Shown in pieces: positions 1-64,000 of a DNA stretch of 64,000 bases (within the stretch, counting starts at the first letter, position 1; each line of letters starts with the position of its first letter). The position numbers and the translations under genes were made by a program. Location of the stretch: the NCBI RefSeq assembly GCF_004360145.1, contig NZ_ML178712.1:290179-354178 (forward strand). Reading direction: 5' to 3'. The stretch is from Aliiroseovarius marinus (GTDB lineage Bacteria; Pseudomonadota; Alphaproteobacteria; Rhodobacterales; Rhodobacteraceae). The notes beneath the pieces are model-generated. The model saw only the letters and a program-made list of their open reading frames with translations. It did no database searches and was not told the origin of the DNA.

Positions 1-1129
1 AAGCATGCGCGGGCTGTGAGGCAGTTGTCCAATCGCCACTACCGTCACGCCCCATCGAGCGTGGCAGGCCGGGACCAGGTTTGTTGGCGCATGTACTGGT
101 GAGCAAATACGCCGATCATCTTCCTTTGTATCGCCAGAGCCAAATCTACGCCCGTGAAGGGGTAGATCTGGATCGTTCCACGATGGCCGATTGGGTTGGT
201 CGGTCCACAGTTCTGCTGGAACCACTTGCTGATGAGATCGGGCGGATTGTCCGACGTGGGGATGCGCTTTTTGCCGATGATACACCCGTGAAGATGCAGG
301 CGCCGGGCAACAAAAAAACCAAAACGGCGCGGGTCTGGACCTATGTGCGCGATGAGCGGCCATGGTCGGGACAATCCCCGCCCTGCGCGTGGTATCAGTT
401 CACAGTGGATCGCAAAGGAGAGCATCCCGTCAGCCACCTAGCGGGATACAAGGGCTGGGTTCATGCGGATGGGTACTCCGGCTTCAACGGCCTGTTTGGC
501 GACGGTAAAGCCGATGAGATGGCCTGCATGGCGCATGTCAGGCGCAAGTTCGTGGATGTCTTTGCGTCCCAGGGAAATGCTATCGCAGAGGAGGCCATCC
601 GCCGGATCGCGGAACTCTATGCCGTGGAAAAGGATGCGCGCGGCAAATCGCCCGAAACGCGTGTCACGCTGCGGCAAGCACGGGCCACACCCATCTTCGA
701 TGATCTGGAAGCCTGGCTACATGCGCAGCTCCCCAAGATCTCCGGCAAATCGCCACTCGCGCAGGCGATCCGCTACGCCCTTGGCCGGATGCCAAAGGCT
801 TGGCCATACCTTGAGAACGGCCATTTGGAATTGGACAACAACACAGCCGAACGCGCCGTCAAACCCATAGCCATCGGACGCAAAAACTGGATGTTCGCAG
901 GATCCGAGGGCGGCGGCAAAGCCATGGCCATCGCCTTCACCCTGATCGAGACCGCAAAGCTCAACAACGTCGATCCGCAAGCCTGGCTAACATGGGTCCT
1001 TGCCCAAATCGCCGACCACAAGATCACACGTCTCGACGAACTCCTCCCCTGGCGTTACGCTGCAAAAGCAGCGTAACAGGCACCACCCAAAAGCAACAGG
1101 GCGGGTTCATCGGACGGGCACCGCGCTGT
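1..1129 (+). mobile_element. IS66-family insertion sequence, right part
   Basis: This is the right-hand portion of an IS66-type element; its left part lies outside the window. It carries the transposase gene and about 50 bases of non-coding end sequence. Its right boundary is inferred from the interrupted gene next door: the minus-strand IS3 orfA reading frame is recognisable down to about position 1130, and unrelated sequence begins there. I could not verify the terminal inverted repeat or the 8-bp target duplication, because the left end is not visible. Confidence 0.8.
3..1076 (+). CDS. tnpC: IS66-family transposase (TnpC), 5' truncated by window edge
   Basis: DDE transposase that catalyses movement of IS66 elements. 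The frame is open from the first bases of the window, so the N-terminus is missing. The first visible residues contain a C-x2-C pair from the zinc-ribbon region, followed by the [15 protein letters not shown] segment typical of the family. The acid catalytic residues are visible: the Asp in LFADDTPVK, the Asp in HADGYSGF and the Glu in [12 protein letters not shown], followed by GRKNWMF. The C-terminus is complete with a TAA stop. An internal TTG at 81 could be mistaken for a start but lies inside the conserved region. Only TnpC is visible; the TnpA and TnpB genes that usually precede it would be upstream. Confidence 0.93.
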
Positions 1130-1309
1130 CTGCTTGCCGCCCGAGAAGACATCAGCCATCCCGTCAATAGCCTGCCGCTTCCATGTGCTGACCTGGTTTG
1201 GGTGAAGCTGGTGCTTCGCTGCGATCTCCTGCACGGTCTTATCACCACGCAGAGCTTCCAATGCCACCTTGGCTTTAAACTGGTCTGTAAAGTTCCGGCG
1301 CTTCGCCAT
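1130..1309 (-). pseudogene. IS3-family transposase OrfA, interrupted by IS66
   Basis: The frame starts with MAKRRNFTDQFKAKVALEAL and continues through HQLHPNQVSTWKRQAIDG, a helix-turn-helix OrfA of the IS3 family. Family identity is clear up to VFSGGKQ at about residue 60. After that the frame runs into IS66 sequence and encodes unrelated residues to an accidental stop at 1055. The rest of OrfA and all of OrfB are absent, so the IS66 element inserted here and the distal part is on the far side or lost. The sequence upstream of the ATG, 1310 to about 1375, looks like the IS3 end, with GGACAGT and ACTTCAG-type terminal sequence directly abutting the Tn3 remnant. Confidence 0.88.
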
Positions 1310-1375
1310 TCTCGTATCCCTTCAACGGTTTGGGATACACCTTAGCTGACTGTCCAGTTTCCTGGGACCACTTCA

Positions 1376-1786
1376 GCCTTCGGCCAGATCATCAAATCGC
1401 TGTTCATTCTGCGCTATGTCGATGATCTGAGTCTGCGGCAGGCCATCGAGCGCCAACTCAACAAGGTTGAACTCGCCAACCGCTTCACCCGCGCCGTCGC
1501 CGTTGGCAATCCCCGCGAGTTCACCCAAGCCGAAAAAGAGGAACAGGAGATCGCCGAGGCCTGCAACCGCCTCATCAAAAACAGCATCATCTGTTGGAAC
1601 TACCTCTACCTCGCCCACCAACTCGAAAAGGCCCCGGATGAGGAAACCAGAGAAAACCTGCGGCGCACGATTGCCGCACACGCCCCAATGGCCTGGGCAC
1701 ACATCAACATGCTCGGCGAATACGATTTCTCGGAAGACAAGCTCCGTGACGCCCTCGGAATCCTCCCCCTGAAATCAACTGCCTGA
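1376..1786 (+). pseudogene. Tn3-family transposase, C-terminal remnant
   Basis: An open frame without a start encodes about 136 residues matching the extreme C-terminus of a Tn3-family TnpA. It contains GQIIKSLFILRYVDD, a QLNKVE segment, RAVAVGNPREF and the hallmark WAHINMLGEYDF near the end. It stops with TGA at 1784-1786. The upstream eight-ninths of the gene, including the DDE acidic residues, is gone; the IS3 end abuts the break. A short stub of a Tn3-type resolvase lies 4.7 kb to the right on the same strand, which suggests both are debris of one transposon. Confidence 0.8.
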
Positions 1787-1899
1787 CACACTCTCAAGAT
1801 CAGGGGGAGATAAGACAGGAAAAATCACAATGAATTAGCCGCTTACAGAAATCCCTGTGGGACCTCGCGTACCTTTATGCCAACGGACCCAAAGCACCG

Positions 1900-2505
1900 T
1901 CAACACTGTCGTCGGGAAACGCTTTGGCGTCTCGTGACAAACAACGTTGCAATCGCTGCACCGATCAAAGCTCCTGCAATTGTTGCCGAGATCGTATGCT
2001 TGTCCAACATATATCGCGCGTACATCGTCATTAGCGTCACAGCCAACCCAAATACACCCAGCCAGACGCTATAGCGTCGGAACATAATCATCGCTCCAGA
2101 AGCGGCCAGCGTCGAATGGCCTGATGGAGTATTGTGCTGACTGTCAGGGCTAATGGGCCTTTGGCCAAGCCGAGTTCCCTGAATGGTGACATCATTTAGC
2201 ATTCGTTTGGGACCATGGGTGGCCACGATACCTGCAACAGTCACCACAAGAATCTGCTTCAACCCGACCACGTCCCGGCTGACCAACGCAATTGCCAGCG
2301 GCACAATACTGTTCAGGTGGCGGCCATAATCCTCGATCGCAACGACATGCGCGATTTCATGTCCGTTTTTTAATGGCTGATAATCCCGCTCCAGATTGGT
2401 TGGATAGAACATCGATGCCAAAATCAGCACCATGAGCAGTGCGAGTCTAATGGGATAGGCGCGCAGCATCGCGCCCGCCGACTGGAAAATTTCGCGAAAT
2501 GTCAT
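1900..2505 (-). CDS. PAP2-superfamily lipid phosphatase
   Basis: A 201-residue integral membrane phosphatase of the PAP2 (phosphatidic acid phosphatase type 2) superfamily. The signature is present: a Lys-to-Arg-Pro motif (KRMLN to GQRP, residues about 100-118), the PSGH motif (NTPSGHSTL), and the third motif with Arg and His (YARYMLDKH). Several hydrophobic helices surround these. The family removes phosphate from isoprenyl pyrophosphates, phosphatidate or lipid A. Its ATG overlaps the stop of the phosphoethanolamine transferase gene (ATGA), so the two are one translationally coupled unit. This order resembles the pap2 gene that accompanies mobile phosphoethanolamine transferase genes. The exact substrate cannot be read from sequence; lipid A or a diacylglycerol-phosphate product is inferred from context. 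Confidence 0.85.
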   Translation of the reverse strand: MTFREIFQSAGAMLRAYPIRLALLMVLILASMFYPTNLERDYQPLKNGHEIAHVVAIEDYGRHLNSIVPLAIALVSRDVVGLKQILVVTVAGIVATHGPKRMLNDVTIQGTRLGQRPISPDSQHNTPSGHSTLAASGAMIMFRRYSVWLGVFGLAVTLMTMYARYMLDKHTISATIAGALIGAAIATLFVTRRQSVSRRQC

Positions 2506-4160
2506 GATGCGTCCTTTGGTAGATTGAACAGATCCCGTTCAGGAAGATAGGCATCCATCGTCAGGCCAAACGCCCCAAGGATCGAATGAAAGACCAGTTC
2601 ATGGGGATTAATCTTGTCACGCATGATCATGTCATTATCCAGCCCACGGCTGGCTTTGAAGCTATCCGACATCCATACGTAGAATGGTATCAGACGCTGC
2701 TCGGGCGGGGCAACCGATATGGGGGCTCCATGCAGATACAGCCCATTCTCGCCCAATGACTGGCCGTGATCCCCGACAAAGATCATCGCTGTGCGGGTGT
2801 CTGGAATATCCGCAAGCTCTTTCACCAACTCGGAAAGAAGATAATCGTTGTAGACCAGCGTGTTATCATATGCGTTATGCAGCTCTTCCTCAGAGCATTT
2901 CGCGATCTGTACGGTGTCACACACCGGTTGGAACACACCGAATTCGGGCGAATATTTCGAATAATAAGCGGGGCCGTGGCTACCGGTCTGGTGAAGCGTG
3001 ATGAACAGGCGATCTGCCTCGGTCGATTGAATAAGCTCTGGCAGTTTCCAGAACAACGACTCGTCCAGCTTCGGGTCCGGACAATCCGCACCGTTACAGT
3101 CGGCCACCAGATCATACGCCTTGATATAATTGTCGACCTTGATAGGCGGCTCGCCGAAATTGTTCGACCGGAACTCGGTATGCACACCATGGCGCGTCAG
3201 ATAGCTTTGGATCGGCTCATGAACCGTACGGGCTGACGCGGCGTTTCCCTCGTGCGTTAACATACAGGCCAGCGCTGCTATTGTGTACGTCGCGCAGCTT
3301 TCCCCCATAGGAAGAACGGCAATGTCCGTGTCTTTCGTATACGGATTGGTGTCTTTGCCATACCCATAGTGCGCGAAGTGATCCGCACGCGCAGCTTCGC
3401 CGATCACCAAGATCACGACATCCTTCTGACCGGCTGGGACCGGAGCATCAAACTCACCATCGGGCAAAAGGACTTGCTCGCGGTTGCTCAAAGCTTGCTG
3501 ATTGGCATAGCGGGCCGCATTCACGATGTAAGACCACGGCAGCACGCGCGAGCCCATATTCTCGCCGTGAAGATCGTACCAGAACCACGTTGTGGCCGTC
3601 GAGAACGCCCATGTCAGAAGCAGACCCAAACTGACGACAAAACCTGCCAGACGCGCAAAAATACGGGGCTTCCTGATGGGCACGAACCACAGCAGCAAGA
3701 TAGCCGCAACAATTGCCGGGACCAGATAGATCAGCACGCTGGGATGCCACAGTTGGGACGCCTCGTTCTGGTCGGTATTCAGGATATTCCCGATCATCGT
3801 GCGATCCAAAACAACCGCATAGGAATGCATATAATAAAGAGCGGCCGCGTTCACCACGAGGTTGAGCGCCATAAAGCCCTTCATCAGCCGGATCGAAAAG
3901 ATCGACAACAGGAACAGAACGATACACATCACCAGAAACTGCAAAATCTGGGTCGAGATCAGCAGCAATTTTCCATCGAATGTCGCCAGATCCACCGCCG
4001 GCAAAATCACGCCTAGAACGGGGCCCTGGAACGCAGCCATATTCGCTAAGGCGTACAGCACAATGGCTGTCAGAAGTCCGAATTTCCGAGGTGTGTTCTG
4101 CGTCAAATTCTCAGTCAAAGGCACATCTTTCTGCTCACAATCAATCCGCTCTTCAGCCAA
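2502..4160 (-). CDS. eptA: EptA/MCR-type phosphoethanolamine transferase
   Basis: A 552-residue inner-membrane enzyme that moves phosphoethanolamine from phosphatidylethanolamine to lipid A or another envelope glycan, leaving diacylglycerol. Five N-terminal hydrophobic segments (about residues 27-190) precede a periplasmic sulfatase-like domain. Metal and catalytic features are visible: [14 protein letters not shown] with Glu about 255, a Thr in SCATYT (about 291) that aligns with the family nucleophile, [10 protein letters not shown], and [12 protein letters not shown] with the downstream LHG. The start is TTG at 4160; the next Met is inside the first membrane helix, so an upstream non-ATG start is needed, but its ribosome site is weak. 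It is divergent from psd, which makes its lipid donor. Assigning EptA rather than another family member (EptB, EptC, OpgE) is an inference. Confidence 0.88.
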
Positions 4161-4282
4161 GACAGCTCAAAGCCCTTGAAGCCAGTGCAAAATCCGGTGA
4201 TTTATGGGGGTCTCTACAATCTCGTTGCGCTGATGTCACTAAGCTTGTTCGTCGTAGCCACCCAATCCTTGGAGTTAAAAGT

Positions 4283-4975
4283 ATGAATGTTCTCGACTCC
4301 GTCATACTCCCCATGCACCGCGAAGGCCGCAAGTTCGTCGCGATCTTCGCCCTGATTACGATTATTGCGACCTGGCTTTGGCAGCCACTGTTCTGGCCCG
4401 GACTGGCGCTGACCGTCTGGTGTTACTATTTCTTTCGCGATCCCAAGCGGGTCGTCCCGCAGAATCCAAACGCGATCATCTCGCCTGCTGACGGCGTCGT
4501 GTCACTGATACAGGATGTGGTACCGCCCAAAGAAATGGGGCTGGGGGACGAGGCGCTGACCCGAGTGTCGGTGTTCATGAGCGTATTCAACTGCCACGTG
4601 AACCGCGCCTGTATCGACGGCGTGGTGCGCAATGTCACCTATCACCACGGCAAGTTTCTGAATGCCTCTCTGGACAAAGCCAGCGAGCATAACGAGCGCA
4701 ACTCGATCACAGTCGAACGCGCAGATGGCGTAAAAGTCGGCATTACGCAGATTGCAGGCCTGGTTGCACGCCGGATCGTCTGTTTCGTTAAAGACGGTTC
4801 ATCCCTAAGCGCTGGCGACCGGTTCGGCCTGATCCGATTTGGCAGCCGGCTCGACATTTATCTGCCCAAAGGCGCCGCACTGCAGGTGTCGCTGGGGCAG
4901 ACAACTATCGCAGGGGAAACCATTTTGGCCGATCTTGGCGACGGCGCAGACGCGCAGGTTGGGATCTCAAAATGA
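4283..4975 (+). CDS. psd: phosphatidylserine decarboxylase proenzyme
   Basis: A 230-residue enzyme of the short (archaeal/alphaproteobacterial) Psd type. It converts phosphatidylserine to phosphatidylethanolamine and self-cleaves to create a pyruvoyl group. Two N-terminal membrane segments (residues about 17-50) are followed by FFRDP, SPADGVV, and [11 protein letters not shown] with the conserved His. The self-cleavage Gly-Ser lies in RFGSRLD near residue 191. The ATG at 4283 is preceded by GGAG at 4271-4274; the frame is open further upstream, but only over the divergent eptA start region. The last bases overlap the pssA ATG (ATGA). Base composition is lower in GC than most of the window. 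Confidence 0.94.
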
Positions 4976-5733
4976 AGGACCGCGGCAAACCCCAGGCTTC
5001 GCTGAACTATTGGGCTTTGCTTCCCAACCTTGTGACGCTTCTTGCGCTGTGCACGGGCATGTCCTCGATCCGGCTGGCATTAAGTGATCGTCACGAACTT
5101 GCGGTCATCGCCCTGGTGATCGCCATGGTTCTGGACGGTCTGGACGGACGCCTTGCACGTGCCTTGAAAAGCCAATCGGAAATCGGAGCACAGCTGGATT
5201 CGCTGGCAGACTTCTTCAACTTCGGCATCGCACCGGGCCTGATCATCTATTTGGCCGTTTTTTGGGAAACGGAATATGCGAACCTCAGCTGGATCGCAGT
5301 GATGTTTCTTGGGATCTGCTGTGCCTATCGACTGGCACGCTTCAATTCGTCTGAGCCGACGCCCGCAACCGAGCATTTCGAAGGCGTCCCTGCCCCAATC
5401 CTTGCAATGCTCTGCCTGATCCCGGTCTATCTGCAACTTCTCGGTATTGATTTTGGCAAGAATTATCCTCTTTTGACCAATTTCTACCTCTTCTTCTGTG
5501 GGTATCTCGCCGTATCGCGCATTCCGACAGTTTCCCTGAAGTCTTTGAAAATACCCCACAAAGCCCAATCCTACGTGTTGGTCACGGCGGCTGTCATAAT
5601 CGGCTTGATGCTGGTCTTTCCCTGGGAAACACTAATCGCGTTCTCGGCTGTCTATCTTGTATCGATACCGGTTTTGGCGCGTCGCATTCGCTCAAAACAC
5701 TCGGATGACACCAACGTCAATCACAGCGAATGA
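4972..5733 (+). CDS. pssA: CDP-diacylglycerol--serine O-phosphatidyltransferase
   Basis: A 253-residue membrane enzyme making phosphatidylserine from CDP-diacylglycerol and serine, the step before Psd. The CDP-alcohol phosphotransferase signature D-G-x2-A-R-x8-G-x3-D-x3-D is visible around [12 protein letters not shown] to [14 protein letters not shown] (residues about 45-78). About seven hydrophobic helices follow. Its start codon overlaps the psd stop, so the pair is translationally coupled in the order psd-pssA, as in many alphaproteobacteria. The acidic hydrophilic C-terminal tail ([12 protein letters not shown]) is unremarkable. Whether this is the only chromosomal copy or a second, mobile copy cannot be decided from this window. 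Confidence 0.95.
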
Positions 5734-5742
5734 CCCCAGGGG

Positions 5743-5761
5743 CCTTTTCGTTTAGAAAAGG
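5743..5761. terminator. possible bidirectional terminator hairpin between pssA and dgkA
   Basis: CCTTTTC at 5743-5749 pairs with GAAAAGG at 5755-5761 around a five-base loop. It lies ten bases past the pssA stop and overlaps the dgkA stop, which is where a terminator for the two convergent genes would be expected. The stem is short and AT-rich, so this is tentative. Confidence 0.35.
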
Positions 5762-6141
5762 TCCAGCTCAGTCACCAGTGCGAAGATAACGTAACAACCG
5801 TTTGCACATAGAAGGCAAAACACAGCAAAGGATCCAAGATCCTTTGCATTCTTAGCAGCCTGTGACCATTCAGGAGACACAAGGTCGACGACTTCTTCTA
5901 ACCCCGTGTTCAGCGCCTCGACCGCAGATGTGACCAAGAAAAGGATGAGGGTAAGAACATAATGAATAGGGGCTACACTGGCCAACCAAAACGCCCCAAA
6001 AATCATCAGCTGTGCCGATATCTCTTGTCGAAACGCAGACTCGCGAAAAAGAACCTTCGCCCCATCAAACGAATAGCGTGCCGCTGCAAGGAAATGCGCA
6101 AACCCGGTCACTTTGTTTGGAATTTTGGGAGATCGGGTCAT
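5752..6141 (-). CDS. dgkA: diacylglycerol kinase (DgkA)
   Basis: A small trimeric membrane kinase that phosphorylates diacylglycerol to phosphatidate. It has the DgkA hallmarks: RESAFRQE with the conserved Glu, then EALNTGLEEVVDLVSPEW and AKNAKDLGSFAV, and three hydrophobic helices in about 129 residues. In Gram-negative bacteria this enzyme recycles the diacylglycerol released when phosphoethanolamine is transferred from phospholipid to envelope glycans. Its presence beside eptA is therefore functionally consistent. I chose the ATG at 6141, which has an AGG about 11 bases upstream; a GTG four codons earlier (6153) is possible. The gene is convergent with pssA. Confidence 0.93.
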   Translation of the reverse strand: MTRSPKIPNKVTGFAHFLAAARYSFDGAKVLFRESAFRQEISAQLMIFGAFWLASVAPIHYVLTLILFLVTSAVEALNTGLEEVVDLVSPEWSQAAKNAKDLGSFAVFCLLCANGCYVIFALVTELDLF

Positions 6142-6222
6142 TGGTTCGCGCACCTGAGTTTCTCAAGAAAATTATGGGTATCGACCGTCAAACGACACTG
6201 TCTTCGTCATAGGACATGGCTC

Positions 6223-6248
6223 GTTTAGCGCATGGATCGCCGCTAAAC
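6223..6248. promoter_or_regulatory. 8-bp perfect inverted repeat upstream of dgkA
   Basis: GTTTAGCG at 6223-6230 and CGCTAAAC at 6241-6248 form a perfect inverted repeat with a 10-base spacer. It lies about 80-110 bases upstream of the dgkA start and before the IS5 remnant. It could be an operator for dgkA or a hairpin left by the mobile elements; no T-run follows on either strand. Confidence 0.35.
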
Positions 6249-6296
6249 AATCTTTCCAACTCGCAAGAAAACCGCCGCACTAGGGCCTGTGGACAA

Positions 6297-6450
6297 TCAT
6301 CGTGAGGCGATGAGGGCAGCCACGAGGTTCCAGTTGGCGGCGTAGCTGCAATCGGTTTTGTCGTATCGCGTGGCTATACCTCTGAATTCCTCAATCTTTG
6401 CGAAGTAGTTTTCGACCAGATGCCGCCATTTGTACGCGTCGGCGTCGTAG
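6297..6450 (-). pseudogene. IS5-family transposase, C-terminal remnant
   Basis: The minus strand encodes the tail of an IS5-type transposase: DADAYKWRHLVENYF, KIEEFRGIATRYDKT and the end segment AANWNLVAALIASR, followed by TGA at 6297-6299. The frame has no start and loses family similarity at about 6445-6456, where it meets the resolvase stub reading in the other direction. Everything upstream of the last 50 or so codons is missing, so this is a deletion relic. Confidence 0.82.
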
Positions 6451-6456
6451 GCCCAG

Positions 6457-6579
6457 TACGCACGAGTTTTCACCACCGGGCAGAGCCTGGAAAGCCAGAT
6501 TGAGCACCTTCAGGCCGAGGGTTGCGACACAATCTTCCAGGAGAAACTGACCGGGTTTGACCGTCGTAGGCCCAACTGA
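6457..6579 (+). pseudogene. Tn3-type serine resolvase, N-terminal stub
   Basis: The plus strand from 6457 reads YARVFTTGQSLESQIEHLQ and then AEGCDTIFQEKLTGFDRRRPN, ending at TGA 6577-6579. This matches the start of small serine resolvases (usual form GYARVSTTGQSLE, then GC..IFQEK.SG.DR.RP). The catalytic Ser position of YARVS is replaced by Phe. The rest of the catalytic domain and the DNA-binding domain are absent. The left edge is fused to the IS5 remnant. Confidence 0.75.
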
Positions 6580-6605
6580 CCCGAGCGTGCAAAAGTGGCC
6601 AAAAT

Positions 6606-6974
6606 TCAGAACGTTTGGAGAACGCAGCGGTTCACCGAAGTCTGCATTGGTTTGTTGTTATCTAAATGGCGCCTTATAAGGGATTTCTGTTTTTTTCCGC
6701 TGGGGCTATGTGCCGCCAAGGCAAAGGGGAGTATCCCGCTTTTAAGTACTGGAAACAGGGTCGTAATTTCTTCAAGTGCCTCTGCCGTAAGTGCCTTGAG
6801 GGCCTCGGGTCCGGGGAAGAAGCTCTCTGAGTATGCCCCGTTTGCGATTACGATTTCATGCTGGTCAAATACCAGATGGTAATATTCAGCCTCGTGAACA
6901 TCGTGATCAACATAGATGCCGGGAAGCTCTGTTAGTCGGATACCCGCCACGAGGGCATTCTCATCCCCAAACAT
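6606..6974 (-). pseudogene. Hint-domain protein, 5'-truncated copy
   Basis: The 122-residue frame resembles only the C-terminal half of the intact Hint protein at 18097-19047. Shared segments include MFG, VD, EYYHLVFDQHEI against EYFHILLDDHEI, ANGA.SES against ANGAPAES, PGPEALK and EIATLFP-like. The catalytic Cys block and the N-terminal region are absent. A TAG stop lies four codons upstream of the apparent ATG at 6974, and that ATG corresponds to an internal Met of the intact protein. The fragment is therefore a relic. It adjoins the mobile-element debris, so its truncation may date from the same rearrangement. Confidence 0.78.
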
Positions 6975-7015
6975 ACGCTTACGCTAGAACTGTAGTCGCA
7001 AACGGAGGAGTGCGA

Positions 7016-8020
7016 ATGCAGGACCGTCCAGAAGATGCCCCAATGAGCCGCGAGTGGAACTACCACCCCGACCTTCCGCTGGCAGACACATCAATCTTTC
7101 AGTGGCCCCCAAGTCCGCGTTTCTTGGCGATCTGGCTTGCACGCAATTGGCTGACGCTCAGCGAACGCGTGATGATGGTCATTCTCGCAATCCTGCTTTG
7201 GATGTTCGCCTTCCCATCAATCGAAACAGCGACACATTTTGGCGTCGGTTGGGTGATGCAAGTTTGGGTCGTCAATTTGCTGATCATGATCGTGATCGCC
7301 GGCGGGCTTCACGGCTATTTCTATATGTGGCGCGGACAGGGGAAGACGCTGAAATTCGACCGCCGCGACATGGCGACGGGCAATCGCCTTTGGGATTTCT
7401 CTAATCAAGTTCACGACAATATGTTCTGGTCGCTAGGCAGCGGAGTGGCGCAACTGTCGGCGTTTCAAGTTCTGACCATGTGGCTGATGGCCAACGGCTA
7501 CATTCCCATGCTGACTTTCGCTGAGAACCCCGTTTGGTTCGTCTTAGCGCTTATGCTGCTGCCGATCTGGTCAGCGTTTCACTTTTATTGGGTGCACCGG
7601 CTTCTGCATGTTCCTTTCCTTTATAAACACGTCCACTCGCTGCATCACCGCAATGTCAATGTCGGGCCGTGGTCCGGGTTCTCGATGCACCCAGTCGAGC
7701 ACTTCATCTACCTGACATCCCTGATGATTCACTGGATCGTTCCGACCCACCCGATTCATCTGTATTTCCATGTGATCTATCTGGGACCGGGGGCTGCGAT
7801 GACCCATACGGGGTACGAGGATCTGTTGATCAAAGACAAACGCCGACTGGCGCTTGGCACCTTCTATCACCAGCTCCACCATCGCTACTACGAATGCAAT
7901 TACGGCAACCAAGAGATGCCGTGGGATCGTTGGTTCGGGACGTTTCATGACGGAAGCGACGAATCCACGCAAGAGACGCGCCAGCGCAAGAAAGCGATGT
8001 ATAAGAAGGCAAGCCAGTAG
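7016..8020 (+). CDS. fatty acid hydroxylase / sterol desaturase family protein
   Basis: A 334-residue membrane-bound di-iron enzyme family member. The histidine clusters are present: HFYWVHRLLH (residues about 188-197), HKHVHSLHHRNVN, and the late HQLHHRYYECNYG. Between them are hydrophobic helices (about 45-65, 80-105, 165-190, 240-262). The family uses O2 and iron to hydroxylate or desaturate lipids; the substrate is not readable. A GGAGG at 7004-7008, seven bases before the ATG at 7016, fixes the start; the frame is open upstream but that region overlaps the Hint relic. It is monocistronic and convergent with the phosphoesterase. Confidence 0.88.
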   Translation: MQDRPEDAPMSREWNYHPDLPLADTSIFQWPPSPRFLAIWLARNWLTLSERVMMVILAILLWMFAFPSIETATHFGVGWVMQVWVVNLLIMIVIAGGLHGYFYMWRGQGKTLKFDRRDMATGNRLWDFSNQVHDNMFWSLGSGVAQLSAFQVLTMWLMANGYIPMLTFAENPVWFVLALMLLPIWSAFHFYWVHRLLHVPFLYKHVHSLHHRNVNVGPWSGFSMHPVEHFIYLTSLMIHWIVPTHPIHLYFHVIYLGPGAAMTHTGYEDLLIKDKRRLALGTFYHQLHHRYYECNYGNQEMPWDRWFGTFHDGSDESTQETRQRKKAMYKKASQ

Positions 8021-8055
8021 GATCGACGACGCAGCGCTCTAACCGAGAGCCATTC

Positions 8056-8814
8056 TCAGGAAGAAGTCTGCATGGCGGCGGGTGGAACGGCTTGCCGCCC
8101 CTCTCCCGTCAACACCCACGCATCCCGTCCCTCGATCACCACGGCCGAGATGGCTTTGCCGTGTCCAGCGCCGGTGTCGATATTCAGGCGGTTGCCGTAA
8201 TGCGTGACCGCGTCGACTGGCGTGTGGCCGTGCACGATCAGCGGGCCGTGGTCGGCGTTGCTGTCATAGAACTCCTTGCGGATCCAGCACAGGTCGTCCT
8301 CGGTCTGTTGATCCAAGGGCACACCCGGACGGATGCCCGCATGGGCGAAATAGAGGTCGCCGAGACGGTAATGTGACGGCAGGTTTGCCAGATAGTCCCG
8401 ATGGCGTTCCGGCACGGCGGCGCGCGCCTTGGGGTGAAACTGATAGGTGCGGCTGCCCTCGGGCACGTCGACCCCGTAGCTCGCCAGCGTTTCGATCCCG
8501 CCGATCCGCGGATGCAGCCAGTTGTGGTCATATAGAAGCTGAGTATCGACCATCGGCTGTTCGCGCAGGAACATCTCCATCATCCGGTCGTGGTTGCCCT
8601 TCAGCACCACCCAGTTTTCGCCACGCGCTTGTCCGTCGATCAGGAACTGGATCACGCCGGGGCTGTCGGGGCCGCGATCGACGAGATCTCCGATATGCAC
8701 GACGGGCGCATCCGTATCGCCACAGCGCGCACGGTCTTCGGCGATCAGCGCGTGGGCGGCTTCCAGCTTGTCCAGATGGCCGTGAATGTCTCCGATCGCA
8801 TAGGCGCGTGTCAT
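8056..8814 (-). CDS. serine/threonine-type metallophosphoesterase
   Basis: A 252-residue calcineurin-like phosphoesterase. The metal-binding blocks of the PPP family are all visible: GDIHGHLDKL near the N-terminus, GDLVDRGPDS, LKGNHDRMM, and the late VHGHTP plus NIDTGAGHG. Such bacterial enzymes dephosphorylate proteins or small phosphate esters. The start was set at the ATG at 8814 (MTRAYAIGDIHG), preceded by a G-rich ribosome site; a longer frame to 8892 would add a 26-residue leader with no conserved content. It is divergent from aqpZ. Confidence 0.88.
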   Translation of the reverse strand: MTRAYAIGDIHGHLDKLEAAHALIAEDRARCGDTDAPVVHIGDLVDRGPDSPGVIQFLIDGQARGENWVVLKGNHDRMMEMFLREQPMVDTQLLYDHNWLHPRIGGIETLASYGVDVPEGSRTYQFHPKARAAVPERHRDYLANLPSHYRLGDLYFAHAGIRPGVPLDQQTEDDLCWIRKEFYDSNADHGPLIVHGHTPVDAVTHYGNRLNIDTGAGHGKAISAVVIEGRDAWVLTGEGRQAVPPAAMQTSS

Positions 8815-8921
8815 GGTGGCTTCCCCCGTGGGTTTCGTTGGCGCCAAATTCCCCGCGACCTGTGCCTTTGTCCAGATCAGAATGGCTGACAATGCAAATT
8901 AGGAAAGAGGGGGTTCCCCCA

Positions 8922-9605
8922 ATGAAACACGCAGTAGCGGAATTTATCGGCACCATGACGCTGGTGCTGTTCGGATGCGGCGCCGCAGTGATTGCGGGTG
9001 GCGACATTGGCCTGACCGGCATCAGCTTTGCCTTTGGCCTTGCGCTTATCGGGATGGCCTATGGGATCGGCAATGTCTCGGGCTGCCATATCAACCCGGC
9101 CGTGACCATCGGCGCGGTGATCGCGGGGCGCCTGCCCAGTTCGAAAGCGCTGACCTATATCCTTTCGCAACTTGCAGGCGCCGTAGCGGGTGCCGCCATC
9201 CTCTACATCATCGCAACCGGCAAAGGCGGCGGCTATGATGTGACCGCGTCAGGGCTTGGGCAGAACGGATGGGGCGCTGGTTACTTGGGCGAATACAATA
9301 TGGTCTCGGCATTTGTATTTGAACTGGTGGCAACCTTTCTGTTCGTGGTGGTGATCCTGGGCGCAACGGGCGCAGGGGCTCCGGCTGCTGTGGCGGGCAT
9401 GGCGATCGGCCTGACCCTGGTTGTGATCCATCTGGTGGGTATCAACGTGACCGGCGTATCGGTAAATCCCGCCAGGTCCTTTGGCCCTGCCTTGTTCGCA
9501 GGCGATCATGCGATGGGCCAGTTGTGGCTTTTCATCGTTGCGCCGGTCCTTGGCGCAACCGCAGCCGGTGTTCTGTTCAAGTCCGGTATGCTTGATGCAG
9601 ACTGA
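8922..9605 (+). CDS. aqpZ: aquaporin Z
   Basis: A 227-residue water channel of the inner membrane. Six hydrophobic helices and the two NPA half-helices are visible: HINPAVT (about residue 62) and VNPARSF (about residue 182). The selectivity-filter His lies in VVIHLVGI and the Arg follows the second NPA, the pattern of AqpZ rather than the wider glycerol facilitators. The ATG at 8922 is preceded by GAGGGG; an in-frame ATG at 8892 would add ten hydrophilic residues. A strong terminator follows the stop. Confidence 0.95.
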   Translation: MKHAVAEFIGTMTLVLFGCGAAVIAGGDIGLTGISFAFGLALIGMAYGIGNVSGCHINPAVTIGAVIAGRLPSSKALTYILSQLAGAVAGAAILYIIATGKGGGYDVTASGLGQNGWGAGYLGEYNMVSAFVFELVATFLFVVVILGATGAGAPAAVAGMAIGLTLVVIHLVGINVTGVSVNPARSFGPALFAGDHAMGQLWLFIVAPVLGATAAGVLFKSGMLDAD

Positions 9606-9614
9606 CCAAAAAGA

Positions 9615-9641
9615 AAAGCCCCGGCTAAGGACCGGGGCTTT
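9615..9641. terminator. bidirectional terminator between aqpZ and serA
   Basis: AAAGCCCCGG at 9615-9624 and CCGGGGCTTT at 9632-9641 make a perfect 10-bp stem with a 7-base loop. A/T-rich flanks allow it to work for both convergent genes. Confidence 0.9.
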
Positions 9642-9659
9642 CCTGTGATTGATTGACGC

Positions 9660-11252
9660 TTAAACGTCGAACTCCAGCGGGCTGACCGAGTTGAACAGGC
9701 CGGTGTCACGCAGCGTGTTCAGCACGTCGTCCGAGATCCGGTGATCTACATAGAGCAGCGCAATCGCGTCACCACCGGTTTCCTTACGGCCCAGGGTAAA
9801 GTTCGCGATGTTCACGCCGTTCTCACCCATGGTTTTACCCAGAGTACCGATGATGCCCGGCACGTCTTCGTTGGTGGTGTACAGCATGTGGTTCCCGATC
9901 TCGGCGTCGATGTTGATGCCTTTGATCTGGATGAAGCGCGGCTTGCCGTCCGAGAAGACTGTACCAGCGATCGAACGCTCGCGACCCTCGGTCACGACGG
10001 TCACCTTGATGTAACCATCAAACGCGCCGCCCTTGGCTTGCGTGGTGGTCGAGGTCTTGATGCCGCGATCTGCCGCAACAACAGGTGCCGACACCATGTT
10101 CACGTCAGGGGTTTGCGGCTTCATCAGGCCTGCGATCACGGCACAGTCCAGCGCCTTCAGGTTCATTTCCGACGCCACACCATCATAAAGGATGTTCACA
10201 GCCTTGATCGGCTCGTCGGTCATCTGACCTACGAACGCACCCAGATGCTCGGCCAGTTTGATCCACGGGCCCATGACCTTGGCTTCTTCAGCGGTGACCG
10301 ACGGCATGTTCAGCGCGTTCTGAACGGCACCAGTCAGCAGGTAATCCGACATCTGTTCCGCCACCTGAAGCGCCACGTTTTCCTGTGCTTCGGTCGTTGC
10401 CGCGCCAAGGTGCGGGGTGCAGACGACGTTGGGCAGGTTAAAGAGCGGGTTCTCGGTTGCGGGTTCTTCGGCGAACACGTCGAAGGCAGCGCCAGCCACG
10501 TGACCCGATTTCAGCAGATCAGCCAGAGCCTCTTCGTCTACCAGACCACCACGGGCACAGTTGATGATGCGCACACCAGCTTTGGTTTTCAGCAGGTTCT
10601 CGCGGCTCAGGATGTTGCGAGTCGCGTCGATCAGCGGCACGTGCAGGGTGATGAAGTCAGCGCGGGCCAGCAGCTCGTCCAGCTCGACCTTTTCTACACC
10701 CATGCTGGCGGCTTTCTCTTCCGACAGGAAGGGGTCATAGGCGACGACTTTCATCTTCAGACCCAGCGCACGGTCGCAGACGATGCCACCGATGTTACCT
10801 GCACCAATGACGCCCAGCGTCTTGTTGGTCAGTTCAACACCCATGAACTTCGACTTTTCCCACTTACCAGCATGGGTCGAAGCCGAGGCTTCCGGGATCT
10901 GACGCGCCACGGCGAACATCATCGCGATGGCGTGTTCAGCGGTGGTGATCATGTTGCCGAATGGTGTGTTCATCACGATCACACCAGCTTTCGACGCTGC
11001 GACTTTGTCGACGTTGTCGGTACCGATGCCGGCGCGCGCAACAACTTTCAGGTTGGTGGCGGCTTCAAGGATTTTCTCGGTCACTTTGGTGGCCGAGCGG
11101 ATTGCCAGACCGTCATAGGCGCCGATCTTGGCGGCCAGTGCGTCCTTGTCTTTACCAAGGTTGGGCTCAAAATCGACTTCGATGCCGCGATCGCGGAAAA
11201 TCTGAACGGCGGTTTCCGAAAGCTTGTCGGATACGAGTACTTTGGGGGCCAT
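9660..11252 (-). CDS. serA: D-3-phosphoglycerate dehydrogenase
   Basis: A 530-residue, long-form SerA that oxidises 3-phosphoglycerate to 3-phosphohydroxypyruvate, the first step of serine synthesis. The NAD-binding motif GVIGAGNIGG is near residue 145; the catalytic Arg lies in INCARGGLVDE, the Glu in FAEEPATENPL and the His in CTPHLGAAT. An intervening domain and a C-terminal ACT domain (VPGIIGTLGKTMGENGVNIA) follow, giving the type I architecture. The start is ATG 11252 with AAGGA nine bases upstream; six extra codons upstream are possible but unnecessary. It lies 63 bases downstream of serC and is probably cotranscribed. Confidence 0.97.
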   Translation of the reverse strand: MAPKVLVSDKLSETAVQIFRDRGIEVDFEPNLGKDKDALAAKIGAYDGLAIRSATKVTEKILEAATNLKVVARAGIGTDNVDKVAASKAGVIVMNTPFGNMITTAEHAIAMMFAVARQIPEASASTHAGKWEKSKFMGVELTNKTLGVIGAGNIGGIVCDRALGLKMKVVAYDPFLSEEKAASMGVEKVELDELLARADFITLHVPLIDATRNILSRENLLKTKAGVRIINCARGGLVDEEALADLLKSGHVAGAAFDVFAEEPATENPLFNLPNVVCTPHLGAATTEAQENVALQVAEQMSDYLLTGAVQNALNMPSVTAEEAKVMGPWIKLAEHLGAFVGQMTDEPIKAVNILYDGVASEMNLKALDCAVIAGLMKPQTPDVNMVSAPVVAADRGIKTSTTTQAKGGAFDGYIKVTVVTEGRERSIAGTVFSDGKPRFIQIKGINIDAEIGNHMLYTTNEDVPGIIGTLGKTMGENGVNIANFTLGRKETGGDAIALLYVDHRISDDVLNTLRDTGLFNSVSPLEFDV

Positions 11253-11315
11253 GTGTTTGGTCCTTTTCACAAAGATTTAGGGGGGCCTCGCGCGTCACTA
11301 CGCGAGGCGAATGTC

Positions 11316-12458
11316 TTACTGAGCTTCGATTTCGGCGTTGAACGCCCAATCCAGCCACGGCATCAGGGCCTCGACGTCCGACGTCTCGACCGTGCCGCCA
11401 CACCAGATGCGCAGACCGGCAGGGGCGTCGCGATAGGCGCCAACATCCAGTGCCACGCCTTCCGCTTCCAGACGCTTGGCCACGGCCTTGGCGAAGGTTG
11501 CGCCATCTTTGATACGGTCGTCGGTGAACTTCAGGCAGACCGAGGTGTTCGACAGCGTGGTCGCGTCCTCGGCAAGGAAGTCGACCCAGTCACGCATCTC
11601 GACGAAATCAGCGACGGCCTTGGTGTTGGCGTCTGCACGGTGGATCAGGCCTTCCAACCCGCCAACCGAACGCGCCCAGTCGAGGGCAAACAGATAGTCC
11701 TCGACCGCCAGCATCGACGGCGTGTTGATCGTCGCGCCGGTGAAGATGCCTTCGATCAGCTTGCCACCTTTGGTCAGGCGGAAGATTTTCGGCAGCGGCC
11801 ATGCAGGGGTATAGCTTTCCAGACGCTCAACAGCGCGGGGGCTCAGGATCAGAATGCCATGCGCCGCTTCGCCGCCCAGCACTTTCTGCCAAGAGAACGT
11901 GGTCACATCCAGCTTGTCCCACGGCAGGTCCATCGCAAACGCGGCCGAGGTCGCGTCACAGATGGTCAGACCTTCGCGGTCATCGGCAATCCAGTCACCG
12001 TTCGGAACACGCACGCCCGAGGTGGTGCCGTTCCAGGTAAAGACAACGTCATTGGTGAAATCGACGGATGCCAGATCGGGCAGTTTGCCGTAATCGGCGG
12101 TCTTGGCGACGGCGTCCAGCTTCAGCTGTTTCACAACATCGGTGACCCAGCCCGAACCGAACGATTCCCAAGCCAGCATCTCGACCCCGCGGGCGCCCAG
12201 AAGCGACCACAGTGCCATTTCAACCGCGCCAGTATCCGACGCGGGAACGATGCCGATCTTATAGTCAGCGGGGATGCCCAGCACCTCGCGCGTGCCTTCG
12301 ATGGCCGCTTTCAGCTTGTCCTTGCCGATGGCGGCACGGTGCGAGCGACCCAAGGCGGCGTCGGCCAGGGCATCAAGGTTCCATGTGGGGGGTTTGGCGC
12401 AGGGGCCAGAGGAAAAACGCGGGTTTGCCGGCCGCGCTGCCGGTTTCGAAATAGCCAT
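11316..12458 (-). CDS. serC: phosphoserine aminotransferase
   Basis: A 380-residue PLP enzyme converting 3-phosphohydroxypyruvate and glutamate to phosphoserine, the second serine step. The PLP Lys sits in [15 protein letters not shown], preceded by [31 protein letters not shown] near the N-terminus is typical of the alphaproteobacterial SerC subgroup. The ATG at 12458 has GGAAGG upstream. It is first in the serC-serA operon and divergent from serB, so the whole phosphorylated serine pathway is assembled in 4 kb. Confidence 0.96.
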
Positions 12459-12545
12459 CGATGCTACCCTTCCAGATAAATCGCCCCTCGTTGGGGAGGG
12501 GTGTCCCACTGACCGAAGTAAGGCGCGTTTTGATGCTGCACAAGC
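12459..12545 (-). promoter_or_regulatory. structured leader upstream of serC, candidate serC RNA motif
   Basis: On the minus strand the leader contains a GC-rich hairpin: CCCCTC and GAGGGG (plus-strand positions 12484-12501) around a six-base loop, ending about 25 bases before the serC start. An upstream segment ends in a UUCG-containing stretch and GGGACACC directly before the stem. A conserved serC leader RNA is known from alphaproteobacteria upstream of serC-serA operons; position and gene context fit. I have not matched it to a covariance model, so the identity is inferred. Confidence 0.4.
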
Positions 12546-12738
12546 AAAAAAGCGTCGGAATTGGCATTCGATGGGTCGAAAACGGGCGCAAAATGACCAC
12601 TATCGGAAACTTGCGTCGCGTCCAGAGACTGGGAATTCACGCCATCAGATCGCCAATTTTATGGATTCGGCCTTGTGAAACAGGCGCGATCTGCCGCATG
12701 AAACGGACAGCTTCAATTTGCCCAAAAAAGGCCCGCCC

Positions 12739-13617
12739 ATGTACATCGCCACGCTGATCGCATCGCCCACTGCCCGCAATCTGGAACCCGCTTTGGTCGA
12801 AAACCTGCGCAACGCGTGGGGTGGTGGGGACGCCGCATGGCTGGCCCCGGACGAGGCGGCCGAGTTCTCGCTGGACGCGCTGCCCGACAACCAATGGGAC
12901 GTGTGGGACGATCTGCAGAAAATGGGCGTCGACCTGATCGTTCTGCCCGCCGAGGGACGCAAGAAAAAGATGCTGCTGGCGGATATGGACTCGACCATGA
13001 TCCAGCAGGAATGCATCGACGAACTGGCGGACGAAGCGGGTGTCGGCGAGCGCGTGAAAGACATCACCGCGCGCGCGATGAATGGCGAGCTGGATTTCGA
13101 AGGCGCGTTGACCGAGCGTGTGGGCCTTCTGAAAGGTCTGCCGGAAAGCGTCATCGGCGACGTTCTGGCCAACCGCATCACATTGATGCCCGGTGGCAAG
13201 GCCTTGCTGTCCACGATGAAAGCAAACGGCGCCTATGCCGCGCTGGTGTCCGGCGGCTTCACCGCCTTCACCGCCCATGTCGCCGCCACGCTGGGCTTTG
13301 ACGAAAACCGCGCCAACACGCTGAACGTTGACAGTGGCGCACTGACCGGCACCGTGGGCATGCCCATTCTGGGGCGCGAAGCGAAAGTGCAGGCGTTGAA
13401 AGAGATCACAGCCCGCCTTGGCCTGTCCCATGACGACGTGATGGCCGTGGGTGACGGCGCCAATGACCTTGGCATGCTGGGTCTGGCGGGTGCAGGCGTG
13501 GCGCTGCACGCCAAGCCCTCGGTCGCGGCGGAATGTGACATCCGCATCAACCACGGCGACCTGACCGCGCTTTTGTATATCCAAGGATACGCGCAGTCAG
13601 ACTTCGTAGATGGCTGA
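12739..13617 (+). CDS. serB: phosphoserine phosphatase
   Basis: A 292-residue HAD enzyme releasing serine from phosphoserine, the last step of the pathway. The HAD motifs are visible: LLADMDSTMI (nucleophile Asp), LVSGGFTAF, and AVGDGANDLGML. About 75 residues precede the catalytic domain, as in SerB with an N-terminal regulatory region. The ATG at 12739 has a purine-rich AAAAAAGG upstream; a start seven codons earlier is possible. It is divergent from serC-serA, and its 3' end overlaps the next gene by eight bases. Confidence 0.95.
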   Translation: MYIATLIASPTARNLEPALVENLRNAWGGGDAAWLAPDEAAEFSLDALPDNQWDVWDDLQKMGVDLIVLPAEGRKKKMLLADMDSTMIQQECIDELADEAGVGERVKDITARAMNGELDFEGALTERVGLLKGLPESVIGDVLANRITLMPGGKALLSTMKANGAYAALVSGGFTAFTAHVAATLGFDENRANTLNVDSGALTGTVGMPILGREAKVQALKEITARLGLSHDDVMAVGDGANDLGMLGLAGAGVALHAKPSVAAECDIRINHGDLTALLYIQGYAQSDFVDG

Positions 13618-14368
13618 GTTTTCTACGGAAATTCTGCTCTTCCTTTTGGCCGCTGGCTTCGTGGCCGGGTTCGTCGACAGCATCGCAGGCGGAGGCGGCC
13701 TGATCACGCTCCCTGCCCTGTTGATCGCTGGCGTACCGCCTGTGACGGCGCTGGCCACCAACAAGGTGCAAGGGCTGTTCGGCGCGGGCATGGCGGCGGT
13801 GACCTATGCCCGCAAAGGCCATGTGAACCTGCGCAGACAGGCGAAATCCGCACTCATCGCCTTCGTCGCGGCCCTTCTGGGCGCACTGTCCGTCAACGCC
13901 CTGCCGACCGAGCTGATCCGCATGGTGCTGCCCGTTTTGCTGGTGGCAATTGCGCTCTTCTTTGCGCTGAAACCCGGCTTGGACGACGTGGATCGTCATC
14001 AACGGCTGACACCAGTTCTGTTCGCACTCACCTTCGTCCCTGCTGTTGCATTCTACGATGGGCTCTTGGGGCCGGGAGCAGGTGCTTTCTATATGCTCGC
14101 CTTTGTCGCGATGGCGGGGCATGGCATTCTGAAAGCCACGGCGCATACGAAGCTTCTGAACTTCGCCTCGAACGTGGGCGGGCTGGCTGGGTTCCTACTG
14201 GTGCTGTCACCGCTTTGGATGATCGGATTAGCCATGGGCGCGGCACAGATGGCAGGCGCTTACGTAGGCTCGTCGCTCGCCTCCCGCATCGGCGCGCGCC
14301 TGATCAAGCCGCTTCTGGTGATCGCCTCATCCGCCATGGCGTTGAAGCTGATCACCGACTTGATGTGA
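13610..14368 (+). CDS. TSUP (TauE/SafE) family membrane transporter
   Basis: A 252-residue protein with about eight hydrophobic helices. The family motifs GFVAGFVDSIAGGGGLITLPALL at the N-terminus and the repeated half, GLLGPGAGAFYMLAFV, are clear. TSUP proteins export sulfite, sulfonates or related organic anions; the substrate here is not readable. The start overlaps the serB stop by eight bases in another frame, so translation may be coupled. There is no obvious functional link to serine synthesis. Confidence 0.88.
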   Translation: MAEFSTEILLFLLAAGFVAGFVDSIAGGGGLITLPALLIAGVPPVTALATNKVQGLFGAGMAAVTYARKGHVNLRRQAKSALIAFVAALLGALSVNALPTELIRMVLPVLLVAIALFFALKPGLDDVDRHQRLTPVLFALTFVPAVAFYDGLLGPGAGAFYMLAFVAMAGHGILKATAHTKLLNFASNVGGLAGFLLVLSPLWMIGLAMGAAQMAGAYVGSSLASRIGARLIKPLLVIASSAMALKLITDLM

Positions 14369-14376
14369 GCGGCGGG

Positions 14377-15381
14377 CTATAGCGACAACACCGCCTCGGA
14401 GGGGCGGATGAAGCCGGTGTTCAGCCCGGCAAAGTTCAGCACATCCGGGTTCAGACGCTTCTTCACATCCGGATGCGCCGGATCGAGCACACCCAGCTTC
14501 ACCAAGATCGCCGCAATCGCGCATTCGGACGCACGGGTCGAGCCGTCCTCGATCTTCAGCGCGACGCCCATCTCAAGTTCGGGGATAATCGCGACAAAGA
14601 ACGCCTCGGCCCCGGTTTTCAGAGCCACCTTGCCGGGGGCCGAGCGCATCAGCTCGGTGCAGGCGCGGGTTTCGCCGGCCACAAGCTCGGGGTGCAACAT
14701 CATCGCCTCGCGCAGACGAACAGATGCTTTCTGGCGCGCGTCGCCGCTTTCCTTCGCAGACGCAAACCCCGCCATCGCACGCCCCATGCCCTGAAGCGTG
14801 CTGGCGTGGTTTGGCGCGGAACAGCCGTCGATGCCGAAACCGGGGCTAACCTCACCTGTGACTTCTTCGAACGCTTGTTTGATGGCCACCTGAATGGGGT
14901 GGTCGACCTCGACATACTCCGGATCACTCACGCCCATGTGGCGGCTAAGCGTCAGAAACCCCGCGTGCTTGCCTGAACAGTTGTTGTGGATGCGGCAGGG
15001 GCTGTCATCGGTCTTGATCAGACCCACCTTGGCAGGTTTGTCGGCAGGCCATTGCGGGCCGCAGCGCAAATCGTCATTACCCAACCCCATATCCGCCAAC
15101 CAGCGCGACACGCGATCGGTGTGAATGGCAGCTCCTTGGTGGCTGGCGCAGGACAGGGCCAGTTGTTCCGTGGTCAACCCTGCCGCATCCGCCGCCCCGC
15201 TTTCCACCAGCGGCAGCGCTTGCAACATCTTGGCCGAAGACCGCGGCAAAATCACCTGATCCGGATCCCCCCACGCATGCACAATCGCGCCTGTTTTATC
15301 GACCACAACCGCATGTCCCCGGTGCTGGCTTTCCAGAATGTCGCCGCGCCAGACCTCGACCAACCGTTCTGCCTTGCTCAT
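14377..15381 (-). CDS. asparaginase, Rhizobium AnsA type
   Basis: A 334-residue protein of the L-asparaginase II family found in rhizobia and related alphaproteobacteria, distinct from the E. coli type. Recognised segments are LPRSSAKMLQALPL, LSCASHQG, HNNCSGKHAGFL, and GIDGCSAPNHA, which includes the residues used in catalysis in this family. The reaction is asparagine to aspartate and ammonia. The start at 15381 follows AAGGAG; a longer frame reaches 15744, but it overlaps the promoter area of the next gene and has no conserved sequence. There is no predicted signal peptide, so it is probably cytoplasmic. Confidence 0.88.
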   Translation of the reverse strand: MSKAERLVEVWRGDILESQHRGHAVVVDKTGAIVHAWGDPDQVILPRSSAKMLQALPLVESGAADAAGLTTEQLALSCASHQGAAIHTDRVSRWLADMGLGNDDLRCGPQWPADKPAKVGLIKTDDSPCRIHNNCSGKHAGFLTLSRHMGVSDPEYVEVDHPIQVAIKQAFEEVTGEVSPGFGIDGCSAPNHASTLQGMGRAMAGFASAKESGDARQKASVRLREAMMLHPELVAGETRACTELMRSAPGKVALKTGAEAFFVAIIPELEMGVALKIEDGSTRASECAIAAILVKLGVLDPAHPDVKKRLNPDVLNFAGLNTGFIRPSEAVLSL

Positions 15382-15565
15382 ATCGTTCTCCTTCACCCCG
15401 GAAACACGCGGAATTCCGCCACCGGGGCTTTCATTACCCTGTCTTTTGGCGCTAGACTGCGCGTGCAGACATGGAAACGACCTGAGCGGTTTGGTCAAGG
15501 GCCACTTAAGATGGCCGGGGGCAGCGCAACGGTCCGAGGCAGAGGCAGCGGAGGCTGTATTAGAC

Positions 15566-16093
15566 ATGAACCGTTTGATCTTGGGTGCAATTGGCGCCTT
15601 TGGCCTGTCGATGGCAGCGACAGGCGTCATGGCGCAAGAAAGCTCGAACCGGGTGGCCGCGAACACCGATTGGAGCGTTTTCGTCGAAAATAACCCGACC
15701 GAGTGCTGGAGCGTTTCCAGCCCGAAGGAAACCGTGAACACCAAGAACGGCCGCGCCGTTGCGGTGAAACGCAGCGATATCCTGTTGTTCGTCAGCTATC
15801 GCCCGGGCAGCAATGTGAAGGGCGAAGTGTCGTTCACCGGCGGCTATCCGTTCGCGCCCGGCTCGACCGTGGATATGACCATCGGCAGCAACAGCTATCA
15901 GTTGTTCACAGATGGCGAATGGGCTTGGGCCGCCAGCCCCGCCGATGATGCAAAGATCATCAAGTCGATGAAGGGTGGCGCGAAGGCCGTTCTGTCGGCG
16001 CAATCCTCGCGCGGGACCAAAACGCAGGACACGTTCAGCCTGCTGGGCTTCACCGCCGCCGTGGATGAAGCAGGCAAGCGCTGCGCCAACTAA
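15566..16093 (+). CDS. IalB-like (invasion-associated locus B) periplasmic protein
   Basis: A 175-residue secreted protein. Residues 1-23 form a signal peptide ending ATGVMAQ. The mature part has the IalB pattern: a WSVF.ENNPTECW start, a paired Cys near the C-terminus (KRCAN) and a beta-rich middle with GYPFAPGSTVDMTIGS. IalB family members are small envelope proteins named from Bartonella; in free-living alphaproteobacteria their role is unknown. The start at 15566 has GGAGG about 13 bases upstream. Confidence 0.75.
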   Translation: MNRLILGAIGAFGLSMAATGVMAQESSNRVAANTDWSVFVENNPTECWSVSSPKETVNTKNGRAVAVKRSDILLFVSYRPGSNVKGEVSFTGGYPFAPGSTVDMTIGSNSYQLFTDGEWAWAASPADDAKIIKSMKGGAKAVLSAQSSRGTKTQDTFSLLGFTAAVDEAGKRCAN

Positions 16094-16197
16094 TCGCGAC
16101 CGATTAAGCGATCTGCCACGCGGGGGTGAAAACCTTCGCGTGACAAGCTATATATGTTGCCCTATAGACTGCCGCCCTGCACGGTAAGGAACGCGAC

Positions 16198-17388
16198 ATG
16201 GACCCCAAGGCCCCGATCACTCAGGATGTAATGACCATCCCCCGCAAGACCGACGAAGGTGGCAAGCGCAACCTCGTGGGGCTGACGCGCGACCAAATGC
16301 GCGAGGCGCTGATCGAGATGGGAACGCCTGAAAAGCAAGCCAAGATGCGCACCGGTCAGATCTGGCAGTGGATCTATCAGTGGGGCAAACGCGACTTTGC
16401 CGACATGACCAATCTGGCCAAGGCGTACCGCGCCCAATTGGCCGAGCATTTCGTGATCGAGATCCCCGAGGTCGTGACCCGTCAGGTGTCAGAAGACGGC
16501 ACCCGCAAATACCTCTGCCGCATCGCCGGCGGGCACGAGGTCGAGGTCGTGTATATCCCCGAAGAGGGCCGCGGCACGCTGTGCATTTCCAGCCAAGTTG
16601 GCTGCACGCTGACCTGTTCCTTCTGCCACACCGGCACGCAGAAACTGGTGCGTAACCTGACGGCGGCAGAAATCGTTGGGCAGGTCATGATGGCCCGCGA
16701 TGATCTGGACGAATGGCCCGTTCCCGGCGAACCAAAAGACGAAACCCGTCTGCTGTCCAACATCGTTCTGATGGGCATGGGCGAGCCGCTGTACAATTTC
16801 GACAACGTGCGCGACGCGATGAAGATCGCGATGGACGCCGAGGGCATCCAACTGTCGCGCCGTCGCATTACGCTGTCTACTTCAGGCGTCGTGCCGGAAA
16901 TCGCCCGCACCGCCGAGGAAATCGGCTGCTTGCTGGCCATCAGCTTCCACGCCACCACGGACGAAACCCGCGACGTGCTGGTCCCGATCAACAAGCGCTG
17001 GAATATCGAAGAACTGCTGGGCGCGCTGGCGGCCTACCCAAAAGCCTCGAACAGTGAACGGATCACCTTTGAATACGTGATGCTGGATGGCGTGAACGAC
17101 AGTGACGAAGACGCGCATCGCTTGATCGAGCACATCAAACGTCACAACATCCCGGCCAAGATCAACCTGATCCCGTTCAACGAATGGCCCGGCGCGCCCT
17201 ACAAGCGCTCGTCCAACAACCGCATCCGCGCCTTTGCGAACATCATCTATCAGGCCGGTTACGCCAGCCCGATCCGCAAGACGCGCGGCGAGGACATCAT
17301 GGCCGCTTGTGGTCAGCTGAAATCAGCCACGGAACGCGCCCGCAAGTCGCGCAAGCAGATCGAGGCCGAGGCCGGGCTGAGAGGGTAA
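16198..17388 (+). CDS. rlmN: 23S rRNA (adenine2503-C2)-methyltransferase
   Basis: A 396-residue radical SAM enzyme that methylates A2503 of 23S rRNA and A37 of some tRNAs. The cluster-binding motif is seen as [11 protein letters not shown] (Cys triad). [22 protein letters not shown] and the late Cys in DIMAACGQL, which serves in methyl transfer, are also present. The first ATG at 16198 follows AAGGA with suitable spacing. It stands alone between the IalB-like gene and an unknown secreted protein. Confidence 0.97.
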
Positions 17389-17432
17389 CCTCACCCTCAG
17401 GGTTGTTTACAGAAATTTCACACACCCTGCAG

Positions 17433-17461
17433 TTGACTTACTGCAACTTGGGATATTTAAC
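17433..17461 (+). promoter_or_regulatory. candidate sigma-70-like promoter
   Basis: TTGACT at 17433-17438 and TTTAAC at 17456-17461 are separated by 17 bases. It is followed about 130 bases later by the start of the small secreted protein. The -35 is good and the -10 is weak. Confidence 0.3.
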
Positions 17462-17590
17462 ACCCCCAAGTATCGGGCGCGGCTGCGCCTGAGAAACGCG
17501 AACACATAAACTGACACCACCCGCATTCCCATCGCGACGCCCGCTTGGCGTCCGACCCCAAATGCCTGCGCCAATCCCATGGAAAATCCG

Positions 17591-17941
17591 ATGAAAACCT
17601 CTGTTTTTTGCAGCCTGATCTTTCTGACCGCCAGCCCAGCCTTTGCCGCGGGCCGCAAGTTCGAATGCACCTCGGTTGAAGATGGCAGCGTGATCAAGCT
17701 GTGGCAGGACGAAGAAGGGCGCCACGGCCATCTGGACACCCCCGTTCTGTCCAAGGACGCGCAGGTGCTTCACGGGCTGCACGATAAGAACGACGATCTT
17801 GCCGCCGAGACTTTTCTGGTGATCGACGATGACACCGTCCTGACCTTCTCGCTCAACTTCGAAAAGCTGACTTATGACATGCATATCAAAGGGTTGGTGA
17901 ACGACACCGACCACGGATCCTGCGTCGAGCTGCCCGGCTAA
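17591..17941 (+). CDS. small secreted protein of unknown function
   Basis: A 116-residue protein that I do not recognise. Residues 1-20 form a signal peptide (MKTSVFCSLIFLTASPAFAA). The mature part has two Cys (FECTSV and HGSCVEL), which could pair in the periplasm, and is acidic with alternating beta-like segments. I chose the ATG at 17591 (GGAA seven bases upstream); an ATG four codons earlier at 17579 is also possible. It has no close neighbours on the same strand. Confidence 0.6.
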   Translation: MKTSVFCSLIFLTASPAFAAGRKFECTSVEDGSVIKLWQDEEGRHGHLDTPVLSKDAQVLHGLHDKNDDLAAETFLVIDDDTVLTFSLNFEKLTYDMHIKGLVNDTDHGSCVELPG

Positions 17942-17996
17942 GAACGCTCACCCTTTTGGGGTTCTTTGGCAATATTAGGTTATTTTTAAGGGAAAT

Positions 17997-18025
17997 TTGA
18001 CAGAACCAGCACAGCTTGGCTAAAT
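17997..18025 (+). promoter_or_regulatory. promoter upstream of the Hint-domain gene
   Basis: TTGACA at 17997-18002 and CTAAAT at 18020-18025 are 17 bases apart, a near-consensus sigma-70-type promoter. It lies about 70 bases before the Hint gene start in an AT-rich stretch. Confidence 0.55.
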
Positions 18026-18096
18026 GAAGCTACTTTCTGAGTACTGGGGAGAGGTGGGCTCAATCCCAGAGAGAGTGTGTATGCGGGGGCATAAAC

Positions 18097-19047
18097 ATGG
18101 CGTTATTGACGCTTACGTTTCCGCCGGGGACTGTTGCATATGTTTCTAAGTCAACCGGTGATTGGTATGTAGATTCTGTCAACACCACTGCGGTGGTCAT
18201 TACCGTCGATGATTTGGACGGTGACGGGTTTATTTCGAATGACGAATGGGATGCCGCCGTATCTGGGGACGGCAATGATATTGGCGATACCACCTACTTG
18301 TATCAGGATGGTGGAACGTCAGGCATCCTTTACTCAACGGATGTAACGACGACATTCACCGTTGGACAAAACGTCACTGCCATCCGCGCCGCCATGTCGA
18401 ACCATTTCGAGGCGGATATCTCGGCCGTCGTCTGCTTCGCCAAAGGGACACAAATTGCCACCCCCGCCGGCCCGCAGCGGATTGAAACGCTAGCCGAAGG
18501 GGACATGGTTCTAACCGCCAATGGCGACAGCCGCGAGATCCGCTGGATCGGATGCCGCGAAGTCTCGGCGTTCGAGATGCTGCATGCCCCGAAGCTACGC
18601 CCGGTGCGTATCCGTGCCGGTGCCTTGGGCAACCAATTGCCAGAACGCGACCTGCTGGTCAGCCGTCAGCACCGGATTCTGATCCGCTCGAAAATCGCCG
18701 AGCGTATGTTTGGCACGAAAGAGGTTCTGATCCCTGCCATCAAGCTTGTCGAATGCACAGGCATCGCGGTCGATGACCAGCCCCGCGCGTTGGAATACTT
18801 CCACATCCTTCTGGATGACCACGAGATCTTGCTGGCCAACGGCGCCCCGGCCGAAAGCCTGTTCACCGGGCCGGAGGCGCTGAAATCCTTGTCGCCCGAG
18901 GCGGTCGAGGAAATAGCGACCCTATTCCCCGAGGTACTTGAACGGATCGCTCTACAAGGCCCGGCGGCCTTAGTGCCGTCCAACAAGAAGATAAATCGGA
19001 TGATCGAACGGCATCTCAAGAACGATAAGAAGCTGATTGGCTCTTAA
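18097..19047 (+). CDS. Hint-domain protein with EF-hand loop
   Basis: A 316-residue protein. Residues 39-50 form a canonical 12-residue EF-hand calcium loop (DLDGDGFISNDE). From residue about 112 begins a Hint (hedgehog/intein) fold: the self-cleaving Cys in VVCFAKGTQIATP, then IETLAEGDMVLT, and the later block LVSRQHRILI with the conserved His about 192. The C-terminal part (EYFHILLDDHEILLANG) is typical of bacterial Hint proteins of roseobacters. These are thought to autoprocess, perhaps releasing or attaching the N-terminal piece; substrate and export route are unknown. There is no classical signal peptide. A truncated paralogue lies at 6606-6974. Confidence 0.8.
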   Translation: MALLTLTFPPGTVAYVSKSTGDWYVDSVNTTAVVITVDDLDGDGFISNDEWDAAVSGDGNDIGDTTYLYQDGGTSGILYSTDVTTTFTVGQNVTAIRAAMSNHFEADISAVVCFAKGTQIATPAGPQRIETLAEGDMVLTANGDSREIRWIGCREVSAFEMLHAPKLRPVRIRAGALGNQLPERDLLVSRQHRILIRSKIAERMFGTKEVLIPAIKLVECTGIAVDDQPRALEYFHILLDDHEILLANGAPAESLFTGPEALKSLSPEAVEEIATLFPEVLERIALQGPAALVPSNKKINRMIERHLKNDKKLIGS

Positions 19048-19235
19048 ATCTCGCAGGTCATATCGCGCCCGCAGCACATGGGCGATTTGATCTTTCCTTC
19101 GCATTTCGGACATTTCGAAACCTGAACCGTCTTTCCATCCTCCAACTCGAGTGTGGCGTTGATAAGCGGCTCATCACAGTCGGCACATGATGCATTCACA
19201 CCCATACCGCAGACTTCACAACGATAGGTAGCCAT
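19044..19235 (-). CDS. small zinc-ribbon protein
   Basis: A 63-residue protein rich in paired cysteines: CEVC near residue 6, CADC, CPKC and a CC pair near the end, suggesting two zinc or iron knuckles. The start MATYRCEVCGMGV has AGGAGA upstream at the right distance, so this is a real gene although short. I do not recognise a named function. It overlaps the end of the Hint gene by four bases, convergent. Confidence 0.7.
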   Translation of the reverse strand: MATYRCEVCGMGVNASCADCDEPLINATLELEDGKTVQVSKCPKCEGKIKSPMCCGRDMTCEI

Positions 19236-19398
19236 AGCTTTTCTCCTGTTTGCGTTCCTTGACTGTGCCGGAAAAGGCCCATCCAATCAAATGCCGCATC
19301 GCAGGCGTTATGCTGCTATGGGTTCCACGTTCTCCATGGGCGATCCGACGAACCCGGAATAACCCTGATCGCAAAGTGGTCGCCGGGTTGGTGTATGA

Positions 19399-20043
19399 TC
19401 ACTCGAATCCTTCCAGCCCAAACAACATTCCGGCCGCCAACTCGTCGAACTCGTGGACCAGTTGGCGGATACTGCTGTCTTGATCCAGTTCGCATTCGTG
19501 GCGCGACACGACCTTGTAGGCAGTCTCGGATCTGAACTCGAACACGATCTGCGTGCCGTCCGCGCAAAACTTCTCGGGTGGATCAATCCTAGATACTGTG
19601 GTGTCCGCCCAAGGATTTATCGCGTCAACCAAGGCCAGAACAGGTTGCAGATCTGCGGCGGGAACGTCCCCGACAACTTCCGAGACCAGCTCTCCGGGCT
19701 CGTACCCACCTGCCCCGCTCAGCCGTTTGAAGGCATAGGTTGGTCCTGTGTCCTCACCATACTCCAGCTTCACCATCGATGCGGGCGTGAATGTTGGAAG
19801 AAACAGAAGCCTAACGGTGTTACGGGCCGCAACCGGTGCTTCGAGGTTCGACAATGGGCGCTCTTCCATCGCCCGAAGCTGTTCCCCAAACCATCGCTCA
19901 TAAAGCGCGACCATATTTTTATCGCGCTCTGACACGGCCTCTTTCCCCCAGACTTCACTTGGGAAGAAAACCTCTTGCGTGTCGGAAAGGCATGGCTGCG
20001 CCAACATCAGAGCAGCAACAAAGGTGACGAGCGGGCGGCGAAT
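19399..20043 (-). CDS. secreted protein of unknown function, possible ATT start
   Basis: I do not recognise this protein. From the first ATG (20007) it starts within MLAQPCLSDTQEV. In-frame codons upstream add RRPLVTFVAAL, which together make a good signal peptide of about 20 residues. The only initiation codon that gives this peptide is ATT at 20041-20043, preceded by an AAAGAG ribosome-like site. The mature part is acidic, with FLPTFTPASMVKLEYG and FCADGTQIVFEFRS. It begins ten bases after the LOG gene stop on the same strand and is likely cotranscribed. Confidence 0.6.
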   Translation of the reverse strand: MRRPLVTFVAALMLAQPCLSDTQEVFFPSEVWGKEAVSERDKNMVALYERWFGEQLRAMEERPLSNLEAPVAARNTVRLLFLPTFTPASMVKLEYGEDTGPTYAFKRLSGAGGYEPGELVSEVVGDVPAADLQPVLALVDAINPWADTTVSRIDPPEKFCADGTQIVFEFRSETAYKVVSRHECELDQDSSIRQLVHEFDELAAGMLFGLEGFE

Positions 20044-20053
20044 TCTTATCTCT

Positions 20054-20896
20054 TTACCGCCCCGGCAGTTCGTCCCGCGCCTCGCGGCTTGGCCAGTTGT
20101 CGATCGCGTCCACCGCTTCCTGCGCAGTTTCCACGAACTTGAACAGCTCCAGATCCTCGGCGCTGATGGTGCCGGCGTCGGACAGGGCCTCCCAATTCAC
20201 GATCTTGGTCCAAAAATCGCGGCCAAACAACAGGATCGGGACTTTCTTCATGCGGCCGGTCTGGATCAGGGTCAGGCTTTCGAACAGCTCGTCCAGCGTG
20301 CCGAAGCCGCCGGGGAAGATGGCGATCGCCTCGGCACGCATCAGGAAATGCATCTTGCGGATGGCGAAATAGTGGAAGTTGAAGCACAGGTCGGGCGTCA
20401 CGTATTCGTTCGGCGCCTGTTCATGCGGCAGCACGATGTTCAGGCCGATGGAAACACCGCCCGCGTCTTCTGCGCCACGGTTACCGGCCTCCATCACGCC
20501 GGGACCGCCGCCGGTGACGACGACGTTCTCGCGGTGGTTATTCACCTTCGAGCGCAAGGTCAGAAGACGCGCAAACTCGCGCGCTTCGTCATAGAACTTG
20601 GACAGGTCGGCCAGTGTTTTGGTCCGGGCATCGTCCTTCTTCGCAGGCTCGGGAATGCGCGCGCCGCCAAACAGGACGACAGTGCTTTCCACACCATACT
20701 CCTGCATCATCAGCTCGGGCTTCAGAAGCTCCAGCTGAAGGCGCACCGGGCGCAGTTCGTCCCGGCACATGAAATCCAGATCGTCATAGGCCAGCTTATA
20801 GGCAGGCGCGCGGGTCTGCGGCGTATCCGGCGTATGGCTGGCAGCTTCGCGGTCCTGATGACTGTCACGAAGAGGGTGGTTGCGGTCGTCTTTCAT
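20054..20896 (-). CDS. LOG-family protein (TIGR00730-type)
   Basis: A 280-residue Rossmann-like protein of the LOG (lonely guy / lysine-decarboxylase-like) family. The diagnostic motifs GGGPGVMEAGNRGA and FPGGFGTLDELFESLT are both present. Family members hydrolyse nucleoside 5'-monophosphates to base and ribose phosphate; some make cytokinins, and some act in purine salvage. The long N-terminal extension (first 90 residues) is typical of the alphaproteobacterial subgroup. The start at 20896 follows AGGACC; a longer frame to 20977 is less likely. It is divergent from dapD. Confidence 0.85.
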   Translation of the reverse strand: MKDDRNHPLRDSHQDREAASHTPDTPQTRAPAYKLAYDDLDFMCRDELRPVRLQLELLKPELMMQEYGVESTVVLFGGARIPEPAKKDDARTKTLADLSKFYDEAREFARLLTLRSKVNNHRENVVVTGGGPGVMEAGNRGAEDAGGVSIGLNIVLPHEQAPNEYVTPDLCFNFHYFAIRKMHFLMRAEAIAIFPGGFGTLDELFESLTLIQTGRMKKVPILLFGRDFWTKIVNWEALSDAGTISAEDLELFKFVETAQEAVDAIDNWPSREARDELPGR

Positions 20897-21113
20897 GGCA
20901 CTGGTCCTGTCACAGATTGCGTCTCTACCCCAAGGCGTAGCGGCTTTACGCCGCAAGGACCAGTGCCAGATGGTCACCTTCGCGCGATGAAAACGTCGCT
21001 TGGGGGGCGCTTGTCGCCGCAGATGAGCGCACCCGGCCCAATCATCGTTGCGAAAAAGGGGCGCGGGCCTTATAGGCCTTGTGGAACATTGACGCGCCTA
21101 CGGAGATACCGAC

Positions 21114-21941
21114 ATGTCGAACGCCCAATTGGAAGCCGCCATCGAAGCCGCCTGGGAGGCGCGCGATACCATCACCCCGTCCACCGGCGGTGAAACCCGT
21201 GAAGCCATCGAAGCCACGCTGAACGCGCTGGACAGCGGTAAGCTGCGCGTTGCTGAAAAGCAGGACAGCGGCGACTGGCATGTGAACCAGTGGGCGAAGA
21301 AAGCCGTGCTGCTTGGCTTCCGCCTGAAAGACATGGAACAGCAAGATGGCGGCCCGCAGGGTGGTCACTGGTGGGACAAGGTCGACAGCAAGTTCAAAGG
21401 CTGGGGCGACGCTGAGTGGACCGAGGCAGGCTTCCGCGCCGTGCCCAACTGTATCGTCCGCAAGTCGGCCTACATCGCCCCCGGCGCGGTTCTGATGCCG
21501 AGCTTCGTAAACCTTGGCGCCTATGTTGACGAAGGCACCATGGTCGACACTTGGGCCACCGTTGGCTCGTGTGCTCAGATCGGTAAAAACGTCCACCTGT
21601 CGGGCGGCGTTGGCATCGGCGGCGTGCTGGAGCCCATGCAGGCCGGCCCGACCATCATCGAAGACAACTGCTTTATCGGCGCCCGTTCGGAGGTCGTTGA
21701 AGGCTGCATCGTGCGCGAAGGCTCGGTTCTGGGCATGGGCGTGTTCATCGGCCAGTCGACCAAGATCGTCGACCGCGAGACCGGCGAAGTGATGTATGGC
21801 GAAGTGCCTGCTGGCTCGGTTGTGGTTGCTGGCTCGATGCCCTCGAAGAACGGCATCAACCTGTACTGCGCCGTGATCGTAAAGCGCGTGGACGCCAAAA
21901 CGCGTTCAAAAACCTCGATCAACGACCTGCTGCGCGATTAA
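21114..21941 (+). CDS. dapD: tetrahydrodipicolinate N-succinyltransferase
   Basis: A 275-residue acyltransferase of lysine and diaminopimelate synthesis. It transfers succinyl from succinyl-CoA to tetrahydrodipicolinate. The left-handed beta-helix is visible as hexapeptide repeats ([49 protein letters not shown]). [21 protein letters not shown] near the end is diagnostic. The ATG at 21114 has GGAG upstream. It overlaps the convergent DUF6525 gene by 23 bases. dapE of the same pathway lies 3.3 kb away. Confidence 0.97.
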
Positions 21942-22206
21942 TCTCGGGATAGTGGGCGCCCCAGACATTTGGGGCGTCCTTTCGCAAAGACTGCGTTTCA
22001 AGGCGCGCCATGTGATGCATGGCGCGCTTTTCACATCCGCCCGCGCGTTTCAATGCATTCCGCCACGCCCGTTTGGCCGAGGGCGCGGACCACGGCAACG
22101 CAGCCTCTTGCAGCCAACGCCGCAGGGCCAACGGCAGACCGTCAAATTCCTGCATCGGATTGGCCGCCCGCTTTCGCGCTTTCAGGGAAGATCGCAGATT
22201 GGTCAT
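21919..22206 (-). CDS. DUF6525 family protein
   Basis: A 95-residue basic protein with the conserved pattern [20 protein letters not shown], then [18 protein letters not shown], as in a small family restricted to Rhodobacteraceae-type bacteria. The function is unknown. It ends 23 bases inside the convergent dapD gene, so the tail codons of both are constrained together. The start codon at 22206 has no strong ribosome site. Confidence 0.7.
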
Positions 22207-22300
22207 GGGGGATAGGTGTGTGAATTCTGGTTATGTTATTTCATAACGTCCGATGAGTGCAACCTCAAGAGCACACGCGCTTCATGAGCGTTGATCGGCT

Positions 22301-23371
22301 TTACCGCGGGCCGCCGAACCACTTCTTCGATAGGTCAGAATAGACGCCGGTTTCGATCAGGCGCAGCAGCGCGACGTTGATGTCTTCGCGCAGAGGCGTG
22401 CCTGTCGGCAGCGCGATGCCATAGCTTTCGGGGCGGAACACACTATCCAGCACCTCGCCATAGCGCGCGCCTTCATTCTGGGCATAATGGGCCAGAATGG
22501 GGCCGTCGAAAATGACGGCGTCCAGCTCGCCCTGCTCAAAGTCGCCCAGCAGCGCGTCCAGCGAGTCATAGCCCGAATAGACCATGCCGCGATCCTCAAG
22601 AAAGATCGACGCGGTGGAGCCATCGGTGGTACCGACGCGTTTGCCGTCCAGATCGCTCACCGAGTGGATCGAGCCCGAAATCGCGCTGACCGTGATCGAC
22701 GCGGTGATATGGGCCACAAAGACCGACACGATAAACAGGCTTGAGATCACAAGGAACGTGCCGAACAGCCGCCCGAAGATGGACCGCGGCATACGCTCTT
22801 CAAAGCCGCCATTCACCACCAGATTCAGCGCCCACCAGAAGGCGGGGAACATGGCCTGTTTGGCGTCGCCTTCAAAATAGGGTTGCTTGTCGCGCTCGAA
22901 GAACCACATCAGCATCCCGCCGCCCAGCAGCAGCGCAAATGCCGCCAGAATGGCCAGCGCTAGATCAAGGCTGATTAAAGTGGACCAGATGCTGACCCCA
23001 GCCTGATCGCGCGGCACCATGATGCGCAGACCGCCATGATAGATCGGCTGCGAGAAATCCATGCGGCTTTCCCGGTCGCGCGTGATCGAGATATTGGCAA
23101 TCGCCCCATCGACCTGCGCGGTTTCAACCATCTGCAGCATTTGGGGGAAGCTGTCGACGACCTCGAACCCGACGGTCTGCCCCATTTCGGTGGCAATCTC
23201 GGTCATCAGATCGATGGCAAAGCCCGTCGGTGCGTCCTCGCCGGACATCGCGAACGGAGGCCTCTCGACCGTTACAAATTCAAGATCAGTTGCCTGAGCA
23301 TATGACACTGTGGCCATACAGATCGTTGCCAGACACACAGCGGCCAAGTGGCGGAGCCTTTGTGCAATCAT
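22301..23371 (-). CDS. ionotropic-glutamate-receptor-like ion channel
   Basis: A 356-residue protein with a signal peptide (residues 1-26), then a solute-binding lobe split around a channel. Order: binding half 1 (DLEFVTVERPPFAM to MVPRD, residues about 29-122), transmembrane helix 1 (about 134-158), re-entrant pore segment (AMFPAFWWALNLVVNGGFE, about 173-190), helix 2 (about 199-224), then binding half 2 (VSDLDGKRVGTTDGSTASIF onward). This is the prokaryotic glutamate-receptor architecture, ligand-gated. The filter region reads VNGGFE rather than the TVGYGD of potassium-selective GluR0. Some such proteins are annotated merely as transporter binding proteins. Ligand and ion are unknown. Confidence 0.78.
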   Translation of the reverse strand: MIAQRLRHLAAVCLATICMATVSYAQATDLEFVTVERPPFAMSGEDAPTGFAIDLMTEIATEMGQTVGFEVVDSFPQMLQMVETAQVDGAIANISITRDRESRMDFSQPIYHGGLRIMVPRDQAGVSIWSTLISLDLALAILAAFALLLGGGMLMWFFERDKQPYFEGDAKQAMFPAFWWALNLVVNGGFEERMPRSIFGRLFGTFLVISSLFIVSVFVAHITASITVSAISGSIHSVSDLDGKRVGTTDGSTASIFLEDRGMVYSGYDSLDALLGDFEQGELDAVIFDGPILAHYAQNEGARYGEVLDSVFRPESYGIALPTGTPLREDINVALLRLIETGVYSDLSKKWFGGPR

Positions 23372-23479
23372 CGCGCTTTCCCCAAAACTATACTTCCCAC
23401 ATACCGCGACCGGCGCAACGTGCCAACTGTTAGCGTTTGACACTTGTGCTTTCCGTGGCGTTCTGGCACCCCTTTTTTC

Positions 23480-23833
23480 ATGACCAAGACAACCAAAACC
23501 AAGAAGCCTCACAAAGTGTATACACTGCTGGTTGAGGTGGGGCGCAAAGACGATGACGGCCTGCCCGAGGGCGCAACGGGGGCTGCGCTGGTGTGCTATG
23601 CCTCCGGCGTGGACGAAGCCGAAGCCGTACGAGAGACCGTCGCCATTCTGAAGCAGGCCGATTTGGCCCCGCTGGATGTCAGCGGATATGGGTCGCTGGA
23701 TGACCGTCTGGCCGAGGGCCACGACATCCCCGCCGAGGAACGCAAACTGATGGGCCGCGCGTTGGCTGAGAACAGCGTGATCGTCGCCCAGATGACCCCG
23801 TTCTTTGATGACGAGAAAAGGCCCCTGCAATGA
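23480..23833 (+). CDS. conserved hypothetical protein
   Basis: A 117-residue soluble protein with a basic N-terminus (MTKTTKTKKPHKVYTLLVEV) and an alpha-beta pattern: VYTLLVEVGRKDDD, ATGAALVCYASGVDEAEAVRET, DLAPLDVSGYGSLDDRL. I do not recognise a named family. The start at 23480 gives a compact protein; a longer in-frame ATG at 23444 is less plausible. The stop overlaps the ATG of the HAD gene (ATGA), so the two are co-translated. Confidence 0.6.
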   Translation: MTKTTKTKKPHKVYTLLVEVGRKDDDGLPEGATGAALVCYASGVDEAEAVRETVAILKQADLAPLDVSGYGSLDDRLAEGHDIPAEERKLMGRALAENSVIVAQMTPFFDDEKRPLQ

Positions 23834-24459
23834 TCTTTTGGGATCTGGATGGCACGCTGACGGATCCCAAGCCGGGCATTACCGACAGCGTGATCAAGGC
23901 GCTGCATGATCTTGGCCTGCCTGCGCCAAGCGCAGATGATCTGGAATGGGTGATCGGCCCGGCGCTTTTGTGGAGCTTTGAAAAGCTCGGCGCCCCCGAC
24001 CCGGACGCCGCGCTCGACGCCTATCGCAAATACTATAATCACGGCGGCGGCATGTATGATTGCACCGTCTATGACGGCATTCTGCCCGTGCTGGACGATC
24101 TGTCGACGCGCCACAAGATGAGCATCGCCACCGCGAAACCCCATGCCTATGCCCGCAAGATCACCGCGCATTTCGGGCTGTCCAAACACATGGCGCACGA
24201 GTTCGGACCCGAGCTGGACGGCACGCGCAACGACAAGGCCGAGCTTTTGGCCCACGCCCTGACGATCACCGGCGACGACCCTGCGCGCTGCGTGATGATC
24301 GGGGACCGGCACTATGACCTGAAGGCCGCCCGCGCCAACAACATGGCGTTCATCGCGGTGGATTGGGGCTATGGCGGGCAGGACGATATGTCCGACGCGG
24401 ATGCCCACGTGAAAACGCCCGACGAATTGCCGGGCGTCATTGCTTCGCTGATCGGTTAA
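23830..24459 (+). CDS. HAD-superfamily phosphatase (Gph-like)
   Basis: A 209-residue HAD hydrolase. The nucleophile Asp is in FWDLDGTLTDPKPGIT, motif II in SIATAKPHAYARKI, and the metal Asp in MIGDRHYDLKAARAN. The cap domain and the phosphoglycolate-phosphatase-like pattern suggest a small-molecule phosphomonoesterase. The exact substrate is not determined. It overlaps the upstream hypothetical gene by four bases. Confidence 0.85.
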   Translation: MIFWDLDGTLTDPKPGITDSVIKALHDLGLPAPSADDLEWVIGPALLWSFEKLGAPDPDAALDAYRKYYNHGGGMYDCTVYDGILPVLDDLSTRHKMSIATAKPHAYARKITAHFGLSKHMAHEFGPELDGTRNDKAELLAHALTITGDDPARCVMIGDRHYDLKAARANNMAFIAVDWGYGGQDDMSDADAHVKTPDELPGVIASLIG

Positions 24460-24463
24460 CGCC

Positions 24464-25036
24464 TTAGGGCGTTACGATCGTGACAAAGCTGTCCGGGATC
24501 GACGGATCCTGCATCGCGAACTTGTCCAAGGGAATGATCAGTGTCGCCATGTCGCTACTGTCCGACATCGTGCCATTCGTTTCAACGATCTGACCTTCGA
24601 TCGTAAAGGTCAGGTTCCGCCCCACCAGCATCTGCTGCATCATCATCAGCATGCCGGGATCCATGCCGCCTTCGGCCACACTCGCCTTCATCTCGGCCAG
24701 ATCGAAGGAGACGCGCACATTGCCGTCCTCCAGCTTTTCGATCTTGGCGGTCTGGTCGGGGTCCATACCCTCTTCCGCGGCTTCCAACTCAGCGATCATT
24801 TCGTCGATCGTGCCGGTCATCTCGGTCGTGCACTGATAGTCGCCATTGTCCAACGTCGTTGCGACACCGTCCTCGCACATGTCCTCGCCGCTCGAGGCCA
24901 TCATCTGATACCCCTCAGGCCCCATCGTCACCGTGGACGAGACGGTCGCGTTGTCGCCATCGATCTTCAGGGTCAAATCCATGTCAACACAGGCAGCCAG
25001 CGGCAAAAGGCATAGAAGGAACAGGAGTTTACGCAT
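24464..25036 (-). CDS. predicted lipoprotein
   Basis: A 190-residue protein whose first residues, MRKLLFLLCLLPLAAC, form a lipoprotein signal with the lipobox LAAC and Asp two residues after the Cys (CVDMDLT). The mature part is very Met- and acid-rich (GGMDPGMLMMMQQML) and has DMDLTLKIDGDNATVSSTVTMG. No named family is recognised. The start at 25036 is four codons inside a longer frame and matches the signal peptide. Confidence 0.65.
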   Translation of the reverse strand: MRKLLFLLCLLPLAACVDMDLTLKIDGDNATVSSTVTMGPEGYQMMASSGEDMCEDGVATTLDNGDYQCTTEMTGTIDEMIAELEAAEEGMDPDQTAKIEKLEDGNVRVSFDLAEMKASVAEGGMDPGMLMMMQQMLVGRNLTFTIEGQIVETNGTMSDSSDMATLIIPLDKFAMQDPSIPDSFVTIVTP

Positions 25037-25201
25037 GGGGCGCTCCAATCAGGGGTTGCAATATGCAGGCAGGTTAGCGGCCACGTGGCGCAGGGTCCAG
25101 CGTGACAGCGCGCATTGGCCCTTCACGGGCGGGGTTTCGCGGGCAAGGGCCGTTTCCACCGGTCGCGGCACCTGTTAAGGGTGGGTGGAATGGAGAATGT
25201 G

Positions 25202-26359
25202 ATGACGACGACCCAACCTGCCCCGCTTGATCCCGTGGACCTGACCCAACGACTTGTGCGCTGCGCGTCGGTCACGCCGGACGAAGGCGGAGCTTTGACG
25301 CTGCTAGAGGGCATTCTGACCGGCGCGGGCTTTACCTGCACCCGCGTGGATCGCGGCGAGGTGTCGAACCTGTTTGCCCGTTGGGGGTCCAAGAACGCCC
25401 GCACGCTGGGTTTCAACGGACACACCGATGTGGTCCCTGTGGGCGATGTCGACGCGTGGAGTGTTGATCCCTTTGGCGCTGAAATCCGTGACGGATACCT
25501 GTATGGCCGAGGGGCAACTGACATGAAGTCGGGCGTTGCGGCTTGGGTGGCCGCCGCCGTGGATTTCACCCGCCACGCGCCCGAAGACGCATCATTGGTG
25601 ATCACCATCACAGGGGACGAGGAAGGCCCGGCCACCGACGGCACCGTCGCCATTCTGGACTGGATGGAAGCAAACGGCGAGAAGATGACCGATTGCGTTG
25701 TCGGCGAACCCACCTGCCCCAATGAAATGGGCGAGATGATGAAGATCGGGCGGCGTGGGTCGATGACCGCCTTCTTCACCGCGCGAGGCGTGCAAGGCCA
25801 TGCGGCCTATCCGCATCGCGCGCTGAACCCCGTGCCCGCGCTGGCCCGCCTGATGGCCGATCTGGCCGCGCATGAACTGGACAAGGGTACCGATCACTTC
25901 GATGCCTCGACCTTGGCCGTGACCACCATCGACACCGGCAACCCGGCCACCAACGTGATCCCTGCCGAAAGCCGCGCCACGGTGAACATCCGCTTCAACG
26001 ATGCCCACAGCTCGGACAGTCTGACCAAGTGGTTGCAGGCCGAAGCCGAGCGCGTCGGCAAAGACACCGGCGTGGATATCGAGATGGTCGTGAAGGTCTC
26101 GGGCGAAAGCTTCGTGACGCCTCCGGGCGAGTTGTCCGAACTGATCTCGAATGCCGTGCAGGCCGAAACCGGGCTGGTGCCCGAAGCGTCCACCTCTGGC
26201 GGCACCTCGGACGCACGCTTCGTGCAATATCACTGCCCAGTTGTCGAATTTGGCCTTGTCGGCAAAACCATGCATGCGGTGGATGAACGGGTCGAAGTCG
26301 CCCTGATCCCGCAGCTAAAATCCATCTACAGCCGCATCATCCAGGATTATTTCGCATGA
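25202..26359 (+). CDS. dapE: succinyl-diaminopimelate desuccinylase
   Basis: A 385-residue di-zinc amidohydrolase (M20 family) of lysine synthesis, acting on the product formed after DapD and the aminotransferase. Metal ligands are visible: [39 protein letters not shown] and the late His in [10 protein letters not shown]. The ATG at 25202 has GGAG six bases upstream; an earlier in-frame ATG at 25190 is possible. Its stop overlaps the ATG of rnr (ATGA). Confidence 0.96.
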
Positions 26360-28611
26360 GCAAACTGCCCACCAAGAAGGCCATTCTGGACTGGATTTCC
26401 GAGAACCCGACCCAAACCGCAAAGCGCGACATCGCGCGGGCCTTTGGCATTCGCGGCGCGGCCCGGATCGACCTGAAGCGCATCCTAAAGGAACTCGAGG
26501 CCGAGGGGCATCTGCAGAAGCGCAAGAAGACCTATCGCGATGCAGACAAGCTGCCGCCCGTGTCTGTTTTGCGCGTCGAAGGGCCGGACGCGGACGGCGA
26601 TCTGTTTGCCCACCCGACCGAATGGACCGGCGAAGGTGCCGCGCCCCGCGTGCTTATGGTAGCAAAAGACGGCGACCCCGCGCTGGCGCAAGGCGAACGC
26701 ATTCTGGCCCGCCTGACCGAGGTGAAAGACGAACATCACGCCTATGAGGGTCGTCTGATCCGACGCATCGGCACCAACCCCCAGCGCATTCTGGGCATCT
26801 TCCGCAAGGGCTCGGAAGGCGGGAGGATCGTGCCTATCGACAAGGGCGTCGATAAGGAATGGATCGTTGCCCCCGGCGCGGAAGACGGCGCCAAGGATGG
26901 CGAGTTGGTCGAGGCACAGCGCTCGGGCCCCAAAGCGCGTATGGGCCTGCCCCGCGCCCGCATCGTGGCCCGCTTGGGCGATCCGACCGCGCCCAAGGCG
27001 GTCAGCCTGATCGCGATCCATCAGCACGGCATCCCCGACGCCTTCCCCGACCGTGTGATCGAAGAAGCCGATGCGCAGAAACCCGCGGGTCTGAAGAACC
27101 GCGAGGACCTGCGCCACCTGCCACTGATCACCATCGACCCGGCGGACGCACGCGACCATGACGACGCGGTCTATGCCCATGCTGACGACAACCCGAAGAA
27201 CCCCGGCGGGCACGTGGTCTGGGTCGCCATTGCTGACGTCGCGCATTACGTGACGCCCGGTTCCGCGCTGGATAACGAGGCGCGCAAGCGCGGCAACTCC
27301 AGCTATTTCCCTGACCGCGTGGTGCCGATGCTGCCCGACCGTTTGTCAGGCGATCTGTGCAGTCTGCACGAAGGCGTCCCGCGCGCCTGTCTGGCCGTCC
27401 GCATGGTTCTGGACGCGCAGGGCAACAAGAAAAGCCACAGCTTCATTCGCGGGCTGATGCAATCCCATGCGTCCTTGAATTATGCCGAGGTACAGGCCGC
27501 CCAAGACGGAGCGCCGAACGAGAAATGCGCGCCGCTAATGGACGACGTCATCGCGCCGCTTTACGCCGCCTACCGTTCGGCCAAACTGGCCCGCGAGGCA
27601 CGACAGCCGCTGGATCTTGACCTGCCCGAACGCAAGATCGTGCTGGGCGAGGACGGCAAAGTCGCCTCGATCGACTTCGCCGACCGCTTCGACGCGCATA
27701 AGCTGATCGAAGAGTTCATGATCCTCGCCAACGTCTCGGCCGCAGAAGAGTTGATGCGCCTGCAGCGCCCGCTTTTGTTTCGTGTGCACGAGGAACCCAG
27801 CCCCGAGAAACTGGAAGCGCTGCGCGAGGTCGCACAGGCGTCGGGCTTCACGCTGGCCAAAGGACAGGTTCTGCAAACCCGTCACCTGAACAGCCTGCTG
27901 GCACAGGCCGAGGGCAGCGAGTTTGACGAGCTGATCAACATCTCGACCCTACGGTCGATGACGCAGGCCTATTACTTCCCGGAGAACTTCGGGCATTTCG
28001 GGCTGTCGCTGCGGTCTTATGCCCACTTCACCTCGCCCATCCGGCGCTATTCCGACCTGATCGTGCACCGCGCTCTGGTGTCCGGCCATGGCTGGGGCGA
28101 TGACGGGCTGTCGCCGCAGGATATCGCCGGGTTGGAAGACACCGCCAAGCATATCTCGGAAACCGAGCGTCGCTCGATGCTGGCGGAGCGTGACACGACC
28201 GACCGCTATCTGGCAGCCTATCTGTCAGAACGCGTTGGGGGCGAATTTACCGGCCGCGTGTCCGGCATCGCGCGGTTCGGGCTATTCGTGAAACTGGACG
28301 ACAGCGGCGCGGACGGGCTGGTGCCGCTGAGTACGGTCGGCAACGAGTATTTCAACTACAACGCGGACGATCAGACCCTGACGGGTGAACGCTCGAACTT
28401 CACCCTAGGACTGGGACAGCGCGTCGTCGTGCGCCTGACCGAGGCGATCCCCACCACCGGCGGGCTGGCACTGGAACTGCTGGAAGTCGAAGGCCGCAAG
28501 CTGCCCCGCAGCTCTGCCCGCAAAGGGGGGAAATCTGGGCGCCGAAAACCCATGACCAGCGCCAAGCATAAATCCAAAATAAAGAAGAAGGTGAAACGAT
28601 CCCGGCGGTAG
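26356..28611 (+). CDS. rnr: ribonuclease R
   Basis: A 751-residue 3'-5' exoribonuclease. Domain order: a winged-helix N-terminus ([23 protein letters not shown]), cold-shock domains, the RNB catalytic domain ([15 protein letters not shown] with the metal Asp residues, and [10 protein letters not shown] further on), an S1 domain ([27 protein letters not shown]) and a very basic Lys-rich tail. The length fits RNase R. It is translationally coupled to dapE, an unusual partnership with no obvious shared function. Confidence 0.95.
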
Positions 28612-28625
28612 CGTCGGATGGAAAT

Positions 28626-29789
28626 GTGAGGTCGAATGTGACGGAAACATTTGGGGACGTAGAGAATCGCTTTGATCAGTGGCGCGAGCGCTACATTGAA
28701 AAGGCAGCACAATCCGGGGTCTCGGGCGAGACCCTAGAGCGTGCGAAGCCGTATTTGGTGTTGGATCCCGACATTCATGCGCGGCAATCCAATCAAGCTG
28801 AATTCGCGCTGAACATCTCTGACTACCTGGATCGTGTCGTCACCCTGCAGCGGGTCAGCAAAGGCCGCGCCACCTTCCGCAATCAGCGACAGATCCTGAA
28901 CGACATCGCCGAAGCCTACCGCGTGGATCCGCAGGTCATTCTGGCGATCTGGGGGGTCGAGACCGATTATGGCCGCGTGCGGGGCGAACATTCCGTTCTG
29001 ACCGCATTAGGCAATCTGGCCCATAACGGCCATCGCGCAGATTTCTTTGAAACCGAGCTGACCACCGCCCTATCGATCATCGATGGGGGCCATGTGGAGG
29101 CCGATGCGATGCTTGGATCTTGGGCCGGCGCGATGGGGCATGGGCAGTTCATGCCGTCCAGTTTCCTAAGTTTCGCCGTGGATCATGACCGAGACGGCAG
29201 GCGTGACATCTGGTCGAACGATCCGACCGACGGGCTGGCCTCGATCGCGAATTATCTTGCCCAGCACGACTGGCATGAAAGCCAGCCTTGGGGGATTGAG
29301 GTCCTGTTGCCCGACGGGTTTGATTTCACACAGACCGGTCCCGAACATCGCCTTCCCATTTCCGATTGGAATGGCGTCGGGGTGCGCACGATGGAGGGAA
29401 CGGCTCTGCCGGATTACGGCGACGCCTCGGTGCTCTGCCCCTCGGGCGCGGCGGGTCCGGCGTTTCTGGTCAACCACAATTTCCATGTGATCCTGACCTA
29501 TAACCGGGCCGAGGCCTACGGCATTGCCGTCGGGCACCTGTCCGACCGCTTGGCCGGATCTCGGGACAAGATCACCCCTTGCCCCGAAGGCCTGACACCC
29601 CTGACGCGCAGCCAGATGGCCGAGCTTCAGGCACGCCTGACGGCCGCCGGGTATGACACGCAAGGGGCAGACGGCTTTACCGGCCCCAATACGCGTGCAG
29701 CACTCCGTGCCTATCAAAGCGCGAATGGGCAAGTGCCGGATGGATTTGCGACGCTCGACTTAATGAACGGGCTCATCCAAAGCGCCTGA
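28626..29789 (+). CDS. lytic murein transglycosylase, MltB type
   Basis: A peptidoglycan lytic transglycosylase of about 387 residues. The MltB-like domain has the catalytic Glu in IWGVETDYGRVRGEH and the segment LGSWAGAMGHGQFMPSSFLSF. A C-terminal peptidoglycan-binding domain starts at MAELQARLTAAGYD and ends ALRAYQSANG. Unusually no hydrophobic signal peptide is visible: the N-terminus begins with charged residues, and an in-frame stop (ATG GAA ATG TGA context) blocks upstream extension. The start is GTG at 28626 or GTG at 28638. Either it uses a cryptic export signal or the 5' end has been altered. Confidence 0.82.
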   Translation: MRSNVTETFGDVENRFDQWRERYIEKAAQSGVSGETLERAKPYLVLDPDIHARQSNQAEFALNISDYLDRVVTLQRVSKGRATFRNQRQILNDIAEAYRVDPQVILAIWGVETDYGRVRGEHSVLTALGNLAHNGHRADFFETELTTALSIIDGGHVEADAMLGSWAGAMGHGQFMPSSFLSFAVDHDRDGRRDIWSNDPTDGLASIANYLAQHDWHESQPWGIEVLLPDGFDFTQTGPEHRLPISDWNGVGVRTMEGTALPDYGDASVLCPSGAAGPAFLVNHNFHVILTYNRAEAYGIAVGHLSDRLAGSRDKITPCPEGLTPLTRSQMAELQARLTAAGYDTQGADGFTGPNTRAALRAYQSANGQVPDGFATLDLMNGLIQSA

Positions 29790-29801
29790 CTCATTGCCGC
29801 A

Positions 29802-29822
29802 TTTTCTTGCCAGAAATATCCC
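29802..29822 (-). repeat. dispersed intergenic repeat, copy B
   Basis: On the minus strand this reads GGGATATTTCTGGCAAGAAAA. It matches the plus-strand element at 30918-30938 at 19 of 21 bases. The two copies point inward at the metallo-beta-lactamase-fold gene between them. Confidence 0.7.
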
Positions 29823-29841
29823 GGGGTGAGCGCGCAGCGCG

Positions 29842-29857
29842 AGGGGCAGAGCCCCTT
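29842..29857 (-). terminator. short GC-rich hairpin after the MBL-fold gene
   Basis: AGGGGC at 29842-29847 pairs with GCCCCT at 29851-29856 around a three-base loop, eleven bases past the stop of the minus-strand gene. It is followed by a CG-palindrome-rich stretch and the dispersed repeat rather than a T-run. Confidence 0.4.
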
Positions 29858-29868
29858 ACCCGCATCGT

Positions 29869-30816
29869 TTATTCGAATTCCATCTCGGCATAGACCTGAC
29901 CCGCGTTCTTGGTGGCCAGTTCTTCAAACGTATCGTGGTGTTCGAACGGGGACTGGTCGACGTAATAGGCTTCGTCCAGCGTACCGCCCTCTTCCAACAG
30001 TTTGCCAACCTCACCGCGCAGGTGTTTCAGATAGTCGATCGTGTGCGCCTCAACCTGCGCCATGTTGGTCGGGTAACCGTGGCCCGGGATTACATAGGTC
30101 GCGCCGATGGGGGCAAAAACGGTCTCCCACGTTTCGATCCAGCAGCTGGTGCAGGTGTCTTCAAAAATGGGCGGGATGCGGTTGTGAAAGGCCATGTCCC
30201 CCGCGATCATCAGGCTGTCTTCGGGGATCCAAACCTGAATGTCACCGGGGCTGTGGGCGGGGCCGGAATAAAGCACCTCGATGGTTTTGCCGCCCATCGT
30301 GATGACCTCTTTTTCCTCAAAGGTGCGGGTCGGACCCATCGGCTCGGTGCCCTCCCAGTTTTCCTGCGCATAACGCTTCATGCCTTCAAACAGCTGCCCT
30401 GCGTATTCTTCAAACTCGTGGGCGGCGTCCACATGGGCCAGCACCTCGACACCCTGATTGATCCAATAGTTGTTGCCCAACATCGCGTGGCCCTGCCCGT
30501 TCTCGTTAATCACAAGCTTCACGGGTTGGTCGGTGATGGCTTTGATCTCAGAATGCAGCGCCTCGGCCAGTTTATAGTTCGCGCCCGCATTCACCACGAT
30601 CACGCCGTCGCCAGTGACGATGAAGGACAAGTTGTTGTTATGACCCACGTTTTCATAGGTGGGCGGCGCGGTCGCACCGATGGCGGACCAGATGTTCGGG
30701 ATCACCTCGACCGGTTTTTCATACAGGACTGAGTCCGGGTACTGGTCGGCGATGTCTTCGTCCGCCAGCGCGGGCAGGGCAAGACAGGTCAGGATGGCGG
30801 TGGTGATGCGAAACAT
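29869..30816 (-). CDS. secreted metallo-beta-lactamase-fold protein with degenerate metal motif
   Basis: A 315-residue protein with a signal peptide (residues 1-18, ending ALADED) and an MBL fold. The normal first metal motif H-x-H-x-D-H is replaced by NENGQGH in VINENGQGHAMLGN, so most ligands of site 1 are lost. Downstream elements remain: SGPAHSPGDIQVWIP, IAGDMAFHNR and VIPGHGYPTN. Similar secreted proteins occur near sulfur- or quinoprotein-related genes, but there is no such neighbour here. The C-terminal region has a Cys pair in EDTCTSCW. The function is unknown; it may bind one metal or none. Confidence 0.75.
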   Translation of the reverse strand: MFRITTAILTCLALPALADEDIADQYPDSVLYEKPVEVIPNIWSAIGATAPPTYENVGHNNNLSFIVTGDGVIVVNAGANYKLAEALHSEIKAITDQPVKLVINENGQGHAMLGNNYWINQGVEVLAHVDAAHEFEEYAGQLFEGMKRYAQENWEGTEPMGPTRTFEEKEVITMGGKTIEVLYSGPAHSPGDIQVWIPEDSLMIAGDMAFHNRIPPIFEDTCTSCWIETWETVFAPIGATYVIPGHGYPTNMAQVEAHTIDYLKHLRGEVGKLLEEGGTLDEAYYVDQSPFEHHDTFEELATKNAGQVYAEMEFE

Positions 30817-30888
30817 GGGATCCTCCGAAAATCAGCTCCGGATAGATTGTCACATTCGCATGTGTTGTTCTAGCAAAAAGAGAACGTG

Positions 30889-30920
30889 CCCCGCCGAGGG
30901 ATTATAGGCCTCCGGCGGGG
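30889..30920 (-). terminator. hairpin between rpe and the MBL-fold gene
   Basis: CCCCGCCG at 30889-30896 pairs with CGGCGGGG at 30913-30920, with further AGG/CCT pairing inside. It lies 24 bases past the rpe stop on the minus strand and runs directly into the GGGATATTT repeat. Confidence 0.55.
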
Positions 30921-30938
30921 ATATTTCCGACAAGAAAA
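30918..30938 (+). repeat. dispersed intergenic repeat, copy A
   Basis: GGGATATTTCCGACAAGAAAA on the plus strand. It is near-identical to the inverted copy at 29802-29822 and is attached to a GC-rich hairpin at 30889-30920. Confidence 0.7.
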
Positions 30939-30943
30939 AGAGG

Positions 30944-31636
30944 TCAGCCTTGCACGGCGGCAGCAGCGTCGCGCAGGGCGCGGATGTTGTCGCCATAAAC
31001 CTCGGGCGTATCGACCGAGCCGCCTTTGAACACGGCCGAGCCTGCGACGAAGCAGTCCGCACCAGCCTCGACCAGCGGGCCGATGGTGGTAGGGTCAACG
31101 CCGCCGTCCACTTGGATGTGGATGTCGCGATCACCGATCATCTCGCGCACTTGGCGCACTTTCTCGACCGAGGACGGGATGAATTTCTGACCACCAAAGC
31201 CTGGGTTCACGCTCATCACCAGCACCATGTCGCAAAGCGGCAGCAGGTGTTCGATCACGGACGCAGGGGTGCCGGGGTTCAGGCTGATGCCCGCCTTGGC
31301 ACCCGTGGCCTTGATGGCCTGCAGGGTGCGGTGCGGATGGGGGCCGGCTTCGTAATGGGCAACGATCATGTCGGCGCCCGCGTCGGCATAGGCCTGAATA
31401 TAGGGATCGACGGGGGCGATCATCAGGTGCACGTCCATGAAGGTTTTCACGTGCGGGCGGAAGGCTTTCACGGCGGGCGGGCCAAAGGTCAGGTTCGGCA
31501 CGAAATGGCCGTCCATCACGTCGACGTGCACCCAGTCGGCACCTTGCGCTTCGATGGCTTGGATTTCCTGACCAAAGTTGGCGAAATCAGCAGAAAGGAT
31601 CGACGGCGCGATCTTGATGGAACGATCAAAGGACAT
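30944..31636 (-). CDS. rpe: ribulose-phosphate 3-epimerase
   Basis: A 230-residue TIM-barrel enzyme interconverting ribulose 5-phosphate and xylulose 5-phosphate. Catalytic and metal residues are visible: [14 protein letters not shown] near the start, [40 protein letters not shown], and [11 protein letters not shown]. It is present as a single gene, preceded by a small secreted protein gene and rppH on the same strand. Confidence 0.97.
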
Positions 31637-31723
31637 GGGGGCCTCCGGGCAGCATGGATTTGCCGCCCTTATAGAGGGTTTCGCGCGTTTGCGAAGGGTG
31701 AAAGCGCGCCCTGTCCGTTATGG

Positions 31724-32215
31724 TTAGCGGAAAGGCAATTCCGGGTCACAACGTTCACCCCGAAGGCAGGCGGTGACTTTGGATAGGGTCTCGTCGTCGG
31801 GGTCTGGGAAGGCGAAGCCGCCGCATGGGTTGGTTTCCAGCAAATAGCCGTCGCCCACTTTCTTCAGATAGACCAGATAGTCTGCCCCATTGCTCAACCC
31901 CGAACACCACGGCCCGTAGCATTGCACGTTGATGTCAATGTCACGCACGAACTGCGCGGTGAACCCGGCGCGGGTCAGGGCTTGGCCGTCGATGCGTCCG
32001 GTCAGGAAGTTGTCGGGTTTGACGTCTTCCTGATGGTCCCAGTCCACCTTGGGCAGCTTGCTTTCATCGAAGCGCAGCGTGCCGTGGGCGACCACATAGG
32101 CGTCATCCGAATCTGCCGCATCGTTATACGCGGCAATGGCGTTATAGGGCCGGCACGAAAGGGCCGAAGCGGCAGTGGGCACCGCCATCACAATCGCCAA
32201 TAACAAAGCACGCAT
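31724..32215 (-). CDS. small secreted protein, cysteine-containing
   Basis: A 163-residue protein with a clear signal peptide ([20 protein letters not shown]). The mature part has six Cys (SCRPYN, VQCYGPWCSG, NPCGG, TACLRGERCD), likely in disulfides. I do not recognise a family with certainty. The ATG at 32215 overlaps the rppH stop by one base, so it is co-translated with that gene. Confidence 0.65.
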   Translation of the reverse strand: MRALLLAIVMAVPTAASALSCRPYNAIAAYNDAADSDDAYVVAHGTLRFDESKLPKVDWDHQEDVKPDNFLTGRIDGQALTRAGFTAQFVRDIDINVQCYGPWCSGLSNGADYLVYLKKVGDGYLLETNPCGGFAFPDPDDETLSKVTACLRGERCDPELPFR

Positions 32216-32709
32216 TACAGATACTCCTGAAATCCTTCCATCACCTTGGCATAGATTTCGCGTTTGAAGGGCACGATATTGTCGACGACCTCGTTTGTGG
32301 CCATCCATTGCCAACGGCTGAATTCGGGATGGTCGGTTTCGATGTTCACCTGTGCGTCGTCGCCGTGGAACCGCAGAAGGAACCAGCGCTGTTTCTGGCC
32401 GCGATATCGTCCCTTCCAGATCTTCGGCACGATGTCATGGGGCAGGTCATAGGGCAGCCAGTCGGGCAGCTCGGCCTCGATCGTCACAAGGTCTGCGGTG
32501 ATGCCGGTTTCTTCCCACAGCTCGCGCAGGGCGGCGTCGCGGGGGTCTTCGCCGTCATCCACCCCACCCTGAGGCATCTGCCACGCGGTCTGCGTGCCCA
32601 GCTTGGGTGCGTCCAGACGTTGGCCGACAAACGCCTTGCCGTCGGCGTTCAGGATCATGATGCCCACGCAGGGACGATAGGGAAGTTTTAGGATCTCTTC
32701 GGGGGTCAT
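32215..32709 (-). CDS. rppH: RNA pyrophosphohydrolase (Nudix)
   Basis: A 164-residue Nudix hydrolase that removes pyrophosphate from the 5' end of transcripts and so starts mRNA decay. The Nudix box [23 protein letters not shown] is intact. The N-terminal [21 protein letters not shown] and the segment [14 protein letters not shown] are typical of the RppH/NudH group. It lies downstream of the gpmI-envC-ctpA group, separated by a terminator. Confidence 0.93.
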
Positions 32710-32757
32710 CGGGGCCTCGTCTTTTTCGCGACCCTAACGGGCAGCGCGCCAAAGGAA

Positions 32758-32783
32758 AAGGGCCACCCGAGAGGGCGGCCCTT
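32758..32783 (-). terminator. terminator after ctpA
   Basis: AAGGGCC at 32758-32764 pairs with GGCCCTT at 32777-32783, with an inner CCC/GGG stem and a GAGA loop; one mismatch. It is 20 bases past the ctpA stop, with a T-containing tail on the minus strand. Confidence 0.75.
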
Positions 32784-32802
32784 GATGTTCATATGACAGG
32801 GA

Positions 32803-34137
32803 TTATTCGGTTCCCTTGATCGCCGACAGGCCCTTGATCAGATCGACCGCGTAGGACAGTTGGAAGTCCTCGTCGCGCAGCTTGGCGGCCTCTTCGGCGG
32901 CTTCGCGTTCTTCTTCGATCTGGCGGCGTTCGTCATCGGACAGGCTGTCGTTGTTCAGGCTGCCGCGCAGATCGGCTTCGCTGCGCTGACGGCCGTTATC
33001 CTGATCCTCATCCTCGCTTTCGGGCTGACGCGGCGGTTGTTCCACCACGATGTCGGGCGACACGCCCAGCGCCTGGATCGAGCGGCCCGACGGCGTGTAG
33101 TAGCGCGCGGTGGTCAGGCGCATGGCACCTTCGGACGCCACCGGCATCACCGTCTGGACCGAGCCCTTGCCGAAGCTTTTCGTGCCAACGACGATGGCGC
33201 GGCGGTGATCTTGCAGGGCGCCAGCCACAATCTCGGACGCCGAGGCCGAGCCGCCATTGATCAGCACCACGATCGGTTTACCCTCGGCCAGATCGCCGTC
33301 TTGCGCGTTCACACGCTCGCTTTCTTCCGGGTTGCGACCGCGGGTCGACACGATCTCGCCACTGTTCAGGAAAGCGTCGGACACGGCGATGGCTTGGGTC
33401 AGCAGACCGCCGGGGTTGTTGCGCAGATCCAGCACGACGCCTTCGACGTTCTCAAATCCGCCCAGCGCTTCGACCTCGCGGGCCAGACCGTCGGCCATGT
33501 TGGGATAGGTCTGGTCGTTGAAGGTGGTGACGCGCAGCACAACCGTATTGCCGACGGTGCGGGCGGTGGCGGCGGTCAGCTTGATCGTGTCGCGGATGAT
33601 CGAGACGTCGAACGGTTCATCCACGCCTTCACGCACGACGGTGATGATGATTTCCGACCCGACCGGACCGCGCAGCTTGTTCACCGCCTCGTCCAGCGTC
33701 AGACCCAGCAGGCTTTCGCCATCCACATGGGTGATATAATCGCCGGTCTCCATCCCCGCGTCATCGGCAGGGGTGCCATCCATCGGCGAGACCACGCGCA
33801 CGAAGCCCTCTTCCTGCGTCACTTCGATGCCCAGACCGCCGAACGACCCACGGGTCTGCACGCGCATATCGGCGGCGTCCTTGGGCGACAGATAGCTGGA
33901 GTGCGGATCAAGCGAGGACAGCATACCGTCGATGGCAGCCTCGATCAGATCGCCGGGTTCGACCTCTTCCACATACTGCGCGCGGATGCGTTCGAAAATA
34001 TCGCCAAACAGGTCAAGCTGCTCGTATACCGAAGCGTTTTCGCTGGCGTCCTGCGCGACCAGGGGGCCGGCAACCTGTGTGGTCAGAATGGCGCCTGCCA
34101 AGGTTCCGCCCAGCGCGGCCATCACGAGTTTTTTCAT
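32803..34137 (-). CDS. ctpA: C-terminal processing protease (S41)
   Basis: A 444-residue periplasmic serine protease. It has an N-terminal signal segment (MKKLVMAALGGTLAGAILTT), a PDZ domain (GSFGGLGIEVTQEEGFVRV to HVDGESLLGLTLDEAV), and the S41 core with the Ser/Lys dyad in NGGSASASEIVAGALQDH and GTKSFGKGSVQ. The C-terminal acidic coil (EEEREAAEEAAKLRDED) is typical. These proteases trim periplasmic proteins, including murein hydrolases. It begins four bases after the EnvC-like gene, suggesting shared control of cell-wall turnover. Confidence 0.92.
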   Translation of the reverse strand: MKKLVMAALGGTLAGAILTTQVAGPLVAQDASENASVYEQLDLFGDIFERIRAQYVEEVEPGDLIEAAIDGMLSSLDPHSSYLSPKDAADMRVQTRGSFGGLGIEVTQEEGFVRVVSPMDGTPADDAGMETGDYITHVDGESLLGLTLDEAVNKLRGPVGSEIIITVVREGVDEPFDVSIIRDTIKLTAATARTVGNTVVLRVTTFNDQTYPNMADGLAREVEALGGFENVEGVVLDLRNNPGGLLTQAIAVSDAFLNSGEIVSTRGRNPEESERVNAQDGDLAEGKPIVVLINGGSASASEIVAGALQDHRRAIVVGTKSFGKGSVQTVMPVASEGAMRLTTARYYTPSGRSIQALGVSPDIVVEQPPRQPESEDEDQDNGRQRSEADLRGSLNNDSLSDDERRQIEEEREAAEEAAKLRDEDFQLSYAVDLIKGLSAIKGTE

Positions 34138-34141
34138 TCCA

Positions 34142-35308
34142 TCATTCCTTGCCTGCCGCGAACCAAGTCGTGGGATCCACGGGCTTTCCGTCATATCTTA
34201 GCTCTATATAAAGCGTTTCCGAGCGTTCTGCGCCAGTTCCTTCCTCCGCAGCGATCAAAAACGCTTGATCATCGCCTGAACTGGCCGCCGGATCGGCCCC
34301 GCCCATCAGCCCAACAGGCGCACCTTGGGCCAGCACTTCGCCAACGTCTCCGTACAGCTGCCCCAGCCCGGCCAGCACCAGAAGGTAACCGTCACCGGGC
34401 TCCAGAATGGCGACGTTACCATAGTCCAAGAGCGGGCCAAGATAGCGGATCGTGGCGGGCCACGGGGTTGTGACAATCGACAAGGGGCGCGTGGCGACAA
34501 TCAGGCCGGGGCGCTGAATGCCCGCCGCATCACGTTCACCGTAGCCGCGCAGCACGCGGCCCAGAACCGGCATGGCGAGCCGCCCGCGCGCCGATGCGAA
34601 ATCAGGCAGCGCCGTCGCGCTGGCAGTGGCTTTCGGGTCGGACATCAGCCCTTGGGCGAAGCTGGCTAATGTGTCCGCGCTTTCCACAAGGGTTTTCATC
34701 CTTGCCTCGTCCGCAACAAAACGGCGGGGCAGTTCGGTGCGGCGGGCGAGCGCAAGGCTCAGTTCAAATCGCGCTTCCTGCACGCCGGTCAGGCCGGTTT
34801 GCAGCGTGTCCACCGCGTTCTCCTGCAACGCGCGCAGGGTGCGTTGTTCTTCCAAACGGGCGCGCAGATCTTCTGCCTGTGCTTGTAGGGCCGGCGTCAC
34901 CTCGGACAGGATCATGCCAGATCGCGCGGTGCCAAGGGGGCCAGACGGGTGGATCAACAGCGCAGGTTCGGGCGCTTTTCCGATGGTTTGTAGCACGCCC
35001 AAAAGCTGGCCCAGACGGTCGCGCTCGGCTTCGAACGCCGCTTCCAGCGCCGCTTCGCGCAGATTGATGCGGCGTAGCCCGTCGCGCAGGGCTGACAGGC
35101 CTTCCTCATACGCTTGCACGGTTTGGGTCAGGGCCGCGATGCGATCCCCGGATTTCTCAGCGTCTTGCAGGGCTTGGGTGGCGACCTCAAGCTGAACCAT
35201 CGCCGCGCGGGCGGTCAGGGTCGGATCGGATTGCGCCGCCAACGGCCCGGCCGCGCAGGCCAAGGCAAGGCCCGCCAGAAGGGGCTGGAGGGCGCGGCGC
35301 AAGATCAC
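34142..35308 (-). CDS. envC: EnvC-like murein hydrolase activator, degenerate LytM
   Basis: A 388-residue periplasmic protein: signal peptide (to about residue 26), long coiled coil (residues about 30-240), and a C-terminal LytM/M23 domain. The metal ligands of active M23 peptidases are gone: the site normally H-x3-D reads as YGERDAAGIQRPGLIVA, and H-x-H-like positions read LVLAGLGQLYG. That matches EnvC-type activators, which turn on amidases rather than cut peptidoglycan. The GTG start overlaps the gpmI stop (GTGA). It is placed between gpmI and ctpA, a common alphaproteobacterial order. Confidence 0.88.
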   Translation of the reverse strand: MILRRALQPLLAGLALACAAGPLAAQSDPTLTARAAMVQLEVATQALQDAEKSGDRIAALTQTVQAYEEGLSALRDGLRRINLREAALEAAFEAERDRLGQLLGVLQTIGKAPEPALLIHPSGPLGTARSGMILSEVTPALQAQAEDLRARLEEQRTLRALQENAVDTLQTGLTGVQEARFELSLALARRTELPRRFVADEARMKTLVESADTLASFAQGLMSDPKATASATALPDFASARGRLAMPVLGRVLRGYGERDAAGIQRPGLIVATRPLSIVTTPWPATIRYLGPLLDYGNVAILEPGDGYLLVLAGLGQLYGDVGEVLAQGAPVGLMGGADPAASSGDDQAFLIAAEEGTGAERSETLYIELRYDGKPVDPTTWFAAGKE

Positions 35309-36825
35309 GAACGGATCAGGCTTTCGCCGGTCATTTCGGCCGGTTGCTCAAGCCCCATCAACTCCAGAACCGTGGGGGCCAGATCGGCCAGACGCCCATG
35401 CGACAGCGAGATCCCATCAGGGCCGCCCATCAGAACCACGGGCACCAAATTGGTGGTGTGCGCAGTGTGAGGTCCGTTCGTGGCGTCATCCCACATGGTC
35501 TCGCAGTTGCCGTGGTCTGCGGTGACGATCATCGCGCCGCCGACCTCTTCCAAAGCAGCAATCACCTGCCCCAAACCGTCATCGACAGCTTCACAAGCCG
35601 CGATGGCCGCGTCGAGGTCCCCGGTATGGCCGACCATGTCGGGGTTGGCGAAATTGGTGACAATCAGGTCAAAACCGTCACGGATCGCCTGCACGAAATG
35701 CTCGGTCACGTCGGGGGCCGACATCTCGGGCTGCAGATCATAGGTCGCGACCTTGGGTGACGCGGCCATATAGCGGGTCTCGCCCTCGACCGGGTCTTCC
35801 TTGCCGCCATTCAGGAAGAAGGTGACATGCGGATATTTCTCGGTCTCGGCGGTGTGGAACTGGGTTTTGCCGTGCTTGGCGACCCATTCGGCCAGCGTGT
35901 TCACGATGTCGCGCTTGGGGAAGCAGGTGGTCATATAGGCGTTATGAGCGTCGGAATACTCGACCATGCCCAGCAGAGCGGACAAGGTCGGGCGGGTGCC
36001 CACGTCGAATTCATCAAATCCCGGCTCACCAATGGCGCGCAGGATCTCGCGGGCACGGTCGGCGCGGAAGTTGATGAAGAAAAGGCCATCGCCATCTTGC
36101 AGACCGGCATGTTCGTCAATGATCACCGGGCGGATGAATTCATCCGTGGTTTCGTTGTTGTAGGCCGAGGAAATCGCCGCATCGACCGAACTGAAGATCT
36201 TCCCCGTGCCATGCGTGATCGCATCATAGGCCAGCGAGACACGCTCCCACCGATTGTCGCGGTCCATCGCGAAATAGCGGCCCGAGAGGGTCACGATCCG
36301 CGCGCCGTCGGGCAGGTCTGCCTGAAACGCAGCCAGCTGTTCGCGGGCGGATTGCGGGGCCACGTCGCGCCCGTCGGTGATGGCGTGAATGGCGACCGCC
36401 AGACCAGCCTCGGTCAGTGCTTTCGCGGCTGCGACGAGGTGATCCTGATGCGAGTGCACACCGCCGGGGCTGACAAGGCCCGCGATATGGGCAGTGCCGC
36501 CTGCGGCTTTCACTTTGGCGGCGAAATCCAGAAGGGCGTCGTTCTTAAAGAAGCTGCCATCCTCGATCGCCAGATCAATTTGACCCAGATCCATCGCCAC
36601 CACGCGGCCTGCGCCGATATTGGTGTGGCCGACCTCGGAATTGCCCATCTGGCCGGTGGGCAGGCCCACATCGGGGCCGTGGGTGATCAAGGTGTTCGAC
36701 GGACAGGTCGCCATGAGCCGATCAAAATTAGGCGTCTTCGCCAACGCGGGCGCGTTGAAAGCGGTCTCCTCGCGCAGGCCCCATCCATCCAGAATGCACA
36801 AAACAACGGGTTTCGGGGTAGTCAT
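35305..36825 (-). CDS. gpmI: 2,3-bisphosphoglycerate-independent phosphoglycerate mutase
   Basis: A 506-residue di-manganese enzyme of the alkaline-phosphatase superfamily, interconverting 3- and 2-phosphoglycerate. The start MTTPKPVVLCILDGWGLRE and the nucleophile region GLPTGQMGNSEVGHTNIGAG are diagnostic, together with the late TADHGNCETMWD. GAGGA precedes the ATG at 36825. It is first gene of the gpmI-envC-ctpA unit. Confidence 0.96.
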   Translation of the reverse strand: MTTPKPVVLCILDGWGLREETAFNAPALAKTPNFDRLMATCPSNTLITHGPDVGLPTGQMGNSEVGHTNIGAGRVVAMDLGQIDLAIEDGSFFKNDALLDFAAKVKAAGGTAHIAGLVSPGGVHSHQDHLVAAAKALTEAGLAVAIHAITDGRDVAPQSAREQLAAFQADLPDGARIVTLSGRYFAMDRDNRWERVSLAYDAITHGTGKIFSSVDAAISSAYNNETTDEFIRPVIIDEHAGLQDGDGLFFINFRADRAREILRAIGEPGFDEFDVGTRPTLSALLGMVEYSDAHNAYMTTCFPKRDIVNTLAEWVAKHGKTQFHTAETEKYPHVTFFLNGGKEDPVEGETRYMAASPKVATYDLQPEMSAPDVTEHFVQAIRDGFDLIVTNFANPDMVGHTGDLDAAIAACEAVDDGLGQVIAALEEVGGAMIVTADHGNCETMWDDATNGPHTAHTTNLVPVVLMGGPDGISLSHGRLADLAPTVLELMGLEQPAEMTGESLIRS

Positions 36826-36902
36826 GGCAAGGTCCTCTGTCTGCTCGCCTTCTATCTATGGGGTCAGAGGGGCAGGTGCAACGGTTGAGGCGCGGCCCGG
36901 CG

Positions 36903-37424
36903 TTACTCGGGTGCGATCTGCAGTGCGTCGTTGAAGCGGTTGAAGGCGCCGGTCAGGGCGATGCGCCATGTCAGCTCGACGATCTGCGCGTCGGAGAGAT
37001 GGGCGCGGAGGGCCTCAACCTCGGCGTCGCGCATCTTTCCGGCGCGGGTGGTAACGGCTTCGGCATAGCGGACCACATCGCGTTCAAGCTCGGTCAGCTC
37101 GGGGTGATTTTCGACGTCCAGCAGACGGTCTATGCCTTCGGCGCTCAGGCCGGTGACTTGCAGCTTGGGGCCGTGGTTCGTGGTGCAATAATCACAGGCG
37201 TTGATCTTGGACACGGTGACCATCGCCAGCTCGGACAGCCGCGCAGGCAGGGTCGTGCCGTCACGCAACGCGGTCAACATCGCGCCTACCTGATTCAGCA
37301 CGGGTGGGTGATGCGCGGCGACCCGAGACCAATTCTCGAAAGCGCCATAGTCGGCCATCTGGTCAAATGCCGCGCGGGTCTGGGCGTCGAAATCGCGATC
37401 GGGCTTTTCAGGCAAACGGGGCAT
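36903..37424 (-). CDS. AhpD-like carboxymuconolactone decarboxylase family protein
   Basis: A 173-residue all-helical protein. The AhpD-type redox site is visible: a Glu in SELAMVTVSKINACDYCTTNHG, the C-x2-C at residues 77 and 80, and the His six residues after the first Cys. Such proteins act as peroxidases or thiol-disulfide enzymes. The physiological reductant and substrate are not known. It is a single gene between gpmI and rlmH. Confidence 0.85.
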   Translation of the reverse strand: MPRLPEKPDRDFDAQTRAAFDQMADYGAFENWSRVAAHHPPVLNQVGAMLTALRDGTTLPARLSELAMVTVSKINACDYCTTNHGPKLQVTGLSAEGIDRLLDVENHPELTELERDVVRYAEAVTTRAGKMRDAEVEALRAHLSDAQIVELTWRIALTGAFNRFNDALQIAPE

Positions 37425-37511
37425 GGGCGCGGTCCTTCTTTGTGGGGAAGGTGCGGGGCATTGGCCGAAGGTTCAAGGGCGCGGGTGCGGGTTCACTGGA
37501 AGGTGATCTAC

Positions 37512-37982
37512 TTAAACCCGATGATACGGGCTGCCCGCCAGAATACTCGCCGCGCGATAGAGCTGTTCGGACAGCATCACGCGGACCAGCATGTGGGGCC
37601 AGACCATTTTGCCGAAAGATAGGCTGGCGTCGGCCTTGGCGCGCAGGGATGGGTCGATCCCGTCCGCACCACCGATGACAAAGGCGACATCCTGACGCCC
37701 TTCGTCCCGCCAGCGGCCCAGAAGCTTGGCGAAATCCGGCGAGGACATGACCTTGCCGCGCTCGTCCATCGTGCAGATCAGCGCGCCTTTGGGAATGGCA
37801 CGCTCCAACAGGGGCGCTTCGGCAGACATGCCGCCACCCTTCTTGTCTTCGACTTCATGTATGGAAAGCGGTCCGAGGCCCAGTGCCCGCCCGGTCCGGT
37901 CGAACCGGGTGGTATAGTCGTCGATCAGCTCAAGCTCGGGCGATTTGCGCAGCCGTCCGACCGCGCAGACATGCACGCGCAT
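37512..37982 (-). CDS. rlmH: 23S rRNA (pseudouridine1915-N3)-methyltransferase
   Basis: A 156-residue SPOUT methyltransferase. The knot region FVIGGADGID and the end HMLVRVMLSEQLYRAASILAGSPYHR are diagnostic for RlmH, which modifies helix 69 of assembled 70S ribosomes. It lies 17 bases downstream of rsfS, a conserved pairing, and both concern the large ribosomal subunit. Confidence 0.95.
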   Translation of the reverse strand: MRVHVCAVGRLRKSPELELIDDYTTRFDRTGRALGLGPLSIHEVEDKKGGGMSAEAPLLERAIPKGALICTMDERGKVMSSPDFAKLLGRWRDEGRQDVAFVIGGADGIDPSLRAKADASLSFGKMVWPHMLVRVMLSEQLYRAASILAGSPYHRV

Positions 37983-37998
37983 AATATCGCCCCCTTGA

Positions 37999-38364
37999 TC
38001 AGGTCGTGGCGTCTGCTGCGCCGGGTTCCATCCACATCTTTTCCAGTTGATAGAACTCGCGCACTTCCGGGCGGAACACGTGGACGATCACGTCGCCCGC
38101 GTCGATCAGAACCCAGTCGCCCTGACCCTTACCTTCAAGCTTCGAGAAGACGCCCATTTCCTGCTTCAGCTTATCTGTCAGCTTTTCGGAAATGGCTGCC
38201 ACCTGACGTGTCGAACGGCCCGAGCACACAACCATGTTGTCGGCCATCTGCGACTTGCCGTTGAGGCTGATCACCACAACGTCTTCGGCTTTGTCATCTT
38301 CAAGGGACTTCAGGACAAGGGCCAGCATCTGCTCGCTGGCGGTTTTTCCGGGGTTAGCCGTCAT
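37999..38364 (-). CDS. rsfS: ribosome silencing factor
   Basis: A 121-residue protein (from the ATG at 38364) that binds ribosomal protein uL14 and blocks subunit joining in poor conditions. Recognised by KAEDVVVISLNGKSQMADNMVVCSGRSTRQVAAISEKL, and by GDWVLIDAGDVIVHVFRPEVREFYQLEKMW. A TTG start at 38409 would add a 15-residue leader. The ATG overlaps the stop of a tiny upstream reading frame (38361-38420). It is followed by rlmH. Confidence 0.93.
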   Translation of the reverse strand: MTANPGKTASEQMLALVLKSLEDDKAEDVVVISLNGKSQMADNMVVCSGRSTRQVAAISEKLTDKLKQEMGVFSKLEGKGQGDWVLIDAGDVIVHVFRPEVREFYQLEKMWMEPGAADATT

Positions 38365-38420
38365 TTCGGGATCCCCTGCGGCTGCGCCTGATGCAGCCTC
38401 TGTTTGCAAAGACAGGACAT
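38361..38420 (-). CDS. 19-codon reading frame coupled to rsfS
   Basis: On the minus strand an ATG at 38420 is preceded by a perfect AGGAGG, only three bases away. It opens a 19-residue frame (MSCLCKQRLHQAQPQGIPK). Its TGA overlaps the rsfS ATG in the ATGA arrangement. This could be a leader that couples translation, or the ribosome site may instead serve a non-ATG rsfS start at 38409. The peptide itself has no known counterpart. The short spacing is suboptimal. Confidence 0.35.
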   Translation of the reverse strand: MSCLCKQRLHQAQPQGIPK

Positions 38421-38540
38421 TGTCCTCCTAACATGACACACCGTTCCGCCCCGGTGCTGGGCATAGAAGAATCGTAACACCGCGAGCAGATAAGCTCAAT
38501 CCACAGTGTTTCAAGGAGACGTGAAGGGTGTGTAAACAGG

Positions 38541-39908
38541 TCACGGATCGATTTTGGGGCCTGCATCCTCTAGCATCCGCACCTCGCGCTGCGGGAATGG
38601 GATCGAGATGCCGTGCTCGTTGAACGCATCCCACAGCGCCAGATAGACATTGCCGCGAATGTTGGTCAGCCCGCCGGACGGATCGTCGATCCAGAAGCGC
38701 AGGATATAGTCGACCGAGCTGTCCCCGAAGCCGACGATATGACAAACCGGCGGGCGGAAACTGAGCACGCGGTCTACGCTGCGGGCGGCATCGATTGCGA
38801 TCTTGCGGACTTGGTGGGGATCGTCGTGATAGGCGGTGCCAAAGAAGATATCCAAGCGCACAAAGGCGTTGGTGTGGGACCAGTTGACCACCTGCCCGGT
38901 GATCAGGTCTTCGTTCGGGATCAGGTATTCACGACCGTCGCGCGTGACGACTGAGACATAACGCGCGCCCAATTGCTCGATCCAGCCAAACGTGTCGCCA
39001 AGGCTGATCACGTCGCCAGGCTTGATCGACTTGTCCAGCAGGATGATCACCCCGGACACAAGGTTCGACACGACCTTCTGCAGACCAAAACCAAGGCCCA
39101 GACCGATGGCACCGGACAGGAAGGCCAGCCCGGTCAGATCCACGCCGACTGCTTTCAACGCGATAAAGAAGGCCGCTCCATACAGCCCCATCTGCAAGAA
39201 CTTGACCGCCAGCACCTTCATGGATGGCGAGATATCCTCGTTTTCCTGAATGCGCGCGGCGGACCCGCGGCTGAGCATGCGTGCCAGCGCAAAGAGGATG
39301 CCAAGGATGACCGCCACACGCAGGATCGTCCAAAGCGAGATGCGGAAGTCCCCGACTTCAAGTGCGAGGTTATCCAGAACGCTGGCGGTTTCTTCGGTGA
39401 TGCCAAGGAAGTAGAGCGTCACATAGACCCACATGCCCCACATGGCGATGCGGCGTATCACGCGGTTTTCGATGACAAAGGCGGCAAGGCCAACCAGCAG
39501 CCACGCGGTGACCATCGTTGCCACAAGCGCAATCAGGTAACTGCGCGACGGCCATGTGACCTCGCGCATCACCGACACGGTGCCCCATGACAGCACGATA
39601 TAGGCCATCATCGCGATGCGATTGCGCAGGTGGATGGAAAAGCGCAGCTTGCGTTTGGACCACCCTTCGCGGGCGCGCAGCCATGTCTCGACCTTGGGAA
39701 GCAGAAGCCGAGAGATGATATAGGCCGTCGCCGCCAGCCCCAGCATGATCAGAACCTGATACAGGCGCCATGTCTGGCCAAGGCTGATCACGAAGTCGCC
39801 GCCGTCTTCCCACAGCGCCCAAAGCTGTTCGGTCAGGGACGGCCCCACCGCGTCCGCGGGTTCTGCGGGCGTCTCTGGTTTGACCTCTGCTGCGGGATCC
39901 TGCTCCAT
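38541..39908 (-). CDS. MscS-family mechanosensitive channel
   Basis: A 455-residue membrane channel. Five or six hydrophobic helices (residues about 45-240) precede the MscS pore helix region (GLAFLSGAIGLGLGFGLQKVVSNLVSG) and the beta-domain DVISLGDTFGWIEQLGARYVSV with the typical LIPNEDLITGQVVNWS. It releases solutes during osmotic downshock. The ATG at 39908 has AAAGGAG upstream. It is the extended-N-terminus type rather than the small MscS. Confidence 0.9.
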   Translation of the reverse strand: MEQDPAAEVKPETPAEPADAVGPSLTEQLWALWEDGGDFVISLGQTWRLYQVLIMLGLAATAYIISRLLLPKVETWLRAREGWSKRKLRFSIHLRNRIAMMAYIVLSWGTVSVMREVTWPSRSYLIALVATMVTAWLLVGLAAFVIENRVIRRIAMWGMWVYVTLYFLGITEETASVLDNLALEVGDFRISLWTILRVAVILGILFALARMLSRGSAARIQENEDISPSMKVLAVKFLQMGLYGAAFFIALKAVGVDLTGLAFLSGAIGLGLGFGLQKVVSNLVSGVIILLDKSIKPGDVISLGDTFGWIEQLGARYVSVVTRDGREYLIPNEDLITGQVVNWSHTNAFVRLDIFFGTAYHDDPHQVRKIAIDAARSVDRVLSFRPPVCHIVGFGDSSVDYILRFWIDDPSGGLTNIRGNVYLALWDAFNEHGISIPFPQREVRMLEDAGPKIDP

Positions 39909-40003
39909 TCCCTCTCCTTTTTTGGCAGCATGGCATGGTCCCATGCGGAAGGTCCAGAGCCTCGCCCCTTGCCCTGAAGGGCGGGAACGGTTATCTCAGC
40001 GCC

Positions 40004-40090
40004 ATGACTCGGATTTTTGACATGGATGACCACGCGTTCTTGCCGTGGCGCTTTTACGGCGCCCAGAACGCTGTGCTCGCCCGACTATAA
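40004..40090 (+). CDS. possible 28-residue leader peptide before leuC
   Basis: An ATG-started frame encodes MTRIFDMDDHAFLPWRFYGA plus eight residues ending VLARL, and stops at TAA 40088-40090. The last four codons hold two Leu codons, one the rare CTA, and a third Leu lies mid-peptide. A 7-bp hairpin begins six bases later. This resembles an amino-acid attenuation leader for leuCD, but the ribosome site is weak and there is no Leu run, so it is tentative. Confidence 0.3.
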   Translation: MTRIFDMDDHAFLPWRFYGAQNAVLARL

Positions 40091-40096
40091 GCTGTT

Positions 40097-40114
40097 GCCA
40101 CCCGCACGGGTGGC
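40097..40114 (+). promoter_or_regulatory. hairpin between the leader frame and leuC
   Basis: GCCACCC at 40097-40103 and GGGTGGC at 40108-40114 form a perfect 7-bp stem with a four-base loop. No T-run follows, so it is a structural element rather than a simple terminator. It lies 72 bases upstream of leuC. Confidence 0.45.
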
Positions 40115-40185
40115 TGCTCATCGCCTGTATTCGGGCCGATGATCCCTGTCACACATCACACCTTTGACCATCCACGGAGAGCGAC

Positions 40186-41595
40186 ATGACCGCCCCGAAG
40201 ACACTCTATGATAAAATCTGGGATGCCCACGTAGCCCACGAAGCTGAAGACGGCACCTGCCTGCTGTATATCGACCGCCACCTGGTACACGAAGTGACCA
40301 GCCCGCAGGCGTTTGAAGGCCTGCGCATGGCCGGCCGCAAGGTACACGCGCCGGACAAGACCATCGCCGTTCCGGATCACAACGTGCCCACCACTGCGGG
40401 CCGTGAAGACCCGGCACAGATGACCGAAGAAAGCCGCATTCAGGTGGCTGCTCTGGACAAGAACGCCAAGGAATTTGGCGTGCATTACTATCCGGTATCG
40501 GACGTCCGTCAGGGCATCGTGCACATCGTTGGCCCGGAACAGGGCTGGACCCTGCCCGGCATGACCGTTGTCTGCGGCGACAGCCACACCGCGACCCACG
40601 GCGCGTTTGGCGCACTGGCCCACGGCATCGGCACCTCGGAAGTTGAACACGTTCTGGCCACCCAGACGCTGATCCAGAAAAAGTCCAAGAACATGAAGGT
40701 GGAAATCACCGGCAAGCTGAAGCCGGGCGTGACCGCCAAGGACATCACGCTGGCCGTGATTGGCGAGACCGGCACCGGCGGCGGCACCGGTTATGTCATC
40801 GAATATTGCGGTGAAGCGATCCGCGATCTGTCGATGGAAGGCCGTATGACCGTCTGCAACATGGCCATCGAAGGCGGCGCCCGCGCTGGCCTAATTGCCC
40901 CGGACGAGACCACCTTTGAATACGTCAAAGGCCGCCCGCATGCGCCGAAAGGTGCCCAGTTCGAGCAGGCTCTGGAGTACTGGAAAACGCTCTTCACCGA
41001 CGAAGGCGCGCATTTCGACAAGGTCGTCACGCTGAAAGGCGAAGAAATCGAGCCGGTTGTGACTTGGGGCACCTCGCCCGAGGACGTACTGCCGATTTCG
41101 GGCGTTGTTCCCAGCCCCTCGGATTTTGAAGGCGGCAAGGTCGACGCGGCTGCACGCTCGATCGACTATATGGGCCTGACCCCGGGCCAGAAACTGACCG
41201 ACATCGAAATCGACACCGTCTTCATCGGTTCGTGCACCAACGGCCGTATCGAAGATCTGCGCGCCGTGGCCGAAGTGGTCAAAGGCAAGAAGATCAAAGA
41301 CGGCATGCGCGCCATGATCGTTCCCGGCTCGGGTCTGGTCCGCGCTCAGGCAGAAGAAGAAGGCTTGGCCGAGATCTTTGAGGACGCTGGCTTTGAATGG
41401 CGTCTGGCAGGGTGTTCGATGTGTCTGGCAATGAACCCCGACCAGCTGTCCGAGAACGAGCGCTGCGCCTCGACCTCGAACCGCAACTTCGAAGGTCGTC
41501 AGGGCTATAAAGGCCGCACCCACCTGGTGTCGCCCGCAATGGCCGCCGCAGCTGCCCTGACCGGCAAGCTGACCGACGTTCGTGACCTGATCTAA
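40186..41595 (+). CDS. leuC: 3-isopropylmalate dehydratase, large subunit
   Basis: A 469-residue aconitase-family subunit that isomerises 2- to 3-isopropylmalate in leucine synthesis. Cluster Cys are in [11 protein letters not shown] and in [44 protein letters not shown] and the late [27 protein letters not shown] are diagnostic. GGAGAG precedes the ATG. It is followed after 12 bases by leuD. Confidence 0.97.
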
Positions 41596-41607
41596 GAGGA
41601 CCGCAAA

Positions 41608-42213
41608 ATGGAAAAGTTTGAAAAACTCCAAGGTATCGCGGCCCCTATGCCGCTGGTGAACATCGACACGGATATGATCATCCCGAAAGTGTTCCTGAAG
41701 TCGATCGCCCGCACCGGGTTCGGCAAGAACCTGTTTGACGAGATGCGCTATAACCGCGACGGCACCGAGATCGAAGATTTCGTGCTGAACAAACCGCAAT
41801 ACCGCGACGCCGAGATCCTGATCGCCGGTGACAACTTCGGTTGTGGTTCCTCGCGTGAACACGCCCCGTGGGCGATCGCTGACTTCGGCATCAAATGCGT
41901 CGTGTCGACCAGCTTTGCGGACATCTTCTTTAACAACTGCTTCAAGAACGGCATCCTGCCGATCGTCCTGCCGCAAGAGCAGGTCGACATCCTGATGGCC
42001 GACGCGGAAAAGGGCGCCAACGCCCGCATGACCGTGGATCTGGAAGCGCAAGAAATCACCACCTCGGACGGCGAAACCATCGCGTTTGAAGTGGATGCGT
42101 TCAAGAAACACTGCCTGCTGGAAGGGCTGGATGACATCGGTCTGACCATGGAAAAGAAAGCCTCAATCGACGCTTTCGAAGCCAAGGCATCGGCGGCCCG
42201 CCCCTGGGTCTGA
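41608..42213 (+). CDS. leuD: 3-isopropylmalate dehydratase, small subunit
   Basis: A 201-residue swivel-domain partner of Leu[34 protein letters not shown] and [17 protein letters not shown] are typical. AGAGGA precedes its ATG. A strong terminator follows the stop, so leuCD is a transcriptional unit and leuB must have its own promoter or read-through. Confidence 0.97.
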
Positions 42214-42235
42214 TTGCCTAAAACACAACCACAGG

Positions 42236-42266
42236 AAGGGGTCGACCATAGCGGTCGGCCCCTTTT
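42236..42266 (+). terminator. terminator after leuD
   Basis: AAGGGG..CGACC at 42236-42247 pairs with GGTCG..CCCCTT at 42253-42264, about 12 bp with one G-T pair and a five-base loop, followed by T residues. It is a well-formed Rho-independent terminator. Confidence 0.88.
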
Positions 42267-42467
42267 TGGTGTCTATTTGGTGCATTCCCGCACCATTTGT
42301 GGCCTTTTTGGGGCAAAACTCCCTCGGATTGTACGCAAAGCCTTGCGCCCCCCTGCATTTCCCGCGCAGTCTGGGCGAAACCACCCTGGTTTGACCCTGG
42401 CGAGGGGACAAGCGGCGGAACAAGGATGCGGCACGAACCGCACCGTCCGTATAGCGGAGGAAGAGGC

Positions 42468-43310
42468 ATGGTTAGACGACTGATTGGCGCCATCGTGCGT
42501 GCCGGTCTTATGGTGATGTTGGTCGCCACACCTTCGGTCCTGGTTCCAGGAGTAAGCGCCGAGGGTGGTCAAGTTGTGGCCATACTAGCCTTGGCTGCCG
42601 CTGCCCTGACCGTGTTCGAATACGCCACCCCCTATCCCAGCATTGTCGAGTTTCGGAACGCCCCACCCTTCAACCGCATCCGCTTCCTGTCGCTGTTTGC
42701 CTCGATCCTGTGCCTGTCGATCATCGCCCGCTCGCAGACCGACCCGTCCATCGCGGTCGAGTTTCTGACCTCGATCGGCATCCTGATCGGGCAGGCGATT
42801 GATTTCCCCTACAGCCCGGTTCACGCGGTGGTCTCGCTTCTGCCTGCGGATGCCCCGTTCGCGGATCTGGTCCAACTGCGCGCCTTTGCGGGGATGAGCT
42901 ATCTGATCTCGCTTCTGTCCATCGCGGTCTTCCTGATCGCGCTGCGCCTCAGCAACTGGCCCTTCTTCCGGCAGGAAACCTTCAACCTGTGGGTCAACCT
43001 GCCCACCTTCAGCCCGACCCGCAGCGGCGACATCGTACGCCGTTTGAAGCGGGACGCACGCTGGAACATTGCCCTTGGTTTCCTGCTGCCGTTCGTCACC
43101 CCGATCATCGTGGTCGAAACCGCCGCCCTGTTTGACACGTTCGAGACCATCGAAACCCAGACCCTGATCTGGACGGTGGCCGCATGGGCCTTCCTACCCG
43201 CCAGCCTGTTCATGCGCGGGATCGCGATGCTGCGGGTGGCTCAGATGGTCAGCACAGTGCGCGAACGGAACGGGGCTTCGGCCCGCAATGGGCAGCCCGT
43301 CACCGCATGA
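42468..43310 (+). CDS. membrane protein of unknown function
   Basis: A 280-residue integral membrane protein that I do not recognise. It has an apparent signal-like N-terminus (MVRRLIGAIVRAGLMVMLVA), then about five hydrophobic segments: residues 38-50, 68-85, 95-107, 140-160, and a final pair near 207-258. A loop contains NLWVNLPTFSPTRSGDIVRRLKRDARWN. GGAGGAAGAGGC before the ATG at 42468 fixes the start; an in-frame upstream ATG at 42297 lacks such a site. Its stop overlaps the start of the next gene (ATGA). Confidence 0.65.
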   Translation: MVRRLIGAIVRAGLMVMLVATPSVLVPGVSAEGGQVVAILALAAAALTVFEYATPYPSIVEFRNAPPFNRIRFLSLFASILCLSIIARSQTDPSIAVEFLTSIGILIGQAIDFPYSPVHAVVSLLPADAPFADLVQLRAFAGMSYLISLLSIAVFLIALRLSNWPFFRQETFNLWVNLPTFSPTRSGDIVRRLKRDARWNIALGFLLPFVTPIIVVETAALFDTFETIETQTLIWTVAAWAFLPASLFMRGIAMLRVAQMVSTVRERNGASARNGQPVTA

Positions 43311-44383
43311 AACGAACTCTTCTGGCGCTGTGGCTGGCGCTTGTTCCCTGCACTGCTTTGGCCGAGGTGCTGCGTATCGCGACCTATCACGCCGACATCC
43401 GCAAAAAGGGGCCGGGGCTACTCCTACGGGACATCCTGAAAAACGATCCGCAGATCGCGGCGCTGGCGCAGGTGATTGCGCAGGCCAAGCCGGATGTCCT
43501 GGCGCTTCAGGGCTTTGACTACGATTTGGAAGGCCACGCGCTGGCTGCGTTTCAGGATGTTTTGAAGGCTGCAGGTCACCCGATGCCCCACAGCTTCGCC
43601 GCCGCCCCGAATACCGGGATCGACACCGGGATTGATGTGGATGGCGACGGTCGCCTGGCCGAGCCCGAGGACATGCAAAGCTATGGCCGCTACACCGGTG
43701 AAGGCGGTATGGCAGTGCTGTCACGGGTGCCGATTGGGGACGTGCGCGATTTCTCGGACATGCTGTGGACGGACCTTCCCGGCGCGCTTCTGCCCGGCCC
43801 GGATGAAACGCCTTTCCCAACGCCTGAGGCGCTGACGGTCCAACGGCTCAGCAGCGTCGCCCATTGGGACATCGAACTGCGCCCTGATAACGCGCCTGCG
43901 TTTCACCTGCTCACCTTCCACGCCAACACCCCCGTCTTTGACGGTCCCGAAGATCGCAACGGCCGCCGCAACCATGACGAGGTCACCTTCTGGGCCAAGT
44001 ATCTGGACGGCACCCTAGACTTCCCCGCGCCCGAGGGGCCGGTAGTCATTGCCGGGAACGCCAACCTAGACGCGCTGGACGGAGACGGTCGCCACGAGGC
44101 AATCCAAACGCTTCTGAGCCACAAGCAGCTGCAAGACCCCCGCCCGCAAAGCGCCGGGGGAGCAGCCGCCGCAGATACGGACCATCGCGCCGACCCGGCG
44201 CTGGATACTGCCGACTGGCCGGACCAGAAACCGGGTAACCTGCGGGTCAGCTATGTGCTGCCCGACGCCCGCCTGCGCGTGGTGGACAGCGGGGTGATCT
44301 GGCCCCTGCCCACTGATCCGTTTGCGCAAACGGTCGAAACCGCGTCCCGTCACCGGCTTGTCTGGGTCGACATTGCGTTTTGA
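43307..44383 (+). CDS. secreted endonuclease/exonuclease/phosphatase-family protein
   Basis: A 358-residue protein with a signal peptide (MKRTLLALWLALVPCTALAE). The fold of the EEP (DNase I-like) superfamily is suggested by VLRIATYHADIRKKGPGLLL, KPDVLALQGFDYDLEG, FHLLTFHANTPVFDG, VVIAGNANLDALDGDGRHEA and the final ASRHRLVWVDIAF. Several usual catalytic residues are changed (Gln in place of Glu in LALQGFD, Asn in place of the DxN Asp), so activity is uncertain. It overlaps the membrane protein gene by four bases. Confidence 0.7.
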   Translation: MKRTLLALWLALVPCTALAEVLRIATYHADIRKKGPGLLLRDILKNDPQIAALAQVIAQAKPDVLALQGFDYDLEGHALAAFQDVLKAAGHPMPHSFAAAPNTGIDTGIDVDGDGRLAEPEDMQSYGRYTGEGGMAVLSRVPIGDVRDFSDMLWTDLPGALLPGPDETPFPTPEALTVQRLSSVAHWDIELRPDNAPAFHLLTFHANTPVFDGPEDRNGRRNHDEVTFWAKYLDGTLDFPAPEGPVVIAGNANLDALDGDGRHEAIQTLLSHKQLQDPRPQSAGGAAAADTDHRADPALDTADWPDQKPGNLRVSYVLPDARLRVVDSGVIWPLPTDPFAQTVETASRHRLVWVDIAF

Positions 44384-44458
44384 GCCTTTGTTTTCTTGAC
44401 CCTGAGTGCCGGGCAGGCTAGGCCCATCTGCGACGAATTCAGTGCAAGGAATGCCCCC

Positions 44459-45562
44459 ATGACGAACCCCTCTCTGCTTATTCTGCCCGGCGACGGCATC
44501 GGTCAGGAAGTGATGGCCGAAGTACGCAAGGTGATCGACTGGATCGGCGCGAAACGCGGCGTGACCTTCGATGTCAGCGAGGATCTGGTGGGCGGTGCCG
44601 CCTATGACAAACACGGCGTGCCGCTGGCCGACGAAACCATGGCGAAGGCACAGGAAGTCGACGCCGTTCTGCTGGGTGCCGTAGGCGGTCCGCAGTATGA
44701 CGATCTGGACTTCTCGGTGAAGCCCGAGCGCGGCCTGCTGCGCCTGCGCAAAGAAATGGACCTGTTTGCAAACCTGCGCCCCGCACAGTGCTTTGACGCT
44801 CTGGCCGATTTCTCGTCCCTGAAAAAGAACATCGTGTCGGGTCTGGATATCATGATCGTGCGCGAGCTGACCTCGGGCGTCTATTTCGGCGAGCCGCGCG
44901 GCATTTCCGAAGTCGACGGCCAGCGTGTGGGCGTGAACACCCAGCGTTACACCGAGGAAGAGATAGAACGCGGCGCACGTGCTGCTTTCGAACTGGCCAT
45001 GAAGCGCGACAAGCGCCTGTGCTCGATGGAAAAAGCCAACGTGATGGAATCGGGTATCCTGTGGCGTGACGTGGTGACCGAGGTATCGAAAGACTATCCC
45101 GAGGTCGAGCTGTCCCACATGTATGCCGACAACGGTGCCATGCAGCTGGTCCGCGCGCCCAAGCAGTTTGACGTGATCTATACCGACAACCTGTTCGGCG
45201 ACATCCTGTCGGATTGTGCTGCCATGCTGACCGGTTCGCTGGGCATGCTGCCCTCGGCCTCGCTTGGTGCACCGATGGAGAACGGCCTCCCGAAAGCCAT
45301 GTACGAACCCGTCCACGGTTCGGCCCCGGATATCGCCGGCGAAGGCAAAGCCAACCCCTGCGCCTGTATCCTCAGCTTTGCGATGGCCCTGCGTTACAGC
45401 TTCGACATGGGCGAAGAAGCGGACCGTCTGGAAGCGGCTGTCGAGAAAGTTCTGGCTGACGGTGTCCGCACCGGCGACCTGCTGAACGAAGAAGGCGTGA
45501 AGCCGGTGTCGACCAGCGAAATGGGCGACGCCGTTATCGCCGCGCTGGACGCCAGCCTCTAA
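44459..45562 (+). CDS. leuB: 3-isopropylmalate dehydrogenase
   Basis: A 367-residue NAD-dependent oxidative decarboxylase in leucine synthesis. [41 protein letters not shown], and the signature [30 protein letters not shown] are clear, with [25 protein letters not shown] precedes the ATG at 44459. Its last four bases overlap the end of the convergent Na/Pi cotransporter-like gene. It is separated from leuCD by two non-leucine genes. Confidence 0.97.
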
Positions 45563-47154
45563 ATCTCTTTCCCTTCGGCCTTTTCCGGGGCCGAGGGGAA
45601 CCCCCGCCGCGCGATGGCCTGATAGTGGGCGACACGTTCGGCATGGTGCAGACTACGGTCCAACCAGCGCATCGCATCGGTATGCGCAAACACGTCCTGA
45701 AGATCATAGATCCCCGCATGTTCGCCCAGCAAAAGACCGCGGCGGTGCTTGCTTTTGCGATGCTTGACGATGTCATGCAGGCGAGTCAGGCGTGCGGCCT
45801 CGCGCGGGTCGAACGCGGCGTCCGCAAAACGTCGCAACGTGGCCCCCAGCGCCAAGGTCGGGCGGCGCAACACGTGATCATCCAGCAGCTCGTTCACATG
45901 GGTGGTCCGGCTGGCCCGGTTGATCAGGCGAGCCATATGATCTGTCTGATGCAGCAACGCAGAATAGGTATCCTCTTCCACCTGATTGTCCCGTTCCGGG
46001 TGGATGTGCGACAGGAACTCGGACAGCTCTTCAATCGCGTCCTGACATGGGCCAAGCGCCGAGATGCCGCGATAATCCGGTGGCGTGTTCATCGCCTGAC
46101 CTAATGCGCCGAACAGCCGGTTCGCGATCTTTTCGCTGGCCCCCTGTGCGGCCACCAGCGCAGCGTCCGTGTCTTTCAACAGGCTGCGATCCAGCGCGAT
46201 CAGCTTGCCTTCCTCTTTCTCGGGCACCAGTCGCGCGACCATCGCCGCAAACTTGGGTGTCACGGGCAGGAACGCCGCCGCGCCGATCAGGTTGAACCCG
46301 GTGTGAAACACCAAAAGCGCGGTGAGGTCATCAAAGCTCTGCGCCAGCCCGGTCAGCATCGGGATGATCAGTAGAAGCAGCGGGAAGGCAACCCCGGCGG
46401 TCACGCAGTTGAAGATCAGGTTGGCAATCGCCGTCTGCCGCATCGGCAGCGAGCCCCCGACCGAGGCCAGAATGGCTGTGAAGGTGGTGCCGATATTCAT
46501 ACCGATCACAAGGGCTGCGGCCTGCACCAGCTCGATAGCGCCACCTTGCAGCAGCACCAGCGCCAAGGCCATCGCAGCGCTTGAGGATTGCATGACGATG
46601 GTCATAACCAGCCCGACGCCAACCAGGAACAGAAGCCCTCCGATCCCGCTGCCCGGCAGGATGTCAGGGATGACGGAATCCTTGAACCCGCCAAGGCCCG
46701 TCTGCATCATCTCAAGCCCGATGATCAGCAGGCACAGCCCCGCCAGCCCACGCCCGATCCGCTTCCACATCGACTTGCCCAGCAGATCCAGAAGACTGGC
46801 GGGCAACAACAACGCCATCGCGGCGATATCCAGATCCAGCTTGAACCCAACCAACGACACCAGCCATCCCGTCGCCGTCGTGCCGATATTGGCGCCATAG
46901 ATGATGCCCAGCGCCTGCACCATCGACAAAAGCCCAGCGCCAACAAACCCCACGGTCAACACCGTGGTCGCGCTTGAGGATTGGATGACGGCGGTACCCA
47001 GCGCTCCGGTCAGCACGCCACGCAGAGGTGTGGTGGTGAAGCGGCCCAACATGCGGCGCAGATTCGATCCAGCGGCGTCGCGCAGTGCGTTGGTCAGGAT
47101 CTCCATCCCGACCAGAAACATTCCGACACCACCAATGGCATAATAGACCTGCAA
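45559..47154 (-). CDS. Na/Pi-cotransporter family protein (PNaS) with PhoU-like tail
   Basis: A 531-residue membrane protein. Two inverted repeats carry the QSSSA motif of sodium-phosphate cotransporters: [16 protein letters not shown] and [16 protein letters not shown], each followed by GANIGTT or GMNIGTT. About nine hydrophobic helices lie in residues 1-310; a soluble helical C-terminus (residues about 330-530) resembles PhoU-like domains. Bacterial members import phosphate or act in phosphate homeostasis. The start is TTG at 47154, with AAGGGG upstream. Confidence 0.86.
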
Positions 47155-47246
47155 GGGCTTACCCCTTTTTGTTTCACTTTACTCTGTCTCAATCGGCCTA
47201 GGTTCACAAGAAGCCACAATAAGGTCTTTCCGCGAGGAAAACGCGC

Positions 47247-47273
47247 TTGCAAATCAGCCCAACGAGGTATAAT
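47247..47273 (+). promoter_or_regulatory. promoter of tRNA-Pro
   Basis: TTGCAA at 47247-47252 and a perfect TATAAT at 47268-47273 lie 15 bases apart (16 if the -35 is read as CTTGCA). It is 14 bases upstream of the tRNA, so transcription starts close to the mature 5' end. Confidence 0.65.
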
Positions 47274-47287
47274 TCACGCGCCACGGT

Positions 47288-47364
47288 CGGGCTGTAGCGC
47301 AGCCTGGTAGCGCACCTGCTTCGGGAGCAGGGGGTCGGAGGTTCGAATCCTCTCAGCCCGACCA
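47288..47364 (+). tRNA. tRNA-Pro (anticodon CGG)
   Basis: 77 bases including an encoded CCA end. The acceptor stem CGGGCTG (47288-47294) pairs with CAGCCCG (47354-47360). The D arm includes AGCGCAGCCTGGTAGCGC, the anticodon stem is CCTGC/GCAGG with loop TTCGGGA (anticodon CGG), and the T arm contains GGTTCGAATCC. All stems form without gaps. A strong promoter precedes it and a terminator follows. Confidence 0.96.
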
Positions 47365-47369
47365 ATGAC

Positions 47370-47392
47370 AAAGGCCCCTCGCGGGGCCTTTT
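47370..47392 (+). terminator. terminator after tRNA-Pro
   Basis: AAAGGCCCC at 47370-47378 pairs with GGGGCCTTT at 47383-47391, with a four-base loop and a T-rich tail. Confidence 0.88.
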
Positions 47393-47434
47393 GTTGTTTT
47401 AGGGTCTGCAGGCAGGGCGGCCCCTGCCCCGACA

Positions 47435-47650
47435 CTATTCCGCTGGTACGTCCGAGAACGTTGCAATGTAAGCGACAATATCGTCGGCGCCTTTGCGCAG
47501 CTTCACGGCCATGTTTGGGCGTGCTTTCGGATCGTCCAGGAAAGTGCGAATAAAGCCGATCGGGTCTTTGGTGTACTCGGTCAGGTTCTCGATCGTCCAA
47601 ACCAACCCTTCGTCGCCAGCGCGGATCATATCATCGAAAACCCCAACCTG
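47435..47650 (-). pseudogene. class I cytochrome c, C-terminal remnant
   Basis: The minus strand encodes the tail of a cytochrome c2/c550-like protein: FDDMIRAGDEGLVWTIENLT, TKDPIGFIRTFLDDPKARPN with the axial Met in NMAVKLRK, then DDIVAYIATFSD. The heme-binding C-x2-C-H part is missing: the frame leaves cytochrome similarity at about 47645 and enters the reverse of the solute-binding fragment. An ATG at 47794 only reads through unrelated sequence. Confidence 0.78.
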
Positions 47651-47809
47651 GCAGCGATCAAGGGTCTGAACGTGATGACCCATGTGGACAATCCCGATGG
47701 GGAAGCTGTTCTTGAGATCCTGAACCGGGGTTTGGACATCATGCAGCAATCTGGCGAATGGCGGGACATCGTGTCCACCGCTCTGCGCCATCAAATGGAA
47801 AATAGCTAA
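47633..47809 (+). pseudogene. solute-binding protein, C-terminal remnant
   Basis: The plus strand from 47633 reads IENPNLAAIKGLNVMTHVDN, and then LNRGLDIMQQSGEWRDIVSTAL to TAA at 47807-47809. It aligns with the last 58 residues of the intact gene just downstream (VENPFVS..., MNKGLNEMRESGEWYAIISDTL). It has no start and lacks all N-terminal domains. It is a decayed tandem paralogue whose broken 5' end abuts the broken end of the cytochrome c fragment. Confidence 0.8.
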
Positions 47810-47847
47810 GGCCTTTCCGGGCCAATAAAAATCCTGGAGGATAGGAA

Positions 47848-48948
47848 ATGCTTAAACAAACTGCGAAAAAGCTTGCAATCGCGACGACCGCCACTGTCGC
47901 CTTGTCGGCAGGTATGGCAAGCGCTCAGCAGGCCTGTACCAACTATACCGTTGCTGACGGTGACACGCTGGCGACGATCGCCATCACTGCCTATGGCACC
48001 TCGAACTATCAGCAGATCTTCAACGCGAACCGCAACATCGTGAGCAACCCCAACGACCTGGAACCGGGTCTGGTGCTGGTCATGCCCTGTGAGGACGGCA
48101 GCCTGCCCGACGGTCGTACGGCGCAAGAAGTGATCGCGGCCGAGGAAAACCGTTTCCAGAACACCCGCCGGTCGAACGCTTATGAGCCTCCGATCCGTCT
48201 GGTCACCGGCAACGGCTGGGCCCCCTTTACCGACGAATCGCTGAACGGCGGTGGTTTCATGACCCGTATCGCAACCACCAGCCTGCACCGTGCCGGCAAC
48301 TCGCGCGACTACTCGGTCAGCTTCGTTGATGACTGGGGCGCGCACCTCAGCACGCTGCTGCCGCTGGGCGCATTCGACGTGTCGGTTGCCTGGACCATGC
48401 CGGACTGTACCAACCGTTCGTATGAGTGGTCGGAAGAAACCACAACGCGCTGCACGCAGTTCTACGCCACCGTGCCTGTCTATGACACCGTACGCGGCTT
48501 CTACACCCTGCCGGAAAGCCCCTACGTCACCGCGACCACCTTCGCCGAGTTTGAAGGCGCCACGATCTGCCGTATGGACGGCTGGAGCATGATCGACCTT
48601 GAAGAGCAAGGTCTGAACGCAGACAACGTGAATGTGGTCCGCCCGACCACCGCACGTGAGTGTCTGGACGCCGTTCTGAACGGCACCGCCGACGCTGCAT
48701 CGTTCGAAGTTCAGCTGGCCGCCGACACGATGAGCGAAATGGGCCTGACCCAGAACGATCTGGTCGAGAACCCCTTCGTATCGACCCTGTCGTCGCTGGC
48801 CTTCCTGGTCCACCGCACCAACCCGTTCGGCCGTCAGTACGTCGCCATGATGAACAAAGGTCTGAACGAGATGCGCGAGTCGGGTGAATGGTACGCCATC
48901 ATCTCGGACACCCTGCGCGAGCATAACGACCGCATGAACGCGAACTAA
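47848..48948 (+). CDS. periplasmic LysM plus solute-binding fusion protein
   Basis: A 366-residue exported protein. Signal peptide, residues 1-26 (ending GMASAQ); a LysM peptidoglycan-binding domain at about 33-80 (YTVADGDTLATIAITAYG, then LEPGLVLVMPC); then a type 2 solute-binding fold from about 115 (IRLVTGNGWAPFTDESLNGG) to the end. Cys pairs occur at residues 30 and 81 and later. The LysM would hold the binding protein on the cell wall, unusual for a transport receptor. No permease gene is adjacent, so it may be a sensor or a chaperone-like binder. GGAGGATAGGAA precedes the ATG. Confidence 0.82.
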   Translation: MLKQTAKKLAIATTATVALSAGMASAQQACTNYTVADGDTLATIAITAYGTSNYQQIFNANRNIVSNPNDLEPGLVLVMPCEDGSLPDGRTAQEVIAAEENRFQNTRRSNAYEPPIRLVTGNGWAPFTDESLNGGGFMTRIATTSLHRAGNSRDYSVSFVDDWGAHLSTLLPLGAFDVSVAWTMPDCTNRSYEWSEETTTRCTQFYATVPVYDTVRGFYTLPESPYVTATTFAEFEGATICRMDGWSMIDLEEQGLNADNVNVVRPTTARECLDAVLNGTADAASFEVQLAADTMSEMGLTQNDLVENPFVSTLSSLAFLVHRTNPFGRQYVAMMNKGLNEMRESGEWYAIISDTLREHNDRMNAN

Positions 48949-48974
48949 GCCACACCGCTTAGTCTGAAAATGCG

Positions 48975-49000
48975 AATGGCCGGCGATTATGCCGGCCATT
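48975..49000 (+). terminator. terminator after the LysM-binding protein gene
   Basis: AATGGCCGGC at 48975-48984 and GCCGGCCATT at 48991-49000 form a perfect 10-bp stem with a six-base loop and a T-rich tail. It may serve both convergent genes. Confidence 0.88.
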
Positions 49001-49025
49001 TTCGTTTGGGATGCTCAAGGGCGTG

Positions 49026-49433
49026 TTAGCTGTCTTGCGCCTTCGCATAGCTCAGCACCATGTCGCGCAGCGTCACCAGCCCGCAAGCTTTGCCATGCTC
49101 GATCACCAAGGCGCGGCGGTGATCCAGACGTGACAGAAGACGCACGGCGTATTTAACCGCCATGTGGTCCGAGACGGTCAGGGCAGGCTTGTCCATCACC
49201 TCGTAGACATTGGTACGGTCCAGCGACTTGTTCAGCGCAATCGCCCGTTCTGCAATCATGTCGATCGAGACGATGCCGTATTCATCATCCTCATGCCGCC
49301 GCTCGATGATCAACGCAGTGACGCCCTTGGCCTCCATCTCGTTCACGGCTTCGCGTACGGTTGCAAGGCCAGAGATCATATAGATCGTGCCCTGCATCAC
49401 ATCGCGGACCTTTTTCGTGTTCTCGTCCATCAC
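49026..49433 (-). CDS. two-CBS-domain protein
   Basis: A 135-residue soluble protein made of two CBS motifs: VRDVMQGTIYMISGLATVREAVNEMEAKGVTALII and VYEVMDKPALTVSDHMAVKYAVRLLSRLDHRRALVIE. CBS pairs bind adenine nucleotides or S-adenosyl compounds and gate channels or enzymes. Its ATG overlaps the stop of the PII-like gene (ATGA), and it is the last gene of a four-gene unit with two DUF1538 membrane proteins. A nucleotide-sensing regulatory subunit is the inferred role. Confidence 0.88.
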   Translation of the reverse strand: MMDENTKKVRDVMQGTIYMISGLATVREAVNEMEAKGVTALIIERRHEDDEYGIVSIDMIAERAIALNKSLDRTNVYEVMDKPALTVSDHMAVKYAVRLLSRLDHRRALVIEHGKACGLVTLRDMVLSYAKAQDS

Positions 49434-49783
49434 AAGTCCTCCTTGCTGATTTCCTCTTGGATCGAGGCGATCTGACCGGACAAGCCAATCGCGTCCTCGA
49501 TATCCACCTGGAAAGCCACCCCTGTTCCGGGCTCTTGGTCAAATCGACAAGCTTCGCCAATGCCCTCTAGGATCAGGCGGCTGTGGTGTTCTTCGACCAA
49601 GAACAGGATCACATCCCGCTGCCCGCCTACGGTCAGACCAAAGAAGGTCTTGGCCGGTTCCAGCCCCTCGCCCCGGGCCGAGGTGATGACGGTGCATCCG
49701 GTTGCGCCCTTTTCGCGGGCCGCTTCGATGGCGGTGTCCGTCAGTTCATCCTGCGTCATCACAATGATCAGTTTAAACTTCAT
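49430..49783 (-). CDS. PII-like signalling protein
   Basis: A 117-residue protein with the PII fold pattern: [40 protein letters not shown], then DVILFLVEEHHSRLILEGIGEA. It lacks the canonical T-loop uridylylation Tyr region and is not GlnB or GlnK. PII-like proteins bind ATP, ADP, cyclic nucleotides or bicarbonate and control partner transporters. It overlaps the upstream DUF1538 gene by eleven bases and the CBS gene by four, so stoichiometric co-synthesis is likely. The start MKFKLII was chosen by fold. Confidence 0.82.
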   Translation of the reverse strand: MKFKLIIVMTQDELTDTAIEAAREKGATGCTVITSARGEGLEPAKTFFGLTVGGQRDVILFLVEEHHSRLILEGIGEACRFDQEPGTGVAFQVDIEDAIGLSGQIASIQEEISKEDL

Positions 49784-50570
49784 GTTTCTCTCCTTGGCTG
49801 TCTTGGTCGGCCTTGCGGCGCGACAACCAGTTGCTGATTTGGGCATAGCCCATCACGGTAATCATGGGAAATAGGCTGGCCAAGGCAATCAGGCCAAACC
49901 CGTCCAATAGGGGGCTGCGCCCCGGTACGGTACTGGCAAGGCCCAGCCCAAGGGCCGCCACCAAGGGCACCGTCACGGTCGAGGTCGTCACCCCGCCGCT
50001 GTCATAGGCCAGCGGAATGATCATGCGCGGCGCCATCAGCGTCTGGATCACCACGATCACATAGCCCACGATCATGTATTGATAGAGCGGCGTGCCGGTA
50101 ACAATCCGGAACGTCCCCACCGCAAGGCTAAGCGCCACGCCAAAGGCAACGGCGATGCGCAACCCGTTTGCCTTGACTGCACCACCCGATGCTTCCTGTG
50201 CCTTCAGGGCGACGGCGATCAGGGACGGCTCGGCGATGGTCGTCGCAAAGCCGATGGCGAAGGCGAAGATATAGACCCAGTAGTAATCCAGCCACTGGAC
50301 CACAGCGCCGGGCTCGATGCCCAGAAAGGCTGGGTCAGTCAGCTGCGCCGCCATCTCGCGGCCCAGAGGGAACAGGGCAAGCTCCAGCCCAGACAGGAAC
50401 AGCGCCAGCCCCAAGAGCACATAGAACATGCCCACGGCGACCTTCTTGGGGTGCGGGATCGGTTTGCGCAGGATCACCAGCTGGAACAAGAGCAGCACCG
50501 CCGCGATCGGCAGCACGTCGCGCACGACGCTCAGGAAGGTCCAAAGAAGGTCCGTCAGGATCGCGATCAT
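49773..50570 (-). CDS. DUF1538 membrane protein, second subunit
   Basis: A 265-residue integral membrane protein with about seven hydrophobic helices. Conserved family segments: [44 protein letters not shown] and the motif [28 protein letters not shown]. The partner gene upstream has the same segments, so the two are paralogous halves of one transporter. Two-protein DUF1538 pairs have, to my recollection, been reported as sodium or potassium/proton antiporters in a halophile; here the ion is unknown. ATGA overlap with the first subunit. Confidence 0.8.
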
Positions 50571-51307
50571 GTCGCCACCACCAATCCGAACAACAGCACG
50601 AAGATGATCGGCATAAGCGAGGCAAAGGCGATCAGCCCGAACCCGTCGATCATCGGGTTCCGCCCTTTGATGACCGATGCCAGCCCCACGCCCAGCGCGG
50701 TCACCAAGGGTACGGTGATGGTCGAAGTTGTGACCCCGCCGCTGTCATAGGCAATCCCCACGATCTCGCGCGGGGCGATGGGGGTCAGGGCGACCACGCA
50801 GATATAGCCGCCGATGATCAGCCACTGAATGGGCCAGCCCATCAGGATGCGGAAGACGCCCAAAACCAAAGACGCCCCGACCGAGGCCGCCACGGTATAG
50901 CGCAGGGCGGTGGCCATGAAGTTCAGCTCGCCCTCGGTGCTGCCAATTACGCCCGCCTCGGACATCACGGTCGCGGCCTCGGCCCCGACGGCAATCAGGG
51001 CGGGCTCGGCGACGGTGGTGCCGAAGCCAAGGCTGAAGGCGAAGAGGACCAGCAAAGGAAGCGAACCACGCAAGGCCAGCGCGTTCGCAAGCGCCTCGCC
51101 CAAGGGAAACAGCGCCATGTCCAGACCACGGATAAACACCGTCAGACCCAGCAGGACGAACAGAAAACCCAGCGCGAATTGCCCAATATTGTCAATTGGT
51201 TGCTGCAAAACCACAAGCTGGAAGAAGCCCACGATCAGAAGGATCGGGGCAAGATCGCGGGCGGTCCCGCCCAAATAGCCGAACAGCTTTCCAAGCGTAT
51301 CGGTCAT
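50567..51307 (-). CDS. DUF1538 membrane protein, first subunit
   Basis: A 246-residue membrane protein, about seven helices, paralogous to the second subunit. [45 protein letters not shown] and [28 protein letters not shown] are aligned with its partner. The conserved Glu in the VAEP motif and the DSGGVTTS loop sit within hydrophobic stretches, as expected for an ion-binding site. It opens the operon DUF1538-DUF1538-PII-CBS. Confidence 0.8.
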
Positions 51308-51409
51308 ATGCCCCTTCCTGTGTCGCGCGTTGGGTTATGCATTCATACCAAAGATGTAACAGCCACGTGGCAGCGGCGCGAGCCATGATTGAAATCAAAC
51401 CATTTTGAC

Positions 51410-51439
51410 AAAAAAACACCCCCGGACAGGCCGGGGGTG
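51410..51439 (-). terminator. terminator after the aldehyde dehydrogenase gene
   Basis: On the minus strand CACCCCCGG/CCGGGGGTG (51417-51425 with 51431-51439) form a 9-bp stem with a five-base loop, followed by seven T residues (A-run 51410-51416). It is a textbook Rho-independent terminator. Confidence 0.92.
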
Positions 51440-51463
51440 CATGTGTTCAATCTGTGGCTTGGA

Positions 51464-52903
51464 TCAGTCGTTCGACCAGCCCGACACGGCTTTGACTTCC
51501 AAGAAGTCCTCGATCCCCAGAATGCCGCCCTCGCGCCCGTTGCCGGACTGCTTGTAGCCGCCAAAGGGCGAGCCTGCGGCGCGCGAGGTGCCGTTCATCT
51601 CGACCATACCCGAGCGCATCTGGCGGGCCACGCGGTTGGCGCGGGCGCCGTCCTGCGTTTGGATATAGTTGGTCAGGCCGTAAACGGTGTCATTGGCGAT
51701 CTCGACGGCTTCTTCTTCGGTGTCGAATTTCATGATCGACAGAACCGGGCCGAAGATTTCCTCGCGTCCGATGGTCATGTCGTTGGTCACGTCGGCAAAG
51801 ACGGTCGGTTTCACGAAGTACCCCTTGTTCAGACCATCTGGACGCCCGGTACCACCGGCTACAAGCCGTGCGCCTTCGTCGATGCCTTTCTGAATCAGAT
51901 CCTGGATCTTGTTCCACTGAAGCTCGTTCACGACGGGGCCAATGTGGCGGCCTTCTTCCGATGCAGGGCCGACCTGTACCTTGTTCGCGACCTCGGCAGC
52001 TTCCTCGACCACGCGATCATAGATCGAGCTTTGGACCAGCATGCGCGAGGGCGCGTTACAGCTTTGGCCGGTGTTCTGCATCATGTGCAGCACGCCACGT
52101 TTCACGGCTTTCTCGTCCGCGTCTTCAAACAGGATGTTGGCACCCTTGCCACCCAGTTCCAACGCCACGCGCTTGATCGTGTCGGCGGCGGCTTTAGAAA
52201 TCGCGATGCCTGCGCGGGTCGAACCGGTGAAGCTGACCATGTCCACGTCGGGATGCGAAGTCAGCTGGCTGCCAACGCCCATGCCGTCGCCGTTTACCAT
52301 GTTGTAGACACCAGCGGGGGTGCCGGCCTCGTCCATGATCTCGGTCCAGACGATCGAGGATAGTGGGGCAACCTCGGACGGTTTCAGGACCATGGTGCAG
52401 CCCGCAGCGGCAGCGGCCACCACCTTCAGCGTCACCTGATTCATCGGCCAGTTCCACGGGGTGATCAGCGCGGTTACACCAACGGGTTCATAGAGCAGGC
52501 GGTCGTTCGGGGCACGCTCGCTGAGCATTTTGTCGAATTCGAAATCCTTGAAGGCACGGATGAAGTTCTTGATGTGCCAGCTGCCCGCGCCCACTTGCGA
52601 GCTGCGCGACAGGTCAATCGGCGCACCCATCTCAAGGCACATGGCTTGGGCCAGATCTTCCGAACGGCGGTTGTAGATCTCGAGAATGCTCTCGATCAGT
52701 TCCAGACGCTCGGCCTTGGACGAGAAGCCCCAAGTCTTGAAGGCGTCCTTGGCGGCGGCAACGGCGGCATCCGTATCCGCCTGATCACCAAGCGAGATGA
52801 CCGCGCAGACCTCTTCGGTCGAAGGGTCAATCACATTGCAATCGTTGGCGGCGGCGGGGGCGACCCATTTGCCGTTGATGTAAAAGTCGCGTTTCTCGAT
52901 CAT
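51464..52903 (-). CDS. NAD(P)-dependent aldehyde dehydrogenase
   Basis: A 479-residue enzyme oxidising an aldehyde to an acid. The catalytic Glu lies in LELGGKGANILFEDAD and the Cys in MQNTGQSCNAPSRMLV. TPWNWPMNQVTLKVVAAAAAGC and FTGSTRAGIAISKAAADT mark the cofactor region. The substrate is not readable. The start at 52903 follows AAGGAG; a longer frame to 53035 runs through the divergent promoter. Two operator-like GATC palindromes lie between it and the divergent peroxiredoxin gene. Confidence 0.92.
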   Translation of the reverse strand: MIEKRDFYINGKWVAPAAANDCNVIDPSTEEVCAVISLGDQADTDAAVAAAKDAFKTWGFSSKAERLELIESILEIYNRRSEDLAQAMCLEMGAPIDLSRSSQVGAGSWHIKNFIRAFKDFEFDKMLSERAPNDRLLYEPVGVTALITPWNWPMNQVTLKVVAAAAAGCTMVLKPSEVAPLSSIVWTEIMDEAGTPAGVYNMVNGDGMGVGSQLTSHPDVDMVSFTGSTRAGIAISKAAADTIKRVALELGGKGANILFEDADEKAVKRGVLHMMQNTGQSCNAPSRMLVQSSIYDRVVEEAAEVANKVQVGPASEEGRHIGPVVNELQWNKIQDLIQKGIDEGARLVAGGTGRPDGLNKGYFVKPTVFADVTNDMTIGREEIFGPVLSIMKFDTEEEAVEIANDTVYGLTNYIQTQDGARANRVARQMRSGMVEMNGTSRAAGSPFGGYKQSGNGREGGILGIEDFLEVKAVSGWSND

Positions 52904-52975
52904 ATTCCTGACTCCTTGGACGGGTTTGCGGGCAATGTGGCACCAAGCCGCTGATAGCGCAACCCGCGGAATCAT

Positions 52976-53014
52976 AATTTGATCAAATTTCTCCAAGAAA
53001 TCAAGTTGGATCAA
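52976..53014. promoter_or_regulatory. palindromic operator-like sites between ALDH and peroxiredoxin genes
   Basis: AATTTGATCAAATT at 52976-52989 is a perfect 14-bp palindrome. A related imperfect site, TTGGATCAAA, is at about 53005-53014. They lie 28 bases apart, about three helical turns minus a little, in the AT-rich divergent intergenic region, so one regulator could control both genes. Confidence 0.5.
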
Positions 53015-53094
53015 ACTGTCGCACCGGACTTTCATCCAGCGGTATGAAACTTAAGTGTTCTTTGAACAGTTTTTTACGCATAGGAGAGCATCAA

Positions 53095-53763
53095 ATGGGA
53101 CTGCGCATCAACGACATCGTGCCGAATTTCACCGCTGAAACGGATCAGGGCACGATCAGTTTCCATGACTGGATTGGCGACAGCTGGGCCATCCTTTTCT
53201 CGCACCCGAAAGATTATACCCCGGTTTGCACGACCGAGTTCGGCGCCGTCGCGCAACTGGCTGATGAATGGGAAAAGCGCGGCACCAAGGTGATTGGCCT
53301 GTCCGTCGACAGCGCAGAAGAGCACGTGTCGTGGAAAGCCGACATCGAAGGCTTCTCGGGCGCGAAAGCAGGATTCCCGATCATCGCAGACGAAGATCTG
53401 GCCGTGTCGAAGCTGTTCGACATGTTGCCCGCCGAAGCCTATCTGCCCGACGGGCGCACTGCGGCTGACAGCGCCTCGGTCCGGTCGGTCTTTATCATTT
53501 CGCCTGACAAGAAGGTGCAGTTGGTCATGACTTACCCGATGTCGGTGGGCCGCAACTTCGCCGAGGTGCTGCGCGCATTGGACGGCCTGCAGGCCACCTT
53601 CAACACGCCGATCGCTACCCCGGCGAACTGGGTCAAAGGTCAGGACGTCATCGTTGCCCTGTCGCTGAGCGATGATGAAGCGAAAGAGAAGTTTGGCGAG
53701 ATCGACATCAAGCTGCCCTATCTGCGCACCACCGCCGATCCCAGCGCGGTCGCAGCAGAATAA
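53095..53763 (+). CDS. 1-Cys peroxiredoxin (Prx6 type)
   Basis: A 222-residue peroxidase reducing H2O2 and organic peroxides. The peroxidatic Cys is in HPKDYTPVCTTEFG (residue about 44). The Prx6-type C-terminal half (YPMSVGRNFAEVLRALDGLQ and PANWVKGQDVIV) is present and no second conserved resolving Cys is seen. The ATG at 53095 follows AGGAGAG; an upstream in-frame ATG at 53044 lacks a site. It is divergent from the aldehyde dehydrogenase. Confidence 0.93.
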   Translation: MGLRINDIVPNFTAETDQGTISFHDWIGDSWAILFSHPKDYTPVCTTEFGAVAQLADEWEKRGTKVIGLSVDSAEEHVSWKADIEGFSGAKAGFPIIADEDLAVSKLFDMLPAEAYLPDGRTAADSASVRSVFIISPDKKVQLVMTYPMSVGRNFAEVLRALDGLQATFNTPIATPANWVKGQDVIVALSLSDDEAKEKFGEIDIKLPYLRTTADPSAVAAE

Positions 53764-53771
53764 GCAAACGA

Positions 53772-53801
53772 AAGGGCCCGCGCAGATATGCACGGGCCCT
53801 T
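53772..53801 (+). terminator. terminator after the peroxiredoxin gene
   Basis: AAGGGCCCG at 53772-53780 pairs with CGGGCCCTT at 53793-53801 with a 12-base loop. It lies between two convergent genes (peroxiredoxin and DUF2783). Confidence 0.8.
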
Positions 53802-53829
53802 ATTGTGTCTACAGACTGAAAGTTCAGCC

Positions 53830-54018
53830 TTACTTCTCGGCCGCTTTCAGAGCCTGGCTCAGCACCTCGCGGTCACCTACATGGTTCGCCAGAACCAGCA
53901 CAAGGCGCGCGTTCAGGGCATCGCTGTCTTCTTTCGACAGACCTTCATGCGCGGCGATGAGCTCGGCATAGAAATCGTCCACGCCGTCGATGTTCGGGGT
54001 CAGGATCAGATCAGTCAT
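53830..54018 (-). CDS. DUF2783 small protein
   Basis: A 62-residue acidic helical protein: MTDLILTPNIDGVDDFYAEL, then GLSKEDSDALNARLVLVLAN. This tiny family typically sits directly downstream of a flavin monooxygenase such as the one here, and it may be an accessory subunit of it. It starts five bases after the monooxygenase stop. Confidence 0.8.
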   Translation of the reverse strand: MTDLILTPNIDGVDDFYAELIAAHEGLSKEDSDALNARLVLVLANHVGDREVLSQALKAAEK

Positions 54019-54023
54019 GGGGC

Positions 54024-55646
54024 TTACTCCTTACCGATGGCGCGACGGATCGCGGCGCGGATCTGGTTTTCATCAAAGCTGGGGCGACGGGCCGCGACGT
54101 GCTGATCCGGGCGGATCAGGTAGACGGCTTTGTCGTTGTCGCCCAAGTACCGCTCGCGCAGAGCGCCGGTTTTGTCGTCAGCAGTCGACAGGGCCAGACG
54201 CTCGACCTTAATGCCGGCTTCCTCGATCATGTCGGGGGCGTCAGCGTCGATGGTCAGCAGGATGAACTTGTCGCCCAGCTTGTTCAGCAGGAAGTCATCC
54301 CCCAGCGGCGCATCAGGGCAGACCGAACCGGGACGCGACCGCGCGGGACCGTCCAGCGCATCGGCCGAGTTAAGCGGCGAGCCATCATAGGTGCAGGGCA
54401 CCGACAGGCGACCCGAGTTCACCATTGGGCGGGCAAATTCGTGCTTCTCGGACAGGTCCAGAACAGCATCACGCAGGACACGGCTCATTTCCGATTTCGG
54501 GGTGATGAAGTCGGTCGAGCGGGTCGAGTTCAGGATGTTCTCGTCCGCGCCGTGGATCCGTTCGTAGTTGTAGGTGTCCAGCAGGCTGTCCGGCGCTTCA
54601 CCGCGGATGACCATGCCCAGTTTCCAACCCAGATTGTCCACGTCCTGCATGCCCGAATTCGCACCACGTGCACCAAATGGCGACACTTGGTGTGCGGCGT
54701 CACCGGCAAAGAACACGCGGCCATGGCGGAAGCTGTCCATGCGTTTGCACTGGAACGTGTAGATCGAGGACCAGACCATATCGTACTGCACGTTTTCACC
54801 AAGGAAGGCGTCCAGACGACGGCGGATGTTTTCCTCTTTCATCTCTTCCTTGCGGTCGACATCCCAGCCGATCTGGAAATCCACGCGCCAGACATCGTCG
54901 GGCTGCTTGTGCAAAAGGGTCGACGCGCCGCCACCATGGGTGGGTTCAAACCAGAACCAACGCTCGGTCGGGAAATCGTCGTTCTTCATCTTGATGTCAG
55001 CGATCAGGAAGCTGTCTTGGAAGACCTTCCCGGTGAAGTCCAGATCCAGCATCGTGCGCAACGGTGACGAGGCTCCGTCACAACCGATCAGCCAGTCTGC
55101 TTCCAGCGTATAGGGGCCGTCCGGCGTCATGATCTCAAGCGTGACATAGTCATCATGCACTTCGACGTTATCAACGCGGTTCTTGCCGCGGATCTCGATC
55201 GGCGCGCCGTCCTTTTGCAGCTCTTCAAAGCGGTCCAGCTGGAAGCTTTCATAGTAAGGCTGCTGCATGTTGATGAAAGCCGGGTATTCGTGGCCTTCTT
55301 CGGGTAGAAGGTTGAATTCGAACACCTGATCGTCCTTGTTGAACACCTTGCCGATGTTCCACACAACGCCCTTATCGACCATTGGCTTGCCGCAGCCATA
55401 GCGGCCGGCAACCTCGAGGCAACGCTTGGCGAAACAAATCGCGCGCGATCCCATGCCAACGCCTTCGTGGTCGTCCAGTACCAGCGTTGGAATGCCTTGA
55501 CGGCCAAGGTCCAGCGCTGTGGACACGCCGATGGGTCCTCCTCCCATCACCACGACCGGATGGCGCACGGGCGTGGCCGCATCCTGATCGGCAGATTTCT
55601 TATAAGGATAGCGCTTGTAGGCAAGCGTGTATCTATCGTCGAACAT
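54024..55646 (-). CDS. FAD-dependent aromatic hydroxylase, possibly 3-hydroxyphenylacetate 6-hydroxylase
   Basis: A 540-residue flavoprotein of the phenol-hydroxylase/MhpA class. The N-terminal FAD motif is VVVMGGGPIGVSTALDLGRQG, the DG motif is WLIGCDGASSPLR, and the GD motif is VFFAGDAAHQVSPFGARGANSGMQD. A thioredoxin-like C-terminal domain follows (KFILLTIDADAPDM). Because it lies beside homogentisate genes and the DUF2783 protein, a role making homogentisate from 3-hydroxyphenylacetate is likely, but the substrate is inferred. Confidence 0.85.
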   Translation of the reverse strand: MFDDRYTLAYKRYPYKKSADQDAATPVRHPVVVMGGGPIGVSTALDLGRQGIPTLVLDDHEGVGMGSRAICFAKRCLEVAGRYGCGKPMVDKGVVWNIGKVFNKDDQVFEFNLLPEEGHEYPAFINMQQPYYESFQLDRFEELQKDGAPIEIRGKNRVDNVEVHDDYVTLEIMTPDGPYTLEADWLIGCDGASSPLRTMLDLDFTGKVFQDSFLIADIKMKNDDFPTERWFWFEPTHGGGASTLLHKQPDDVWRVDFQIGWDVDRKEEMKEENIRRRLDAFLGENVQYDMVWSSIYTFQCKRMDSFRHGRVFFAGDAAHQVSPFGARGANSGMQDVDNLGWKLGMVIRGEAPDSLLDTYNYERIHGADENILNSTRSTDFITPKSEMSRVLRDAVLDLSEKHEFARPMVNSGRLSVPCTYDGSPLNSADALDGPARSRPGSVCPDAPLGDDFLLNKLGDKFILLTIDADAPDMIEEAGIKVERLALSTADDKTGALRERYLGDNDKAVYLIRPDQHVAARRPSFDENQIRAAIRRAIGKE

Positions 55647-55712
55647 CGGGTTCTCCTCCGGCTGCGCGCGTTTCGTGTGGGGTCCGACCCTCGTGGCCGA
55701 ACCCCAAAGGTC

Positions 55713-56663
55713 TTAGCCCTGCAGGGCCTCCCACATTTCCAGATCGCGCTGGGCGGTCCAGATGCGGGGGGTGTCGATGCCGCGCGCTTCGTCATAGGCG
55801 CGGGCGACGTTGAAGGGCAGGCAGTGCTCGTAGATGGCATAGTCTGCGAATTTCGGATCACACTCGGCGCGGACCGCGTCCCAAGCTTCTTTCAGCGAAC
55901 CACCACGCGCAGCCACTTTGGCGGCGGGACGATAGGTGCTTTCCACGAAGTCACGGGTGCTTTCGATGGCACGGTTCACGGCGTCTTTGCCGACCAGAGC
56001 TTCACCGCGACCCGGCGCGATGGCATCCACGTCGAAGGACGCGATGTTGTCCAGCGTGTCGCCCCAATCCGAGAAGTGACCGTCGCCGCAATAGCAGGCC
56101 GAGTGGTCTTCCACGATGTCACCGGTGAACATGACGTTCTGGTCCGGCACGTGGATCACGATGTCACCGGCGGTGTGGGCGCGGCCCAGATGCATCAGAT
56201 CAACGCGGCGGTTGCCCAGATACACGGTCATATCGTCCGAGAATGTGGTGGTCGGATAAGTCAGGCCGGGGATCGACTCGTGGCCTTCGAACAGGCGCGG
56301 GAAGCGCTGAAATTCGCTGTCCCAGTCTTCCTGACCGCGCTCGACCACCATCGCACGGGCTTGGTCACCCATGATGATCTGATCCGCACCATAGGCCGAT
56401 GCACCCAGCACGCGCACGGCGTGATAGTGGGTCAGAACCACATGGCTGATCGGCTTGTCAGTCACCGAGCGCACGCACTCGATCACTTTATTGGCCAGAC
56501 GCGGGGTTGCCTGAGCTTCAACGATCATGACGCTGTCGTCGCCAATGATCACGCCCGAGTTCGGGTCGCCCTCGGCGGTGAAGGCGTAGAGCCCCTCGCC
56601 GATCTGGTCGAAGGTGATTTTCTTTTCGGTCATGTCGCCTTGCGACGCGAATGCCTTTGCCAT
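55713..56663 (-). CDS. MBL-fold protein with altered metal motif, in the aromatic cluster
   Basis: A 316-residue cytoplasmic metallo-beta-lactamase-fold protein. The first metal motif reads HYHAVR in LTHYHAVRVLGASAYGADQI, with Val and Arg replacing the usual Asp and His, so site 2 may be missing. Later metal residues are present (LGRAHTAGDIVIH, FTGDIVEDHSACYCG). The start at 56663 is based on AAAGGA upstream. It precedes the hydroxylase by 66 bases on the same strand and is probably in one operon with it. The function is unknown; a hydrolase or thioesterase role would fit the cluster. Confidence 0.78.
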   Translation of the reverse strand: MAKAFASQGDMTEKKITFDQIGEGLYAFTAEGDPNSGVIIGDDSVMIVEAQATPRLANKVIECVRSVTDKPISHVVLTHYHAVRVLGASAYGADQIIMGDQARAMVVERGQEDWDSEFQRFPRLFEGHESIPGLTYPTTTFSDDMTVYLGNRRVDLMHLGRAHTAGDIVIHVPDQNVMFTGDIVEDHSACYCGDGHFSDWGDTLDNIASFDVDAIAPGRGEALVGKDAVNRAIESTRDFVESTYRPAAKVAARGGSLKEAWDAVRAECDPKFADYAIYEHCLPFNVARAYDEARGIDTPRIWTAQRDLEMWEALQG

Positions 56664-56715
56664 GGTCCGGTTTTCCTTTCTGGACAAGCGCGCGGGTTGG
56701 TGATCCCTTGCCCTT

Positions 56716-57282
56716 ATGTTTGATCGTCGTTTCCTGCCCTATTGGGGCGTTCTGTTTGTTTCCATCGCCACGCTGGTCACCCTGCTGGCAATGGGTCGTA
56801 ATTTCTCATGTCCCTGCGGCTATACCCTGCTGTGGTATGCCGGAGATGACAGCGGTCAGGGCTCGCAACATCTGCTGGACTGGTATTCCCCCAGCCATCT
56901 GATCCACGGCATCCTGTTCTACGGCGCGACCTTCCTTTTGATGCGCCGCTTTGCCCTTGGTTGGCGCCTTCTGGTCTCGACCATTGTCGAAGGCGCGTGG
57001 GAGGTTGCCGAAAACACCGAAGCCGTCATCCAGCGCTATCGCGAGTTCACCGTGTCCGGCGAATATTGGGGCGACAGCGTGGTGAACTCGGCCGCGGATT
57101 TGGCGGCCATGTTCCTTGGCTTCTGGCTGGCGCTTCGTCTGCCCGTCTGGATCAGCATCCTGATCATCGTGGGCTTCGAAGTGCTGACCACCTTCCTGAT
57201 CCGCGATGGGCTGGCCTTGAACATCATCATGCTGCTTGTCCCATCCGAGGCGATCCTCGAATGGCAAAGCGCAGGGGGATGA
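56716..57282 (+). CDS. DUF2585 membrane protein
   Basis: A 188-residue integral membrane protein of the DUF2585 (UPF0314) family: SCPCGYTLLWYAGDDSGQGSQHLLDWYSPSHLIHG, then EGAWEVAENT and GEYWGDSVVNSAADLAAM. About four to five hydrophobic helices are predicted. The function is unknown. It is inserted on the opposite strand between the two aromatic-degradation units. Confidence 0.85.
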   Translation: MFDRRFLPYWGVLFVSIATLVTLLAMGRNFSCPCGYTLLWYAGDDSGQGSQHLLDWYSPSHLIHGILFYGATFLLMRRFALGWRLLVSTIVEGAWEVAENTEAVIQRYREFTVSGEYWGDSVVNSAADLAAMFLGFWLALRLPVWISILIIVGFEVLTTFLIRDGLALNIIMLLVPSEAILEWQSAGG

Positions 57283-57297
57283 TGCCCAGACCGCCAT

Positions 57298-58557
57298 TTA
57301 CTTAGGCCAGTTGACGGCAGGCAGGATCTGCCCGACACAATCGCCAAAGCCGATCTGGAAGCCGTCACCCTTCGCAGCACCGCGCAGGGTCAGGGTATCG
57401 CCGTCCTCGATGAACGTACGAGTTTCGCCGGTGTCCAGCGTGAAGGGCTCGCGGCCCGCCCAGCTCATCTCCATCAGCGAACCGTATTCGGTCTTGGTCG
57501 GCCCCGAAATGGTGCCCGATCCCAGCAGATCGCCCACGTTCATCGCACAACCGCCAATCGCGTGGTGACACAGCTGTTCAGCGGCCGAGTAATACATGCG
57601 CGTGTAGTTGGTCTCGCCAACGACGCTTGCCTTGTCGGCCCCTTCGGGCTGCATAAGAACCTGAAGTTCGATGTCGTAAAGCCCGTCTTTGGTGCCATCC
57701 AGATAGGGCAGCAGCTCTTTCTCGCGTTCCGGCGTGGGCGCGCGGAACTCTTCCAGCGCGGCGGCGGTGACGATCCACGGGCTGATCGAGGTGCCGAAGG
57801 CTTTACCTTGGAACGGGCCAAGCGGTTGGTATTCCCAGCCTTGAATATCGCGGGCAGACCAGTCGTTCAGCAGCACATAGCCAAAGATCATGTCGTCGGC
57901 TTCGTCCACGGTGATCGGCTGACCGAACGCGGACGGTTTGCCAACGATGGCGCCCATTTCCAGCTCGATATCCAGACGCATCGAGGGGCCAAAGCTTGGC
58001 ATCTCGGCGTCGGGCGCTTTGCGCTGGCCGTTCGGGCGGTGGATCGGCGTGCCCGAGATCACAACGGACGACGCACGGCCATTATAACCAATCGGAATAT
58101 GCAGCCAGTTGGCTGGCAGATCGGGCGAGCCACGCAGGATCGCGCCCATGTTGGCGGCGTGCTGACGACCGGCGTAGAAGTCGGTGTATTCCGAGACAAG
58201 GAACGGCATGTGCAGCTCGGCGTCCGCTTGGGCGACCAGCAGTGGTGCAACGGCGTCACGCTCGGTCGAACCTTCGCCCAGCAACTGCTCCAGACGGGCG
58301 CGCAGGGCGGCCCATGCGTCCGATCCCAGCTCCATCAGTTCGTTCCAGAACGGAACGTCGAAAACGGGCTCGTCGCCGATCTCAATCAACCCAGCTTCTT
58401 CGGCGGCCTGCATATCAAGGATCATATCCCCGATGGCGACACCGCAGCGCGGCTCGCTATCGGCGGTCGAGAACACGCCGTACGGCAGGTTGTTCAGGGG
58501 AAATGGGGTCTCGGCAGAGTTCGCGCTGTCCACCCATGACTTTTTCAATTGGCTCAT
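57298..58557 (-). CDS. fahA: fumarylacetoacetase
   Basis: A 419-residue hydrolase splitting fumarylacetoacetate to fumarate and acetoacetate, the last step of homogentisate breakdown. Conserved parts: SWVDSANSAETPFPLNNLPYGVFS, DFYAGRQHAANMG, IGYNGRASSVVISGTPIHRPNGQ, and NDWSARDIQGWEYQPLGPF. The start at 58557 follows GAGGAT; an upstream in-frame ATG adds a nonconserved leader. It lies seven bases after maiA. Confidence 0.96.
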   Translation of the reverse strand: MSQLKKSWVDSANSAETPFPLNNLPYGVFSTADSEPRCGVAIGDMILDMQAAEEAGLIEIGDEPVFDVPFWNELMELGSDAWAALRARLEQLLGEGSTERDAVAPLLVAQADAELHMPFLVSEYTDFYAGRQHAANMGAILRGSPDLPANWLHIPIGYNGRASSVVISGTPIHRPNGQRKAPDAEMPSFGPSMRLDIELEMGAIVGKPSAFGQPITVDEADDMIFGYVLLNDWSARDIQGWEYQPLGPFQGKAFGTSISPWIVTAAALEEFRAPTPEREKELLPYLDGTKDGLYDIELQVLMQPEGADKASVVGETNYTRMYYSAAEQLCHHAIGGCAMNVGDLLGSGTISGPTKTEYGSLMEMSWAGREPFTLDTGETRTFIEDGDTLTLRGAAKGDGFQIGFGDCVGQILPAVNWPK

Positions 58558-58564
58558 GTGATCC

Positions 58565-59206
58565 TCACTCGGCATCCGGCTGTGCCTCGGGTCGCGCATC
58601 GGCGAAGGCGGGCAGGGCCAGACAGGTTTCTTCGATTTCGGTCAGACGCGGATAGGCGGTCAGATCCACCCCCCAGCGCCTTGCGTTATAGTACTGTGCG
58701 ACAAGGCAAATGTCTGCCAGTGTCGGCGTGTCGCCAAAAGCAAACTTACTGTCCTTGTCGACCATCTGTTCAAGGGCGGCAAAGCCCGTGTCCATCCAGT
58801 GGACCATCCATTGGCGCTTGGCCTCGGCATCCGCGCCGAACGTGTCGCCCAGATGCTTGGCCACGCGCAGGTTGTTCACCGGATGGATATCCATCGCGAT
58901 GACATGGGCTGCGGCCAGAACCTTGGCGCGCTTGATCGGGTCAGCGGGCAGCAAGGCAGGCTCGGGCTGCACAGCCTCAAGATAGTCAATGATCGCCAGC
59001 GACTGGGTCAGGACGGTGCCGTCTTCCAGTTCCAGAGAGGGCACCAGATGGGTCGGGTTCTTGGCGACGTAATCTTCCGCATGCTGCTGCCCGCCATCTT
59101 TCACAAGATGGACGGACACATGCTCTGCGCTGAGCCCTTTCAGGTTCAGCGCAATCCGCACGCGATAGGCCGCCGTGGACCGCCAATATCCATACAGTTT
59201 CATCAT
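58565..59206 (-). CDS. maiA: maleylacetoacetate isomerase
   Basis: A 213-residue glutathione-S-transferase-like isomerase converting maleylacetoacetate to fumarylacetoacetate. [23 protein letters not shown] includes the family Ser motif, and [19 protein letters not shown] and [16 protein letters not shown] are typical. The ATG overlaps the hmgA stop. Confidence 0.94.
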
Positions 59207-60555
59207 TTTTTGCCGGGCGTCCCGTCGAACTTCTTCTCAAGGCTTTCCCAGCAGTCGATGTAGTCGTCCTGCAACGGGGCTTCGTTCGCCGCAAAGGCTG
59301 TCAGGTGCTGCGGGAAGCGAGTCTCGAACATGAAGGACATGGTGTTGTCCAGCTTTTCAGGACCAAGGTTAGAATTCGAGGCGCCTTCAAACGCATCGCG
59401 ATCTGGCCCGTGCGGCAGCATCATGTTGTGCAAGCTGACACCACCCGGAACAAAGCCCTGCGGCTTGGCGTCATACTGGCCATAGATGTTGCCCATCAGC
59501 TCGGACATGATGTTCTTGTGATACCACGGCGGACGGAAAGTGTTCTCGGCCACCATCCAACGTTCGCGGAACAGAACGAAGTCGATATTCGCGGTGCCGG
59601 GCTGGCCCGAGGGCGCGGTCAGCACAGTGAAGATCGAGGGATCCGGGTGGTCAAACAGGATCGCGCCGACCGGACAGTATGTGGTCAGGTCGTACTTATA
59701 AGGCGCGTAGTTGCCGTGCCATGCGACCACGTCCAGCGGCGATTGGCCGATCTCGGTCTTGTGGAACTGACCGCACCATTTGATGGTGATGGTCGACGGC
59801 ACTTCGCGGTCTTCAAACGCAGCAACAGGGGCTTTGAAGTCACGCGGGTTGGCCATGCAGTTGGCACCAATGGGGCCACGGCCCGGAAGCTCGAATTTCT
59901 GGCCGTAGTTTTCGCAGACAAAGCCGCGTGCGGGGCCTTCCAGAAGCTCAACACGGTACACCAGCCCACGCGGGATGATGCCGATTTCCTGTGGGGCCAG
60001 GTCGATGATGCCCAGCTCGGTATAGAAACGCAGCTTGCCTTCCTGCGGCACGACCAGCAGTTCGCTGTCGGCCGAGAAGAAATAGTCGTCCACCATCGAC
60101 TCGGTGACCAGATAGATGTGGCTGGCCATACCGACCTGCGTGTTCACATCGCCCGCCGTGGTCATGGTGCGCATACCGGTGATCCAGTTCAAACCCTCGG
60201 TCGTGGGCACCGGATCCCAACGATACTGACCCAGCGAAATCACGTCCGGATCCACGCAAGGCGCAGATTTCCAATAGGGCACGTCGATCTTGGTATAACG
60301 CGCCGAGTGCTTCACCGACGGACGGATGCGATAGGTCCAGGTGCGCTCGGGCGGGTTGGCGGTAAAGGCGGTGCCGGACAGCTGCTCGCCATACAGGCCG
60401 TATTCACATTTCTGCGGGCTGTTCATGCCTTGCGGCAGCGCGCCGGGCAGAGCCTCGGTTTCGAAATCATTTGCCCAACCGGGCATGTAATGCGTTTCGG
60501 TGCCAACGGCTGACACCGCGCGCTGCATCTCGCGCGAGGGGCTATGCTTGTTCAT
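59203..60555 (-). CDS. hmgA: homogentisate 1,2-dioxygenase
   Basis: A 450-residue iron enzyme opening the ring of homogentisate to maleylacetoacetate. Conserved: [38 protein letters not shown], the iron-ligand His and Glu in [19 protein letters not shown], and [19 protein letters not shown]. The start at 60555 fits family length; an in-frame ATG at 60588 is a minor alternative. It heads the hmgA-maiA-fahA operon. Confidence 0.96.
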
Positions 60556-60614
60556 AAGTCGATCCGTTTCAATGCCCAAATGGGCCATCCTGTTGCGCGA
60601 TAATGATATCGTTG

Positions 60615-60653
60615 CATGTGAAACGAAGTCAAGAAAAAGCAATGCTTCACATG
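60615..60653. promoter_or_regulatory. inverted repeat upstream of hmgA
   Basis: CATGTGAA at 60615-60622 and TTCACATG at 60646-60653 form a perfect 8-bp inverted repeat, spacer 23 bases. It lies 60-100 bases upstream of hmgA in the divergent intergenic region and is a plausible operator for a homogentisate-responsive repressor. No regulator gene is in the window. Confidence 0.5.
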
Positions 60654-60745
60654 AGAAGTAATGAAATCGCAACAATTTGAATAGTTAAGCCGATGGAAAC
60701 TTGGTGCTGCTATCCCTGACCTTGGGTGAAAAATGAGGTGGTGGG

Positions 60746-61579
60746 ATGCGTTCGAATGAACAAGCTCCGGTAATTATCAAGAAGATCAAGAAGGGTGGCG
60801 GCGATGGCCACCATGGTGGCGCATGGAAAGTGGCCTATGCGGATTTTGTGACCGCGATGATGGCGTTCTTCCTGCTGATGTGGCTGCTAAACGCGACCAC
60901 AGAAAAGCAGCGTAAGGGGATCGCGGATTATTTCAGTCCGACCATTCCGATCACCCGTGTATCGGGCGGTGGCAGCGGATCTTTCGGTGGCGACAGCGTG
61001 CTGAGCGAAGAAAGCCTGTCGCAAACCGGCACAGGCGGCGTTCCGCGTGATCCTGCAGCCTCCAAAGACGGAAATCAGGCCGACAGTTCCGGCGAAAGCG
61101 GCGAAAAGGAAACCGCCAAGCTTAAAGAGGTCGAAGAGATTCTGCTCAGCCGGTCCGGCGAAAGCATGACCAGCGACCAGCTTCGGCGCCATATCGTGAC
61201 CCGCGTGACCGACGAAGGCCTGCTGGTCGAGATTTTCGCGCTGGATCACGCCCCGCTGTTCCATGCGGGCACCACGACGCCCGCACCGATCTTGGAAGAG
61301 ATCCTGATCACCATTGCCGAGGTATTTGATCTGGCCAAAAACGGTATCGCGATCGAGGGGCATGTGGCCACACAACCCGTCGTCGTGGCCGAAAACACCG
61401 CGTGGCAGCTATCCTCGGGCCGGGCCGACGCGGTACGGAGGCTATACGAATCGCTGGGCGAATCCCCGGACAAAGTGCAGCGTGTCACCGGGCACGCGGA
61501 TCATGAACCGGTCACGCCGAACCCGATGGCCGCGCGCAACAACCGGATCGAGCTGATCCTGCTGCGTTCGAAAAGGTAA
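60746..61579 (+). CDS. motB: flagellar motor protein MotB
   Basis: A 277-residue stator protein. The proton-binding Asp is in AWKVAYADFVTAMMAFFLLMWLL at the transmembrane helix (residue about 33). A plug and flexible linker (SGGGSGSFGG) lead to an OmpA-like peptidoglycan-binding domain (IEGHVATQPVV, GRADAVRRLY, RVTGHADHEPV, RNNRIELILL). The ATG at 60746 lies 190 bases from hmgA, divergent. No motA is adjacent in the window. Confidence 0.9.
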   Translation: MRSNEQAPVIIKKIKKGGGDGHHGGAWKVAYADFVTAMMAFFLLMWLLNATTEKQRKGIADYFSPTIPITRVSGGGSGSFGGDSVLSEESLSQTGTGGVPRDPAASKDGNQADSSGESGEKETAKLKEVEEILLSRSGESMTSDQLRRHIVTRVTDEGLLVEIFALDHAPLFHAGTTTPAPILEEILITIAEVFDLAKNGIAIEGHVATQPVVVAENTAWQLSSGRADAVRRLYESLGESPDKVQRVTGHADHEPVTPNPMAARNNRIELILLRSKR

Positions 61580-61694
61580 CGAAATCATAAGCTAAGGGGA
61601 AATCGTCGCGAATCTCGCGTCTATTAGGCGGCTGTTAAGGACACCCGGTCCACTCTGTCCCGGACCAGAGGTAGATGCAGCAGAAAGGCGCACC

Positions 61695-63002
61695 ATGACG
61701 ATTTCCTCCTCACTAAGTGCCGGCGTGTCCGGGCTGAATGCGCATGCAACGAAATTGGCAACGATTTCTGACAACATCGCGAACTCTTCGACATTTGGCT
61801 ACAAACGGGCCACGGCTGATTTCCAAAGCCTTGTCATCGGTGGGCATTCCGGGTCCGGCACCTATTCGGCGGGCGGCGTACGTACGACCACGCAGCGTTT
61901 GATCGACGAACATGGCCCGCTGATCTCGACCTCGAACCCGATGGACATCGCTGTCGGCGGGCGCGGCATGCTGCCCGTCACGCAAGAAGTCTATGCCGAC
62001 TCAAACCCCGGCGAACGGCCGATGATGATGACCACGACAGGCTCGTTCCGCACCGATTCCGAAGGTGTTCTGAAAACCGAAACCGGACTTGTCCTATTGG
62101 GCTGGCCTGCGGACGCAGATGGCAATGTGGGTACCTATCCGCGTGACACGGGCGTGGGGCTGGAACCCGTCGTCATCAACGCCAACCAAACCGCCGGCGA
62201 CCCGACCACAAACATGAAGCTAGGCGTCAACCTGCCCGCGGTCGAGACGGAAGCAGGCGCCGCGGGGACGCCGCTGCCGCTGTCGGTCGAATACTTCGGC
62301 AATCTCGGCACCTCGGAAACGCTGGATTTCACCTTTACGCCCACCGTTCCGGGCACGGGATCGTCGAACACCTGGACCATGCAAATCACCGACAGCGCCT
62401 CGGGCGGGGCGGTGATTGGGGAATACACGTTGGTCTTCGATGACAGCCGCGCCGATGGCGGCACACTCGCCTCGGTCACGGTCGTGTCCGGCGGTGCTTA
62501 TGACGCCGCCGCAGGGACGTTGGACCTGACCGTTGCAGGCGGCCCGTTGTCGTTGACCATCGGCGGGATCAGTGACCCCAACGGCTTGACCCAACTGTCG
62601 GACAGCTTTGCCCCCGTGGCCATCACCAAGAACGGCTCGCCGGTGGGCAACCTGACCGCGGTGCAGATCGACGAACATGGTTTCCTGAAAGCCACCTATG
62701 ACACCGGGTTCATCCGCACGATCTATCAGGTGCCGCTGGTGGACGTGTCAAACCCGAACGGCCTGACCTCGATCTCGAACCAGGCCTATCAGGTGTCACC
62801 CGAAAGCGGTTCGTTCTTCATGTGGGATGCCGGTGACGGCCCGACGGGCGAAGTCGTTGGCTTTGCGCGCGAAGGTTCGACAACCGATGTCGCGGGCGAG
62901 CTAACCAACCTGATCCAAACACAAAGGGCCTACAGCTCGAACGCGAAGGTGATCCAGACCGTCGACGAGATGCTGCAGGAAACCACCAACATCAAACGCT
63001 GA
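61695..63002 (+). CDS. flgE: flagellar hook protein FlgE
   Basis: A 435-residue secreted flagellar hook subunit. The N-terminal rod-and-hook motif is SGLNAHATKLATISDNIANSSTFGYKR, and the C-terminal end SNAKVIQTVDEMLQETTNIKR is diagnostic. The central region with Ser/Thr/Gly-rich repeats varies. There is no cleavable signal; export is by the flagellar type III system. It is followed by flgK after 23 bases. Confidence 0.92.
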   Translation: MTISSSLSAGVSGLNAHATKLATISDNIANSSTFGYKRATADFQSLVIGGHSGSGTYSAGGVRTTTQRLIDEHGPLISTSNPMDIAVGGRGMLPVTQEVYADSNPGERPMMMTTTGSFRTDSEGVLKTETGLVLLGWPADADGNVGTYPRDTGVGLEPVVINANQTAGDPTTNMKLGVNLPAVETEAGAAGTPLPLSVEYFGNLGTSETLDFTFTPTVPGTGSSNTWTMQITDSASGGAVIGEYTLVFDDSRADGGTLASVTVVSGGAYDAAAGTLDLTVAGGPLSLTIGGISDPNGLTQLSDSFAPVAITKNGSPVGNLTAVQIDEHGFLKATYDTGFIRTIYQVPLVDVSNPNGLTSISNQAYQVSPESGSFFMWDAGDGPTGEVVGFAREGSTTDVAGELTNLIQTQRAYSSNAKVIQTVDEMLQETTNIKR

Positions 63003-63025
63003 TCGGGAACCAGAAGTAACCAGCC

Positions 63026-64000
63026 ATGACCCTCAACAGCGCCCTCTACAACGCATTGACCGGCCTCAGCGCCAACGCGCGCGCGGCCCATGTCGTCTCG
63101 TCCAACGTCGCCAATGCGACTACGGAAGGGTACGGCGTGCGGTCGCTCAGCCTGTCATCGCGCACGCTGGGCGGCGCGCCGTCGGGGGTCGTGATCGAGG
63201 GCGTCACCCGCCACGTCGACGAACGTCTTCTGGGCGACCGCCGTTTGTCGGACGCAGCGCTGGGTCACGGAAGCACACGGTCGGGCTTTCTGGAAGGTTT
63301 GGAAAAAGCCATTGGAACCCCTGATCAGCCGGGATCCCTTTCGGGCCGCATGGCCCAGTTCGAGGCCGCCCTGATCGAGGCCGCTGCCCGCCCCGACAGC
63401 GAGGCAACCCTGAATGCCAGCCTGAACGCCGCCCGCAATGTTGTGTCACATCTGAAAGCCACGTCCGACCACATTCAGGACGCACGCCTGACCGCGGATC
63501 AAGCCATCGCGCAAGAGGTCGCGCAACTGAACCAAGGCCTAAAGGACGTGCAGGACCTGAACACAAAGATTCAGGCCGCAATCGTGCGCGGCGCGGACCC
63601 CTCGGGCCTGATGGACCAGCGGCAGCAGGCCATCGACGTGCTGTCATCGATCATTCCGATCAAGCAGGTTCCGCGCGATGGCGGGCAGGTTGCCCTGATC
63701 TCGAGCGGCGGAGCCATTCTGCTGGATGGGCGCGCCGCCGAACTGGGGTTCTCGCCCGTCAACACAATCGTCCCCGAGATGACGCTGGGCAGTGGTGCAT
63801 TGTCCGGGCTAACCATCAACGGCCAGCCGATTGACACCACGGCAGACCGCAACGCGATCTCTGGCGGATCATTGGCGGCGCATTTTCAGGTCCGCGACGA
63901 TCTGGCAGTGACCGCGCAGGAACAGCTTGATGCCTTCGCCCGTGATCTTGTTGAACGTTTTCAGGACCCGGCTTTGGATGCGACGCGCGCACCGGGGGCG
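63026..64000 (+). CDS. flgK: flagellar hook-associated protein FlgK, cut by window end
   Basis: 325 codons of HAP1, the first hook-filament junction protein, continue to the window edge without a stop. MTLNSALYNALTGLSANARA and VVSSNVANATTEGYGVRSLSLSS are the conserved N-terminal helix region; LMDQRQQAIDVLSSIIPIK is also typical. The ATG at 63026 comes 23 bases after flgE. The C-terminus is missing only because the window ends. Confidence 0.9.
   Translation, partial: MTLNSALYNALTGLSANARAAHVVSSNVANATTEGYGVRSLSLSSRTLGGAPSGVVIEGVTRHVDERLLGDRRLSDAALGHGSTRSGFLEGLEKAIGTPDQPGSLSGRMAQFEAALIEAAARPDSEATLNASLNAARNVVSHLKATSDHIQDARLTADQAIAQEVAQLNQGLKDVQDLNTKIQAAIVRGADPSGLMDQRQQAIDVLSSIIPIKQVPRDGGQVALISSGGAILLDGRAAELGFSPVNTIVPEMTLGSGALSGLTINGQPIDTTADRNAISGGSLAAHFQVRDDLAVTAQEQLDAFARDLVERFQDPALDATRAPGA

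Follow-up and report, generated by a model that had tools for sequence, protein, structure and literature searches.

The DNA window analysed here, a stretch of 64,000 nucleotides from Aliiroseovarius marinus, carries a block of five lipid genes that is read, with somewhat better than even confidence, as a horizontally acquired and nearly self-supplied module for modifying lipid A with phosphoethanolamine. The five ORFs at positions 1900-6153 (an LpxE-like phosphatase, an EptA-type transferase, psd, pssA and dgkA) are all intact, each with family matches, as an earlier sequence-only reading had supposed, and they leave no gaps for other genes. They form not one operon but three transcription units, lpxE-eptA running leftward, psd-pssA rightward and dgkA leftward. 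The features of the locus are as follows.

1..1076, plus strand: IS66 transposase close to the block's left end (PF03050, 319 bits; frame from window position -438)
1346..1786, plus strand: C-terminal remnant of a Tn3-family transposase (PF01526, 114 bits)
1900..2505, minus strand: lpxE-like PAP2 lipid phosphatase, 201 aa (PF01569, 39 bits)
1924..6173, no strand: unit common to the window and A. halocynthiae (single BLASTN match)
2113..3587, no strand: recently exchanged tract, covering the catalytic part of EptA with most of lpxE (divergence shift)
2502..4160, minus strand: eptA-type phosphoethanolamine transferase, 552 aa, TTG start (PF00884 and PF08019)
4161..4282, no strand: eptA/psd divergent intergenic region, presumed promoters
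4283..4975, plus strand: psd, phosphatidylserine decarboxylase, second copy, xenologous (PF02666)
4972..5733, plus strand: pssA, CDP-DAG--serine phosphatidyltransferase, second copy, xenologous (PF01066)
5752..6153, minus strand: dgkA, diacylglycerol kinase, GTG start, second copy (PF01219)

Pfam E-values are 6e-10 for PAP2, 1e-40 and 1e-28 for the Sulfatase and EptA_B_N domains of the transferase, 2e-46 for PS_Dcarbxylase, 4e-21 for CDP-OH_P_transf and 1e-21 for DAGK_prokar. The ATGA overlap previously noticed between eptA and lpxE is real, and another joins psd and pssA. The kinase gene is likewise present, but position 6141, formerly taken as the right-hand limit, is an in-frame ATG, and the gene runs to 6153 with a GTG start. 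The promoter scan returned no site in the eptA-psd intergenic region.

An identical five-gene set, with order and relative orientation unchanged, is found in Aliiroseovarius halocynthiae, and because of this recurrence the arrangement is not ascribed to chance. BLASTN joins the two blocks in one match (4268 columns, 80.2%) that ends at the outer genes, and nothing beyond the block in window positions 1-9000 matches the A. halocynthiae stretch at E 1e-5. The sites differ: in A. halocynthiae the block adjoins UbiH, whose orthologue in the window genome lies at 378 kb of contig C1, about 82 kb from the block. In the empty-site comparison, the left-flank genes of the A. halocynthiae site were not found in the approximately 430 kb examined of this 669-kb contig, and no clean empty site emerged from it. 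The block has a GC content of 53.5% against a host mean of 60.2% (sd 1.7), with none of 80 windows as low, and it looks horizontally acquired.

Divergence between the two species is uneven along the block. It is 6.6% within positions 2113-3587 and 27.1% outside, a shift that gains 146 log-likelihood units. The dS values are 0.27 for EptA residues 187-552 and 0.16 for LpxE residues 1-140, lower than in all four core genes compared, while the N-terminal part of EptA, psd, pssA and dgkA show 1.08-1.66, higher than in three of the four (0.45-0.71). The fourth core gene, an amidase, reaches 1.6 by YN00, equal to the locus level, and counts against the favoured explanation. The tract was exchanged recently between the two species, with psd-pssA outside it. 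The five genes are under purifying selection (dN/dS 0.06-0.18). The intergenic region 4161..4282 is 80% identical over 121 columns, and the coding stretches flanking it are 73% and 77% identical.

A separate psd-pssA pair, whose existence the sequence-only reading had left to be checked, is present in the window genome (labelled G000; other G numbers denote genomes of the searched sample) with psd at G000:C7:2745 and pssA at G000:C7:2189; a further dgkA lies at G000:C1:143247. The two pairs are of different lineage. In Psd and PssA trees of 46 rows, including 15 native genus rows, the copies from the window cluster with those from A. halocynthiae (100/98) and then with G198 (100/99), and this clade is split from the 15 native rows with support of 100/99 for Psd and 97/93 for PssA; a PssA-like gene is found in the psd stretch for all 46 rows. 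The strongly supported clade marks the locus psd-pssA as xenologous. No psd besides that of the locus was found in A. halocynthiae, and this copy is xenologous rather than ancestral; the condition that would have told against the earlier proposal, lipid genes present everywhere among the relatives as sole and ancestral copies, is thus contradicted.

The distribution of both functions was surveyed in an incomplete sample of 295 genomes of the family (one per genus), 385 of the class and 398 of the phylum. No Psd match at E 1e-30 was obtained in 173 of the 295 genus representatives, and synthesis of phosphatidylethanolamine (PE) is apparently an accessory trait, patchy in the family. Since it is accessory, an EptA moving between hosts of the family would be expected to do better with its own donor pathway. 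Psd is present in 22 of 24 genomes with EptA and in 100 of 271 others (Fisher 1.3e-7, uncorrected for kinship); G114 has EptA with no Psd found. EptA of the window type is rare, occurring in two of the 21 genus genomes and in one more of the 295 from the family, a genome in which both eptA1 and lpxE carry interruptions. The five-gene neighbourhood that was to be surveyed recurs in full in A. halocynthiae, and overlapping sets stand in other genera, as eptA-dgkA-psd-pssA in G003 and G031 and as eptA1, lpxE, pssA, eptA2, dgkA and psd in G045, so that eptA adjoins psd in five genomes of the family, the window strain included. Outside the family, none of 84 EptA neighbourhoods (20 class-level and 64 phylum-level, about 6 kb on each side where contigs allowed, several stretches ending at contig ends) has a psd or pssA match, and distant types may have been missed since the profiles were built from 12 family proteins each.

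These distributions also bear on a rather unlikely alternative, in which the locus is an island for PE synthesis: psd-pssA would be selected for restoring or raising PE, which is patchy across the genus, with eptA, lpxE and dgkA carried along from donor lineages in which they stood beside psd. In its favour, psd is not found in six of the 21 genus genomes, and A. halocynthiae has the locus copy only. In G003, G031 and G045 the linked psd, of the wider clade of the locus psd, is likewise the only one found, so that its linkage to eptA may be housekeeping there. However, the window strain retains its native psd-pssA pair with open frames, eptA and lpxE are themselves constrained, and the latest exchange between species covers eptA-lpxE rather than psd-pssA.

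Model NF007160, an EptA model derived from Helicobacter pylori, is the best of 19 NCBIfam models for the locus EptA at 510.7 bits, below its cut-off of 561; a relative in G407 scores 604 bits. Both the EptA_B_N membrane domain (PF08019, 100.5 bits) and the Sulfatase-fold catalytic domain (PF00884, 140 bits) exceed their cut-offs, and the protein is the sole EptA-like match in the genome, although the Sulfatase domain is present in five genes. DHG and LH are motifs of EptA/MCR phosphoethanolamine transferases. The locus EptA aligns to MCR-1 (9nww) and EptA (5fgn) and, by eye, keeps these motifs together with Glu246, Thr285 and His395 (MCR-1 numbers), which the available text of PMC10525099 names as catalytic residues of MCR-1. 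By family membership, the protein is predicted to transfer phosphoethanolamine from PE to lipid A.

For the PAP2 protein, the best NCBIfam model is that of the lipid A 1-phosphatase LpxE (NF007159; 162.2 bits over residues 1-194 of 201, below the cut-off of 177). The LpxE/PAP2 motif has three parts, KX6RP, PSGH and SRX5HX3D. An alignment of five sequences places K100, R116-P117, PSGH, R164 and H170 in the locus protein, which thus keeps RP, PSGH and R-X5-H but differs in the spacing after the Lys and has Ala for the last Asp. The three relatives that score with the LpxE model have the same Ala; the fifth row, with no LpxE match, has Asp. In a Foldseek search with a predicted model of modest quality, Aquifex aeolicus LpxE (6ebu) ranked second (E 0.05). 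Of the remaining proteins, Psd matches the short-type model NF003677 above cut-off (361.8 bits against 315), PssA is below it for TIGR00473 (98.1 against 107) but passes PF01066 and matches the solved PssA 7b1k (E 4e-10), and DgkA scores 76.9 bits on PF01219 (cut-off 22.3) and matches the solved kinase 3ze3 (E 1e-13).

With each enzymatic step assigned by family membership, LpxE would take the 1-phosphate off lipid A at the periplasmic face, and EptA would then place phosphoethanolamine from PE at the 1-position with release of diacylglycerol. DgkA would convert the diacylglycerol into phosphatidic acid, a host CdsA, here assumed, would turn this into CDP-DAG, and the locus PssA and Psd would make PE again; the published pathway order likewise has a CDP-DAG synthase step in PE synthesis (PMC8027125, in the part available). 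The locus had been described as holding the whole, closed cycle, and this does not hold: CdsA is not among the five genes, so that the cycle is not closed within the locus.

It is improbable, in our estimate, that EptA acts on another envelope acceptor, such as a glycan or protein, with the PAP2 enzyme working as a phosphatase of undecaprenyl diphosphate or of phosphatidic acid. The identities first proposed stand as far as the best models are concerned, but both proteins fall below the curated cut-offs, and the PAP2 protein has a weak match to the undecaprenyl-diphosphatase model (27 bits, cut-off 250). Against this, the EptA (511 bits) and LpxE (162 bits) models for lipid A enzymes are by far the best, and an lpxE-eptA pair is known to function together in H. 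pylori and in Capnocytophaga canimorsus (PMC4730577, available in part).

Mobile elements are found at the left side, as the Tn3 remnant and the IS66 copy. The mark of an mcr-type mobile element, a complete transposase or IS whose matching ends frame the genes, was not seen. The block was considered as a Tn3 passenger and this was rejected: the window has a single occurrence of the candidate end sequence, and among the matches listed (25 of 27 pairs) none forms a convincing inverted pair around the block, for which reasons it is not claimed as a transposon. The least probable reading, a passive juxtaposition of unrelated lipid genes by mobile-element rearrangement, would suit these left-edge elements and the three transcription units, but the set turns up again, in unchanged order and orientation, at a different place in A. 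halocynthiae, where the surrounding DNA has nothing further in common, and overlapping sets occur in other genera (G003, G031, G045).

Beyond the self-supplied module itself, it is possible, though put forward tentatively, that the locus represents a mobile envelope-modification cassette that carries its own donor-lipid pathway since PE cannot be counted on in its hosts, and in which LpxE-EptA could work in any recipient with CdsA; as the locus psd is the sole one in A. halocynthiae, such a cassette may become the only PE source of its recipient. The published transferase contexts that were found provide a phosphatase to prepare the acceptor or a kinase for recycling, and rely on the host for PE. 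In the block, by comparison, the genes for donor synthesis are linked to the transferase and seem to have travelled along with it, and most genus representatives of the family gave no Psd match. Whether donor-lipid supply limits which bacteria take up phosphoethanolamine-based lipid A modification is thereby raised as a testable question.

Among known systems, the closest is the lpxE-eptA unit of H. pylori (HP0021-HP0022) and C. canimorsus (PMC4730577, PMC10525099, PMC7559476, each available in part), in which a lipid A 1-phosphatase gene likewise adjoins eptA and the same two-step logic may be expected. The likeness rests on models NF007159 and NF007160 and on gene adjacency. In the parts available, eptA precedes lpxE in H. 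pylori as in the locus (PMC7559476), while in C. canimorsus the order is reversed and the genes overlap as they do here; two genes are named for the pair and psd, pssA and dgkA are not, whereas the block has all three and looks horizontally moved. The echo of mobile phosphoethanolamine transferase genes that was first remarked upon holds in that mcr genes also stand beside a PAP2 enzyme, a diacylglycerol kinase or both (mcr-1-pap2, mcr-3-dgkA, and mcr-7.1 near pap2-dgkA; PMC7559476, PMC10285318). However, the available parts of these papers name no psd or pssA, "decarboxylase" does not occur in PMC10285318, the locus EptA is 30.5-30.7% identical to plasmid MCR-8, and the hPAP2 of mcr-1 is argued not to act like LpxE (PMC7559476, in part); on this and on family scores, mcr-1-type pap2 was set behind lpxE-eptA as a model. 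Plasmid clusters of Alteromonas/Glaciecola (CP013927, CP002527) resemble the locus in having PAP2-EptA, with EptA 39-40% identical, and a gene for diacylglycerol kinase at a distance of a few kb, but carry a second EptA-like gene and other cargo, and psd/pssA were not found in the stretches searched. The G003 and G031 sets unite transferase, kinase and donor synthesis as the locus does, but on one strand, with no LpxE-like match and an EptA of the general class about 30-32% identical. Donor synthesis travelling with a phosphoethanolamine transferase was not found in the literature searched. Pairing of LpxE with EptA is known already, as is mcr with PAP2 or DgkA for a neighbour, and what the locus adds to them is donor-lipid synthesis.

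The block comprises five intact genes between 1900 and 6153 of the window, identified by ORF calling and family models. Its transcription units and the elements beside it are listed below.

Units of the block and flanking elements
Left of the block: IS66 transposase (family search)
Left of the block: Tn3 transposase remnant (family search)
Within 1900-6153, leftward: LpxE-like PAP2 phosphatase and EptA-type transferase, one unit
Within 1900-6153, rightward: psd and pssA, one unit
Within 1900-6153, leftward: dgkA, its own unit
6606-6974, minus strand, right, beside the block: Hint_2 fragment, C-terminal part of the domain

Further frames right of the block are presumably IS5-type and resolvase debris. 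Both gene pairs, eptA/lpxE and psd/pssA, are joined by an ATGA overlap. EptA aligns to the solved MCR-1 and to EptA 5fgn, DgkA to the solved diacylglycerol kinase 3ze3, and PssA to 7b1k; neither Psd nor the LpxE-like protein has a sequence match among solved structures at 0.001. LpxE is the top family model of the PAP2 protein, whose AlphaFold model, built from five sequences and of modest quality (mean pLDDT 70.6), retrieved PAP2 enzymes from the PDB, with Aquifex aeolicus LpxE ranked second (E 0.05) and none below 0.001.

From family knowledge, and by inference at every enzymatic step, LpxE would take the 1-phosphate off lipid A, EptA would then attach phosphoethanolamine and set diacylglycerol free, DgkA would recycle the diacylglycerol, and phosphatidic acid would pass through a CDP-DAG synthase (CdsA) step before PssA and Psd remake phosphatidylethanolamine (PE). 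In the literature, 1-dephosphorylation by LpxE followed by phosphoethanolamine addition by EptA is described for H. pylori and C. canimorsus (PMC4730577), diacylglycerol is a by-product of EptA-type transfer (PMC10525099), DgkA recycles it (PMC7559476, PMC8027125), and CdsA is required after phosphatidic acid (PMC8027125). CdsA is not among the five block genes, and the cycle is therefore nearly but not fully in the locus. The sequence-only reading, which had claimed a closed cycle of donor synthesis, transfer and recycling, stands for the presence of the transferase, recycling kinase, PssA and Psd genes, but not for closure.

That reading called for a check for separate psd and pssA genes; the lipid genes of the block are not the sole copies. 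A second psd and pssA lie adjacent on another contig of the genome (C7) and a second dgkA at 143 kb of the block's own contig, while PAP2 and EptA-like matches are single. Maximum-likelihood trees were built from 46 Psd and 46 PssA proteins (30 best-hit loci, 13 other genus copies, A. halocynthiae, the C7 copy and one A. crassostreae plasmid copy), the rows being best hits to the window Psd with uneven sampling of the family. Window Psd and PssA cluster with A. halocynthiae and genome G198 (100/99), and a well-supported split (Psd 100/99, PssA 97/93) sets them apart from 15 native genus rows including the C7 copy. Their sister group (Psd 91/81, PssA 98/89) includes the other three genomes with EptA linked to psd: G003, G031 and G045. 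PssA of G045 and G270 form long branches. The block psd, pssA and dgkA are not the chromosome's own copies, and the psd-pssA lineage is foreign.

The same five genes occur in identical order and orientation in A. halocynthiae, a member of the same genus, with 74-90% protein identity; DNA likeness runs from 1924 to 6173, and nothing else in 1-9000 matches at E 1e-5. On one side the A. halocynthiae block is neighboured by UbiH, amidase, aminotransferase and FtsK genes, which in the window's genome are clustered at 372-379 kb of the contig, about 75-82 kb off the block; the sites therefore differ in the two species, and the unit appears to have moved. GC of the block is 53.5%; 400 kb of its contig, cut into 80 segments of 4.25 kb, contain none as GC-poor (mean 60.2, sd 1.7). 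The two blocks are 93.3% identical over 2101-3560, while the other six segments range from 70 to 80%. The best single tract is 2113-3587: divergence is 6.6% within it and 27.1% elsewhere, and setting it apart improves the fit by 146 log-likelihood units. YN00 puts synonymous divergence at 0.27 in residues 187-552 of EptA and at 0.16 in residues 1-140 of LpxE; it is 1.20 in the N-part of EptA, 1.66 in psd, 1.50 in pssA and 1.08 in dgkA, and the values of four core genes are 0.45, 0.56, 0.71 and 1.61. By these divergences the tract is younger than the core and the remainder apparently older than all but one of the four core genes. From sequence comparison, the block seems to have been acquired separately or to have diverged deeply, the eptA-lpxE part being exchanged afterwards. 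All five genes are under purifying selection (dN/dS 0.06-0.18).

Of 295 family genomes, one per genus and the own genome counted, 24 have EptA (E <= 1e-30); the name Rhodobacteraceae follows GTDB usage, and NCBI places Aliiroseovarius in Paracoccaceae. At 1e-10 it occurs in 2 of 21 genus genomes, each with the block. In 18 of the 24 the stretch retrieved around eptA includes a dgkA match. The genome survey for the five-gene neighbourhood found psd near eptA in 4 of the 24 family genomes (the window's own, G003, G031 and G045) and, from the genus search, in A. halocynthiae, which has the full block; G045 has interrupted copies of both the window-type eptA1 and lpxE. Profiles built from proteins of this family gave no psd or pssA match at any of the EptA places added from the class (20) or the phylum (64), about 6 kb being covered on each side where contigs allowed. 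G407, from another family of the class, has an eptA-lpxE pair whose EptA exceeds the NF007160 cut-off. G036 carries dgkA-psd-pssA on one strand (4129-6003 of stretch L105); neither that stretch nor, at 1e-30, the whole genome gave an EptA match, and the trio may be a relic or a forerunner of the linked arrangement. On Alteromonas and Glaciecola plasmids, PAP2-EptA clusters are accompanied by a diacylglycerol kinase and another EptA-like gene.

Of the 295 family genomes 122 gave a Psd match, as did 15 of the 21 in the genus, A. halocynthiae having the block copy only. When 28 chosen genomes were searched with a profile (5 had an earlier match, 23 did not), each of the 23 again gave no Psd. Native-type psd of A. 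crassostreae is on plasmids of 190-249 kb (8 plasmid records), adjoined by pssA on the one opened (NZ_CP080785.1), and that of the window's genome is on C7, a contig of 196 kb. Given these locations, and with no psd found in 6 of the 21 genus genomes, PE synthesis looks like an accessory trait. In Thalassobius of the same family, psd is absent according to PMC5770400, which also cites PE detection by chromatography in some such strains; a route other than Psd is possible there. Psd is present in 22 of 24 EptA genomes but in 100 of the remaining 271 (Fisher p 1.3e-7, too small a value as the genomes are related; table counted by hand), a direction that fits EptA needing PE. EptA without a Psd match occurs in G114 (near-complete) and G212 (62% complete).

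A literature search pairing psd with phosphoethanolamine-transferase contexts returned nothing, subscription papers being mostly outside its reach. The surveyed contexts of such transferase genes have pap2 and dgkA as partners (PMC10285318), and in the available text of that survey the word decarboxylase does not occur. The block shares the pap2 and dgkA partners with these contexts, and psd-pssA alongside the transferase sets it apart from those found in print.
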